This document shows positions 1 through 64,000 of a DNA stretch of 64,000 bases, in pieces. Made by a program: the position numbers and the translations under genes. The stretch is taken from contig CM046863.1 of assembly GCA_025617745.1 (NCBI GenBank), positions 8,668,935 to 8,732,934 of the forward strand. Reading direction: 5' to 3'. Source of the DNA: Heliocidaris erythrogramma. Lineage: Eukaryota > Echinodermata > Echinoidea > Camarodonta > Echinometridae. Under the pieces are notes generated by a model. It saw nothing but the letters and a program-made list of their open reading frames with translations. It was not told where the DNA came from and made no database searches. The first letter of the stretch is position 1; every line of letters begins with the position of its first letter.

Positions 1-492
1 TCTGACAGAATATTATTGATGATATATAATACCTTGTTTTTGCCATATATTTCTTATTGTAATATTCTATGGGCAGTGTCAAAGAGTGTAACAAGTGACA
101 TTCATCTGTTACAAAAGAAAGCTTTAAGAATTTGTGCTGGGGTTGGTTATCGTGAACACACAGATCCCCTGTTTGCTAGGTTTAAATGCCTTAAAGTCGG
201 TGAAATTAATTTTCTTCAAACCTCTTTATTTATGTATCGTTATAGTACTAATGTTTTACCTGCCTCGTTTTCTTCCATGTTCATGAAAAACAATGCTATT
301 CACTCTTATTCGACGAGACAAGCAGCAAACTTGCACTTGTTTAATCCACGTACAGTATTGGCACATAAATCAGTGAGACATACTGGTCCAGACGTTTGGA
401 ATTCTTTACTAATTGAAACACGTAATTTGCCTACAATTTACTCTTTTAAAAATGCAGTCAAGCGCATGCTCATTGCAAACATTTTTATTTAA
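1..492 (+). pseudogene. 3' end of a non-LTR retrotransposon ORF2 (RT C-terminal region), cut by window edge
   Basis: The frame is open from base 1 to a TAA at 490-492. It encodes the region after the RT palm, with the signatures LPYISYCNILWA, LLQKKALRIC, IHSYSTRQ and RHTGPDVWNSL. The same blocks occur in order at the C-terminus of the intact element at 48513-51464, so this is a related CR1/L2/Jockey-type element. No stop lies inside the visible part; whether the copy is complete upstream cannot be seen. The likely role in the family is target-primed reverse transcription. The downstream sequence ends in an (AAAT)n tail near 1043-1061, as expected for such elements. Confidence 0.85.
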
Positions 493-1065
493 GATATTTG
501 TTCTATTAGTTGGTTGTTAATTCCCCATAACACAGCGTGTACTTAATTATACTATGATTGTATATATTCTATATATATAAACATGTATAATTTGCCATGA
601 TATGTAATTATGCGCAGTGGTATTGTTAATTAGGGCATCTTCCCACCACCCTCCCCCCCCCCCCCCTCTCTCTCTCTCTCTCCCTCCCCCTCTCTCTTGC
701 TTGTCTTACGTTTTCTTCTCTCTCTCTTTTCTCTCTGTTTCTCCTTCAGTATGGATGGACTGCACCTTTTATCATGTCTACATTTTTCTTGCTCTAGAAC
801 GTACTGTAGAGATTTCAATCTTATTCTTTATCTGTATTTGTATCTGTATATAGTGTATTATATTTGCACTTTTTTTTGTATTTAATCTATTAATCTATGT
901 TTACTTTTAAGAATGTATGAAATATGTAAGATGTTAGGTATGGCAAAACTTCAAGCGTGCAGCTTATATTGCCAGACCTCTGTGTGTTTCTATTTTCAAA
1001 GTTTGTATGTATGAAACTGATTATTGTGAAACATGCAGGAATCAAATAAATAAATAAATACGCTT
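493..1065 (+). repeat. 3' UTR of the retrotransposon with C-run, (CT)n tract and (AAAT)n tail
   Basis: Non-coding sequence after the RT stop. It holds a run of 15 C (652-666), a (CT)n-rich tract to about 735, and a short (AAAT)n tail at about 1043-1061 that I take as the 3' end of the retrotransposon. Small ORFs here are low-complexity translations of the pyrimidine tract. Confidence 0.6.
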
Positions 1066-1735
1066 TAGTCCAATAGGTAGCTGTTGGTACCACGCTTTTA
1101 ATAAGCTTTCGGGCAGTTAGCCCTCTTCGGATTATGAGTGCAGTACTTATTTTGTTGCCTCTATATAATTAGCACCCGGGTACCCTTCCCCACCATGTTA
1201 AAGTGTGTGAGCCAATTGTTGCTCTTATTCAGACCACACGCAGATGCACTCATAATCCGAAGAAGGGCTAAGTGCCCGAAAGCTTATTAAAAGCGTGGTA
1301 CCAACAGCTACGTCTGCAGGTGTACTTATTTTGTTGCCTCTATATAATTAGCACCCGAGTACCTTACCCCACCATGTTAAAGAGTGTGAGCCAATTGTTG
1401 TCCTTTTTCAGACCACACGCAGCTGCACTCATAATCCGAAGAAGGGCTAAGTGCCGAAAGCTTATTAAAAGCGTGGTACCAACAGCTACGTCTGCAGGTG
1501 TACTAATTTTGTTGCCTCTATATAATTAGACCCACGCGTGTCGACGCCCACACGACCACACGCAGCTGCACTCATAATCCGAAGAAGGGCTAAGTGCCCG
1601 AAAGCTTATTAAAAGCGTGGTACCAACAGCTACGTCTGCAGGTGTACTTATTTTTTGTTGCCTGTATATAATTAGCACCCGAGTACACTACCCCACCGTG
1701 TTAAAGAGTGCGAGCCAATTGTTGCTCTTATATAT
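1066..1735 (+). repeat. Tandem Penelope-like terminal repeats with hammerhead-like cores
   Basis: A unit carrying CATAATCCGAAGAAGGGC, then AAGTGCCCGAAAGCTTATT, recurs at 1251, 1430 and 1573, spaced 179 and 143 bp. The first partial copy (1066-1143) is inverted relative to the rest, giving a head-to-head start. The core CCGAAGA, hairpin GGGC/GCCC, GAAA follows the order of a hammerhead ribozyme core (CUGANGA, stem II, GAAA), with U4 changed to C. PLE terminal repeats are known to carry such ribozymes. Further copies occur at 4453 and 15167 in minus orientation. The third unit is shortened by a foreign block containing GTCGACGCCCAC, also found near 16000. Confidence 0.6.
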
Positions 1736-2211
1736 ATATATATATATATCGAAGAAAGAGTAAATAAATACACGGGAGACAAATAAAAAATACCGCAAGA
1801 GCCAAAAATTTGGACTGACGTTTCGGTCAAAGACCTTTATCAAAGTGAGACTGAAAATAAACAATCTGATGCAAAAAATTAAGAAAACGCATAAGTTGCC
1901 AAGATACAAATAATAAAATTAAGCTCGACGCATGATGTAAGCGCTAGGTAGTGACGCAACAAAGGAATGAAAAGTTGGTGCGTAATTTCAAACAATAAGA
2001 TGCAAAAAAGACGCATGAGAAGCCATGTTACAAGTAAAAAAAAAAAAGCTGGAAGCGCAAAGTGAGCGCTAATAAATGACGCAACAAAGAAATGTATGGA
2101 TTGTTTTGTGCTATGTAAATTTAAAAAAAAAAAACGCAATTTAAAAGATACATGGCGTCACAAAGAAAGATTCTGCGCAATAATATAAAATTAAGACCAT
2201 GATGAGAACCG
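1736..2211 (-). repeat. (TA)n tract and 3' terminal region of the minus-strand PLE, with hammerhead-like motif
   Basis: After a (TA)n run, the minus strand of 1812-1845 reads TTTGATAAAGGTCTTTGACC followed by GAAACGTCAG. It has the layout of a degenerate hammerhead core with a GGTC/GACC stem II. Its orientation matches the PLE coding region at 2892-4124, so I read it as that element's 3' terminal repeat. The rest (1850-2211) consists of diverged A-rich repeats sharing ACGCA and GCGCTA words. No coding potential seen. Confidence 0.45.
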
Positions 2212-2213
2212 TA

Positions 2214-2727
2214 CACTGTAAAAACCTTAAGTGCTTTATATAGCACTTTTTGAGGGCATGCATAGGGACTGCACTCAGAGTGTTATTGAATGCCCACAGC
2301 GTGCTATTTCAGCACTTTCAAGGGAGCTGGACCGGCTCCTTAAACTGCTAAACATTCATTTAAAAAAAATCGTGATTTTGGCGAGCCTCGAACCAGGGTC
2401 CGCTGATCGAGAATTGCTGGCAGTACCGCTAGACTAACTCACATCGTACGATTTAGAACAGATCTGTATTGTTACATAGTGAATTTACGACACCACATAG
2501 TTCATGTTATCTACTTGACTCCCATGACTAAACTGGATTGCAAGAAGCATTCGTTAGTCCATCGGTATTAACGTCATCGCCTCTCAATCAGCGGAACCGG
2601 GTTCGAGGCTCGCCACGGTCACATTTTTTTTTTGCTGGTAAATTAGCACACTACAAGTGCTATAAACAGCATTTCAGGTGCAGTCACTATACATACCCCT
2701 AAAAGTAGCACTTTAGTTTTTACAGTG
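2214..2727. mobile_element. 514-bp TA-flanked inverted-repeat element B1 with two opposed tRNA-like units
   Basis: The ends are inverted copies, CACTGTAAAAACCTTAAGTG on the left and CACTTTAGTTTTTACAGTG on the right, each flanked by TA, as for a Tc1/mariner-type target. The subterminal region is full of AGTGCT/AGCACT words. Inside are two tRNA-like stretches pointing outward: 2380-2440 on minus and 2553-2614 on plus. Each has an A-box-like TTAGTC followed by GGTA and a B-box-like GGTTCGAGGCT ending in CGCC. No protein is encoded. A second copy lies inverted at 26217-26723 and is also flanked by TA. Confidence 0.75.
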
Positions 2728-2891
2728 TAAGATAAGCAAAAAGCGCATCTAGAAGGAGACGTAATAAAAGGAAAATTGCGCAAAGTGGAATAATTAATGA
2801 GCAAGTAAAGTTCACGAAATTAAATTTTAATGATTAATGTTGAACGATCGAAATGTACCATTGATCCCATGAGGCTGGAAAGTCCCGAGCT

Positions 2892-4124
2892 TCAAGATGA
2901 CTTTCTCCTCCATCGTCTTTCTCTCTCTCTCTCATCAAGGCAGGTTCGTAGTACGCATACATTCACACCGTTGCAGGTGTGGTTGGCGAGGTTAAAATGG
3001 CGAGCAACCGGGAGTCCAGGGGTGTTCAGCCGAATAGACCTCAGGTGCTCGGTGACTCTGTCTGCCAGTCGTCTTTTGGTCTCGCCGATATACACCATGC
3101 CACAGAGAGTGCACGTCAATCCGTATATGACGCTGCTTGTAGTACAGGTGTACTGCCCTCGAATATGCCACGTACCTTTGGGACCCACGACATCATCCGA
3201 AGAGACAAGGGCGCAGGTCTTGCATCTGGGTCGCATGCATCTAGTGGTGCCGAGGGAAGCGATCTCTCCTGTATGCAGTCATAATAGGATTCACACCAAA
3301 GATCTTCTCTGTAGATTGGTCGGAACCTAGGATGTTCAGGTTGGCACGAACAGCACGGGCGATGCGTTCCGTCGTCTTGTTGTACGTCATGACCAGAGGG
3401 GTACGGGAGTTGGAAGTGTTGGGCCTCTTGGTGAGTGCTTGTTGCCGGGTAATCGTGCTGGCCTTAACCTTTGCCTCTTCAACAATCTTAGCGGGGTAAC
3501 CTCGGTTGGTGAAGAAAGCTGCCATCTCATCAACCCTTCATTCGAACAGGGTGTCGGTGCTGCATATCCGTCGAAGCCTCAGAAACTGGGAAAAGGGGAT
3601 CGCCTTCTTGCAGGATGGGGGATGACAGGAGTCATACCTTAGATAAGAGTGTGAGTCAGTCGGCTTGTAGTGCACATCTGTAGCTAGACCACCGTTGTGA
3701 ATACTGACCGAGACATCCAGAAACGTAACACATTCATCAGAAATCTCATGGGTGAAGCGAAGTGATGGATGGTAATCATTGCAGTGCCCTATGAAACGAT
3801 CTAAATCATCCCGTGAAGAGGTGAAGACACCAACATAGTCATCAATGTACCGCTTGAGAACAACTGGTTTCGAATGTTCATAATTCTGAAGCATATCCTC
3901 CTCGACGTAACCAACAAAAAGGCATGCGTAAGCAGGCCCCATCTTGGTGCCCATGGAGACCCCCTTCTTCTGAGCATAGTACTCGTTGGCAAAACTGAAA
4001 GAGGACAAGGTGAGCACCAACTCCGCTAGTCTCAGGAGGGTTACATCGCTTGGTTATCCTTGACACGGATAACGCTCAAGATAATGCTTCAAAGCTCGTA
4101 GACCATCCGCTGTGGGAATGTTGA
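2892..4124 (-). pseudogene. Penelope-like element ORF (RT plus GIY-YIG endonuclease), decayed
   Basis: Read on minus from 4124, the frame enters inside the RT at NIPTADGLRAL, then gives KKGVSMGTKMGPAYACLF, VLKRYIDDYVG (catalytic DD), FLDVSVSI and HYKPTDSHSYL, the ordered RT blocks of PLEs. A linker follows, then a GIY-YIG-type domain: VIYGLTCTLCGMVYIGET with R-ADRVTEH downstream. Defects: in-frame stops near 4064 (after YPCQG) and at about 3538 (after DTLFE), and a frameshift near 3245-3255 before the endonuclease. The 5' third of RT is missing; similarity ends near 4124 next to a MITE. No function is expected from this copy. Confidence 0.85.
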
Positions 4125-4138
4125 TATATTTTACTAAA

Positions 4139-4274
4139 GGGTACATTAGGTCGACACCTAACAATGCGGTTTATTCCGTCATAATAGCGACCCCTACATT
4201 AGGTAGACAGTTGGTGTCATTAGGTCGACAGTTGTCTATAGAAATGAGACAAAAACTGTCCTCCTAATGTACCC
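4139..4274. mobile_element. 136-bp MITE with GGGTACATTAGG inverted ends
   Basis: GGGTACATTAGG at 4139-4150 is matched by CCTAATGTACCC at 4263-4274. Inside, ATTAGGTCGACA and ATTAGGTAGACA recur. It abuts the truncated 5' edge of the PLE RT, so it or its insertion may mark that breakpoint. No target duplication is evident. Confidence 0.55.
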
Positions 4275-4452
4275 ATTAGGGGTATATATATAATGATATA
4301 TTATATATATATAATATATGTATTATATATATATTATATATATATTATATAATTGTTACCATATATATTATTATTATTATTATATTATTATTACCATATA
4401 TTACCATATATATATATATATATATATGGTATATGGTATATTATATATATAA
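4275..4452. repeat. AT-rich microsatellite ((TA)n, (TTA)n)
   Basis: Almost pure TATATA and ATT repeats; no gene or other signal. Confidence 0.85.
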
Positions 4453-4582
4453 AGAGGCAACACAATAAGTACACCTGCAGACGTAGCTGTTGGTACCACG
4501 CTTTTAATAAGCTTTCTGGCACTTAGCCCTTCTTCCGATCTACATGAGTAGGACAGAAACAGCAATAAGGATAACTGAGATA
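4453..4582 (-). repeat. Solo PLE terminal-repeat fragment
   Basis: In minus orientation it matches the 1066-1735 unit (GTACCACGCTTTTAATAAGC, then TCTGGCACTTAGCCC). It continues into CTACATGAGTAGGACAG, which is shared with 15300-15345. No coding sequence is attached. Confidence 0.6.
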
Positions 4583-5111
4583 TACATAAATACATTATAA
4601 AACAATACCGTATAATCAAATGAGGAGGCACAATAGAATAATTCAAAAGCGTCGAAAAGGGTCTGTTAATTGGAATAGAGCAAGCAGACTTTCCTTAGAT
4701 CTTGACAAAAGCGACTGTATGTTGTTCAGCAATATATTACATACATTTCCGGGGACTATTATATGAACGATCATTTCATAAGTATTGTTGAAACGACTAC
4801 GTACAAACAGCTTCATAAGACGGCCTCTTTTCTCTTGCGTTACCCCATCTATATTAAATTATCTCCATCTAGATCTACCTGTTTTCTTTATCTCCCCCCC
4901 CCCCCTTTTTTGTGAACATTTTTGTTTTTTTCGCTTGTTTTTTTCTCCAGTACAGTTCATATCCCTGTCTTCCTCATTCCCCCTCTCTAGCGCTTAATAA
5001 GCAAGAACATAATTATAAACATTGCTATAGTAAGCATGTTTCTTTTAATATATGTTTGCTCTGATCGTTTAGATTGTTTTATTACTGTAGCCTAACGAAT
5101 AATGTTTTGTT
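4583..5111. other. Unannotated AT-rich stretch
   Basis: No conserved ORF, RNA gene or clear repeat boundary seen. It includes a C10 run near 4890 and pyrimidine-rich sequence to 4990; the short ORFs are low complexity. Confidence 0.5.
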
Positions 5112-5420
5112 ATATATCAAAAATATCAATTGATAAACAAATTAAGATAAGTTTGATCATTTTTCAGCAGATGTTTAAATTATTTTGACCCGTATTCTAC
5201 AAATATATTCACATATTTTCAAGTTTTGCTCTGCCATTTATTGTTTGAAATGCACTGTCATCATGTTCATGATTGAAATATTGGGTAAAATATTGTGAAT
5301 ACCCTTGGTTTATCATTTTGGATGATATTTGTAGAATACTGGTCAAAGTCATTAGAACATTTGCTAAAAATGATCAAACTGATCTTAATTTGTTTATCAA
5401 TTTATATTTTTTGATATATC
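5112..5420. mobile_element. 309-bp hairpin MITE with about 100-bp arms
   Basis: The left arm (5112-5215; TTGATAAACAAATTAAGAT, TTTGATCATTTTTCAGCA, TATTCTACAAATAT) is repeated inverted at 5320-5420 (ATATTTGTAGAATACTGG, AAAAATGATCAAACTGATC). The arms have several mismatches around an AT-rich loop. An ORF spanning the right arm (5273-5551) is not conserved with anything I recognise. Confidence 0.6.
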
Positions 5421-6485
5421 TGCTTTTTCTGGATGATGAATTGTGTTATAGTGTATATCCAAATCATGTTGAAAATCTAGGTATATCATATGGCATTTGT
5501 CATTCTAACAGTGGAGCTGTTCCAGCGTTCAGAAGTTCAATGAAATCCTAGTTTTATGGCCTACATCGTGGTAACCTCATCATTTCTTTAACACTATGGA
5601 AACAATTGGGATTCTCTAAACACACCCCTCAAAGGCTATTTCGGAAAGGAAATGTATGGAGTACTTTGGAGTAATTAACGGAAATGCGAACTATGCAGAA
5701 CTGATCACAGGATGAAAAAAAAAAGAGTTTACCAACAAATTTGAGACTTACTAAATGAAAAAAAAGATCACTAACATATTACCTGACAGAGAATCGTTTT
5801 AGAATTAACTCCAGAAAAAAGATTTTTTTAAGCTTTGACAAAAATGATTGAAGCATATGCTAAAGAAATGCCAAGCTGTATTGGCTGTATGTGGTGGGTG
5901 CAAGGGTCTAGCGCTTCTATAAGCTCTGCATCTATGCTGGTCTCTGTTTTCATTCTCATTTTCATAAAATTAATCTAATGCAGTCTTCATTGCTGTTATT
6001 TTTTTTTCTTATAACTCAAAATTGAATGCTCATTATTTTGCTTGTAATGATTAAAAATGTTTCTGCACTAAGTTTGGTTGTCAGTTGTTTTGTATATTGT
6101 TAATTGCACATTCTTTTTTTCAATTGTGTGTTTTATTAAATTTAAAAAAATACAATACTTATTGTTATATACTTTGAGTAATGAAAATGTAATGAACTAA
6201 AATCTAAATGTGAAATCTGAAATCTGGAGGAGTATTGAATAACATGTGACTAAAATCCTTGAAGTTGATACCGGGATATTCTAAGGCACAACACCCTTTT
6301 TAGAAAATAAGATTTTTCTGTGTATTTCAGCAAGAAAAATATTTATTGGCCCTTATTTATATCGATTGGATGTGCAGGGCGACAGAAATCTCTTTTCCCG
6401 GCTCTTCTTAATTGAAAATGAATGCCAAATTTCACTTCTGTTAAATAAATTGAGTCAGCGCAATTCTTCATGTATACGTTAAAAA
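5421..6485. other. Unannotated AT-rich stretch
   Basis: I see no gene, RNA or repeat with defined ends in this 1 kb. It is a generic AT-rich invertebrate intergenic sequence with short A and T runs. Confidence 0.5.
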
Positions 6486-6614
6486 ACATAAATTTCCATT
6501 CACTTATGATAAAATTCAAGAGAAAGAAAAATGGTGGTGTTCTCGCAGTATTGCAAAAAGTGTCAATTGAAATTTATTGAATTTTATCAGAAGAGAATGA
6601 AAATTTATGATTAT
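6486..6614. mobile_element. Small hairpin repeat
   Basis: CATAAATTTCCATTCACTTA followed by TGATAAAATTCAA at 6487-6520 is mirrored by TTGAATTTTATCAGAAGAG and AATGAAAATTTATG at 6577-6610. This is an imperfect inverted repeat with arms of about 34 bp. Confidence 0.5.
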
Positions 6615-7337
6615 ACATGGTATGGTATACAAGATATATGTGTGTATATATACTGAACTACAAAAGAAACGTCGCACTTTTCAAATTGATATCTTTTACA
6701 CATGATATTGGAATTTGATACGTAAAATCACATGTTATGCTTTTTTAACATCACAGATATGGCATTGACCGCCCATAACACATCATCATTATCATGATTG
6801 GTGATAAGCATTATATTCGAATCTGCTCGTTGGCTGTGAATGTGACCACTATATAGCTCACTCCAATGAACACTCGACTTTTTCGTGGATTTTCTTCACA
6901 ATTATGATAATGTGAGTTATTTCTACTGCTCTACGTTTGACATGAACCTCCCAGGACTAAGTAAACTGATATTTTGTGAAAATTAGACGAATGTTTGACA
7001 CTAGTAACTAAGCCAAACCGACTTCGACAACATTAGGAAACAACACGCGGTCGTTGCTTCATACCATCGGGCCGGCGACGGGTAAAGTTTAGTCTCCAAA
7101 CCTCTCAAGTCAAAGGCGAATGTATGTGACTCTCAGCCCGTGAAAGATTAGAAAGCCAAACAATAGTACCCATCCCTGTCTTTGTCTGATGCACCCCATC
7201 TATTGTATGCAACACCCCTCTGCCTAGATGGATGACGTGTTACGTCTGAAAAGAAAGTGGCGCGAGATTCGGGTACTGGAAGACAGACACGGCAATCGCA
7301 AGCTGCCTGTGAATCAACCTGCACTTCTTGTTTGACT

Positions 7338-8125
7338 ATGTCAGACCTCATTGGCAACAAGGAGTTTTTGGATACAATCAAGAAAATAGTAAAGAAAGCT
7401 GTTAGAGAGGAACTACAAGATCTGAAGCAAGAACTAACAAGAGTTACGAGACAAACAGAAGTTAATGAATCTAAAATTGTCGCACTTGAGATCGAAAACG
7501 AAAACAAAACTAAACAAATCAAAATTCTTGAGAAACGTCTTGAAATTCAGGAGGAAACCACGACTAGACTTCAACATAAATCAAAGGAAGCTGAGCAGTA
7601 CTCAAGAAGAAACTGTGTAAGACTGTTTGGAATACCGGAAAACAAGGGAGAAAACACGGATGAAATCATGCTTTACTTAGCGAAGGATAAGCTCGACGTT
7701 GCCCTTCACATCGAAGATATCGATCGCAGCCACCGTGTTGGATCAATACAAAAGACGAATTGGCAACAGGAGCTTCGACATCGAATTCAACCCAGAGCGC
7801 TTCAAAACCGACATCATGGGCCGCGATTGCATCGCAAGCAAAACAGGGAAAGGAACGTCACCGTCCGATCATCGTGAAGTTTGCGACGTATCGGGTGAGA
7901 CAATCCATCATGGCAGTGAGGCGCCGACTTAAAAACTCTGGAATATCCATCGCGGAAGATTTAACTGCGTCGAACTATGAGATACTCAAAGAAGCGAGAT
8001 TGTCACAAAAAATATCTGCAGCATGGTCACAAGATGGACGGATTCTCGTAGCTATACCTGCAGCAAATGGGAAATCCATCAGAAAAGTCATAGGTACTGT
8101 AGAAGAAGCACGAAAACTAAGGTAA
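7338..8125 (+). pseudogene. Non-LTR ORF1 (coiled-coil RNA-binding-type protein), one frameshift
   Basis: The chosen ATG at 7338 starts MSDLIGNKEF. A heptad-rich region full of K, E, L and I follows (roughly residues 15-90; LEIENENKTKQIKILEKRL) and predicts a coiled coil, likely for multimerisation. Next comes YSRRNCVRLFGIPE and a block ending DIDRSHRVG, typical of ORF1 proteins of Jockey/CR1-like elements. The frame then shifts near 7740-7760 to one encoding RPIIVKFATYRVR, LKNSGISIAEDLTASN and KISAAWSQDGRI. LKNSGISI recurs in the ORF1 remnant at 53618-53803. The product would bind element RNA in a ribonucleoprotein particle (inference from family). Confidence 0.8.
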
Positions 8126-8321
8126 CAATGATAATTGTGTAAACTATATCCTGGGAGGTTCTCCTATTAATTTACCTATTAATCACCATTAATTTATAGA
8201 ATGATAGACATTTTAAAATAATTTATTGTGTAGAAAAGTGTATTGTTTTATATATTTTAGCTTGCCTAAATCTTGTATATTTGATTGATCTCCTTGGATT
8301 TCGAATTTGTCCTTATAACTC

Positions 8322-11300
8322 ATGTTATTATACCCCTGTTGTTGTTGTGAAAAAACTGTTAAATCAAATCAAAAGGCTCTTTTATGTACTGACTGCAAAA
8401 ACTGGATCCATACTTCTTGTGCTGGTGTCCCGGACAGCCTTTATAATGATCCTTCGGAACATTTCGTAGAATGGCGTTGCCCAAAATGTATTTTTGCCAT
8501 ACTACCATTCAATGATACTGAGCATTGTGTAAATGAACCCACCCCTTCTAATGAAATAAAAATCTCACCAAAATGTGATACAAATGAATTTATTCATGTG
8601 CGCAAATATGATGAATTGTCTGGAAAAGGTCTTAAGTTTGTTCATTTGAACATCACTAGTTTGTTGAAAAACATTGACGAAGTCCGGTTATTTTTAAATG
8701 AAAATGATGTAGATGTGTTTGCCTTAAACGAAACAAGGTTGGATAATACTATTAGTGAGAATGAAATATCTGTTCCAAGTTATAATATTGTTCGTAAAGA
8801 CAGAGATCGAATGGGAGGTGGCGTAGCGATTTATGTAAAAACTGGTATTCATTTTCAGATCATTGAACATGATGTGTTATCTCAATTGGAAGCTATATGT
8901 ATCAAATTATGCCACGCCAAATCTACATGTAAGCCAATATTCTTTGTTGATTGGTATAGGCCACCGAATTCTAAATTAGAAGTTATGGACTTGTATGAAA
9001 ACTTACTTCAGTTTATAGATAGCTTTAATGCTGACATTATAGTCATGGGTGATGTAAATTGTGACATTCTAGATAAAAAGTACAACTCTGTTAGCGCTAA
9101 ATATGCAAATACGAACAATGTGTATTCCATGGAACAGATTAATACAAGTGAACCGACAAGAATTACAAACAAATCGGCTACTTTAATAGATCATATGGTA
9201 ACGAATAATAAAATGTATGTAAAGTCATCTGGTATAATACATATAGGTATGAGTGATCACTCAATGAGTTATATGATTTGGAAGGTGGAATTACCTAAAT
9301 CTGAACCCCGAGTTATAGAATATAGAAATATAAATAAAATTGATATGAACAGCTTTAAGCAAGATCTTAGAAATCAACCATGGGAAACTGTGAAAGATTT
9401 CTCCAGTCTTGACGATGCGGTCTGCAAATGGGAAGAATTATTGATGGAAATAGTAAATAAACATATGCCCATACGAACAAAGCGAGTAAGGAATCATATA
9501 TGCCCTTGGATGAACTCGTATATTCATAAACTCATGAGAGAACGAGATAAATTAAAGAAAAGGGCTTGGAAAGAGAAAGACAGTATCTTAATGAGTCAAT
9601 ATAGGAAACTAAGGAATAAAGTAACAGGAGAAGTAAGAAAATTGAAGAAAATTTATTATGTAAACAAATTAACTAGTACTGAAAGTAATCCAGTGCAAAC
9701 ATGGAAAATATTAAAAGGATTGTTACCCAATAAGAAATCTTTAAATTATTTTGGTAATGAAGATAATGAAGAGGTAGCAAACACATTTAATTCTTTCTTT
9801 TCTCAAGTAGGTCAGAAGTTGTCTGAATCGATCCCATGTGATACTCATAATAACTTTTCTGAAGGTGATAAGTTCATTGAAAATGAGTTTGAGTTGATTA
9901 CAGTTTCTGAAAATGAAGTTTTAGCAGAATTGAATAAACTTAAAAATAAGAAATCAACTGGTATTGAAGGGATATCATCTACCATGCTTAAATTGTCTGT
10001 TGAAGAAATTACACCATCTCTCACTTATTTGATCAATAGGTCAATCTCTGAGAAAGTCGTACCTTCTAGATGGAAAGTAGCAAAAATAATTCCTTTGTTT
10101 AAGAAGGGTGATAGAAGCCTCCCAGATAATTATAGACCGATATCGTTGTTGCCTGTAGTTTCAAAAGTATTAGAACGTGTTATACACAAACAACTATATA
10201 ACTACATAAAAAATAATGACTTTTTAGCAGCGGAACAGTCTGGATTTAGACCACTGCACTCTACGCTCACGTCCCTCACTAAGGTCACGGATGATTGGCT
10301 CAGTGCAATGGACAAAAAAATGTTACACCGGCGCCGTGTTCGTAGATCTCAGAAAGGCGTTTGACACAGTAAACCATAACGTACTTTTAAAAAAGTTGCG
10401 GAGTATAGGTATAAGTAATTCTTGTATCAAGTGGTTTAGGGAATATTTAAGTAATCGAAAAATTGTGACTCAAGTTATTAACACATTTTCACGGGAAGAA
10501 TTTATTTCATACGGTGTACCTCAAGGATCCATTCTGGGACCATTACTGTTTGTAATCTACATAAATGACATAGTAAAACAAATTGATACCTGTGATATTC
10601 ATTTGTATGCTGACGATACAGTGTTGTATTTTTCCGATCCCAATCCGCATAAAGTTCGAACGGTATTGCAAAAGGACTTGAGCAGGGTTGTTACCTGGAT
10701 GAGTAACCATAGACTGAGTTTGAATTGTGATAAAACAGTTTGTATGCTCATTGGAAACAGGGCATTATTGAACAAATATAATATTTTAGATTTGAATGTA
10801 AATGCAAATAAACTTGTACAAGTTAAGTATGTGAAATATTTAGGTATCACAGTTGATGAAGAATTAAGCTGGAACATACAGGTTGAAAACGTTTGTAAGA
10901 AAGTAAGTAAAATGATCAGTTTCTTACGAAGGCTTAGAAATGTAATTAATGAAAAAAATATGAAATTAATATACAAGTCTTTCATATTACCGCATTTAGA
11001 TTATGCAGATTTAGTATGGGATTCTTGTAAAAATAAACACATAGATAGGATTCAAAAACTTCAAAACAGAGCAGGGCGAATAATTTTGAAGATTAATCCA
11101 TATTCTTATACATCAAACCATAAAGTACACCACATTCTTCAATGGGATTCCATTGCTTCTAGACGTACACAACACTTACTTCAATTAGTCTATAAAGCTT
11201 TAAATAAAATGACTCCATTTTATTTGACAAAACTTTTTAGTGTTAAAGAAAATTTATATTCATTACGATCTGAATATAATCTAAGCATCCAGATACCAAG

Positions 11301-11436
11301 GAGTAATTACTGCAAGAGAATGGTTTCATACAGGGGCAGTAAGAATTTTAATTCACTTCCTTTGAGTGTTAAAAAGGCATCCACTGTAAATGCTTTTAAA
11401 GGACACCTAAAAGAGCATATACTTTCATACATGTAA
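8322..11436 (+). pseudogene. Non-LTR ORF2: PHD finger, APE-like endonuclease, reverse transcriptase; one frameshift
   Basis: ATG at 8322. Residues 6-56 carry a C4HC3 PHD-type pattern: Cys pairs at 6/9 and 22/25, His30/Cys33, Cys53/56. The endonuclease starts near residue 105 (FVHLNITSL, ALNETRLDN, GDVNCDI, ending SDHS). RT blocks are NYRPISLLP, VDLRKAFDTVNH, YGVPQGSILGPLLF and the catalytic LYADDTVLY, then a C-terminal region with LQNRAGRIILK. The frame breaks at about 10321-10324, where an extra T puts MDKKM out of phase with YTGAVFVDLRKAFD; the second frame runs intact to TAA at 11436. Apart from that base, ORF2 is about 1,037 codons, normal for the clade. Confidence 0.9.
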
Positions 11437-11514
11437 TATATAGATGTGCAGGATTGGGCTTAATTATCTTTACATATTGGGATTTCGTAGTTTTAATTGT
11501 TTTAAGTTTTAAGT

Positions 11515-11561
<47 letters not shown>

Positions 11562-11805
11562 CTAATTTCGTATAATGTGTTATATATATTAAATTAATTT
11601 TCATACTCCTTTTCCATTAAGAGAGTACATGTAATATATACACTGTGTACTGGACCCTCCTGAAAAACAGTGGTGCCATGATGGCTATTCGCTGAGTGAG
11701 GCTATCCAGCCGTATTTATCATGTGCAAATGTATTATATTGTATCCTGATTTGTTTTTATTTGACGGAAATAAATACCATACCACCACCATACCATACCA
11801 TCATA
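11437..11805 (+). other. 3' UTR of N1 with T46 homopolymer and short-repeat tail
   Basis: It contains 46 consecutive T at 11516-11561, then GC-balanced sequence, and ends AAATAAATACCATACCACC with repeated CCATA words. Short tandem tails are the usual 3' termini of CR1/L2-like elements. Confidence 0.65.
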
Positions 11806-11977
11806 AAAAAATGTGATTTCTGTGTAGGATTAAAACTCATATCCTTTCCGTGAACATGGTAGTGCACTGGAGCGCAGCTTTTTGAAAAGCATGATGCACA
11901 TGCACATCCTCTATCCAGTGGGTTTAAAAGGGACCCAAAACCTTCATCCTGTCATTCGTTTCCTGAGCGCTGTCACC

Positions 11978-12414
11978 ATGCCACGTCTGACTCGAAACCA
12001 GAAGGAACAAGCCATCGGACGTCTTCATGCTGGCCAACGTCCTAGAGTCATTGCCAACGACTTCAATGCAGCGTTCGGACAGTAGAGAGACTGCGGGAGC
12101 GATACAATGCAACCAACAGCACCAACGATCTTCAGCGCAGTGGTCGTCCCAGGGTGACAACACGGGACCACTTGCAGGATCGCTTCCGCAGAGCAACAGA
12201 ATCGGCTCTACAGACTATTGGCACACACAACAGACCAATTTCTGCAGCAACTGTTCGTCGTCGGCTGAGAAGCTTCAACTTGTCTTGTCGGCGTCCTGCT
12301 CGGGGCCCTATCCTCACCGTTCGACATCGTCGGGAACGTCTCCTGTGGGCCCAACAACGTCAGAACTGGCGCTATCAACGACGAGAGTCGCTATTGCACA
12401 TCTGTACTTGTTAA
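11978..12414 (+). pseudogene. Tc1-family transposase, N-terminal DNA-binding half, frameshifted
   Basis: ATG at 11978 gives MPRLTRNQKEQAIGRLHAGQ, a Tc1/Pax-like helix-turn-helix start. The frame then shifts before 12100 and continues in another phase with GRPRVTTRDHL, RPISAATVRRRLRSFNL and HRRERLLWAQQRQNW, the second HTH and linker of Tc1 transposases. It stops just where the DDE catalytic domain should begin, and the right inverted repeat follows within about 100 bp. It is therefore a deletion derivative that cannot make an active enzyme. Confidence 0.8.
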
Positions 12415-12522
12415 TCAAAACAAAGCAAAACATTTTCTCAGTTTTCTTGAATAAAGAATATGTGTCATTGTAAATAAACAGTTTCAAACACATACATGTG
12501 CGACGTTTCTTTTGTAGTTCAG

Positions 12523-12523
<1 letters not shown>

Positions 12524-12557
<34 letters not shown>

Positions 12558-12570
12558 GTATATCTATATA
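12524..12570. repeat. (TA)n microsatellite
   Basis: TATATA run immediately outside the Tc1 right end, mirrored by TGTGTATATATA just outside the left end. The transposon may have landed in a (TA)n tract. Confidence 0.8.
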
Positions 12571-12860
12571 TAAACTTGTTTTTGCCTTTTTTGTCCTATG
12601 TCATTGTAGAAGGGACTTACCAGGCAGGACTGAATGAGTGGAAGCCGAATCGAGAGTCACAAAGAATTACATCGGACAAGAAATCCTATTGCACGGTCTT
12701 GGTGTTTTCGTAAGTTTTGGAAATTTATACACTTTTTTTTTATTTTATGGATCTGAGCTGCGCCATCTGGGTTTTACAGGGGAAGGGGTAAGGGCGTGGA
12801 CCTACAACTGGGTCGTGCCACCTTACATTCACTAGTGTGTATGTGTGTGTGTGTGGGCGT

Positions 12861-13247
12861 GTTTAGCCGTATGTCCGAGAACATTTTCGGACAGAGAACA
12901 AAAATAAAATCATGAGAACAATGGTCCTCGGAAGCCGGACAATATTCCTCGAACGTCGAACAATGAATTTGTGCCTTATTTCGTCGACTGTCCGAGGACG
13001 GAGGAACGATAGAGGAACAATACTTGTCCTCGGAAATAAAGCAATACAAGATTCTGTGTTTACATGGCTTTACTTCCGAGGACAACAATTGTTCCTCTAT
13101 TATTACTCGTCCTCGGACAGTCGACGGAATAAGGCATACATTCATTGTTCGACGTTCGAGGACTATTGTCCGGCTTCCGAGGACCATTGTTGTCATGATT
13201 TTTTTTTTGTTCTCTGTCCGAAAATGTCCTCGGACATAATACTAAAC
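12861..13247. mobile_element. 387-bp self-complementary foldback MITE with CCGAGGACAA motif
   Basis: The left half (GTTTAGCCGTATGTCCGAG, ACATTTTCGGACAGAGAACA, GGTCCTCGGAAGCCGGACAA) is repeated inverted on the right (CCGGCTTCCGAGGACCATTG, TGTTCTCTGTCCGAAAATGT). The arms are about 185 bp around a short loop near 13040-13060. Nested CCGAGGAC words make further local hairpins. It is flanked by (TG)n/(CA)n microsatellites. All ORFs here are mirror-image artefacts of the palindrome. Confidence 0.7.
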
Positions 13248-14144
13248 AAACGCACACACGTGCGTGCGTGTGTGTGTTTGTGTGTTGTGTGGCGTGTGAT
13301 AAGCGTGACACCCCAGATGCCCAAGACTCAAGAAAAAAAAACAAACATGCACCACTGGAGTAACTGGGTGCAAACATGTATGCAAGCAAAGTTCAATCTG
13401 CAATTTAATACAAAACAAACAATAATAAATAATCATTATTGAATAAACTGACGTGAAAATAACATAATTAAATGTACCCTTAAATTCCTATGTCATCTGC
13501 CATCACACAAAAACAAAACAAACAGAGGAATGCTTCATGCACTGTAATCTGGCTTAATACATACAACAATGACTATCAGTGACTTTGACATCCCCCAAGG
13601 TCATATCAGTTATAATAGGTCATGCACTATGTGCCTTAATTTCATCTTTCTGCAATACATAAACTTTCATAATTGCCCAAGTAAACTACATGTTATACAT
13701 GCCTCTAATAATTAACCATCTGGCACAATACATTCTCTTATTACTTCATTGTTATCTGTTAATGCATTCATCGAGTGCCCGGATGCCTCATTCATGTTAC
13801 TTGACATTATCACGCGCGACTGTGCGCATTCACTTATGTAACATTTACTGTACACGTGTGTAACCTTTCACGTGAACAACTCAATCATGTCATTACTTTG
13901 TCGTGTCATTTTAGTTACATAAACTTCATATTCCATCGTGCCAACTGGCTATAAAGACAATATAACTAATAAATTTCAAGATAACACAGTACTTTCTACT
14001 TACACCATTGGGCTTGGATCACAAATTAAACAAAATCATAGGCATCTCTGGGTAACAAAATTTCCCAGGACGTGGAGAATTAGCAGCACACATAATTCAA
14101 TAAGCCCCAAGCGGCCAAATCCAAAATCCTGTGTATAAGCACCG
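13248..14144. other. Unannotated stretch with (GT)n start
   Basis: It begins with a CA/TG microsatellite (13249-13290), then AT-rich sequence with no ORF, RNA or repeat I can define. Confidence 0.5.
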
Positions 14145-14153
14145 CTACTGAGG

Positions 14154-14720
14154 TAGCCTTTTGACAAGGCCCTCGTGACTTGGCTATTTTTCTCGGCAAG
14201 TCTCATAAGCTAGTAGTGGCTGCATAACAAGACTAGCCGCCCAGCGACTTGAGTCCGAGGGCCTTTTGGAACCTGGCCTGTATTTCTTATTCTATCCTTT
14301 GTTCCTAGCAAGGATCTGCTACCTTATAGTTAGGAGCCAATCAGCGAACGTATCTTCGCATGACGTCAGCATAAATTTGGTATGCAAATTCGCCTTCATC
14401 TCCAGGTAGCTAGCTAGCTCGCTCGGCACACCCGGCGCTGCGGCCCGTGCAAGCTACATCAATCATGGAAAGGAAGCCCCGCAGATACCGTTGTGATTGG
14501 TCGATAATCCTCGGTAGGCGTGTTTTAGCATACGAATGTCAACTCGTGAATAATTCATATCGGACGATGGAAACCCAGGTTCCAAAAGGCCTCGCGACTA
14601 AAGTCGCTCGATCGCGCGTTCACCAGGGCCGTGTTGATTCTTTTCGTCGCCGGCTAGTCTCATCTCAGGCACAGCATGACGAGGAAAATAGCCAAGTCAC
14701 GAGGCCTTGTCAAAAGGCTA
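14154..14720. mobile_element. 567-bp inverted-repeat element with 9-bp target duplication (Mutator-like size)
   Basis: Ends TAGCCTTTTGACAAGGCC and GGCCTTGTCAAAAGGCTA are inverted copies. Similarity continues about 150 bp inward on both sides (GACTTGGCTATTTT, GGCCTTTTGGAACCTGG). CTACTGAGG occurs at 14145-14153 and 14721-14729, a 9-bp direct repeat. Long inverted ends with 9-bp duplication suggest a non-autonomous Mutator-like element. No transposase is encoded. The unique middle (about 14280-14560) is GC-richer than its surroundings and holds promoter-type words. Confidence 0.8.
14337..14389 (+). promoter_or_regulatory. Promoter-like word cluster inside the 9-bp-TSD element
   Basis: CCAATCAG at 14337-14344, TGACGTCA (CRE) at 14361-14368 and ATGCAAAT (octamer) at 14382-14389 lie within 53 bp. 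A GC-rich tract follows, with an ATG at 14465 opening a short ORF (MERKPRRYRCDW). The same three words in the same order occur at 31419-31700. It could be a captured host promoter; function is not shown. Confidence 0.3.
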
Positions 14721-14795
14721 CTACTGAGGTAAAAATCTTCTACGTCATCCTGTACTCGACACACACACACACACGCATTTATGTTTTCTATTGTT

Positions 14796-14942
14796 TGAAT
14801 TTCAACCGATGACTCCACTATTGAATTGCGTCACAAAAATTCATTGACGGAATAAACCTCACCAATTGTTGACAACCGATGACGTATTGAATTACTACCG
14901 ATGACCCATTGTTCTCTTTGTTCGATGTCATCGGTTTGAATG
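14796..14942. mobile_element. Small MITE with CAACCGATGA ends
   Basis: GAATTTCAACCGATGAC at the left is matched inverted by GATGTCATCGGTTTGAATG at the right, with two further ACCGATGAC words inside. It lies between two (AC)n microsatellites (14759-14776 and 14953-14973). Confidence 0.5.
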
Positions 14943-15166
14943 CGTATACATGCACACACACACACACACACACCTGTAGATCGGAAGATTCCACCTGAAG
15001 AATTAAACGAAAGCGCTTGTGGAAGCAAACCTACGGATATCTACTATGTCTTTATTCTCGGAGTCTTTATCTTACTTTAAATTATTTTTTCTATACGTTT
15101 TCCCATCTACATTTCTTTACAACTCTCTCTCTATATATATATATCTATATATATATATATATATAA

Positions 15167-15345
15167 GAGCAACAATTGGCTCACACTCTTTAACATGGTG
15201 GGGTAGTGTACTCGCGTGCTAATTATATAAGGCAACACAATAAGTACACCTGCAGACGTAGCTGTTGGTACCACGCTTTTAATAAGCTTTCTGGCACTTA
15301 GCCATCTTCCGATCTACATGAGTAGGACAGAAACAGCAATAAGGA
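15167..15345 (-). repeat. PLE terminal-repeat copy, minus orientation
   Basis: It reads as the reverse of the 1066-1735 unit: AGAGCAACAATTGGCTCAC, GTACACCTGCAGACG, GGTACCACGCTTTTAATAAG. A further piece (TATGAGTGCAGCTGCGTGTG) appears at 15550-15570, so about 200 bp of other sequence interrupts the unit. Confidence 0.6.
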
Positions 15346-15813
15346 TAACTAAGATATTTGGACGCATATATATATATATATTATATATACACAACAAACA
15401 ATAATATATAATATATAAAGGGAACATATAATGTGATACAACTAGTACAACTAGAATAGGTACATATTCATAGGTGTAATTAGACCATACACCGACGTCG
15501 AAAAAGTCAATAAACAAAGATAGATATACAGAGAAATTTAGTAAACTTACTATGAGTGCAGCTGCGTGTGGTCTGTACATAAAATAAAATATATCGTTCC
15601 TTGATGGGGGGGGGGGGGGGGGGTTGAGTGCATTCAGCCGTATATACTACGGGATTAGCCTTAGATCCATACCGTCTCTATTATATATGTGTGAAACTAT
15701 TATGGGTATATAAATGTATAACATATCGACAGGGTAATTTATAAAGCAAAAAAGCAAATATTGCACGTGAAATATAAGGGAAAAACTTCCGAGAGTTCGA
15801 GCACATATATACA

Positions 15814-15847
<34 letters not shown>

Positions 15848-16187
15848 AAAAGTGCACCTGAATGTGTACAATATATATAAATTATAATAAATTGTACAAT
15901 GCAACAAGGGCGACGACACGCGCTGGTCTCCCTTGCTCCGGGAGGTGATGTTGAAATGTTAAAAAGATCGTCCCATCCAGAAACAAAGGAGACCCACTCG
16001 TGTCGACGCCCATGTGAGTAGACATAAGAGGATAATACAATTATTCAAGCATTTTTAGATATAATATATGTTGAGGTTAATACAATCTAATGACAACACA
16101 AAATTATGGAGGTTCTAACTTTTTTTTAGAATAAGTGCATCCATAACATATCAGGGTTCCATATTAATGCCAAGTGGGTGAGGTGTT
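15346..16187. other. Repeat-rich non-coding stretch
   Basis: It holds (TA)n at 15366-15384 and 15815-15845, a run of 18 G at 15606-15623, and a segment near 15995-16015 (CACTCGTGTCGACGCCCA) that resembles 1530-1555 within the PLE repeat array. No gene seen. Confidence 0.5.
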
Positions 16188-16191
16188 TTAA

Positions 16192-17893
16192 AGGTTGACT
16201 AAATTAGAGAAAAAATGGGTGCTCTTTCCATGTAGTTTTGCCTTCTAATCACGAATCTGCCAATCGATTGTCCAAATTATGTCTCGTTTTGGCGAAAAGG
16301 GGGAAAAGTACAGGTTTTGGGACCGTTCCTTAAAACTCGTGAGCTGATTGGCTAACCCCCAAGTGACGTATGAAAAGTAAGAGGCACAAGATCTGCAGGC
16401 TGCAGCATATAATATTGTACACAGAATGCGGTATTTGACCCCTCTGTTCAACGGACAATTTATGAAAATAGGAAATTAATCAATATAATCTTAGGAGTGA
16501 ATAATCATTAGCAATATATTTTCTACAAGATCAGAAAACGCTTTTGCCTAAATATACAGCTCTTGTTTTGTTTTTTAGCTTTTCTTTTGAACAATGTTCT
16601 CATCCATCTGAGCTTGCCGAACGAAAGTTTTGCATTGGTCATAAACGCGTGCACAGCCGTTTTATGCGTCTGTATGATTGTACAATGTCCTACACATCTT
16701 TAGTACGGCAGTGACTATGTTCCCCTCGTACTGTCGTACATAGCGACTGGTGAACGCTTTTGTTTTGTTTATTTCACTTACGGCTTTTTCTTTTTACTTC
16801 ACTTTTTAGCTTTACATAGTACATTAGTACTGACTTAGATTTTGGCTGAATTCGAGTAACTTATATATAGAGAGAGGAAAAGTGCCCGCGATTCCGAATT
16901 GGAGGACTTTTCTGAGCCATGCAGATACGAACTCTGATTTACTGGCAGATGATTTATCAGACCCCGAAGGCAAAGAAGCTCGAGTGGCAAGGGGAAATTC
17001 GACCATATTATATGTTTGAACCCCTCGCAGAATACGGTGAAGGGCCGTGGGTGAAGTAACTCCAGGGAGCTCCAACGCGTTGGAGCTCCCTGGAGTTACG
17101 GGTGAAGTAGACCGAAAATGCTGTCTCTCGTTCGTTAGGTCGTCTTAGCTAACGAGCGAGAGACAGAATTTTCGGTCTACGGGTGAAGCTGCTGCAGCTG
17201 TTGTCGTTGAAAAACACATTAGAAGACTTGACTCCAAGTCTGATCGTTGGAATAGCTGAATCTTTTAGCTAGCTTATCCTTCTCTTCATGCCAAATTCGG
17301 AATACAGGCCAGGATGCTCAAAATCATCTTCGGCAAAGTGATCGCTGCAGATTGTACTCCACTCACTTGGCTGGCCCTTGCCACTCTGCCCGCGTGAGCT
17401 TTACATTTGCGACCCACAATTTCCGTAGATTTTCATCTTTAGGAAAATGATGTAGGCTTACACAATCTTTAGGGGTCTTGCTACAGCCCGCAACTATACA
17501 CCGATTAGGCATTATTGATGAAACTGTGTCCCAAAATCAAAGTTATTGTGAGGAATTAAACACACGAAAATACGCAATGCAAATGGTCGATGCGGTGAAT
17601 ATCATGCTCGGCACCGGGCTGGGCCTGCCGGGGGCCTCCGGGCGCGCACGGTATAGGTTAGTGGAATATTTTCCCTTACTTTTCATGCGTCACAGATCAC
17701 ATGATCACGATGTCGCTTCGATGGGTTTTTTTAGGGGCGGGGCTTATGACTGTGTAAATCAGCAAAAATATACTTTTCAAATGATTATAAAATATGACTG
17801 AATGCATAAAAAATTGTGTGATGGATATTTTTTGGCTCCTGATGACACCTTCCTACGAAAAATGGGCAATTATTTTTTTATTTTAGTGACCCT
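16192..17893. mobile_element. 1.7 kb TTAA-flanked inverted-repeat element (Kolobok-like), non-autonomous
   Basis: AGGTTGACTAAATTAG at the left matches the inverted right end TTATTTTAGTGACCCT. TTAA sits directly outside each end (16188-16191 and 17894-17897), the target of Kolobok and piggyBac superfamilies. The insertion point is the 3' end of the PLE GIY-YIG reading frame at 17898. No transposase frame is present. The interior contains the two palindromes at 17056-17180. Confidence 0.65.
17056..17180. other. Two consecutive palindromes separated by GGGTGAAG repeats
   Basis: 17056-17099 is a perfect 44-bp palindrome with no spacer (arms GTAACTCCAGGGAGCTCC plus AACG). 17107-17180 is a second inverted repeat with 32-bp arms, 2 mismatches and a 10-nt loop (arms start GTAGACCGAAAAT). 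GGGTGAAG precedes, separates and follows them (17049-17056, 17100-17107, 17181-17188). The layout looks like two small hairpin insertions, each with an 8-bp duplication, or one template-switch product. Confidence 0.75.
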
Positions 17894-17897
17894 TTAA

Positions 17898-19141
17898 GTT
17901 TCTCAATCCAGAAGGATTCCCTACAGAGGATCATGTCATGAGATTTATTTTCAATAAGTTCAATACCTGTAATTTGTAGATTTTGAAGTGAGTGTGAGGG
18001 GAGGTTAAAGTGCTTGGCGAACGGTAACTTCTTGTGTTCCAGTGGTTTATGGTAATTACGAATCTCTGATCTAGTATTATTCAGCCTTGAGTAGAGTGAG
18101 GTCTCCGTTTTGCCGACGTATTGCATTTGACATTGTGAACATGTAAGAAGATAAAGTACAAACGTAGATTTACAGTTCATGCGGGATCCTATTCTAAATT
18201 TCCTACCAGTGGTTGTACTACTAAATGTTGTCGTTTCATTAATGTGTGAGTGCATACTGCATTTTTTTAGCATCACAACCAAAGAAGCCATTTGGGTTTG
18301 TGGTACTCGTGTTCGGTGTTGGTGTATTGTGCGTATTAGGTGTGTGGGAGGGATCTCTTGCGCGAACAAGGATGTTTCTCAGCGTGCGTCCCCTGCGATA
18401 TGATACTGTCGGAGGTTTGTGGAATGTACGTTGCGCGTTTTCTGACTGTTGTAGTGTGGTGAAGTGTTGGTGAATGTCACGGGGGACAGATGAGGTGGCT
18501 GGAGAGTATGTGAGTGGGAAGTAGATGTCATGTCCACCAAGGTCCCGATCTATTTTGTAAGAGAGGAGTTCCTCCCTTGGGATGTGTGTTGCTTTTGAAA
18601 TTTGTTGTTTAACTGTTTGTTTGTCATAACCTCGTTCGAGGAAGAAGTGTTCAAGCTTCTGAAGGTGGTGGGTAGTGGACTCTTCATCAGAGCAAATACG
18701 TCTAACCCGTAGGGCTTGACTATATACAATCCACAATTGAAGGTTTTCGTTAATATACAATCCCTCGAAACGTATGTGGGGGCTGGCAAGATGTGGGGAG
18801 GAGGTAGGTGTGGGTGTCAGTGGGTTTTGTGAAGAGTTCCGTGTGGAGTTGAGAGTGTGTGTGCTTGACAGTTACATCAAGGAAGTGAGTTTGTGTCGGT
18901 GATGAGTCAAAGGTGAACTTTATGGTGGGGTGAATGTTGTTCATGAGTTCTTGGAGCGTTGTGGGTGTGCGTGGAGATCCATTCCATAAGAAAAATATAT
19001 CATCAATGTATCGGCGCCATGTGTTTTTGAATAGTGTGAGGTGTGTTGAGGACATTATTTTCTTTTCAACATTACCCATGAATATGTTTGCGTATGATGG
19101 TGCAATGGGTGTGCCCATTGCAGTTCCCTCCAACTGTAGGT
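17898..19141 (-). pseudogene. Penelope-like element, 3' part (RT C-terminal half and GIY-YIG endonuclease)
   Basis: On minus from 19141: LQLEGTAMGTPIAPSYANIF, then WRRYIDDIFFLW (catalytic DD), THFLDVTVK and FTKPTDTHTYL, then a linker with SEQ-type RRICSDEESTTHH and FLERGYDKQTV, then the endonuclease (FVLYLLTCSQCQMQYVGKT with RLNNTRSEI, LPFAKHFNLPSHS, ESFWIEKL). Frameshifts occur near 18740 and 18300. The C-terminal end is replaced by the TTAA element at 17893. The 5' part is displaced to 23895-24090 by the foldback insertion. Confidence 0.85.
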
Positions 19142-19150
19142 AGTCCTGCC

Positions 19151-20175
19151 GCTTCTAGGACTCCTACCCCCTGGACAACCACCTCCCGGATAACCACCCC
19201 TAGGATAACCACCCTCTACGACAACTACCCCCTAGGGCAACCACCCTCTAGGACGACTACCCCTCTAGGACAACTACCCCCAGACAACTACCCCCTAGGA
19301 CAACCACCCTCTAGGACAACTACCCCCCAGATAGCTAGCTTCTAGGACGACTACCCCTCTAGGACAACTACCCCCAGACAACTACCCCCTAGGACAACCA
19401 CCCTCTAGGACAACTACCCCCCGGATAACTACCCCCTAGGACAACTACCCCCTAGGACAACTACCCCCAGGACAAATACCCCCCTCCCCGGACAACTACC
19501 CCGTGGACAACTACCCCCAGGACAACTACCCCCTAGGACAACAACCCCCATGACAACTACCCCCGGACAACTACCCCCTAAGACAACTACCCCCAGGACA
19601 ACTTCCCCCCGGACAACTACCCCCTGGACAACTACCCCCAGGACAACTACTCCCTGACAACTACCCCCTAGGACAACTACCCCAGGACAGCTACCCCCGG
19701 ACAACCACCCCCTGGACAAGTACCCCCAGGACAACTACTCCCGGACAACTACCCCCTAGGACAACTACCCCAGGACAACTACCCCCGGACAACCACCCCC
19801 TGGACAACTACCCCCTGGACAACTACCCCCAGATAACCACCCCTAGGATAACCACCCCTGGACAACTACCCCCTAGGGCAACCACCCTCGAGGACGACTA
19901 CCCCTCTAGGACAACTACCCACGGATAACTACTCCCAGACAACTACCCCCTAGGGCAGCCACCCTCTAGGACAACTACCCCCCCGGATAACCACCCCCAG
20001 ACAACTACTCCCTAGGACAACTACCCCTAGGGCAACCACCCTCGAGGACGACTACCCCTCTAGGACAACTACCCCCGGATAACGACCCTCCAGACAACCA
20101 CCCCCTAGGACAACCACCGTGTAGGACATCTCCTTGACAACTACCACCTAAAGTAACTACCACCCAGATAACTAC
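19151..20175 (+). repeat. Left foldback arm, first array of GGACAACTACCCCC units
   Basis: About 60 degenerate 15-17 bp units: GGACAACTACCCC with variable CTA/AGG spacers. Variants include GGATAACCACC and GGACGACTACC. Every ORF across it is a repeat translation (Asp-Asn-Tyr-Pro-like or Gly-Val-Val-Val), not a gene. Confidence 0.85.
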
Positions 20176-20436
20176 CATCGGACAATAACGACTTAGGGGG
20201 AATATTAAATCGGACAACAAGCAACATACTCTCATCCATGGCATGTAAGCCAACTACCCCCCCCCCCCCCCCCCCCCCCCCGGTAGTCCAACAATCAGTA
20301 AGGATATGATGAGTATTAGGAGGAGGGGGTATCTAACCTCCCACGGTAAGAACTTTTGGTGCATTATAATGTTCAATTTCACCACACCACATAAAAATGA
20401 TATCATTGCAGTTGAATGTGTCTATACCCTTGAGCA

Positions 20437-20469
<33 letters not shown>

Positions 20470-20700
20470 CTTCCCATGGTATTACATTTTTGTTTTAAAA
20501 GTTGGGTGTTTATACTCGGTGTATGATGGTGCATTGTACTGTTTGAATATTTCCATCTGTTAATTTTTTTCAAAGGGAACGTTCTTTAAAGGACATTAAG
20601 GACATTATTTTCTTTTCAACATGACCCATGAATATGTTTGCGTATGATGGTGCAATCGGTGTGCCCATTGCAGTTCCCTCCAACTGTAGGTAGTCCTGCC
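20176..20700. repeat. Spacer with C25 and G30 runs and a duplicated PLE flank
   Basis: It contains 25 C at 20257-20281 and 30 G at 20438-20467, separated by 156 bp. Then 20600-20700 is a near-exact second copy of 19050-19150 (PLE RT codons plus AGTCCTGCC), offset 1,550 bp. The left arm together with 101 bp of host flank has thus been tandemly duplicated, or misassembled. Confidence 0.75.
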
Positions 20701-21352
20701 GGTTCTGGGACTCCTACCCCCTGGACAACCACCTCCCGGATAACCACCCCTAGGATAACCACCCTCTACGACAACTACCCCTGGGGCAACTACACTCTAG
20801 GACGACTCCCCCTCTAGGGCAACTACCCCCAGACAACTACCCCCTAGGACAACCACCCTCTAGGACAACTACCCCCCAGATAACTACCTTCTAGGACGAC
20901 AACCCTCTAGGACAACTACCCCCAGACAACTACCCCCTAGGACAACCACCCTCTAGGACAACTAACCCCCGGATAACTACCCCCTAGGACAACTACCCCC
21001 TAGGACAACTACCCCATAGGACAAATACCCCCCCCCCCTCCCCGGACAACTACCCCGTGGACAACTACCCCCTGGGACAACTACCCCCAGGACAACTTCC
21101 CCCCGGACAACTACCCCCTGGACAACTACCCCAGGACAACTACTCCCGGACAACTACCCCCTAGGACAACTACCCCAAGACAACTACCCCCGGACAACCA
21201 CCCCCTGGACAACTACCCCCTGGATAACTATCACCAGGACAACTACTCCCGGACAACTACCCCCTAGGACAACTACCCCAGGACAACTACCCCCGGACAA
21301 CCACCCCCTGGACAACTACCCCCAGATATCCACCCTTAGGATAACCACCCCT
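20701..21352 (+). repeat. Left foldback arm, second array
   Basis: It repeats the terminal motif of the first array (GACTCCTACCCCCTGGACAA, then CCTCCCGGATAACC) and continues as the same units to 21352, where the unique core starts at GCTACGATCGCATCAG. Confidence 0.8.
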
Positions 21353-22690
21353 GGCTACGATCGCATCAGAATCTCATGAACTTTGTAGAATGTGTGTATA
21401 CATACTGTGTGTATTCTGTCTGACTGGGTGTTTCCACATGTTAAAAAAATACAATCCTAGAACAGAACATCAAATTTCCTGGACTTTTATGAAATTTCAT
21501 GGAATTAAAAAGAAAAATCCACTTATTGTTCTTTCTGATGTTTCTTTTTTTTAATGAATTGTTAGGGAGGTTAATGTCATAAATTTTGTTTTTAATTGTT
21601 GCACCATAATTTCAACTTTCCATACCAAAAAGTAAGTTGCATTCTCTACGAGTCCATCCATGCGCGCGCGTATCACTTTCCCAGCTGTGCACTTTCCTCC
21701 ATAGAGCCCATTCAATCATTCATCAAAACATAAATTTCTACTTTTGGAAATACTTATATCTTTTTCACTTTTTAACAATTTAATTCCGTTAAAAAAGGAA
21801 TATGAATATTGAAGAGACAAAGAAGCTGCTAAGCATAAAAAGGAAATGATTTCATATGTAGAATTCTGGCCAATTTTGTTTGAAAACGGCCTTTTTATGT
21901 TGCCACACAAAACGTAGAACACCCAAACTATGAGAAAGAATCGACTCGTAGAAACAAGGTAAATTTGTTAATTGGTTAGAAGTGCTGTTAATCGTGGAAA
22001 TTAACCAGTTAAATGGTTTCTTAAAATAGTAAGATTTCTAGGTTTGGCCTATCTTAGTTTGACTTCTGTAATTGGTTGCGTAGAATTCCGGCCTTTTTAT
22101 GAATTAATCATGAAATATCGGTGTGTTTAGACTGATCACACGACCGATCTGTGTGCGCGCACGTGTATATGGCTAGGCTGATGACATTCAGGCTACGTGC
22201 AGATGCAGTAAATTGCGCGAAACTTATTATCAACATGGACACACATGAATCACAAGAAAGTTCAGCAAATACAATATCTTGATTATAGTACCACAGTCTT
22301 TAATTTGCTGGTTGCTTGTAGAATATTTGCGCAACGAATTGATCTTATTTCATATTTATGACTATGGTGTTTTTGCAAGCTAATGAATCTCGTGTCACTG
22401 ATATTTGTTCAAGGCTACCGATAAAGGTTAAATGAAGGTTGATATTAGATATAATATAAGATAATAATATCACAATCCATTTATTGTTTTTAAAGAAGAT
22501 AAATGTCCATTAACTTAAGGCTATCAGCGGGCCTGTCCTTGAATAGCAAAACGCTGAAGGCTTTGACAATTTTCTGCCCACATTGATCTACTATAAAAGA
22601 TAATGAGGATCAATATTTGTTTGTGGAGTGGAAAAGCTTGCACCTGAACTAAATACCGTAGAGAACTACAATCTGGATTACAATCTGAAT
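21353..22690. other. Unique core of the foldback element
   Basis: AT-rich, 1.3 kb, with no ORF above about 70 codons and no recognisable domain. It is probably a non-coding loop segment of the foldback element. Confidence 0.55.
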
Positions 22691-23885
22691 ACTTTTCCTA
22701 GAGGGTGGCTGTCCTAGGGGGTAGTTGTCCAGGGGGTGCTTGTCCTGGGGGTAGTTGTCTTAGAGGGTGGTTGTCCTGAGGGTAGTTGTCCTAGAGGGTA
22801 GTTGTCCTAGGGGGTAGTTGTCTGGGGGTAGTTGTCCAGGGGTGGATGTCCAGGGGGTAGTTGTCCTAGAGGGTGGTTGTCTGGGGGGGGGGGGGGTAGT
22901 TGTCCAGGGGGTGGTTGTCCAGGGGGTAGTTGTCCAGGGGCTGGTTGTCCGGGGGTAGTTGTCCTGGGGGTAGTTGTCTTAGGGGGTAGTTTTCCTAGGG
23001 GGTAGTTGTCTGGGGGTAGTTGTCCTGGGGGTAGTTGTCCTAGGGGGTAGTTTTCCTAGGGGGTAGTTTTCCTAGGGGGTAGTTGTCCTAGGGGATAGCT
23101 GTCCTAGAGGGTGGTTATCCTAGGGGTGGTTATCCGGGGGTGGTTGTCCAGGGGGTAGGTGTCCGGGGTTAGTTGTCCAGGGGGTAGTTTTCCGTGGGGT
23201 AGTTGTCCTGGTGGTAGTTGTCCAGGGGGTACTTGTCTGGGGGGTATTTATCCGGGGGGTAGTTGTCCTAGGGGGTAGTTATCTGGGGGGGGGGGGGTAG
23301 TTATCCGGGGGTAGTTGTCCTAGAGGGGTAGTAGTCCTAGAGGGTGGTTGCCCTACGGGGTAGTTGTCCTAGGGGATAGCTGTCCTAGAGGGTGGTTATC
23401 CTAGGGGTGGTTATCCGGGGGGTGGTTGTCCAGGGGGTAGGTGTCCGGGGGTAGTTGTCCTGGGGGTAGTTGTCTTAGGGGGTAGTTTTCTAGGGGGTAG
23501 TTGTCTGGGGGTAGTTGTCCTGGGGGTAGTTGTCCTAGGGGGTAGTTTTCCTAGGGGGTAGTTGTCTGGGGGTAGTTGTCCAGGGGGTGGTTGTCCTGGT
23601 GGTAGTTGTCCAGGGGGTAGTTTTCCGGGGGGTAGTTGTCCTGGTGGTAGTTGTCCAGGGGGTAGTTGTCTGGGGGGTAGTTATCCGGGGGGTAGTTGTC
23701 CTAGGGGGTAGTTATCTTGGGGGGGGGGGTAGTTATCCGGGGGTAGTTGTCCTAGAGGGGTAGTAGTCCTAGAGGGTGGTTGCCCTACGGGGTAGTTGTC
23801 CTAGGGGATAGCTGTCCTAGAGGGTGGTTATCCTAGGGGTGGTTATCCGGGGGGTGGTTGTCAAGGGGGTAGGTGTCCGGATACG
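22691..23885 (-). repeat. Right foldback arm (inverted array) with three copies of the terminal motif
   Basis: Complement of the left-arm unit (TAGGGGGTAGTTGTCC). A terminal-type block (GGATAGCTGTCCTAGAGGG ... GGGGTAGGTGTCCGG) appears at about 23092, 23371 and 23804, the last being the true end. G runs of 9-12 occur at about 22885, 23288 and 23709. Confidence 0.8.
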
Positions 23886-23894
23886 AGTCCTGCC

Positions 23895-24090
23895 AATTAA
23901 ATTTAAAATTATTAAGTTTAAGACTAATTCAAGAAGTCGAATTAATTGATTCGTGGGTGGGTTTTGATTGAATCGTATGTTGAGCGCTTCTTGACAGGCC
24001 ATGATACCCTCTTGATGGGGGATATTCGTATAGAGGGAGGTGACGTTCTGGGAGAGAGAGGCAGGATGGACGTGCAACTTTCCGTTCTCC
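23895..24090 (-). pseudogene. Penelope-like element, 5' part of the split RT gene
   Basis: On minus it encodes QNVTSLYTNIPHQEGIMACQ and TNQLIRLLELVLNL, the RT finger/palm entry that precedes the GTAMGTPIAPSY block in PLEs. A 1-base shift lies near 23910 before NNFKFNWQD at the foldback junction. Similarity fades upstream of about 24090. It belongs to the same gene as 17898-19141. Confidence 0.8.
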
Positions 24091-24584
24091 TATTTTCCTT
24101 CTGATTTTGTTATTTCCAATGAGTCTTCTTACTCATGTCGGCCAACAGCATATTCGGTTTGATAAACTGATATGACTGGACACAAAGTTGTTTTTATTTT
24201 GGTCTATTTTGGTGAGTTATAGATCAATACATTTTTTCTACTTTCATAATCAGCAATGTCTGAAACCAGGTTCTGTGTTCTTCCATTCCACACTACCCAC
24301 ATTGATTATCATGGTTATATGCAGATTGGGTGTGCTACAGAGCCGTAGAGTCAATCATCATGACAAAAAAAGGCATTTGCCTTAACCTGTATGGAATTCT
24401 TTTTATCCTACTATTCATCCATGCTTTGTCCTTCTCAAGGAACATTAATTTGTATTTAAATAGATCGTGCAGCACTTCTTTCTTACAGGATGGTTTTGAA
24501 TATAGTGCAAGGACAGACTTCCATAATAACTTGCGTTCATCGAGAAAATTAATTTGTAAAATATGGCTGTATTTCAAATTCGTA
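24091..24584. other. Unannotated stretch between PLE and element A1
   Basis: AT-rich. An ORF of 89 codons at 24330-24599 shows no family I recognise. The A1 element begins after a TA at 24583. Confidence 0.4.
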
Positions 24585-26055
24585 CATTCTAAAAAGTGAA
24601 GTGCTAAAAACGAGTGCTAATTGGAAGTTTGCACTTGACGTGCTATTTCTAACACCTCACGTGCCATTTGCGTCTGGGAGATGATAAGGTGCAGAAAATT
24701 GAGTGCTAAAAATAAAGTGCTGAATGTTAGGACGCTCGTTTTACACTTAAGCAATTTCGTAATTAGGATTTGCGCATGAGAAGATAAAGGTCATTTGACA
24801 TAAACTGGCATCTTCGTTTAAATGCACTGAGATAAGCATCGACTGTGTAATGATTATTCATATATTCATTTAATTATAATTTTCATTAAATTAACTGAAA
24901 AGTAACAAAGTGTTCATTGATGGTTGGTATTTGACAGTCTGTCAAAATGATAGCCAACTTGCAAACAATGCGCTTTACCAAGTGTCTATTGACGTGTTAT
25001 TCTAGTCACCTGGTCTACGATGTCTTTCTTTCATAGAGTTTGAATTCTGTAGGTTGCTATGTCGGGCAAGCTTACGTATTATCTTTCTTTGAAAAGATGC
25101 CTATCCTAATGAAAAAGGGAAAGGTCATTTGCGAAAAGTTGCTCATAGGCCAATTACGAAATCGTTTATTACGCAACTGTAGTGCAAAAGGCATCATCTG
25201 CTGCACAGGCATGGCGTGGTTAGTAAATATTTAAGACATTAAATTTAGCACTTCTGTAAATGTATGCGAATAAAGATATCAAATAATATGATATTTACAT
25301 TAATTTTTGTGGTGGTGGATATGAAACATGATGAAAAGCAATGAAAGTGAGATTCCATGTTTGAGCATGTGTGGTGTGGCCAATCGTCTACGGTACGCGT
25401 TGTCGTTGACATGAAAAGTATTGATCATGCAAGGTCAGCCAGCCATGGGGCGCGATCGACCGCGCCGGCCGGGCCCGGGAAGTTTGGAAGGCGGTGTGTG
25501 TGCTTTTTTTCGTCACGATTGTGGATTGCTGAAATGGAACAATTAAACCTCCGAAATTGCCACTTCTTGGTCTAAAGTAATTCTCGGATGATTTAATCCA
25601 CATGCCATGGTTTTAGTCGATATCATCTTTGTATACAACCAGTTCATATCAATCTAAAAACAAAATCTAGACCTTAGTGTAGGGCTGTTTAACAGACTAT
25701 AGAAGGGTGAGTTTTCAGCACTACAGGTGTAATTTTGTGCATACTATTTGTGTGTGTTCTTTAGCACTATATTGGGTGCAAAAGTGTTAGCACTAGTAGT
25801 GCCGTTTTGGGGGCTCTAAAATGGGTTATTTAATGCACTAGAAGTGTGGTTTTGCGAGCTGCATGCGTCTAATAGCACCAGAAGTGTAAAAAGGCTTACA
25901 CTTAAAGTGTTTAAAGTAGCACTTGGACTGGTGTTGAATTATAGCACTTGTACAAGTGCTACTTTAGCACAATTTGTGCAGTCCCTATGCGTGCCCTTAC
26001 AGGTGCTGCCACCAAATCTTGAGGTGCTAAAAATAGCACTTGATATTTTAGAGTG
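24585..26055. mobile_element. 1.47 kb TA-flanked AGTGCT-rich inverted-repeat element A1
   Basis: The left end CATTCTAAAAAGTGAAGTGC and right end GCACTTGATATTTTAGAGTG are inverted copies; TA flanks both sides (24583-24584, 26056-26057). AGTGCT/AGCACT words cluster in both subterminal zones. No transposase is encoded. A larger inverted copy, A2, lies at 35481-38037. The CACTNTAAAA ends relate it to elements B1, B2 and C, so a shared transposase (unknown, TA-targeting) is likely. Confidence 0.7.
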
Positions 26056-26057
26056 TA

Positions 26058-26216
26058 TATGCTCGGGTGATATACACCAAAATCCGGGACCAGATAATAC
26101 AAGTTCAAGCAATGCATCTCAATACTCTGTGAGAGAAAATTTGAAATGTGTCATGCTCAATGCAAGCAGCCTTGGGAACAAACTTTTATATTTGCAATAT
26201 CTTGCAGTCAATGATA
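26058..26216 (+). pseudogene. Non-LTR ORF2 N-terminal fragment with 2A-like motif
   Basis: The frame reads CICSGDIHQNPGPDN followed by LKCVMLNASSLGNKL and YLQYLAVNDT. The first resembles the ribosome-skipping 2A consensus D(V/I)ExNPGP, with H replacing E. The second resembles the start of an APE-type endonuclease. Such 2A-like leaders are known in non-LTR retrotransposons of sea urchins and other marine animals. The reading frame resumes after element B2 as SDIFCV (about 26731). The fragment is bounded by A1 upstream, so it is a broken copy. Confidence 0.6.
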
Positions 26217-26723
26217 CACTGTAAAAACTAAAGTGCTACGTTTAGGGGCATGTATAATGACTGCACCTGAAATGCTGTTTTAGCACTTGCAGTGTGCTAA
26301 TTTACCAGCAAAAAAAAAAATGTGACCGTGGCGAGCCTCGAACCAGGTTCCGCTGGTTGAGAGGCGCTGACGTTACCGATAGACTAACGAATGCTTCTTG
26401 CAATCCAGTTTAGTCATGGGAGTCAAGTAGATAACATGAACTATGTGGTGTCGTAAATTCACTATGTAACAATATGATCTGCTCTAAATCGTACGATGTG
26501 AGTTAGTCTAGCGGTAATGCCAGCAATTCTCGATCAGCGGACCCTGGTTCGAGGCTCGCCAAAATCACGATTTTTTAAATGAATGTTTAGCAGTTTAAGG
26601 AGCCGGTCCAGCTCCCGTGAAAGTGCTGAAATAGCACGCTGTGTGCATTCAATAGCACTCTGAGTGCAGTCCCTATGCATGCCCTCAAAAAGTGCTATAT
26701 ACAGCGCTTAAGTTTTTACAGTG
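26217..26723. mobile_element. 507-bp element B2, inverted copy of B1
   Basis: Same ends (CACTGTAAAAAC ... GTTTTTACAGTG), TA on both sides (26215-26216, 26724-26725), and the same two opposed tRNA-like units (26330-26389 minus, 26503-26560 plus). It is inserted within the endonuclease reading frame of the 26058 fragment, which dates it as younger than that fragment. Confidence 0.75.
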
Positions 26724-26744
26724 TAACAGTGATATATTCTGTGT

Positions 26745-27170
26745 AAAGGGGCCTTCACAACTGGGCTTACGTGCTCCTACGGGTGGTCTACGGCCAAAAA
26801 ATCAGCAAATCTGCACGGAGGACGCACGCGCTCCGTGCCCAACTTATAGGTTGCAGACAGCACGCTGAGCCCGTAGACCGAAAATGTGCATGCACATTTT
26901 TCTTGGCGTCCTTGCTGCAAAATGAAGCACGCAATGAACACGTATCGAGGCCGCAAGAGGGGAGTGCGCAGTGCGTGCGTGGCACGCAAGCTTCATTTCT
27001 TTGTCTACGACCCAAAAAGCCCGCGAAAAACTCACACTGCACGCACGTGTTGCGCACGCACTAAGTGCGTGCTCCTTCCAGCGTCCAATGGTTGCGGAGA
27101 GCGTGCGTGTGGAGTGCGTGGTGAGTGCGTGCCACGCACTGAGCATCATGATCTGTTGTAGCCGCCATCA
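26745..27170. repeat. CpG-rich repeat with GTGCGTGC words
   Basis: A GC- and CpG-rich block starting CCTTCACAACTGGGCTTACG, dense in GCGTGC/GCACGC inverted words. Several overlapping Cys/Arg-rich ORFs on both strands come from these words and are not credible genes. A related block at 31955-32335 ends in the inverse, CGTACGGGCAGTTGTGACTAAG, so both may be copies of one MITE family. Confidence 0.45.
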
Positions 27171-28189
27171 GAGCTGAAGAGGTCAAGTTGAACTCCATGC
27201 ATGTCTGTTGAATGAAATGAGAAAGGAATGAAATTAATCACGTTGAAATCACATGATATACAAATCATTAAACACAGTGGCATATTGGGGGGGGGGGGGC
27301 CTTCCAGCCTGTGCCTCCTCCCCTTTGAAAGAGCAGTGTACATTGTGGCCTCTCTTTTTAAAATCGTGCCCCCCCCCCCCCCCCCCATTTTTTGAGCTGA
27401 TAAATTTCTTTTTTTTTTTTTTATTTGTTGCTTGTCAGAGAAATTTGGAGGAAAACTGGACAAAAAAAATCTGATAACCTTTTTTCTGAGACCCCCCCCC
27501 CCCCCTTTACAAAATCTTTTTGAATGAACCACTGACATCCGTGTGAGTGTATTCAAAGAAACTTATTCATACAGCTGAGCCTACCTCTCTTTATTCAAAG
27601 TGGGATATGCCTTCGACATCTATTGTTCCTGAAGACGAAAAGCATCATCCTGGAAGAAATAAAATAGTTCATACATAAATCACATTATAAGTATTTATTC
27701 TCCATTCATGCTGGCCTCATTGATTCTCAAAGAGAATAAAAATAAGACATAGGTTCCTTTCACAGATACTAGCTGAAATTGTAATGTCTTTCTTCAGAAA
27801 TATTTCAAAATAGATTTAAGTACATAATTTGAAAAAAAAAAACGACTTGCTTTTTGTTTGCGTACATGTATTTTTGAAAAGGTTTGAAGAACACTTTCAA
27901 AGGAAATAACATAATGTATTTACTTGTCAACACATTTGAGATCCCCTAAAACCCTCTTCTTAATTCAACATTACATCAAAAGCCAATTAATATACTTCAG
28001 AGAGTATACATCTATCCTGTACACTAAAGCTCAAGCTATCATTCCATCTTTAAGGTCTGTAACTCCTCAACTGGATCTTAATGTACATGTACCTATGTTA
28101 ATCATTCCAATTTGGTTCCAATGTACCTATGTACACATGTACCTATGTTAATCATTCCAATTTGGTTCCAATTTTTTCTGACTTGTGTT
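27171..28189. other. Homopolymer-rich non-coding stretch
   Basis: It holds a G12 run (about 27289), C18 (about 27369), T12 (about 27411) and C16 (about 27490). Near 28089 and 28139 a segment GTACCTATGTTAATCATTCC is duplicated at a 50-bp offset. No gene seen. Confidence 0.5.
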
Positions 28190-28510
28190 TTTCATTACAG
28201 ATCGAGCATACGATCTTTAACACTGGGAGTAATATGCCGAAAGATTTGTTTACAAATTAAAAAATTCCTCCCCAGTCAAGCTTCTTCGTTTACTAACCAT
28301 TGTCCACGGCGGACCGTTTGAATATTAATGAGTCAGAAAGAAGAGGATCTTGGGTATTTGATTCTAGTTCGTCGTGACTTGGCCGTGAACCAGAATAGCC
28401 TGGTGGTTAAGTCGCTGCCCGGCAAGCAGTAGATGACAGGTTCGAATCCCGCTGGTTCCAATTTTTTCTGACTTGTGTTTTTCATTACAGATCGAGCATA
28501 CGATCTTTAA
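28190..28510 (+). repeat. tRNA-derived (SINE-like) repeat unit, tandem
   Basis: A unit of about 290 bp begins ACAGATCGAGCATACGATC, passes through GGAGTAATATGCCGAAAG, CGGCGGACCGTTTGAATATT, the tRNA-like part, and GGTTCCAATTTTTTCTGACT, then repeats at ACAGATCGAGCATACGATC (28490). The second unit is interrupted by a TTAA element and resumes at 29416-29490. Similar units lie at 39462-40510 and a scrap at 62484-62536. Confidence 0.6.
28387..28458 (+). repeat. 72-nt tRNA-like core with 7-bp acceptor stem
   Basis: GAACCAG at the start pairs with CTGGTTC at the end. An A-box-like TAGCCTGGTGGTTAAG and a B-box GGTTCGAATCCC are present. An anticodon-like arm GCTGC/GCAGT encloses a 7-nt loop CCGGCAA. 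D and T stems are imperfect and the loop base before the GGC triplet is C rather than U, so it is probably a tRNA-derived repeat, not a working tRNA gene. An equal copy is at 40354-40425. Confidence 0.55.
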
Positions 28511-29415
28511 AGGAGAATTAACCTCAAACAATAAAGACGATAGTGTTCAAAGGTGTTATTTATTCCTACTTGTTAGACTATATGGCTTCGCGTCAAAATA
28601 TACGAGATCGATACGAATCAAGATTTTCTGAGCAAAATTTATCATCTGCTAGCAATATGTATCGTCTGCTAGCAATACATGGGGGCTGCCATTTTTTTTT
28701 TGTGTACAAGAAGATTTTCTTAATCCAAATGCCCAATTGCCTTTTTCAAAATTAAAAACCCATTTGAGATTAAAAATATAGAATAGATATGTCAATTTAT
28801 TTTTAAACTGAAGATTTCCTTATATATTTCTGTTGAAAATCGATATTCGCTTAATATAAATCTATTTTCTACATACTGTGACGCAATGGACGGAGCAAAT
28901 TAATTCAAATTTTATGGATGCTTCTTCCCTGAGCATCTATAGCGGCAAACTATGCATTCACCTGCTTTCGGATAATGGGACTTGAAAAGTCAGAATGCAT
29001 GCTGCATATATTATGTTCTGCTCTGTTTGGCAAACCCAAGAAAACAGATTTTTGTTAAGCAAAACCAGACAATTTAAAAGTATCATTATAAAGATTTAAT
29101 TTTTATAAATCATGTAAACACCCACTTTATATTTTTCGTCACATATGGGATTTTAGGTAATGAAGAAAATCAATTTAGGTCTTGGATTCAAAATATCTTC
29201 CTGACCGGAACATTTCTCAATGGTTCATGTACAAATCCAAATCAGCAAGAAAATGGCAGCCCCCATGTAAATGAGTAGGAGACGATACCGGGTGTTGGAA
29301 TATCTTTATTTATACCCTTTTCTAATATCTTATTAGAAAATGATTTAGGCCAATAAGTAGGAATATATTACACCTTTCAATATAAGTAAATTTGTACTCA
29401 GGGGTTAATTCTCCT
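28511..29415. mobile_element. 905-bp TTAA-flanked inverted-repeat element K1 (Kolobok-like)
   Basis: AGGAGAATTAACCTCA at the left and GGGGTTAATTCTCCT at the right are inverted; TTAA flanks both (28507-28510, 29416-29419). It splits a tRNA-derived repeat unit between GATC and CACTGGGAG. It shares TATCGTCTGCTAGCAATA and GGGGGCTGCCATT with K2 and K3. No transposase frame. Confidence 0.75.
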
Positions 29416-29490
29416 TTAACACTGGGAGTAATATGCCGAAAGATTTGTTTACAAATTAAAAATTCCTCCCCAGTCAAGCTTCTTCGTTTA

Positions 29491-31409
29491 CTACCTGTGT
29501 TAAGTTTTTGTATGCTCTTAATTTCAAATGATTGGTGGAAGAATAAGGGCCCAAGGGAAGGGGGCACATGAACCTTCTCCAAGTCAAGGCAAAATAGTCT
29601 ATCATTATAATCATTGACTTTTCTAAATTATCTTTACATTCAGTAAGGGATGTAGTCAACATCCACGGCCCAAATTTCCATTGAAATAACCATTGAGCTG
29701 CCACTTTATTTTATTTCCTAAATTAGGGCTCTAGATCTAGAACTACTATACCTGTCATGCAATCTGTCAAATGAAAATAAAGTGGCATCCTAAGTAGATC
29801 TATCTTCCACTTCATCCTTCATCTCCAACAGTTTGTAGTATGATGTGGCAATAGTACGTTCAGCCATGCATTCGTGAATTGATGGGTAGATACGGTAGAA
29901 CTGAACACTTGGTAGGTCTGCATATTCTTCCTGTCATGTCCAACTGCAAAGAAAAAAAATGAAAATGATCACTGATAGTGTTACTCTTTATTACCTTCAA
30001 CAAATTTGTTGGTCCTGCCTAAAAATGAAAATGACTAGCGCATCTGATTTTCCTCCCTGCTACACTGAATAACCCCCTCCCCCCCAAAAAAAAAAAAAAA
30101 AAAAAAAACATGCATGCCTTGGGCTTGACTTCTCTTAGTTTAAAGTTCTTTTTCAAATTCAATCAAACTATAACTTTTCGTTTCATTTACATTGGCTAAA
30201 AGTTCACAACGCTATAGAGGTTTATTCTTTTCATTCTAATCTAGGCCTAATGTTAGTCATTTAAAATTAGAGTCTAACGTTACCTTGAATTGAATCGGGG
30301 AGAACTAACGTTAGAGTAAAAACTAACTAGACCAGCCCCCCCCCCCCCCCCCCCAATTAATTCAATCACTGACTGACTGACAAGGCTTTATTTCAGTAGG
30401 CTAGTAATGTGCCTTGCTTACACTCTAGAGTACGTCTATGTGTAACTGTTACGTTAGACTAGATCAAGTCTATGAGTATGACTATGTAGGACTTGTCAAG
30501 ACCTACGTCGACTGGTTAGGCTTTTCATGAAAAAGAAAAATAATAATAGACCCTACCAAAAAAAAAAAAACATCTGTGACGTTAGACCTTCATGTATGCA
30601 GATCTAGTAGTAGTAGTACTATGTCTAAGTTAGATCTAACTAGGCCTAGGCCCTATGCCTACTAGGTAACAAAGTTAGACCTAGGCCTACATCTATTTCT
30701 AGAGACTAGACCAACTTGTTTTGTTAGGTCTGGTGAGATCTAATAACTAGATTTAACGTTAGACCCTATGTCTACATCTAACTTAGATAACGGATTTCTC
30801 AAAGAAGTTTAGCCTAATCAACTATACTTGAAATGCAAATCTACGATAGGTCTACCATCTTCTCTAGCCCCTACATAAAAATTAAAATCAAATTCTATCA
30901 TTGACATTGGCTGCTTGGGAACTTGTGAACTGCTGAATTCTTCACATCATACTAGCTTGAAAAAAAAAATCTTTCTTTCTTCCGACCAAGTTTTGAAATT
31001 ATCTGTTCCAACAGTTAGTTTTGATCACTGTCATTGACACTGATGGGGATTAAATTCTTTATTATTTTAACCACTGAAATTCTCTGTTAATAGTCTAGGG
31101 CCTGGCTATATCTAGTTTTATGACACGGTCCCGCCCGAAACTCCGGGTAAGCTGTCAAGAGTGGCAGGGTTTGTAATGGCAATCCAGCTAAAACATAAGC
31201 TCAGAACGATAGAAAATGGAATGAAAGTTCGACAACAGATTGCCCTCATTTTTATAACATACAGTACTTTCAAATACTTTCAAAATGTTCAGAAATTCCA
31301 GGAGATCCCTCACATTGGTAGTAATTCATATGAATGTTATTCTATTTATGAAATTTAAGCGTAATTATAGTTGTACTCACCGGTAAACTTTTCACAAGAA
31401 ATTCACACT
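29491..31409. other. Non-coding stretch with TAGGCCTA-type tracts
   Basis: It holds an A21 run (30088-30108), C18 (about 30335), A12 (about 30558) and, at 30600-30790, many GTTAGAC and CTAGGCCTA words of a kind I associate with echinoderm intergenic DNA. No convincing exon or RNA gene. Confidence 0.45.
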
Positions 31410-31418
31410 TCGTGCGGG

Positions 31419-31935
31419 TGACGTCATTACATTGACTTTACACACGGCGGAAGTGACGAAAAAGGTCATATTTGTTGTGGATTAATTCTTTTGGCTAATT
31501 GTAATATTCATGAGGTAAGGTCCAATCAGAGCTGAATATTGTCGGGATACGCAAAGCAAAAATAAATAATGCATGAAGTCAAATCGGACTTTTATGCTAA
31601 TGGGGGCTTCGGGAGATATGAAATGTCTCTCGAGGGGCGGAGCCTAAATACGCTTAAATACGCTTAGATTGAATGGTGACGCTGTAGCTTATATGCAAAT
31701 AAGGGAAATCCGCGGGTGCTACCTTTTCGTCTATACTATTTAATTTGTCTATGTTCCACCCCAGCGTGGTCCTCGCGTGTCATTTATAAGGACGTGCAGC
31801 ACACTCACTCCAGTTCTTCGCCGCTCACAGTTCGCAGCACCACACACAGGACAAAGTCAGCTCTCAGCAGCAACAGTGCGAATTTACTTTTGTCTACTTT
31901 TATTATTTTATTTTCTTTGTTCTTGTTGAACACAG
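31419..31935 (+). promoter_or_regulatory. Candidate RNA polymerase II promoter block
   Basis: In order: CRE TGACGTCA (31419-31426), CCAATCAG (31522-31529), GC box GGGGCGG (31634-31640), octamer ATGCAAAT (31693-31700) and TATA-like TTTATAAG (31793-31800). About 30 bp after the TATA-like box is CACTCACTCCAGTTC, initiator-like. A pyrimidine-rich tract ending in ACACAG (31935) could be a splice acceptor, but no coding exon follows before a CpG-rich repeat. Motifs are short and chance matches are possible. Confidence 0.35.
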
Positions 31936-31954
31936 GGTGGTGGCTTTTATATTA

Positions 31955-32335
31955 TGGTCAAAATGGACGACTTGCCAAACGTGGTGCGTACGCCCGTCCT
32001 GCTTGCAACCTACTTCTGACGTGAGTGCAGCGCACGTCATTCGCACGCTTGTCGTACGTCGGCCGTACGTCGGATTAGGACGTACGTGGTAAGTAAGTTT
32101 GACGCACGCTAGACTTGCGCCGTTCGCACAGAGCACCTACGTGTTCTACGTTCCATTCACGACTGAATTTTGCACGGACCACTTGCGTGACGCACGTGAA
32201 CCGCAAGTAGGAAGCCCGTGCAACCTATCTACTACCGCTACTCCCCATGCCAGGCCCTGCGTCCTTCCAAAACCCAAAAAATCGCAGCAGCCGTACGTTT
32301 TCAAAACACGTACGGGCAGTTGTGACTAAGCCTTA
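31955..32335. repeat. CpG-rich MITE-like repeat
   Basis: Dense in CGTACG and ACGCAC words, with a right end CGTACGGGCAGTTGTGACTAAG-like that is the inverse of the 26745 block start. No protein frame is credible. Confidence 0.4.
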
Positions 32336-32401
32336 TCATAAACTTGTTAGTTCTGCATAATTATCAGTTTCTTCGAAAGGACAGAAATCGCAATGGCGGT
32401 G

Positions 32402-32895
32402 CACTGTAAAACAATATTTGTATTTTTACAGGGAAAAAAATACAGATTTATTCTGTTTATTATAAATACAGCAGTTGTGATGTTATTTTTACATTTTTCC
32501 CGTAAAAGTACCTCATTTGTAATTGCGAAACTGAGTTACATCAGAAACTTGTGATTTTAAGGCAAAATAGGGTTTTTATACAGTTTTTTGTGTAATTTTA
32601 CAGTTTAATTTTTTTACCTTAATGTATTGTAGGACTCGGGTTCCAACGCAATTCCAGCACACTCTTAAACAGAGCAGAGACAGCACAGCAGAGGTGTTGC
32701 TCAGATGGAAGTCTACTGGCTAACTCTCTGTAACCAGGTTTTAATGTGTAATCGGATTACATAAGAACCTGTTATCTGAATTACAGATCTGAAATGTATG
32801 CTAAAATTACATACAGCATGCATTTTTACAGCAAATTTCTGGCGACTCTGCAGACACCAGATTTCTGTAATTTTACAGTATTTTTTTTTACAGTG
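32402..32895. mobile_element. 494-bp element C with CACTGTAAAA ends
   Basis: CACTGTAAAACAA at the left and TTTTTTTTTACAGTG at the right are inverted, and ATTTTTACAG/CTGTAAAAAT words are frequent inside. The ends match those of B1 and B2, but no flanking TA is clear here. Non-coding. Confidence 0.5.
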
Positions 32896-32999
32896 TGGGG
32901 TCCTCTTCGCTTGTCGGGGTGATCTTTGTGCCTCCCGTCTACAGCAATATGAAATCCCATCGGTTGGGCACATCATGTGAAACCTGGCGTCCACTAGGG

Positions 33000-33740
33000 C
33001 GCGGACAAGACGCGGCATGCATATTTAGTCAATCCGCATTCATTCAGCAACCTATCCGCATATTCTTGAAAGATTCCGTCCACTGTCATTATCACTCCTA
33101 AACACTTTTCGGCGTTTCCGCACTTTCGGGGGAGGGCAAAATATCCGCGTCCAAATTTTGGTCGAGACCAAAATTTGGACGCGGAAATGAACTTCCTGAC
33201 ATCTTCGGCAATTTGTCTGCATTGTCGTGCGGATATCGTCAGGACATCCCGCCTTTCTTTAACACTTCCGTCTCCTCCGCAAACGCTTCTGAAAGACTCC
33301 GCGGTGCAGGGCAGCTTCGCGAATGCAAGCGGAAGCCATGCAGAATGTTTCAGGAGAGTGTGGAGCCGATGCGGATCTATATAAGCAAGTGCGCGAAGCC
33401 GCTGCGGTCATTTGTGGTCAAGACACAGAAGAGCAACAGGGCTAGATGAGTTTCTCTCTCAGCTTAGATTTGAAGCAATACAGCAAGATGAATTGCAGCT
33501 GGTGTAATCTCCATGTCGGCTACATTCATATGAGAGAAAAACAAAAACAAAGTCGGCACCGAATGTATGACCTTGCATTATTACCTGAAACTGTCCGCAT
33601 ATTTAAATAGTTGTCGGAAAATCATCCTGATTGTCCTAGTCCATGATTTTACCACTCCTGGTGTGATCCTAGATGTGTCCGCGCTGTCCTGCTACGATCA
33701 GCATTTACCGCGGCATTTCGCGACCTTTCTGATTGATTCC
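33000..33740. other. CpG-rich block with 42-bp hairpin and TATA-like box
   Basis: 33144-33185 is a perfect inverted repeat with 20-bp arms (TCCGCGTCCAAATTTTGGTC) and a 2-nt centre. TATATAAG occurs at 33378-33385. GCGGA/TCCGC words recur throughout, from GGCGTCCACTAGGGCGC near 32990 to TGTCCGCGCTGTCC near 33680. This suggests a degenerate inverted-repeat element. ORFs at 33175-33449 match nothing I know. Confidence 0.4.
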
Positions 33741-33839
33741 TAGGACACACCCAGGTATGACTGCAGTCAATGCGCAGAGATTTCTAATAATGCCCCAGGA
33801 AACGATGATTCACATACTTTTTCCGCATCTTTTAAACTT

Positions 33840-34265
33840 TAGTTCTTTATGCATTTCTTTGTTTTTCTTCTCTCTATCTTCTTTTAATTTATTTATTTCT
33901 TTCTTTCTTTTTCTTCTCTCTTCTTTTTTCCTCATGTATTTCTATTCTCTGTCTTCCCTTTTTCCTTAATGATATATTACTTTGTTTTTCTTCTCTCTTC
34001 TTTTTTCCTTATGTATTTCTTAGTTTTTCTTCCTCTTCCTCTTTTCCTTATATATTGGTGTTTTTTTTTGTTGCTTATATCTTCTGTTTTCCTATGCATG
34101 TCTGTGTTTTCTTCTGTCTGTCTTTTGTCTTTATGTATTTCTTTGATTTTCTTCTGTTTTTTTTTTCTTCATGTATTTCTTTGTTCTTTTCTTCTCTCTA
34201 TCTTCTTTTAATTTCTCTGTTTTTTTTTCCTCTATCTTTTTTTTAATTATTTATGTATTCCTTTG
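33840..34265 (+). repeat. Polypyrimidine cryptic tandem repeat
   Basis: Degenerate repeats of about 50 bp built of TCTTTGTTTTTCTTCTCTC and CTTATGTATTTCTT. The Phe/Ser/Leu-rich ORFs are translations of this repeat. Confidence 0.75.
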
Positions 34266-35150
34266 TTTTTAATAAGTAAAATATACGCATTTAAGAAATA
34301 TTTATGTGCTTCGTTCTGAAGTTATCTTACTTTGGTTGTTTTCAACAAGCATAAAAGACGATCGACTAGAATTTCATTGAAAAAGGCACTAAATCCACAA
34401 GAATAAAAAAATTGGAATGTATTGCTATAAATTTGTATGTATGTTTAAAAGCATGAACAAAATGATGTGTGGCAATAGTCTTAAGATATTTACCAAAATG
34501 AAGTAATAGCGGGCAAGAGAAAGTGCATGAACTACACAACATTGATAAACGAGTTAAAAGCGGATTTAGTCCATTTTGGAATGAAACTCTATATCCTTCT
34601 ATATCCTTTTCTTTCCCACATCCCTGTTCTCTGAAGCCCTTGGGATGGATGCCTTCTACCTTTGTGAATTTTGTATTGTCCCATGTCATCTTTTGTTTTC
34701 CACTCTATTTATCAATTTTCCCTCCCTTCTCCTTGTATTGATTAAAATCTAGTAATTACATCTGCATGTTCCCCCTTCTCTTTCTCTCTCTCTCTCTCTC
34801 TGTTTTATTATTCTTTCATCCTTCCCGATATTTATTTTCATTATCTTCCTTTAGTCTGACTGTATTAGTTTTCATCTGCCCTCCTTGTTTATGGTTTAGA
34901 TCTCGTATAATGATTTGCATTACGTACGTATATTGCCTCTATATCAACACTCGGTGCTTCCATCTTCATCAGTATCAAGAGCGCTGATATCCACAAAGGC
35001 AAGACATTCGTCTCTTTAATTTCCAGAAAAAGTGAACATGAATATTCACTGCCTTTTTTCACTTCAGTGAAAAGACAATATATCAGCATCATCATTATTA
35101 TTATTTTTTGTGGGTGTTTTCTAATTTGCTAGACTAGCCACTCTTCACTC
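34266..35150. other. Unannotated AT-rich stretch
   Basis: Short ORFs on both strands show no domain. A (CT)n run lies at 34782-34801. No RNA or repeat boundaries seen. Confidence 0.45.
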
Positions 35151-35175
35151 TCATAATATATAAGAGCAGGAATTG

Positions 35176-35480
35176 TTAGCGGCAAACTGCTACCAGTATA
35201 TAGCAGTGCAGGTTGTGTTCGAGTGTTCGAGTGTTCGAGCGTTGCTAGCGGTTATACTCGCTATCTCCTCTACCCATATTCATAATATTCGACCTTTGAT
35301 AGCGGTCATACTCGCTATCTCCTCTACCCATATTCATGTTCGAGTTTTGTTAGCTGTTATATTCGCTAAATCCTCTGACCATACAAATATCCGAGTTTTG
35401 TTAGCGGTTATACTTGCTGTCTAATCTCCCCTTTATCAATGTTCGAGTTTTGCTAGCGGTTATACTCGCTATCTCCTCTA
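35176..35480 (-). repeat. AGCGAGTATA minisatellite, left (inverted) block
   Basis: Four to five units of about 60 bp with CTAGCGGTTATACTCGCTAT, the inverse of the AGCGAGTATAACCGCTA units at 38400-38740 and 40621-41100. Element A2 is inserted at its right edge after a TA at 35479-35480. Confidence 0.65.
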
Positions 35481-35966
35481 CACTCTAAAAAATGAAGTGC
35501 TATCTTTAGCGCCTCAAGATTTTGAGGCAGCACCTGTAAGGGCACGCATAGGGACTGCACAAATTGTGCTAAAGTAGCACTTGTGCAAGTGCTATAATTC
35601 AACACCAGTCCAAGTGCTACTTTAACACTTTAAGTGTAAGCCTTTTTACACTTCTGGTGCTATTAGACGCATGCAGCTCGCAGAAACCACACTTCTAGTG
35701 CATTAAATAACCCATTTTAGAGCCCCCAAAACGGCACTACTATAGTGCTAACACTTTTGAACACACACAAACAGTATGCAGAAAATCACACCTGTAGTGC
35801 TGAAAACTCACTCTTCTATAGTCTGTTAAACAGCCCTACACTAAGGTCTAGATTTTATTTTTAGATTGATATGAACTGGTTGTATACATAGATGATGTGG
35901 ACTAAAACCATGGCATGTGGATTTAATCATCTGAGAATTACTTCAGACCAAGAAGTGGAGAATTAA

Positions 35967-36612
35967 AGGGAAATTAACCTCAGCGTATGAATTAGCTTAT
36001 TTTGAATGGTGTAGTATATGCCTCTTATTTGATACATGCAATTTCATGTAAAAACACAGGATATAGATATAAATCACTATTTTCCAGCCAAGTTATCGTC
36101 TGCTAGCAATAATAAGGGGGCTGCCATTACTTTATGTGTACACGAACATATTTTTCATCCCAAGTAAAATTTCCTTCATCGTTAACTTGTAATTGATTTT
36201 TAGAGGACAAATATATATTAGATAAAGTCACATATTCTGAAATGTAAGTTTAGTTTTATATATTTTTTAAAAGGTCTTAATTTGTTCATAAAAAATATAC
36301 TTCATAAAAAATATACGTCAAGGACGGAGAATTGACGTCAAGGACGGAGACAATCGTAACAATACCAAAACAAAGCGAGGAATCTGCTTTACAGGATGGC
36401 TATTAGAACTCATGGGTCGTCAATTATCTAGGCCCATGGCCAATAACAATCGTAATACAATCAGAACAAAGCGACGTATCTGTTGTAAAGGTAGGCTATT
36501 ATCAATGCATATGGTACCTAATGATCCGTGTCATGCACAAAATGGCAGCCTCCATGGAAAGACGTAGCAGACAATAGGTGCATCTAGAATATCACGTGGG
36601 GTTAATTGTCCT
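35967..36612. mobile_element. 646-bp TTAA-flanked element K2
   Basis: AGGGAAATTAACCTCAGC at the left, GTGGGGTTAATTGTCCT at the right, TTAA outside both (35963-35966, 36613-36616). The homologous point in A1 (about 25535-25545, read inverted) has a single TTAA, so A1 gives the empty site. The sequence appears identical to K3 at 57256-57901. Confidence 0.85.
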
Positions 36613-37090
36613 TTAATTGTTCCATTTGGGCAATCCACAATCGTGACGAAAAAAAGCACACACACCGCCTTCCAAACTTCCCAGGCCGGGCCGGCATGAT
36701 CAACAATTTTCATGTCACACCACACATGCTGAAACATGGCATTTCCACTTCATTGCTTTTCATCATGTTTCATATCCACCACCACAAAAATTAATGTAAA
36801 TATCATATTATTTGATACCTTTATTCGCATAAAATTACAGACGTTCTAAATTTAATGTCTTAAATTTTTACTTACCACGCCATGCCTGTGCAGCAGATGA
36901 TGGCTCTTGCACTACAGTTGCGTAATAAGCGATTTCGTAATTGGCTCATGAACAACTTTTCGCAAATGACCTTTCCCTTTGTTCATTTGGATAGGCATCT
37001 TTTCAAAGAAAGATAATACGTAAGCTTGCCCGACATAGCAACCTACAGAATTCAAACTCTATGAAAGAAAGACATCGTAGATCAGGTGAC

Positions 37091-37495
37091 TAGAATAGCA
37101 CGTCAATGAACACTTGGGAAAGCGCATTGTTTGCAAGTTGGCTGTCATTTTGGCAGACTAGAATAACACGTCAATGAACACTTGGTAAAGCGCATTGTTT
37201 GCAAGTTGGCTGTCATTTTGGCAGACTAGAATAACACGTCAATGAACACTTGGTAAAGCGCATTGTTTGCAAGTTGGCTATCATTTGGCAGACTAGAATA
37301 ACACGTCAATGAACACTTGGTAAAGCGCATTGTTTGCAAGTTGGCTGTCATTTTGGCAGACTAGAATAACACGTCAAAGAACACTTGGTAAAGCGCATTG
37401 TTTGCAAGTTGGCTATCATTTGGCAGACTAAAATAACACGTCAATGAGCACTTGGTAAAGCGCATTGTTTGCAAGTTGGCTGTCATTTGGCAGAC
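37091..37495 (+). repeat. 67-68 bp tandem repeat, six units, inside A2
   Basis: Units start TAGAATAACACGTCAATGAA and run through AAGCGCATTGTTTGCAAG and TTGGCTGTCATTTTGGCAGA. They start at about 37091, 37159, 37227, 37294, 37362 and 37429. A1 carries one such unit (near 24935-25010), so the array expanded in A2. Confidence 0.8.
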
Positions 37496-38040
37496 TGTCA
37501 GATACCAACCATCAATTAACACTTTGCTGCTTTTCAGTGGATTTAATGAAAAGTATAATTAAATGAATATATGAATAATCATTACACAGTCGATGCTTAT
37601 CTCAGTGAATTTTAAACGAACATGCCAGTTCATGTCAAATGAGCTTTATCTGCTGATGCGCAAATCCTAATTATGAAATCGCTTATTAGCACAGAATTGT
37701 GCAGGTGACGTTGGTCAGCACTTGAAGTGTAAAACGAGCGTCCTAACATTCAGCACTTACTTTTAGCACTCAATTTTCTGCACCTTATCATCTCCCAGAC
37801 GCAAATGGCACGTGAGGCTTATTGGCACAGAATTGTGCAGGTGCTAAAATCACGGGACGTTGGTCAGCACTTGAAGGGTAAAACGAGCGTCCTAACATTC
37901 AGCACTTACTTTTAGCACTCAATTTTCTGCACCTTATCATCTCCCAGACGCATATGGCACGTGAGGTGTTATAAATAGCATGTCAAGGGCAAACTTCCAA
38001 TTAGCACTCGTTTTCCAGCACTTTACTTTTTACTGAATAC

Positions 38041-38740
38041 TAATAGGAGAAGGGCAGCTAGCGAGTATACTCGCTATCAAGTATAGGCCTACTAATATAG
38101 GGGAAGGGCAGCTAGCGAGTATATTAATTCGCTATCAACACACCCAGTACTAATAGGGGAAGGGCAGCTCGCGAGTATACTCGCTATCAACACACCCAGT
38201 ACTAACAGGGGAAGGGCAGCTAGAGCCGAGTATACTCGCTATCTACACACCCAGTATAAATAGGGAAGGGGAGCTATAGCGAGTATACTCCCTGTCAACA
38301 CACCCTGTACTAATAGGGGAAGGGCATCTAGCGAGTATACTCGCTATCAACACACCCAGTACTAGTAATGGGGGAAGGGCAGTTAGCGAGTAATTATATT
38401 TGCTAGTAGCAGATAGCGAGTATAACCGCTATCGTCCTTCGTACATAATGATATATATTGGTCGCGAATAGCGAGTAAAACCGCTGTCCTCCGTCACACA
38501 CTTATATACTGGTAGCGAATAGCGAGTATAACCCCTATCGTCCTTCTTACATAACTGGTACCGAATAGCGAGTGTCACCGCTATCGTCCTTCGTACATAA
38601 TTGTATATACTGGCAGCAAATAGCGAGTAAAACCGCTAGCCTCCCTCCTACATAATTATAGACTAGTAGGGAATAGTACGTGAGTATAACCGCTTTACTC
38701 CCTAGCCTCCTATCTTCTAGTAGCGGAAAGCGAGTATATG
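38041..38740 (+). repeat. AGCGAGTATA minisatellite, central blocks
   Basis: 38041-38400 repeats GGGGAAGGGCAGCTAGCGAG and TATACTCGCTATCAACACAC with period about 57-60 bp and contains the 16-bp palindrome AGCGAGTATACTCGCT. 38400-38740 repeats AGCGAGTATAACCGCTATCG and TCCTTCGTACATAATT with period near 55 bp. Confidence 0.75.
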
Positions 38741-39310
38741 AAGAGCTTACATGCAAAAGGGACTAAATCCACTTTAGCTAATTCTTCGTAAATCAAGGTT
38801 TTTTATTTCACACAATTCTATGTTTCCATTCAAGAAATTCTATGTTTAAGAGTCATCAATATAGGTAACAAAAATGACAATTAAACACATCCTGTAGATG
38901 TCTTGAATTTTATATAATTTTCTATATTAATTATTTTGGGGGATTTAGTTCCTTTTGCATGAAAAGTTGGATTTAGTCCCTTTTGCATGAAAAGTCCTGA
39001 GGGGTAATAGTTGTACACAAGGTTTATCATGAACATGAAACTAACCTCTTTTATCCCCTACCATTCCTATTGTCAGTCTATCTGTTAAAATGGTTTATTG
39101 GACTGTTGGAACCTCTGCCCGATATAGCAACAACTTGAAATTGATTGATATTTGAGCCCCAGTAGCAGTTAATGCCCTAATGAGGTCGTTCACTGCTAGT
39201 CCCTTGTCGACTTCCACAGCTTTGTCCATGTAACCAGAAAGCAGGCTTGCCCTACAAATAGCAACAACCTTTTACATTCCCTTTCCCATCACAACCTTCA
39301 TTCTTCATTA

Positions 39311-39411
39311 TTATCATGAGCAATAATATCGTCATCACCATCATCATAATCATGATCATCACAATCATCATAATAACCATCATTATCATCATCATCATCA
39401 TCATCATTGTA
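39311..39411 (+). repeat. (ATC)n microsatellite
   Basis: Imperfect ATC/CAT trinucleotide run. The Met/Ile-rich minus ORF is its translation. Confidence 0.85.
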
Positions 39412-39461
39412 ATCAATTTAATTATCTTATATATGTTTACCCAAGATCCTCTTCTTTCTGA

Positions 39462-40515
39462 CTCATTAATATTCAACGGTCCGCCGTAGACACTTGTTAA
39501 TAAATGAAGAAGCTTACTGGGAGTAAAAGCCTAAAAATTTGTTTACAAATTAAAATTTCTCCCCTTAAGCTTCTTCATTTACTAACAAGTGTCTACGGCG
39601 GACCGTTGAATATTAATGAGTCAGAAAGAAGAGGATCTTGGGTATTTGATTCCAGTTCATCGTGACTTGGCCGTGAACCAGAATAGCCTGGTGGTTAAGT
39701 CGCTGCCCGGCAGCGAATTTTTTTTCCCTGTACCTTTGGGGCTATCCAATATGAATATTCATGACTTGGGTCTTAGAGATGAGAGTACGCATGCGCATGA
39801 CAAGTAATACGGTTTATTCCGTCAAGACTAGTCTGCATGAATATTCATGAAAACGAACTGTAGGGATATGATAAAACGAGCAAGGCCATTGAGCAGCTGT
39901 TCTGTGTGGCGCAATCGGATAATCTGGTGAAGAGACCGCGAGTTCGAATCTCGGTAGAGGAATATATTACGAAATTTTCTTTTTGCTGATTTAATAATAA
40001 GGTGAAACTGAGTAAGAAAACACAAGTCCGATACTCGTAGTCTCTTTCATGAATATTCACATTGGATAGCCCCAGAGTTACAGGAAAAAAAATTTCGCTG
40101 CCCGGCAAGCAGTAGATGACAGGTTCGAATCCCGCTGGTTCCAATTTTTTCTGACTTGTGATTTTCATTACAGATCGAGCATACGATCTATAACACTGGG
40201 AGTAAAAGCCTAAAAATTTGTTTACAAATTAAAATTCCTCCCATTAAGCTTCTTCATTTACTAACAAGTGTCTACGGCGGACCGTTGAATATTAATGAGT
40301 CAGAAAGAAGAGGATCTTGGGTATTTGATTCCAGTTCATCGTGACTTGGCCGTGAACCAGAATAGCCTGGTGGTTAAGTCGCTGCCCGGCAAGCAGTAGA
40401 TGACAGGTTCGAATCCCGCTGGTTCCAATTTTTTCTGACTTGTGATTTTCATTACAGATCGAGCATACGATCTATAACACTGGGAGTAAAAGCCTAAAAA
40501 TTTGTTTACAAATTC
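39462..40515 (+). repeat. tRNA-derived repeat units, head-to-head and tandem
   Basis: Units like those at 28190. 39462-39517 and 39568-39628 are inverted copies around GTTTACAAATTAAAATT. A tRNA-like core at 39674 is cut by element E. A full unit follows at about 40171-40455, with tRNA-like core 40354-40425, and the next unit starts at 40456 (period 285 bp). Confidence 0.6.
39713..40098. mobile_element. 386-bp element E with 9-bp target duplication, inserted in a tRNA-like core
   Basis: GCGAATTTTTTTTCCCTG at the left is mirrored by CAGGAAAAAAAATTTCGC at the right; GGGGCTATCCAATATGAATA and its inverse follow inside. TGCCCGGCA flanks both ends (39704-39712, 40099-40107). Excision with one copy restores the tRNA-like sequence of 28387-28458. 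It carries another tRNA-like stretch (about 39900-39958: TGGCGCAATCGGATAA, AGTTCGAATCTCGG). Confidence 0.8.
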
Positions 40516-40620
40516 CTGAAAGTCAGTTTGATGCACATGGTGAATGTCTATTTAAGCATTCCAAAAACTGCCAAATGACAAAAAATGGATTTAGTCCCTT
40601 TTGCATGTCAGCTCTTCATA

Positions 40621-41100
40621 TCCGCTATCGTCCTTCGTACATAATTCTTTATAATGGTAGCGAATAGCGAGTAAAACCGCTATTTTCCGTCACACACTTA
40701 TGTATACTGGTAGCGAATAGCGAGTATGACCGCTATCGTCCTTCCTATACATAACTGGTACCGAATAGCGAGTATAACCCCTATCCTCCCTCCTACATTA
40801 TTATATATACTGGCAGCAAGTAGGGAGTATAACCGCTATCTTCCCTCTTACAAATATATACTGGCAACGTATAGCGAGTATAACCGCTATACTCCCTCCT
40901 ATACACATTTATAATAATGGTAGCGAATAGCGAATATAACCACTATCTTCCCTCCTACATAATTACATACTGGTAGCGAATAGCCAGTATAACCGCTATT
41001 CTCCCTCCTACATAATTATATACTGGTAGCGATTAGCGAGTATAACCGCTATTCTCCCTCACACACATATATACTGGTAGCGAATAGCCGCTCCAATTTT
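40621..41100 (+). repeat. AGCGAGTATA minisatellite, right block
   Basis: About eight to nine units of 50-58 bp (TACTGGTAGCGAATAGCGAG, TATAACCGCTATCTTCCCTC) in the same orientation as 38400-38740. It ends at ACTCTTATATATGAGAGCAG, similar to the outer edge near 35150 (TATATAAGAGCAGGAATT). Confidence 0.75.
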
Positions 41101-41290
41101 TTACTCTTATATATGAGAGCAGAAATTCGCTAAATTCGCTAAAGACTACATTTCCTTTTTTTGTTTATTATTATTATTGTTATTAATTTATTTATTTTGT
41201 ATTTTTTGTATTTATTGATTCATTTATTTATTTATTTATTTATTTTATTTTTATTTTATTTATTTTTTTTTTTTTTTGGGGGGGGTGCTT
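41101..41290 (+). repeat. T-rich tract with (TTTA)n and G8 run
   Basis: (TTTA)n around 41215-41265, then a T run and GGGGGGGG; low complexity. Confidence 0.75.
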
Positions 41291-42669
41291 ATTTTAGATC
41301 TGATATTCTTTTTTCTAGGAAGGGCTTTGTAGTGGCTGGAGAATATTCCCGTTGCTTCCTTTACGCTAATAAGTATGCATTGATTGATTAATACTTATTC
41401 GTGGATCATTATCATTATTTCATTTGTGATGCAGAGCTAATTCGCCGGAAGTGGTAAGATGTTATCGGGGGCTCATCATACGTCTGTCTCAATGGCAAGG
41501 TAATTATGATTTGATACGTGTCATTAAGGAGGGATAGGTTATAATGAATGAACACATTTGGCACCATTGAACAAATGTACAGTGTTATCATTGGAAATGC
41601 TTGGATTCTTTAATATCAGAGGTTCCCTGTCTCAAAGGTAAAAAGAGACCGTTATTAAGAGGATAAATGTGACCATGCACCACAAAACCACCAGAAAGTC
41701 TGCATACACAAATTTTTAGTAAAGACCTGATTCTGAAAGAGGAGATTTTAAGCTTCAAAATTATATTTAACTCATTAGCATTGGATGTTCTTAACCCACT
41801 GTAGAAATATAGAAATGCCCAGTCCCACAGAATGTTACTTTTACGAAATAAGGGTTTAAAGTTTAAAGTCTATTGATTGATTGATTCTGACTTGCGAGGT
41901 ATTGTGCAAAGGTGACAGGGATTAGAACTTAATATAAATTTTAATTACGAGATTATTAAATTTTCCTCAAACTTGGCATACTAATGAAGCACATCCTGGC
42001 CATTATAGTAAATACGTATCAATATAAGAACTGTTTTGAAGTTATCGGAGATCAAATCATTCAGGGTCTCAAACAAAAATAATACAACAAAATCCAGAGA
42101 ACAGAAACATAAGTCTACTAAAACGTGTACAAATATCACTTTTTAGATTGTTTGGTGCCTCCAAATTTGTATAATACTTAGAAAACAAAGTATACTCTTT
42201 CAAGGAAATACCCAAGATTAAAATTTGACAATGCCATCCAAAACACCTTTCTTGAGCTCAAGCTGAAATTCACACAGTGTGAATTTTTGTTGATGTGTGT
42301 GCATGGTCACACATAATATTATTAATTAATTATTAAACTAATTTTATTTTTTCCGCACCCCCAACAAACAAAAATGTGGGCCATGTTCAATTTTGAATTA
42401 CTTTTGATGTTTGAAGGTAGAGGTTTGCATGGCGGTACTGATAACGTGCAGAAGGTTAACGGTTCACCATGTGGTTAGTCCTGAAAAGGACTATTGATTA
42501 AGAATAAGAAAGTGGAGAAAAGTTGAGAGGAGAAGAAAAAGGAAAGGCGAGATTGAAATTCAGAGAGTGTAGAAGTAATCTTTCTTGAAGTGTCAAGTCC
42601 TGAAAAGGACTGGAAACCAGATGAGAAGGCTGAAAGTGGAGAAGACTCGACGTTTCGGGCAGGTTGACT
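41291..42669. other. Unannotated stretch before PLE3
   Basis: No conserved ORF or RNA gene. TCCTGAAAAGGACT occurs at about 42479 and 42597. The sequence up to 42670 (GACTCGACGTTTCGGGCAGG) includes a CGAAACGTCGAG motif on minus, reminiscent of PLE terminal repeats. Confidence 0.4.
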
Positions 42670-43957
42670 GGAAAACTTCGAAACCCAAGCCCTCAAGACT
42701 TCTGACACCCGTCCATCTCTATGGCTCCGATTCGTCGACGACATCTTCGTTCTCTGGCCACATAGCAGATCCGACCTCGACTTGTTCCTCGACCACATCA
42801 ACCAACAACATCCTAACATCAAATTTACCATGAAAATTCAACAAGATGACTCAATGTCCTCGTCAAGAAAACAACCAACGGATTCCCATCTCACAATGTC
42901 TACCGAAAACCAAACCCCACCGACCCATACCTCCACTACCGCTCTCACCACCACCCGTCCACCAGGCAATCTGTCCCCAACACCCTCATCAGACGAGCCT
43001 ACCAACTCAGCGACCAAGACCATCTACAACAGGAACTCCGACATGTCACCAACGCTCTAACCACCATCAACCAGTACCCTAGACGGAAGATCAACACACA
43101 ACCACCACGCAACAAGACCACAACCAATGCCAGCAACGACCAGCCTCCAACTACCACCCCACCCGTGACAGTTGTCCTCCCGTACATCGGCAAGACCTCC
43201 CACCTATTTCAGCGCATCCTCCGACTGGCCAACATACAAATCAGACATCGCTTCTCCAACAAGCTCCACTCTATTCTACACTCTCACAAGGACGAGAACC
43301 CACCCAACAAACAGCCAGGCGTGTATGTAGGATACCATGGGAATGCGACAAAGTATACGCAGAATAGGAGAAACAGGCCGCAACTTCGACACCAGACTCA
43401 AGGAACACAAGAACTGCCAACGACTCAGCGACTGGGACAAATCAGCCATCGTGAAACACGCCCAACAACATGACCACCGCATCAACTGGGACCATAGCCA
43501 ACTCATCACAACCATTCGACATTGGAACACCAGAAGAATTAGGGAAGCCATCGAGATTCATCGACACAACACCGTACCTCAGGACACAGGACTTCACATC
43601 AACAACATCTGGTTTCATATTCTCTACAACGAGACTCCTCCACCCCGCCCAGCTCTCCCCACCACTGACGCCACTCCACCACAACCCACATCTCCGCCCG
43701 TCACCACCAACCCAACCAGACACGCTTCCGCTACGGCCCCCGCCCAATCAACAGACGACCAGCCAACCAACCAAACGACACACACCAGGACTTCCCGCCA
43801 TAACTTCTCCGCCCACGCAAGAGTACCACGTCCGCATTACACCCCCGTTCATAGTTTAGGTTTCCCACCAATTCGCCTCACACCACTTATCGCACCGACC
43901 CACCTGCTACTACCACGTCCGCAACCCAACGACACACACCGGGTCTTCTCGCCATAA
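42670..43957 (+). pseudogene. Third Penelope-like element (RT remnant plus GIY-YIG endonuclease)
   Basis: Entry at FETQALKTSDTRPSLWLRFV, then VDDIFVLWPHSRSDLDLFL (catalytic DD), YRKPNPTDPYLHYRSHHHPS and INQYPRRKI, then PPVTVVLPYIGKTSHLFQRI. The GIY-YIG part is VYIP-like then IGETGRNFDTRLKEHKNC, SAIVKHAQQHDHRINW and REAIEIHRHN. Frames are broken near 42710-42860 and at about 43365 (GIY half out of phase with IGETGR by about 5 extra bases). Markedly GC- and Pro/Thr-codon-rich compared with the other two PLEs, so it belongs to a distinct lineage. The 5' RT half is missing. Confidence 0.8.
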
Positions 43958-44090
43958 CCTCCGCCCACGCAAGAGTACCACGCCCGCATTACACCGCCGC
44001 CCTCAGTGTCGGGTTTCCCGCCAATTCGCCTCCCACCGCCGATCGCTGCGGCCCACCTGCTACTACCACGTCCGCATTACCGCTACTTAT
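43809..44090 (+). repeat. 152-bp direct duplication at PLE3 3' end
   Basis: CCGCCCACGCAAGAGTACCA occurs at 43809 and 43961, followed by parallel diverged copies (TTCGCCTC, CCACCTGCTACTACCACG). Confidence 0.7.
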
Positions 44091-44589
44091 ACTTATGTAT
44101 TTGCATACATAACCAAGTAATCACTGGTTTATGCTTTGAAATAACGGCATCTAAGGGGAATTAGTAATGTAAATAATTATGTTACCTCGAACCATGAAAG
44201 TTATGAAAATAAGAGGTCAAAGAGAATTATTAGAATGATAAAACTTGGAGTAACCAACCTTATAAATTGCAAATTTTAGGAAGAACGAACCTTCTGATTA
44301 ATCATCATTCATCCTTTCGGGTGGCGGTTGGGGGACTTTTCACAGTAGCGATAAATATAGGAAGTGGATTGCATTAAAGATGGAATATTTTTGAGGTATT
44401 CGGTCCCATGGAATTATAGCCCCCTCCCCCTTTTTTTTAAATTCCATTTGCTGTAATCTAATACAGAGTCACTCCGCCTCATATTATCCAACCACAAATG
44501 TCATAAAACTGATAGTTTTGAGCGTTCAACACGTCAATGTGAGCAGTCTAAACAATACAGCTTTCAATTTTCACACATTCCTGTTGTAG
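44091..44589. other. Stretch upstream of the candidate exon
   Basis: No ORF. The last 30 bases (TTTCAATTTTCACACATTCC, then TGTTGTAG) form a good intron 3' end with pyrimidine tract and AG at 44588-44589. Confidence 0.4.
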
Positions 44590-44822
44590 GGCGATTTCCA
44601 CTGGCAGTTATTACACATGTTGATGAAGTTCCATCTGGTAAAGTTCGGGGAATTCTTCAGTCATTTGGTGTAAGAGATATCTATGACGTTTCCAATATCA
44701 CCGAAGAACGAGCAGAACTTGATCAAGGAGACATCAGTTCTCTATTAGACCTACTTATAAAATGTTTCGCCGTTGGGGATAGAATCTTTTCTTACCGTAA
44801 CGATTTGGAAAGAGGAACTTAA
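44590..44822 (+). CDS. Possible terminal exon of a host gene (family not certain)
   Basis: Right after a splice-acceptor-like TGTTGTAG, a frame with no ATG start reads (G)RFPLAVITHVDEVPSGKVRG, ILQSFGVRDIYDVSNITEER, then ELDQGDISSLLDLLIKCFAV and ends DLERGT with TAA at 44820-44822, about 77 codons. Codon use is even and not low complexity. P-hydrophobic-ITH and VRDIYDVSN resemble the end of a P-loop GTPase-like domain (ThxD-type loop, then helix), but I cannot name the family with certainty. An AATAAA lies downstream near 45217. If real, upstream exons are beyond the repeats to the left, or this is a gene relic. Confidence 0.45.
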
Positions 44823-45903
44823 TTGTGGTATGTGTGCCATTAAGTTGCATTGGTTTCAGTACACCCAAAACATTTATTTGGAGTGTGTCCTTAGATTGGA
44901 TATACCGTACATGTTAGTTCCTTATTCTTTTTCATTTTTTTTCTCTCAAAATGAATACGCATTTAAATGTTCGCAAAGAGAAAAGCGAATATCATAAATT
45001 GTATTCCTTTTTGGGGGGTACATATTTGCAAAAATATTATTTCTTTCAATTACCACTTTATTACCAATATTTGTTCTCAACAAACCAGTTTGTGTATTAT
45101 TTTATTAAATTGAAGTGTTATTTTATTGTGTTAAAGCTAACGCGTTCATGTCTTTAGCCACAACAGTCCCACTAACCCTTTTTTCATGCCTTAACACAGT
45201 CCATACCTTTCTACAATAAATAAGAGTAAAAAGGAAAAGAAAAATGTTCGGTAGGTTTTATACACTCTATTTCTTTTGTTTATTCTTTGTTTAGTTTTTA
45301 TCTATAACCTAATTTGTTCTCGATACTGAACACACTGCACATTGCATTTAGTAAATGGCTCATTGTGAATGTAGTTCCATTAATATATTTTTTTTTGTAA
45401 GACTTGTATAATTCTTTTCATATTGGTACTGTTAACGCCGAATGTCACGTTAGACTGAGGCGAAGAAGGTTGAGTATTATTTTTAAAAAATGAATAAAAC
45501 TGTTGCCGCTCTTTCACGGAAAGTTTTTATCTGAATTTGTGCACGAAACGTCAAGATGGGATTGTGATTTTTTTATTTTTATTTATTTTTTTTTTTTTTT
45601 TTTTGGGGGGGGGGGGTATAATTTTATTATTTTATTTTTTTTATGTTTAAATTTGTTGTATTTTCATTATATTTAATTTTATTAATTAATTAATTTATTT
45701 ATTTTATTTATTTATTTATTAGGTGTTCTGTCACTTAAAAGACCACCTCTTAATTTCGTACGAATTTTCTTTATTATTTGTATTTAACCCCCTCCCCCCC
45801 CCCCCCCCCCCCAACTTTATTGATACCATGATTCCTCAAATTCGGTTCAGTCAATTTTTTGTCAAATTTTTGTCATTCATCAGGCCCTATAAGATCAAGT
45901 TCC
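44823..45903. other. Low-complexity non-coding stretch
   Basis: Possible 3' UTR at first, then T-rich tracts, a G12 run (about 45605), (TTTA)n to 45721 and C21 (about 45791). No gene. Confidence 0.45.
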
Positions 45904-46004
45904 CGTCAAGAACCGTCTAGTTCTTAATGCCGATAAGACAAATGTGATGCTTATTGGACCACGATCAATTCTTAATAGTGTAAAGGATTTTTCTGTCTCA
46001 CTAT
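45904..46004 (+). pseudogene. Oldest non-LTR RT fragment N0, left piece
   Basis: Encodes KNRLVLNADKTNVMLIGPRS, the conserved block after the YADD motif in non-LTR RTs. It stops at 46004 where the tail of minus-strand element N2 begins. The next block of the same protein (KCLGVMIDEELRW) is found at 53821, so N0 is split by 7.8 kb of nested insertions. Confidence 0.75.
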
Positions 46005-47640
46005 TTTTTTTCAATTCAATTCAATTCAATTCAATTTATTTCTCAATCATTAAAAATCACAATCAAAATAAAACACATGTATATCTTTCATGTACAATAA
46101 TATAACGATAAAGAAAAGGAAGCTAACTAAAAGCAGAGCTTGTAATTGATGCAGCTCCCTAACTTAAATCTGTACGGACATAATGTACAAAAGAGATAAA
46201 ATATTACACCCTGCAGTCATACACTACAAATCAAACACATCATTTCCACACATAAATTCACACATACAATCACACGGGTAGGCTAGGGGGGTGGGGGGGG
46301 GGTAACATCGCAAATTACTACGGCAATTAATTATTATATCCAGCTAACAAGCTGGATTTCAATTTACATTTAAATGAGGTAAGGTTATTGCAAGATATGA
46401 TACTGGTATTTAAAGAATTCCATACCCGAGGGCCCTGGTGTCGAATCAAGTTTAATGAGCGTTCATTTGGTACTTTAAAGAAATGCATTTTTGAACTCGA
46501 CCGAGTGTTATGGGGATGTATATATCTATTAAATTGAAATAATGAAGAGATATTATGAGGTAATATTGCACTTTGATTTTTAAACATTAATATAGCAATT
46601 TGGTAGGTATGAATATCAAATATGTTTAAAGTTTTTAGCCTGAAGAATATTGGTTGAGAAGGAGCCAAAAAATGACAAGATGTACATATTCTTAATGCCT
46701 TTTTTTGAAGTTTGAGTATGGGTTCCAATTTAGTTGATCCTGTACATGCCCAGGATAAATTGCAGTATTGTAGATAGGGAAGAATTAATGAATTATATAG
46801 CATAAATAACTGTTTTTTCCGGAAGAATTGGTTTCATTTTAAGTAGAATTCCTATACTTTTTGATATCTTGTTACAGATATCTGATCTATGCTCATTGAA
46901 ATTGAGTCGATCATCAAGGATAATACCAAGAAATTTTACATGTTTTGTTAAATTAAGTTGTACATTATTCATAGTTATACATATATCAGTTGGATCATAT
47001 ACATTATTAATTTTCCTAAAATACATAAAATTTGTTTTTCCATAGTTAACAATTAGTTTATTTGCTTTAAACCAGTCAGTAACTTTTTGCAGTTCACTAT
47101 TAGTTGTTTTTATTAACTCGTAAAGATTATAATGAGATGATATAATAGTTGTATCATCAGCAAACAGAATCATTTAAAAAAAATTGGATACCAAACATAA
47201 ATCATTAACATACAACAGAAAAATCAACGGGCCTAATATTGATCCTTGAGGAATACCTGATGTCATATTCGAAAAAGTAGAAGTATGATTATTATATGAG
47301 GTATACTGTAGTCGATTTGTAAGATAACTTCGAAACCACTGTAGCGGGATGCCTCGAATACCAAAATTGTTTAACTTATATAACAAAACTTTGTGATCAA
47401 TTAAATCAAAAGCCTTAGTAAGGTCAAGAAAAATACCTAGAGTATGGAAGCTATTATTCATTTTTGTCATTAATCGATCCTGTAAATCGATAACTGCAAG
47501 GTCACATGAATAATGGGGTCTGAAACCATACTGACAATCATTTAATAATGAATGCTTATTGAGGTGGTTAAGAATCCTAGTGTAAACAATTTTTTCTAAT
47601 ATTTTTGAAAAGCATGGTAACAATCACTGATAATCTGTCG
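46005..47640 (-). pseudogene. Non-LTR element N2, 3' part (RT core and C-terminus), minus strand
   Basis: On minus from 47640: LLPCFSKILEKIVYTRIL, LTKAFDLIDHKVLLYKL, SGIPQGSILGPLIFLLY, then the catalytic ILFADDTTII in the next frame and a C-terminal LQKKALRICTSCHF and RHQGPRVWNSL. Breaks at 47173 and 46800 separate three frames. Its 3' tail is (TTGAA)n at 46010-46038, in element orientation, followed by an A run. It is continuous in origin with 51662-53820, the two being separated by N3. Confidence 0.85.
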
Positions 47641-48512
47641 CATACAAATGTAAATAGGAAGAAGATCGGAATAAGGAGAAAGAACAGGGGAAGGAAGAGT
47701 ATTTGAAAGCTGTGTTTACTTCCTCTAATGAGAGGCTTTGTGGGTACTCCACTATGAATCGATACTGATCTTGTCTATGTTTTGTTTGGACTTTGTTTTT
47801 TGTTTTTGTTTTTGTTTTGTTTTTTGTTAAATCGTAAATTGCATGATTCGGTTGCACCGAATTTAGTCTTGTTCCAATTTACTGATATGCATTACGCACC
47901 GAATGGTAATATGATAAGTTTTTTTTTTTTCTTCTTTTGAAAGTTTTAACATTACCTTTATGGATTTACAATAATATTATAATTGAACCTTTTCTATTTA
48001 GTACATCTGTAATACATTATAAGGTTCTATATGCAAACATGTACAACTTTTCTCTCTGCACTGCTCTTTTTCATGAAAAGAATCATTCTCCAATTCTATT
48101 TCGAAATAAATTCACTGGAATCATGTATTTCTCTAACAAATTGACTTTGATAAATTAAGTATGATATTACTGTATTATTATTTAAAACTTCATAAACGTT
48201 ATTTGATGCAGCAGTGCCGAGACAAGAGTTCATTAAGGGTTCCATATTAGTTATGAATGTATTTTATGGCTGAGGTGCTCAAGATTAGTGAACTTGTCAT
48301 TATGAAAGTTAATCATTTGATTAACGCTTTAGGAACTCATCATCATCATCATCATTCATCCTTATGTCACCTCCCATCTTTACATGGTCATTTCATTCTC
48401 TTTCCATCTCATGACCATTACCACTGTCATACTAGTACGACACAGAAACTTTACATGCGAACTTGCTGTTACACTTTTAATCACAATAGATTGGTAATAA
48501 TAGCTATTTTTT

Positions 48513-51464
48513 ATGACTACTGATCTAGACCAGTTATCTATTTTCAATACCAACAATTTATCCTTTGATAGTAACTATTACTCAATTGACGAATTTACTT
48601 CTAGTTTTCAAAAAACAGGGAATAGATTTAGTTTACTTCATGTAAATGCTAGAAGTCTAAGCAAAAATTTTGATTCTCTGGAAACATTGCTATATACTTT
48701 GAACAATTTTCCCTTTTCAATTATTGGTGTCACGGAAACTTGGCTTCATAATACTTCGCCCAACCTATTTAACTTACAACCTTATACACTCATCAGACAT
48801 GATCGAGAAGAAAAGAGAGGAGGGGGTATAGCATTTTATATCAATGAACAACTACAATTTAAATTCCGAAAGGAAATATCATTAACACAAACTGAATCAT
48901 TGTTTTTAGAAATCATAAATTCAAACAGCAAAAATATAATTGTTGGATTAATTTACAGACCCCCTCATGGTTCTATAAATTCATTTTGTGAAGATCTTGA
49001 TATATGCCTCCATACTCTTTCGGGAGAAGGCAAACAATTATATCTAATGGGTGACTTTAATATAGACTTGTTATCTCATAGTAGTTATCATGATACACTT
49101 ATTCATATTATTTATGCTAATAGTTGTTATCCGCATATAAATAAACCAACCAGGATACATGGTCAATCTTCAACCCTTATAGATAATATTTTTTCTAACA
49201 TCTTTGACAAAGACATGACGAGTGGATTACTATACTCCGATATATCCGACCATTTGCCAATTTTTTTAATATGTAACAATGACACTTCAAATAAAAAGTC
49301 AGTTAACTCAAACATGTACAGAAAGCAAACACCCCAAAATATTGAATCCCTCAAAAGTGATCTAGCAAGAGAAGAATGGTTGGATATTTATAGTGAGTCA
49401 GATGCAAATATTGCATACGAAACTTTTAATAAAAAGTTACAGAAGTATTACGACAAAAATTTTCCTCTGGTATCTGTAAACAAGAACAATAAACGTTGTA
49501 AAATGCCATGGATAACAAAAGCAATTCTGCGATCCATACACACAAGGAACAAACTTTATAAGGCATATTTAACAAACTCTACTACTCTTAATAAAAACAA
49601 ATATAAAACGTACCGGAACAAATTAACTAATATCATTCGAACTTCTCGTAAAATGTACTATTCCGATAAACTTAATCGAGTGAAATCTAATATGAAATCT
49701 ACTTGGGAGATTATAAACGATCTGATTGGCAAGAAAACAAAAAAATTACCTACTAATAATTTTACAATGGATAATACAGCAATACAGTCTGAAGATATAG
49801 CTCATACCTTTAATTCCTTTTTTGTAAATATAGGACCTAATTTAGCAAATAAACTCAATAAACCGAACGAAAATTTTACTAAATTTCTTCCTGAACCTAC
49901 AACTTCTTCACTGTTTTTTAATCCCACAAATCCCAATGAAATAATCGAAATAACAAAAAATCTCAAGTCAAGTAAATCGCAAGGCCATGATAGAATCAGT
50001 GCTTTTCTCCTGAAACAAATTATACATTTTCTCGTTTCTCCGCTAACTCACATATTTAATATATCTATTAACACCGGGAAATGTCCTGATTCCCTAAAAA
50101 TTGCAAAGGTAAATTCCGTTTTCAAAAAAGACAACCCCCGCGAAATAAGTAATTACAGACCTATATCAATTCTTCCCAGTATATCAAAAATCCTAGAAAA
50201 GATTATTTACAAAAGGTTCTATAACTTTTTAGATACATTTCATTTTCTAAATCTAAATCAATATGGTTTCAGAAAAAGACATTCAACCGACCTAGCTTTA
50301 GTACAATTATATGATAAAATAACGAATGCCATAGCCAATAAAGAACACGTAATAGGAGTATTCATGGACTTATCAAAAGCCTTTGATACGCTTGACCACC
50401 ATATTTTACTTAAAAAACTTCACTCTTATGGAGTTCGTGGAGTTGCCCTCTCCTGGTTTGAGAGCTATTTATCTAATAGACAACAATATGTAGTGTATAA
50501 TGATGTTTCTTCAAATTTCCTACCAATCCAATGCGGTGTTCCACAAGGGTCAATACTAGGCCCTTTACTTTTTCTATTATATATTAATGATTTAACAAAT
50601 ACAACGCCTCTTTTATCTTTCATATTATTTGCAGATGACACAAACATTTTCTGTTCACATCATAATTTAAATACCCTTGTAGATACACTTAATAATGAGT
50701 TACCAAAGTTATCTTTGTGGTTCAAATGCAATAAATTGTCCCTTAATTTAGATAAAACCAATTTCATGTATTTTAAGCACGTAAATTCTCATGTCATTGA
50801 TTTTCCTTACGACATATTTATAGATAATGTACCTCTTGAAAGAAAGATACAAACAAAATTTTTGGGCGTCATTATCGATGAAAATTTATATTGGAACGAA
50901 CATATACGTCATATAACTGCTTCTATTTCTAGGAATATTGGTATACTTTACAAAGTAAAGAAATTTGTCTCTTGTAAAACGCTCATTATGCTTTATAATT
51001 CATTGATATTACCTTACATAACATATTGCAATTTAGTATGGGCCACCACCAACAAAACAAAAATCAACTCTATTTACTTATTACAAAAGAAAGCCCTTCG
51101 CATATGTACTGGTTCACCATATTTATCTCACACTAGACCAATATTTTACCAACTGAAAACTCTAACAGTATTCGACATCAATTCACTACAAAGTTTACTG
51201 TTTATATTTAAGTATCTAAATAACTTGCTCCCTCTTTCATTTCAAAACTTTTATAATTTAAATAACACTATTCACTCCTACCCTACTCGCAATTCCTCCA
51301 ATTTTCATCTTTTCAACCCAAAGTTACTGATTGCCCATAGATCAATAAGACACCATGGTCCCGACCTATGGAACTCTCTCCCAGAATTCATTAAATCCTG
51401 TTGTTCCCTTTACTCATTTAAAGCCAAAGTTAAAACGATGTTACTATCTGAATATATAACGTAA
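48513..51464 (+). CDS. Intact APE-endonuclease/reverse transcriptase polyprotein (983 aa) of N3
   Basis: Intact from ATG 48513 to TAA 51464. Endonuclease at about residues 38-250: HVNARSL (45), TETW (75), GDFNID (180) and SDISDHLP (243) hold the expected metal and catalytic residues. RT at about 480-760: NYRPISILP (547), MDLSKAFDTLDH (618), CGVPQGSILGPLLF (674) and catalytic FADD (706). The C-terminal region has LQKKALRICTG and IRHHGPDLWNSLP. Length and order fit the CR1/L2/Jockey supergroup, without a C-terminal RNase H. It should nick target DNA and prime reverse transcription there. The intact frame suggests recent insertion and possible activity. Confidence 0.93.
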   Translation: MTTDLDQLSIFNTNNLSFDSNYYSIDEFTSSFQKTGNRFSLLHVNARSLSKNFDSLETLLYTLNNFPFSIIGVTETWLHNTSPNLFNLQPYTLIRHDREEKRGGGIAFYINEQLQFKFRKEISLTQTESLFLEIINSNSKNIIVGLIYRPPHGSINSFCEDLDICLHTLSGEGKQLYLMGDFNIDLLSHSSYHDTLIHIIYANSCYPHINKPTRIHGQSSTLIDNIFSNIFDKDMTSGLLYSDISDHLPIFLICNNDTSNKKSVNSNMYRKQTPQNIESLKSDLAREEWLDIYSESDANIAYETFNKKLQKYYDKNFPLVSVNKNNKRCKMPWITKAILRSIHTRNKLYKAYLTNSTTLNKNKYKTYRNKLTNIIRTSRKMYYSDKLNRVKSNMKSTWEIINDLIGKKTKKLPTNNFTMDNTAIQSEDIAHTFNSFFVNIGPNLANKLNKPNENFTKFLPEPTTSSLFFNPTNPNEIIEITKNLKSSKSQGHDRISAFLLKQIIHFLVSPLTHIFNISINTGKCPDSLKIAKVNSVFKKDNPREISNYRPISILPSISKILEKIIYKRFYNFLDTFHFLNLNQYGFRKRHSTDLALVQLYDKITNAIANKEHVIGVFMDLSKAFDTLDHHILLKKLHSYGVRGVALSWFESYLSNRQQYVVYNDVSSNFLPIQCGVPQGSILGPLLFLLYINDLTNTTPLLSFILFADDTNIFCSHHNLNTLVDTLNNELPKLSLWFKCNKLSLNLDKTNFMYFKHVNSHVIDFPYDIFIDNVPLERKIQTKFLGVIIDENLYWNEHIRHITASISRNIGILYKVKKFVSCKTLIMLYNSLILPYITYCNLVWATTNKTKINSIYLLQKKALRICTGSPYLSHTRPIFYQLKTLTVFDINSLQSLLFIFKYLNNLLPLSFQNFYNLNNTIHSYPTRNSSNFHLFNPKLLIAHRSIRHHGPDLWNSLPEFIKSCCSLYSFKAKVKTMLLSEYIT

Positions 51465-51483
51465 ATTTCTGTGTCAACTCTTC

Positions 51484-51545
51484 ATCATCATCATCATCAT
51501 CATCACCGTTATCATTATCATCATCATCATCATCATCATCACCAT
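51484..51545 (+). repeat. (ATC)n in the N3 3' UTR
   Basis: TCATCATCATCATCATCAT runs just after the ORF; about 115 bp of unique sequence separates it from resumed N2 coding sequence. Confidence 0.8.
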
Positions 51546-51661
51546 TTTATCATCAATATGCTCTTAACTTAAGATTTCAATTATTTATCCATTCTGCTTA
51601 TTTGAACATGTTTTAGCTATTTCACAATATTTGTCTGGGGCTGCCATATTCTCAAGCAAAC

Positions 51662-53820
51662 TCATTCATTTTCATTGGTTGGGTGAAAATAAATAGAGTG
51701 TATGCAACGTTCAGGTAAGTAAGAAGAGAAATGACTTGAGTTCAAATCAGATGTAATTTCTTTTTGAAGATTAATAGAGATATTAGCAAAATATGTATTG
51801 AATTCCTCAGAAATGAGTTGTAGGTTAGTTACTTTACTGCCATTACTGAGAAAATATAATGGAGATATTTTTTTATATCGTTTCTTCAATAAGTCATTGA
51901 TAATTTGCCATATCCTTATCATATTGTTCTTGTTTTTTTCAAATAAACCAATATAGTATTGCCTGCGGGCATTTCTTACAATTGTATTTAAACTGTTTCT
52001 GTATTTCTTATATCGATACTCAAAACTAATGTTGGAAGGATTTTTACAGAAACATTTATATAAACGATCTTTTTTACGTATACAATTTAATAATGATCTG
52101 GTTATCCATGGTTTTCGAGGAATATTTTTCTTCAATCTTTTTTTACACACAAGATGTTTATCATGCAATTGCTTAAACTTTAAACAAAATATATTATATG
52201 CATTATCAGCATTTGATTTGGACAGTAATTCACTCCAGTCAATGACTGACAAATCATTACAAAAATTATTAATAGTATTATCACTGATTTTTCTGAAGTA
52301 ATCATTATTCAGATATTCAGTACCTTGACTATTTCCATTGTATTTTAAATTGGCTGTTATCAGAAAAATAGGTAAATGATCAGTTATGTTATTGTAGAAT
52401 ATTCCCGGTTTCAATGTTAAACAGCATACATTGGTAAAAATATTATCAATCAGGGTTACAGATGAATTCGATATTCTAGTTGGTCTATCAATCATTGGCT
52501 GGAGCGAATTATTGAACATAATATTGACAAAATCATTTATACATTTCAAGGATGTATGTTGTAATAAATTTATATTCATATCACCCATGATATACACATC
52601 TTTATTTTCTCTTTGTATTATCTCAAGATAGTCATTTAGACATTCATTAAATTTATAAATGGTTTGTTTGGGATCTCTATACATTATGCCAACAATGATG
52701 TTTTTTTTTCTTAGGCACCTGAATTTCAACAAATAGCGACTCACAGAGGTCAGAAGGAAAACATAAATCAGATCGAATAGATACATTAAAAGAATCATTA
52801 ATCAGTAGAGCAACACCCCCACCTCTACTTTTTTTTCTGTCAGCATGATAAAAGGAATAGTCATCAGTGTCAAACAAGAGGGGGTATTACCATGGATCCA
52901 TGTTTCTGTGAAGCCAATAATGGAGAAATTGACTTTTAAATGATCTAAAAATGTACGTATAGCATCATGATTCCTGTGTAGGCTTCTTGCATTAAAATGA
53001 ATTAAACTGAAATTGTTTTCATATTTATTAAAAGATTTGTTGAATTCATCAGCCAACCAATATTTACAACTTTTAGCATATCTAAAAAAATTATCATCAG
53101 GATCAATATCATTAAGGATATAGAGTTATGAACATCCAAATGTATCACAGAAAAAGTTGGAATTTAGTGTATTAATATCAATTGCTATATTAGGATTATC
53201 TTGCTTAAACTCATATTCTAACTCAGTATTGCAAATTGAATGAAATGGAAGGATGCTTGTAAAATTATATGCAGTCTGTTCACTCATATACGTGTATGTT
53301 ACAAAAAAAAAAGAAAGGGAGGGACAAAATACAGCTAAATACAATAGATGTTTGATAAAATGCCTATTTGGTACATGTGAAACAACAATAGATAGAATTA
53401 CACATTTCCACACACGTATTTAAGTACATATACACACACACACGCACACACCCACATTCACACACAAAACACACTTAACAGTCAAATTGTAAAATACTTA
53501 ATATATACTGTACATGCACAAGGTTTAAATCTGTTTAAAAAGGAGTAGTGGCATGCCGCTAGGAGCCACAATATCGATCATACAAAATACATGGTGAAGT
53601 ACTAGTACTAAAAGTGTCTACAGAAATTTCAGGTCTTCTTTGTTTTTGATGAGGTGTTTCTTTCCAGTTTCCTTGTCTGTCGCAAAGATACGTCCATCGA
53701 TGGACCAAGCTGCGGACATTTTGTGGTCTTTTTGTACAAGCTGTAGCAGACTAAAGTTCGAAGCTGTCAGGTCCTCATGTATCGAGATTCCACTGTTTTT
53801 CAATTTGCGGCAGTTGTCTG
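51662..53820 (-). pseudogene. Non-LTR element N2, 5' part (ORF1 end and ORF2 endonuclease), minus strand
   Basis: On minus from 53803: ORF1 C-terminus LKNSGISIHEDLTASNF and KMSAAWSIDGRIF, matching N1 ORF1. Then the ORF2 start (NPNIAIDINTLN; ILNDIDPDDNFFRYAK), endonuclease blocks LIHFNARSLHRN, GFTETWIHG, GGGVALLIN, VGIMYRDP, MGDMNINLL and ITDHLPIF, ending at HSIYFHPTNENE (51662), where N3 interrupts. Lesions include a stop near 53126, a frameshift near 52880 and another in an A-run near 52705. The element is truncated 5' within ORF1. Confidence 0.85.
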
Positions 53821-54130
53821 AAAAGAGTTAAAGTTTCCAAGTGTCTAGGTGTCATGATCGATGAGGAGTTGCGATGGACGGAACATGTGGAAAAAGTTAT
53901 TAAGACTGCTCCAAAAAATATTAGGTTAATTAAGCGAGCAAAAAGTTATGTTCCAACCAGGTCTCTGAAACTTCTATATAATTCCATCGTCCTTCCTCAT
54001 TTTGATTATTGTTCCTCTGTCTGTCGGACCAAACAAACTATTAAAAGGTTCAAAAACGGGCTGCCCGTTTAGTCGGTTAGATTGGATGCCTATTCAGACA
54101 CGTTTCCAGTTTGGACGTGCAGTGATATGG
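53821..54130 (+). pseudogene. Oldest non-LTR RT fragment N0, right piece
   Basis: Encodes KRVKVSKCLGVMIDEELRW, TEHVEKVIKTAPKNI and LKLLYNSIVLPHFDYCSSVC, then after frame changes RLDWMPIQTRF. This directly follows, in RT order, the NADKTNVMLIG block at 45904, so both are halves of one fragment. Confidence 0.8.
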
Positions 54131-54530
54131 GGGTCCAGTTTCCCTCCATAATTCTCTGACAAGCAAAAAAAAATGGTCATCCTAAAAAGGGGGGGGGGGA
54201 CGGGCTGGAAGTGCTCCCCCCTGGATCCGCCAATGACGCGCAAATATGCGCGCGTGAAAATTAAAAAATGCTCGCAATAACTTCTTAATCAAATTAGAGT
54301 ACGTACGGTTTCAGGATATTTTAAGCATTTCAGAAATTTCCATTCGTGACCGTTGGCGTACAGAAGGTGAAAACGCCATTTTCCGCATGGTTTGTCTTCC
54401 TGACACTATAATTGACAATTTCCAACTATTTGAAGTCATTCTTGATATTCCATAATGCCACACGCGTATGAGGCGCCATTTGTAAATTTCGGAAAACCCA
54501 TGTTCCCTTTTTTTACTCCTTTGTTTCAAT
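54131..54530. other. Non-coding stretch
   Basis: Contains GACAAGCAAAAAAAAATGG followed by a G10 run, a combination also seen near 63210, so probably part of a dispersed repeat. No gene. Confidence 0.4.
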
Positions 54531-56583
54531 TTGATTGTTAATAACAGAACTCGTAGACCGGGTGGTGGTGTTGCGCTTTATATACCGCAACAATATGAAT
54601 ATACTCTTATAGGTAACATGCCTATATCAAACGATGTTTTGGAATCCTTTTTGTTGAAATCAGAAACCCCAAAGGGTGTTTTGTACCGACCTCCACAATC
54701 GAATACTCACAATTTGATGGATACCCTCAATGAACTTTTACTAAATCCACTGTTGAAAATAAAGATTTTTTTTTATGGGGGATTTCAACTTTAACTTAGC
54801 TAATTGTAACAATACTTCGCAAGAGTTTCTTGAAATATTTTTATCTAATTCTTTTTTACCACTTATCACTAAACCAACGAGAGTAACAGATAACTCTGCC
54901 ACTATTATTGATAACATTTTCAGCAATATAACTTCTCCTTCCCCAAAAGCTGGTGTTATCCTTAGTGACCTTTCTGATCACTTTCCAATTTTTGTTAAGT
55001 TGTGTACAAATAAATGTGTTAGTAAAGAAACGTTTAATACTCCATATCGTAAAATAAATGACGACAAAATTACCCATCTAATCAATGATTTGGAGAGTAC
55101 AGATTGGTCGACTGTTTTCGACTCCTCAGATGTTGATGTAGCTGACTCTTTTATCGCCAAATGGACTTTTTCTTTAGATACACATATTCCCCTTATCACC
55201 AACCGGAAATCAAATTATAAAAAGATTCCAATTCACCCTTGGATTACAAAATCGCTTTTGAGATCTATCAACAGAAAGAACAATCTTTATTATAGATATA
55301 TCTCCAAACCAAGTGATGTATCTCGTTCTAAATACACCTCATATAAAAACACTCTCACCTCTTTGTTGCGTATTGCAAAAAAGGAATACTACACTTCTCA
55401 ACTTAATATGTACAAAAATGATACGAAGAAGACATGGAAAATTATTAATGGTGCATTGAATAAAAAGAAAAAGAGTTCTTCAATCACAAAAATAAAAACA
55501 AGCAATACCTCAACCGATGACAATAATATTATCGCAGGAAAGTTTAATTCATATTTTTCACAAGTTGGTAACAATCTGACGAAAGAAGTACCGCAAGCTA
55601 ATAAATCTTTCAATGACTTCCTTGACAACCCTAACCCTAATTCCGTGTTTTATCAATCCTACAAATACGAGTGAAATCATCAATATTGTTAGCAATTTGC
55701 AGAATAAGAAAAGTCCTGGCTTAGACAGCATACCTAATTTCCTTTTAAAGAAAATTGTAATAGCTATCGTTGATCCCTTAGTGCACATCTTTAATATTTC
55801 TCTTAACACATGACGGGTCCCTAATAAAATGAAAATTGCAAAAGTTATTCCTCTTTTCAAAAAAGGTGACAGTCAACTTGTTTCTAACTATCGACCAATA
55901 TCCCTACTAACCTCGCATTCTAGAAAGATTCTCGAAAGAATAGAAATAAATTGTCATTTATTGGTAAAGTCACCACTTCTATCGATAAAGGTTGTCACAC
56001 TGTTAGTATCTTCCTGGACTTCTCCAAGGCCTTCGATACCATAAACCATGATATTCTTCTACATAAACTTTGTCATTATGGAGTTAGAGGGAAGGCCTGG
56101 AGTGGAATATCGGAATCATTAATAAACTCAAGCATTTGCTTCCTTCTCGAACATTGCTGACACTTTATTACACATTGATCTTTCCATATATTAATTATGG
56201 AATTATAGCTTGGGGATGTGCAATAAAAACACAATTAAACCGGATATTACTTTTGCAGAAAAAGGCTCTAAGAATAATATTTCAAACGCAATTTAGATCA
56301 CATACCGATATTTTATTCTTTGAAAACAATATTCTCAAAGTAAATGACATATCTTTTCCAACTCGGCCAATTCATGTACAAATTAAGTAAAGACAATCTC
56401 CCCGCAATTTTTTCCAATATGTTCCGCAAGAATACTTCTATACATTATTACCCAACTAGACAACGAAACTGCTATCATCTACCATTAACAAGAACTTTAT
56501 TTGCAAAGAACTCATTTGTTTACTCTGGATCTGCATACTCTGCCTCTGCCCGGACCTACTTTCGTCTTTCCAAGCTCTTTTGA
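54531..56583 (+). pseudogene. Non-LTR ORF2 remnant N4 with RT core deleted
   Basis: Frames in order: GGGVALYIPQQYE and LYRPPQSNTHN; MGDFNFNLANCN through LSDLSDHFPIFVKL and KKEYYTSQLN (54775-55674); PGLDSIPNFLLKK; MKIAKVIPLFKKGDSQL with [26 protein letters not shown]. Then a jump removes the GVPQGS and YADD blocks (about 56125), and C-terminal LLQKKALRIIFQTQ and HYYPTRQRN follow. It has at least six frame breaks plus the deletion. Closest in design to N3, and clearly dead. Confidence 0.85.
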
Positions 56584-57255
56584 CCATGTTCATAGTCAAG
56601 TTGTTTAATGTTTCATAATTAAATCCGCTATTTGCTAGGTAATTGGATATCTGTATGGTCAAGGCATAATGGAAAATCAACCAGGAGAAAGTAGACAAGG
56701 TTTCAGACAAAGGAAAGCAGATTAAAAGGCTGGCATGGTCATTCTCAAACTGTATGAAACATTCACTTTCTACACTAGGAACAGCTGGGGTGAAGATAAT
56801 TGTATCCCCCGAACTAGTGTTCGGGGATACTATGGATTTGGCATCGTCGCGCCGCGTCCGCCGCCGAGATTTTCTTGTGAGCGCTCTACTGGCTGCAGTT
56901 CTTGTCGGATCACCTTCATATTTCGCATGGAAGTGCATTGTGGTAAGATGAAGACGCCTATTGTTTTTGGTGTTTGTGGAGTCATCGTTGCCATGGTAAC
57001 CATATTTTTTGAATAAATAGTAAAGACTTTCTTGTTAGCGCTCTGCCGGCTGCACTTTATCCATTTCAGTCACAACATGGATTCAAATGTGGGATGGGTG
57101 ACGGGTTCGGGGGATACATGTACTCGGACTGGTCCCCCCTCGGAGTGCTCTAGTTGTTATCAAGGGGGCTGCCAAATATTGGCATTGTTGATGAATGTGC
57201 ATTCCTGTAACTGGTACGCGGGAATGATGGATAGAAAGTTTACTGTGAATTTTAA
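56584..57255. other. Non-coding stretch with GTATCCCC hairpin
   Basis: 56802-56830 forms an inverted repeat (GTATCCCCCGAAC, TAGT, TTCGGGGATAC) with one bulged C. The rest is moderately CpG-rich (CGTCGCGCCGCGTCCGCCG near 56846). ORFs do not match known families. Confidence 0.45.
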
Positions 57256-57901
57256 AGGGAAATTAACCTCAGCGTATGAATTAGCTTATTTTGAATGGTG
57301 TAGTATATGCCTCTTATTTGATACATGCAATTTCATGTAAAAACACAGGATATAGATATAAATCACTATTTTCCAGCCAAGTTATCGTCTGCTAGCAATA
57401 ATAAGGGGGCTGCCATTACTTTATGTGTACACGAACATATTTTTCATCCCAAGTAAAATTTCCTTCATCGTTAACTTGTAATTGATTTTTAGAGGACAAA
57501 TATATATTAGATAAAGTCACATATTCTGAAATGTAAGTTTAGTTTTATATATTTTTTAAAAGGTCTTAATTTGTTCATAAAAAATATACTTCATAAAAAA
57601 TATACGTCAAGGACGGAGAATTGACGTCAAGGACGGAGACAATCGTAACAATACCAAAACAAAGCGAGGAATCTGCTTTACAGGATGGCTATTAGAACTC
57701 ATGGGTCGTCAATTATCTAGGCCCATGGCCAATAACAATCGTAATACAATCAGAACAAAGCGACGTATCTGTTGTAAAGGTAGGCTATTATCAATGCATA
57801 TGGTACCTAATGATCCGTGTCATGCACAAAATGGCAGCCTCCATGGAAAGACGTAGCAGACAATAGGTGCATCTAGAATATCACGTGGGGTTAATTGTCC
57901 T
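57256..57901. mobile_element. 646-bp TTAA-flanked element K3, same as K2
   Basis: Same ends and length as K2, with TTAA at 57252-57255 and 57902-57905. By eye I found no difference from K2, including the internal GTCAAGGACGGAGA doublet. Contains no ORF of note. Confidence 0.85.
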
Positions 57902-57938
57902 TTAAGTTGCGTAACTTGTCCTGCATCAATTACAGACA

Positions 57939-58207
57939 TGCCAACTAGTACGGATTCCTCACCCAGTTTCGCTCCTATTACACTTGATAAGGGGGTACCA
58001 ACATCTATGGATGTCTGGAATTAATTTGGAACACAACATTACCATAATGCATCGCACCTGTCTACTCGAACAACCTTTTGTTATCCACTGGCATTAACTA
58101 TTTATGGCTATGGGTTACAATAACTGTTCTGAATTTTTGCCTGTGATACACAATGCCATACCCCCTTATCAACCGTAAAAGGTGAGGAATACGATTTTAG
58201 GTTGGCA
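57939..58207. mobile_element. 269-bp MITE with TGCCAAC ends
   Basis: TGCCAACTAGTACGGATTCC with TCACC at the left and GGTGAGGAATACGATTTTAG with GTTGGCA at the right are inverted. GATAAGGGGGTA and TACCCCCTTATCAA mirror further inside. Confidence 0.6.
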
Positions 58208-58680
58208 GCACTGCAATTGTATCATTGCTCGGTTTAGAGCTGTTTCATGTGTTATTATAAAGACGTGTTTATCTAATTCTATAATTGGCAAGTTGTAATT
58301 CATGGCTGCTATCACTGCCAAATTTATACCGGCATACGTATTCAGTGTTGTTTATCATGATGAATATATGTAGCTATTGTAAATAAATATTTGTAAATAA
58401 ATAATCCTAAATAGTTTACACATTTGCTGTCCTTTTAGTGTACCTCTCACGACTGAAAGAGTTTTGAAAGTCAGAGATGAAAGAAAAAGTGGGGGTAGAG
58501 AGAAGGGGATACAGTGTGTGTGTGTGTGAGAGAGAGAGAGAAAGAGAGAGTTAAATCACAGAGAATAATAGAGAGAAAGAAGGAGAGGGATAAAAGAAAA
58601 TATGGGGAGAGAGAGCTAGAGAATGAGATACATGTAGATCTTTGCGAATAGTAGAGACTGAGGGAAAGAGAGAAGGGAGA
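58208..58680 (+). repeat. Non-coding stretch ending in (GT)n(GA)n
   Basis: The first 270 bases are unremarkable. 58480-58680 is GA-rich with a (GT)8-(GA)n microsatellite at 58514-58548. Confidence 0.6.
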
Positions 58681-58685
58681 TAGTA

Positions 58686-59814
58686 AACTCCTCAAAAAAA
58701 GTTTGGAAATCTGACTTTGATCGATCATTTCTCCCGAGTCTTAGTGAATATTGATGTTTGATTGATACCACTGAAAAGATCATTTAATTCTCTTTAAAAT
58801 GATACCCTACATGATATGATTATCGTTCACATGGAGGTGCAGTGCCTTGAAATGTGGGGCAAGGTCAAAATTGAAAAGTTGCAAAATGACACAATACTGT
58901 TCTTTTTCACCGTGGTGATGAGTGAGTTTCCCAGTTGTTTCTTTTGTTTTCATGCATCTTTACATCAACATTAACATGGAATCAAACAAACCTCTGCACA
59001 AGCAAACACATAACAAACAAAAATGCATGCATGACTCAAACCATGTTATCTCAAGACAACATAACATAAACAACAAAACATCAAAAATGAAGAGGCAGGG
59101 GCTTGATTTAATGGATTTTCATCTTTATTGTCACATACAGAGATCTTTGATTTCATCAATTAACATGATCAAGGCTTAGTAACGGGTGGACGACCCAAGT
59201 GCTTGCACCACCGCCTGGCACCGCCTCCTCATGAAGTTGATGAGCTTCGTGATTCGTTGCTGTGGAACGGCATTCCATTCTTCAATCAGAATCTGACGCA
59301 ATCCTGCCAGTGTCGTTTCATTGGTGACTCTCTTCCGTACAGACTGGCCGAGTTGATCCCAGAGATGCTCGATGGGGTTTAGGTCTGGGCTGCATGCAGG
59401 CCACTCCATTCTCGTGATATCCTCTCTCTCGAGAAAATTGCGGACCAGTCTCGCTCTGTGGGGTCTCGCGTTGTCGTCTTGTAGGATTGCGTCGTTGCCC
59501 ATATTCCTTAAATACGGGACAGCTGTTGGTTGGAGGATCTCGTCTCTATACCTCTGAGCAGTGAGGTTTCCGTCAATGACAAGTTCTGTTTTCCTGCAGT
59601 CGAAATGCCTCCCCACACCATCGCCACGGTAAAAAAAAGAACAGTCATTTCAAGGCACTGCACCTCCATGTGAATGATAATCATATCATGTAGGGTATCA
59701 TTTTAAAGAGAATTAAATGATCTTTTCAGTGGTATCAATCAAACATCAATATTCACTAAGACTCGGGAGAAATGATCGATCAAAGTCAGATTTCCAAACT
59801 TTTTGTGAGGAGTT
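58686..59814 (-). mobile_element. Tc1-type transposon with 169-bp inverted repeats, internally deleted
   Basis: 58686-58854 and 59646-59814 are nearly perfect inverted repeats (outer ends AACTCCTCA...GTTTGGAAATC, inner GTGCAGTGCCTTGAAATG), flanked by TA (58684-58685, 59815-59816). The total of 1,129 bp is short for an autonomous Tc1. The missing part is the N-terminal half of the transposase, which should lie next to the right repeat. Confidence 0.85.
59176..59616 (-). pseudogene. Tc1 transposase, C-terminal DDE domain fragment
   Basis: On minus: GNLTAQRYRDEIL, LQDDNARPHRARLVRNFL (second Asp), MEWPACSPDLNPIEHLWD (Glu). There are 34 residues between the Asp of DNARPH and the Glu of PIEHLWD, the DD34E spacing of Tc1. 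The upstream VMVWGGIS block is present one frame away (about 59600-59630), so there is a frameshift. The DNA-binding region and first Asp are absent. It ends ALGSSTRY, a normal Tc1-type terminus. Confidence 0.9.
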
Positions 59815-60053
59815 TATATGAGAGCTAGTGTGTGAGAGCTAGAGTAGTAGTAGATCCCAGAGAGTAGTAGAGAGAAAGAAGGAGAGGGATACAAGAAAAG
59901 AGAGTGGTTGGGGTAGATATTAGAGATGAGTAGAGAGAGGGAGATAGATAGGTAAGAGCGAAAGGAAGAAACGTTTTTGGAAAGAGTGAAACATGTGTGA
60001 TGCCTCACTCTCCTTATCTCTGTCTTACTCCCCATTATCTTATAATTTCTCTC
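59815..60053. repeat. GA-rich flank
   Basis: AGAGAGTAGTAGAGAGAAAG-type sequence resembling 58560-58680 on the other side of the Tc1 element, so the transposon inserted into a GA-rich repeat. Confidence 0.6.
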
Positions 60054-60172
60054 AGGGGCCCGTTTCACAAAACCGTCATAAGTTTGTGGACATCCCATAG
60101 AAATGCGTGTTGATTTTACAACAGACGTTTCTATGAATTATTAAAGAAGTTGTGGCTCTGAAAGGGGCCCCT
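60054..60172. mobile_element. 119-bp MITE with AGGGGCCC ends
   Basis: AGGGGCCCGTTTCACAAA at the left and GAAAGGGGCCCCT at the right are inverted; no ORF. Confidence 0.45.
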
Positions 60173-60690
60173 GGCCTCTTTTTCTTTCTCTCACTCAATC
60201 CGCATCCTCTCTTTATCTACCTCTCTCTCCTCATTGTTTCTCTCTCTCTCACTCATTCCCGCCTTCCTTTTTTCTCTACCTCTTTTCTCATTGATACTTA
60301 CTCTCCCTCGCTCACTTACTCTCCCTCGCTCCCTTTCTCTCTTCATTTCTCCCTGCCTCCTTTCTGTCAATCATTAAATCTCTTTATCGTCCTCGCCCCC
60401 TACCCATCTCTCTTTCTGTCTCTTTCCTGATCAGACAGTCAATCAATCAACCTGTTATACCCCTCACTCCCTCGTCTCTCTTCTCCTTTTTCTTGTGATC
60501 TATCAATCATTCAATAAATCTCTTTCCCACTGTGAACACGCCAATAAAGAAACAATGAAACAACTTGTCCTTTTCTTTTTCATCTGTATTCTATTCTTCA
60601 GTAACAAGTCATCTTCACGTCGATGGTCAATCAGCGAATGTGCGATTAGCAATTAACAGTTCACTGTAAACAAAGTATACAAAGCAATAT
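60173..60690 (+). repeat. CT-rich low-complexity tract
   Basis: CTCTCTC/TTTCTC-rich to about 60500 with repeated TACTCTCCCTCGCTCACT words, then AT-rich sequence. Confidence 0.7.
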
Positions 60691-60755
60691 AAACATATGC
60701 AGCATTATAAACATATGCATCATTATAAACATATGCATCATTATAAACAAAATTA
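60691..60755 (+). repeat. 18-19 bp minisatellite
   Basis: ATAAACATATGCATCATT repeated about 3.5 times. Confidence 0.75.
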
Positions 60756-60780
60756 AATGCATGTAAACTTGTTTACTTAA

Positions 60781-61340
60781 AGGGAAAGTAAATCCTGGCG
60801 ATTTAGTTAGCTGTTTAGTTGAAGGGCACATTGTTGACTATATATGTCGAATTTCAACACATTTGGGCCCTCCTAACGCCGTCAACAAGTAGTTAGAAAT
60901 ATCATTTTGTCGTCTGCTAGAAGGTCCTATATCGATCGTGTGCGTCGCCATTTTGAACAGATAAGCCCCGCCCTGTGACGTTTTGTCGGACCTCTCGGAC
61001 CAGAAGTACCCGGATGCCGCCATTATTACGCGTTTCAAAATGGTAATCGGAGAACCGAGATAATAAACAAAAAGCCGGCGATTTGCACAGGACGCTTTGT
61101 ATTCGGACAGCTGAGAACGCAACAGGTCTGAAATGGCATGTCCGACAAAACGTCATCATAGCGCCGGTGAATCAAAAATATGGCGAACCCCGATAGCAGG
61201 CTGTAGCAGACGATCATTGCTCACAAAAGTGTGAATTACTCCACCGTCAAGTGTTCATAAGAGGTCAATTTTTACAGTAATGTCAAGAATTGTGCTCTTA
61301 ACACTCTCGGTAGGCCAAAAGTCCAGGGTTTACCTTCCCT
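60781..61340. mobile_element. 560-bp TTAA-flanked element K4
   Basis: AGGGAAAGTAAATCCTGG at the left and CCAGGGTTTACCTTCCCT at the right are inverted. TTAA flanks both (60777-60780, 61341-61344). The interior is CpG-rich and shares GTAGCAGACGATC-type words with K1-K3 (inverted). No transposase. Confidence 0.75.
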
Positions 61341-61974
61341 TTAACAGTGAATCTTGAAATACTCTTGACATCATAAATGTGATCTTTATATGACAAAATA
61401 AACCTCAAATCAAACCTATATCAAATTTCCGTTTCGTAAATATCATGTTAGATTTGGCTGTGTTTAAGATCAGCTTGTTTTGAAATAACCAATTTTCAAT
61501 TTTGTTTAATTCAATATACTGTTAATACATGGTTAGTGCGATCTGGCAACACAAAGGCCCGTATTCTGAACTCCGGTTTAACTTAAACTAGAGTCTAAGT
61601 GTGGTTTAAATATGCCCTTTAGACCGGAGTTTAAGAAAATCACATTCTGAACTCCGGTTTAGCTTAAACTCCGGTCTAAGCGTGGTTTAACTTTGTACAG
61701 AAAGTTAGATTGCAGCTAGGGGTAGTTTAAGTCCGGTTTAACTTTTCTTCATGCATGGCCACCGCAGGATAATGTATGCAACTGAGGCGGAAGAGTGTTA
61801 TTACGAAAGGTTTTAAAGTCTGTTGGCACCAGCTTAGGAGAAAGGTAAATTTACCTTCGTAAAGAGGAAAATCTTCTTTTTCTTTTTCTTTTTAGCTGGA
61901 TCTAGAATCGTAGTTAGATTTAACGTTTACCGGCAGTATTCATGACAAGCGCTGTCATTATCGCGAACTGACTT
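61341..61974. repeat. AT-rich stretch with 81-bp direct repeat (ATTCTGAACTCCGG)
   Basis: ATTCTGAACTCCGGTTTAAC and ATTCTGAACTCCGGTTTAGC at 61563 and 61644 begin two copies of an 81-bp unit, each with several inverted AAACTCCGGT/ACCGGAGTTT words. The opening GGCCCGTATTCTGAA is typical of MITE ends. Confidence 0.55.
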
Positions 61975-62170
61975 TGCAACAATCTTCCGCGCTCGCGCGC
62001 GAGTAAGCAAAGCTCTTTACACCCTAACCCGAGCCGGGCCGGCCGGCCCAGCCGACGCGACCGATACCCTTTTATCTCATCCCACGCAGTGCTGAGCTAG
62101 CTAGCTGAGCCAGGCTAGGCAGTCGGAGCTGACTGTTGTTGGGAAGTTGGGTTCCGAATACAGCTACAGA
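61975..62170. other. CpG-rich block, possible promoter or first exon
   Basis: CGCGCTCGCGCGCGAGTAAG and GAGCCGGGCCGGCCGGCCCA stand out from the AT-rich surroundings. No ORF, TATA box or clear splice donor in a coding context. Confidence 0.3.
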
Positions 62171-62483
62171 AAAAAAAAATCAACGAAACTAGAAAAACAG
62201 ATAGATCAATAAGAGCTCAGCTCTAGAGATTATTGCAATTCCGCCAGCAATCTCAAAATTTGACAGCTGACTCACTCAGATTTAACCGTAACGTTAAAAT
62301 TCAACCCTGCTCGACCTCTAGTATAGGATAGCCAATATCTTACTTCAAGTTCAACCTTCGATCGTACTAAAATAGGGTCTAACTTTTAGAATCTATATAG
62401 GGCCTAGGCCTATAAGTTAGTGCAGTAGACTTAGTCTTAAACTAATATTCAAACGTAGTTTAGTCTTTACAACTTTCACTATA
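62171..62483. other. Unannotated stretch
   Basis: AT-rich with CTAGGCCTATAAG-type words; no gene. Confidence 0.4.
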
Positions 62484-62536
62484 TGCCGAAAGATTTGTTT
62501 TCAAATTAAAAATTCCTCCCCAGTCAAGCTTCTTCG
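62484..62536 (+). mobile_element. 53-bp insertion of tRNA-derived-repeat head flanked by 10-bp duplication
   Basis: TGCCGAAAGATTTG ... GCTTCTTCG matches part of the units at 28230 and 29440. TTTCACTATA flanks it on both sides (62474-62483, 62537-62546). Confidence 0.65.
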
Positions 62537-62546
62537 TTTCACTATA

Positions 62547-64000
62547 AAGTTTAGCTTTCAGTATAAGTAGTTTATTGTCTTGTTATTTGTTCATATCTGC
62601 GTGATAACCTGATGAGTTGCAGATCGAAAAGCTTCGTTATCATTTTAATTTGTTATCGTTTTAATGTTTTAATATGTTACTGTTTAAAGCCATTTATAAA
62701 GTATGTCTGACGTTATGTCTATTTAGAGTCGAGATGCTGTCTTGGAAAAAGGAGAAACATTAATAATAAAGTTAGTCCAGGAACTTGGCAATGCATTGTC
62801 ACCAGATTATTTGTGTAGGCCATGCAGCAGCTAGTAGCAACTAACGTCAGGTTCTAAAGTAACACAGTGCCCTTTTTTAATATTATAGATCTATGACATA
62901 GATCTAGATCTATAGATGTCTGAAGTAGATCTAGCTAGGCCTAGGCCTAACTCTTGATTAGGCCTACATGCATTCAAATTGCGTACTACATTATCTCCGA
63001 AAATGTGCCCTTCATATTATGGTACCCGGTAAAGTGTACAACCGTATTGACTTTTCAATGAAATGAAACGAACAAGTTTGTTTTTTGGTCTAAAAGTAGG
63101 CCTACTGTATAGGGTATAGGTCTAGCTCTAACTGTTTTTTTAATTAATTACCTCTAGGCCTAGTCTAGGCCTAGATTATCAGATGTTTTCCTCAGTCTAT
63201 AATTATCCGACAAGCAAAAAAAAAAAGGGGGGGGTTCTTGCCGGGTTCCCCCCCCCCCCCCCCCCCCTCCCAGCCGACGCTAGTGATCCAGCCATTTTGA
63301 AATGGAAGAAGGAGCTGAATACAGAGGCGTAGTGCCTGCGTTCGATATCTTCCCTGGGACTAGGTATCCGTATAGTAATACATGCATAAACCGACCAACC
63401 TAACCTGAAAAGTTAAATAGTCGTTCACTATGATCCACAAAACTCCAGTAGCCTAATCATGACAAATGAAGTGCCAAATGGTATGCCTTTAAATTGTGTA
63501 TAGAGTATTTCATGACATTTCTTGATTAAACATCCTAAAAATGAAAGGAATAAGCAAATTTCAGTCTTCTTGAAGATAAATTATATTTATATAATTAACA
63601 TGTGGTAATAGGCCCGGGGTTCTGTGGTATACGTCCCAAAATACCACAAGATCCACAGGTGAATTCCATGGGTATTTTTCTTGTGGTATTTTCTATGTGG
63701 TAATCCCGTGTGGTATTTATGTGTGGTACATGTGGTAAATGTCCCAAAAAACCACTCATAGGTACACGCCATTGCCGACTGTGTAGTAACGCAGCCAACA
63801 CACATCCCATACCTAAACTGCATCACTGTGCATTTTTGGCTATATTTAATTGAATATCATATATTGCAGTTTACTTACATCCAAAGAATTATATTGAATA
63901 ATAGATGATTAAAACTTACCAGGTTGTTTTGTGACCTTTGAAGAGGGTTTCCTGAAATTTTGGGTCCTTTTTGTCGATAACTGCTATCGAGACTGTCCCG
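62547..64000. other. Terminal non-coding stretch with TAGGCCTA tracts and homopolymers
   Basis: GATCTAG and CTAGGCCTAGGCCTA words cluster at 62890-63180. GACAAGCAAAAAAAAAAAGG with G8 then C23 occupies about 63210-63267. 63600-63760 repeats TGTGGTA words on both strands. Small ORFs at 63587-63826 are overlapping translations of that repeat. No gene seen. Confidence 0.45.

Follow-up and report, generated by a model that had tools for sequence, protein, structure and literature searches.

A foldback transposon with minisatellite arms, probably a non-autonomous Mutator element, inserted in a Penelope reverse transcriptase gene of Heliocidaris erythrogramma

What interrupts the Penelope (PLE) reverse transcriptase gene at this locus, and what kind of enzyme could have moved it there? 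The window, the whole 64,000-nucleotide stretch analysed (C11:8668935-8732934 of a 1.06-Gb genome), contains an element spanning 19151-23885 with the 9-bp sequence AGTCCTGCC at each side (Table 1). A sequence-only reading had described a foldback transposon with minisatellite arms in a Penelope gene, flanked by direct repeats and with ends that align in register. The inverted arrays of ~15-bp units, the 9-bp duplication and the existence of empty PLE sites confirm this description, and the repeats on both sides are the two copies of AGTCCTGCC. A 9-bp match arose by chance in only 3 of 200,000 random pairs of flank positions. The two ends align at offset 0 with 86% identity over the first 85 bp without gaps. 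None of 954 other offsets of the left arm fits the right end equally well, and for the left end there is one rival offset among 1,110, lying 432 bp into the right arm (87%), because this arm repeats its own terminal stretch as a higher-order repeat.

The tandem arrays of ~15-bp units occupy 19155-20118, 20714-21323 and, inverted, 22696-23878. With up to three mismatches allowed, the unit motif GGACAACTACCCCC occurs 63 times in the left, 41 times in the internal left and 76 times in the inverted right array, and the spacing of the motifs is mostly 14-16 bp.

Table 1. Features of the element and its flanks (positions in the window).
Feature	Position	Strand	Basis
PLE reverse transcriptase, downstream part, left flank	18750..19150	-	reads ..DYLQLEGTAMG..; RVT_1 E 3.7e-6, below curated cut-off
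Target-site duplication AGTCCTGCC, left copy	19142..19150	.	single copy in 8/8 empty PLE sites fetched
Tip A1, here GCTTCTA (family GGTTCTA)	19151..19157	+	end consensus comparison
Left arm A, array of ~15-bp units GGACAACTACCCCC	19151..20185	+	array and motif counts
410-bp module with poly-C (20257-20281) and poly-G (20438-20468)	20186..20595	.	parts found in other large family members
AGGACATTA twice in tandem, rearrangement junction	20590..20607	.	sequence inspection
Internal copy of PLE left flank with AGTCCTGCC	20596..20700	.	97% identical to 19046-19150
Second left end (tip A1) and arm B	20701..21352	+	motif counts, sequence
Core	21353..22690	.	first ~875 bp 92% identical to core of copy L035
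Right arm, inverted array with ~403-432-bp higher-order repeat	22696..23885	-	array, motif and offset tests
Tip A2, CGTATCC read inward	23879..23885	-	end consensus comparison
Target-site duplication AGTCCTGCC, right copy	23886..23894	.	sequence read at element edge
PLE reverse transcriptase, upstream part, right flank	23895..24046	-	matches other PLE copies

The target of the insertion is a dead retroelement gene. When the flanks are joined with one copy of AGTCCTGCC they read NNFKFNWQDYLQLEGTAMG on the minus strand, and the PLE reverse transcriptase frame crosses the junction. Hence the claim that excision would rejoin this frame holds across the junction itself, with a small frameshift just upstream in the window PLE copy; similarity to other PLE copies stops near 24046. 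The joined flanks match 16 other genomic PLE copies straight through the junction at 93-98% identity and without an insert, 15 of them over nearly the whole homologous 302 bases and one over 73-275. Five further diverged matches cross the junction at 67-71%, and four partial PLE matches elsewhere that do not span the site were left out of the count. All eight of the 16 sites that were fetched have a single AGTCCTGCC and no insert. The empty site that the earlier reading had called for was therefore found, in paralogous copies rather than as an allele.

The tips are repeated throughout the genome. Exact left tips (A1) number 591 and exact right tips (A2) 544, with no match to the reversed pattern of either. 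We fetched 20 loci, ranks 3-22 of 40 places scored, which for this reason lean to well-kept left ends; one of them holds two elements. No right end was found at L024 and L026, that of L038 is doubtful, and L037 has a pair without a target-site duplication. In 17 of the 18 A1-A2 pairs from these loci the element is flanked by an 8-10 bp duplication with at most one mismatch, 14 being perfect at 9 bp, as the sequence-only reading had expected for paired inverted copies elsewhere. Together with the window copy, L042 and L043 these pairs make up 21 delimited elements, of which 17 have a perfect 9-bp duplication and one more matches at 8/9, compared with a best match of 7/9 among 420 mismatched flank pairs.

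Pairing of tips was measured on C1-C3 (3 of the 26 contigs). Of the 98 exact A1 tips there, 45 have an exact A2 facing them at no more than 30 kb, where 0.7 would be expected by chance, and 53 have no exact A2 partner in that distance. Among the 45 pairs, 21 measure 289-700 bp and another 21 measure 1.9-6.7 kb; of the remaining three, one is 9.8 kb long and two, which may be unrelated tips, span 23 kb. Of nine mapped copies below 1 kb, one is degenerate and the others are formed by two arms set back to back; a core is present in copies above 2 kb. An inner, mostly non-array inverted domain is present in 5/10 large copies, the inverted repeats of L030 being 1.5 kb long at 92% identity. We found no published description of the family in the literature searched, TU elements included, and it may already stand in Repbase or Dfam.

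These copies also bear on a reading without any transposon, namely an inverted minisatellite expansion inside the PLE gene. The arms are indeed minisatellite-like and their unit number varies between copies. However, the tips are fixed, the duplications lie in different flanks and hundreds of tips are dispersed. The empty sites and 9-bp duplications refute such an expansion, to which we give practically no weight. The earlier reading would have been overturned by a lack of other copies, or by the same array at an unrelated position in another PLE copy; we find many inverted-arm copies with 9-bp duplications and 16 PLE copies that are empty here.

In the 21 elements the consensus sequences of the left and right ends coincide between base 13 and about base 170. 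Differences lie at base 12 and at five of the first seven bases (GGTTCTA versus CGTATCC), and each 7-bp tip is followed by GGA. One A1-type and one A2-type tip, with at most one mismatch, were present in 19 of 19 elements, the elements having been delimited by these tips. Independently of this delimitation, the 45 facing A1-A2 pairs within 30 kb on C1-C3 compare with two A1-A1 and no A2-A2 pairs within 12 kb; both A1-A1 pairs have an identical flank in inverted order and so resemble duplicated junctions. The insertion site shows a preference as well, with T before the duplication in 16/18 elements and A after it in 14/18, a purine beside the T in 16/18 and a pyrimidine beside the A in 11/18. 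The frequency of T among nearby flank bases is 0.32. Genome-wide, T precedes 360 of the 591 exact A1 tips and the remaining 231 are without it.

The interior of the window copy is not the one unique core that had been supposed. Besides the 410-bp module it includes a second left arm and a third AGTCCTGCC, the latter accompanied by ~105 bp of PLE flank, and the copy is internally rearranged. Partial matches to the module were found in all nine other copies above 2 kb that were compared. The core, which has no stop-to-stop frame of at least 110 aa, shares 92% identity with L035 over 878 bp, and parts of the module are also common to the two. Between module and core L035 has ~1.6 kb whereas the window copy has ~780 bp, consisting of ~20 bp of filler, two copies of AGGACATTA, the PLE flank of ~105 bp together with AGTCCTGCC, tip A1 and arm B; L035 is the single related copy compared, and either of the two may be the older state. 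A single position has A in the true flank as well as in the internal copy but T in 8/8 empty PLE copies, which traces the internal copy to this locus. True flank and internal copy differ at 3/105 bases, with one private change each and one at the junction edge.

A later break repair that copied the left junction would explain this second junction. There is a substantial chance, a little short of even, that the segment 20596-21352 is instead an assembly or haplotype duplication, since both copies have the private base and differ as two alleles might, and long homopolymers lie close by. In contrast, the ~20-bp filler, the tandem 9-bp repeat and the ~1.6 kb missing relative to L035 resemble a repair scar, and other junctions in the genome are also duplicated together with their flank.

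What kind of element is this? The closest likeness is to Tm1 of the root-knot nematodes Meloidogyne (Mutator/Foldback), for which the published account gives mostly 9-bp duplications, tips CGGTTAA and CCTACCC, GGA and ~14-bp units, with a Phantom-type transposase in one copy and most copies without coding capacity (PMC3169594). Tm1 as described there and the present family have in common the 9-bp duplication, asymmetric 7-bp tips (here A1/A2) generally one per end, GGA inside them, short tandem units and a majority of copies without coding capacity. The unit sequence differs, Tm1 has 1-9 consecutive units versus up to 76 per arm here, and the Phantom-type transposase copy of Tm1 has no counterpart among the copies read. 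The Tm1 duplications are reported to show no clear consensus, unlike the T/A flank preference that we observe. The tips agree with those of Tm1 at 14 of 20 bases (6/10 and 8/10, GGA included; letter-shuffle p 0.00016), six of the 20 coming from GGA; with GGA counted once the match is 11/17 (binomial 0.0006). When the tips are paired the wrong way round, 11/20 bases (6 and 5) still agree.

Muta1 and Muta5 of Aedes aegypti are described as having a MULE transposase, a short terminal motif of 8-10 bp, then nine copies of 12-15-bp subterminal units, and 8-9 bp duplications; Muta1 moves in yeast (PMC5225508). Both are placed with Phantom (PMC6446971). Duplication length, a terminal motif followed by tandem units, and derivatives with varied interiors are common to these elements and ours. 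The same description gives them terminal inverted repeats (TIRs) of 145-151 bp and autonomous copies, and Muta1 no apparent target preference, unlike the family here.

Drosophila FB elements, whose autonomous copies carry a NOF-type coding region, and sea urchin TU elements have a foldback shape with repeated arms, in which they are like the present family by description rather than by sequence; the inner inverted domain of 5/10 large copies is a further likeness. The TU duplication is 8 bp, whereas 9 bp is the rule here. TU is listed as a foldback, and Tetris of Drosophila virilis is reported as likewise an apparently non-autonomous foldback with an 8-10 bp duplication and tandem arm units, which at ~220 bp are unlike the ~15 bp here (PMC4079207). 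Rehavkus, again likened by description, has a 9-bp duplication and a minisatellite near one end as here, the minisatellite standing before the 3' TIR, and its transposase is described with a PHD finger (PMC6446971). The FB/TU label of the sequence-only reading thus keeps its foldback part and is otherwise loose, because Mutator/Phantom foldbacks such as Tm1 and Muta1/5 are the best match for the tips, the length of the units and the duplication of 9 bp.

Galileo, with its P-type transposase containing a THAP domain, belongs to the P superfamily, and a foldback could similarly be mobilised by a transposase of some other superfamily, its shape and ~9-bp duplication having arisen independently. 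Foldback structures are considered to originate in more than one superfamily (PMC4079207, PMC3688188), and no transposase was seen inside the arms. Nevertheless, 17 of 21 perfect 9-bp duplications fit the 8-11 bp reported for MULEs (PMC6446971), and the asymmetric tip with GGA is as in Tm1, and we consider mobilisation from outside Mutator improbable. From the comparison with Tm1, Muta1/5 and Galileo we provisionally assign the family to the Mutator/Phantom foldbacks, until an autonomous copy is available. Our main reading, with a probability of roughly 0.75, is a non-autonomous Mutator (MULE) foldback that is closest to the Phantom clade and depends for its movement on a transposase encoded at another locus and acting in trans. 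The family, with its long inverted tandem-repeat arms and its dispersed copies with duplications and empty sites, is well delimited, of a known kind and apparently non-autonomous.

A search for autonomous copies, as the earlier reading had advised, covered the open frames in the cores that we read and recognised no transposase. L042 (9.8 kb) and L043 (6.7 kb), the largest A1-A2 pairs on C1-C3 apart from the two at 23 kb taken as unrelated, have frames that are LINE-like by eye or none of note and no transposase. Of one frame of each searched against Pfam, one gave nothing and the other a weak NNH3 match (E 0.0076), and one 94-aa frame of L035 gave nothing. Two MULE loci considered as autonomous partners, L041 (861 aa, with a PHD finger just under the cut-off) and L044 (473 aa, ZSWIM1/3-like), have no arms.

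The genome contains 31 MULE-domain matches (82/82 candidates scored) and 49 FLYWCH matches (75/75 candidates scored), which lie close together at six places. At C4:41054782 both apparently fall within one 290-aa frame, as judged from equal frame length and strand; at the MULE matches C2:38354307, C12:20963491, C13:35263493, C17:16377020 and C19:26810590 FLYWCH lies 2.5-5.7 kb upstream on the same strand, at about 32 bits only. A Phantom-type domain pair is thus present in the genome, and may be tied to the foldback arms. On C1-C3 all five MULE matches lie at least 298 kb from the nearest exact A1 tip. Three A1 tips cluster on C10 (55089346-55099306), 14 kb from a MULE match at 55113523, and were not counted because, at a density of one tip per 1.8 Mb, about 0.5 neighbours of this kind would be expected for the 31 matches. 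For the mobilising enzyme, initially given as unknown, a MULE of Phantom type is the likely candidate.

Transposase binding by the arm units is described for Galileo and stated to be untested for Foldback and Phantom elements (PMC3688188). In the cut-and-paste cycle that we propose, transposase molecules would bind the repeated ~15-bp units in both arms and pair the two element ends, cuts would be made at the asymmetric 7-bp tips, and the element would integrate at a loosely palindromic site (R T, 9 bp, A Y) opened with a stagger of 9 bp, host repair filling the gaps to give the 9-bp duplication. After the PLE insertion, part of the core would have been replaced by the copy of the left junction.

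A more tentative reading, on balance rather unlikely, is that of a high-copy Phantom-type foldback lineage with otherwise identical ~170-bp ends whose main fixed difference is the 7-bp tip pair, nearly always present as one of each. In this reading the tips may act as an obligatory left/right code for pairing the ends, the arms would supply repeated transposase binding sites, a palindromic target would be preferred, and a junction could be duplicated along with the host DNA next to it.

To our knowledge no enzyme has been assigned to some foldback families, Tetris for example. In the present family, hundreds of copies fix the tips, duplication length, target preference and empty site to the base level, and the tips point to Mutator/Phantom elements. 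Collectively these features make it possible to test how repeated arms and asymmetric tips contribute to the pairing of ends, and the window copy provides an example of an element that contains a second copy of the junction with its host.

In a genome search for the family's left tip A1 (GGTTCTA), the flank GCCTAAGTC precedes the tip at seven of the 100 places listed, and these seven include two inverted pairs. The junction is thus dispersed together with its own flank. Within the foldback element, the 410-bp module carries a poly-C run of 25 (window 20257-20281) and a poly-G run of 31 (window 20438-20468); in L035, a family copy sharing the core, the related stretch has a poly-C run too.

Coordinates of junctions and other repeats
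Feature	Positions
GCCTAAGTC + tip A1	C1:32498309, C1:32499470, C3:775114, C3:49496623, C3:49498435, C3:50241084, C4:23066192
Arrays of ~51-55-bp units (n=3)	window 35234-35481, 38038-38694, 40650-41088
654-bp repeat	window 35963-36616, 57252-57905
Further mobile elements	window 8319-11436, 48504-51464, 3538-4053, 59176-59649

The units of the three arrays have a near-palindromic core, AGCGAGTATACTCGCT or GCGGTTATACTCGC, and the arrays adjoin inverted copies of window 24655-26057; together these are perhaps another repeat-armed element. The 654-bp repeat shows 100% identity between its two places, which suggests that it is probably a very recent copy. Among the further mobile elements are a DDE transposase fragment, a second reverse-transcriptase fragment that by eye looks PLE-like, and LINE frames in which both an endonuclease and a reverse transcriptase are encoded.

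A cluster of three A1 tips on one strand (C10:55089346-55099306) lies 14 kb from a match to the MULE transposase domain (C10:55113523), a proximity within chance by calculation, and the two together offer a lead toward an autonomous copy.
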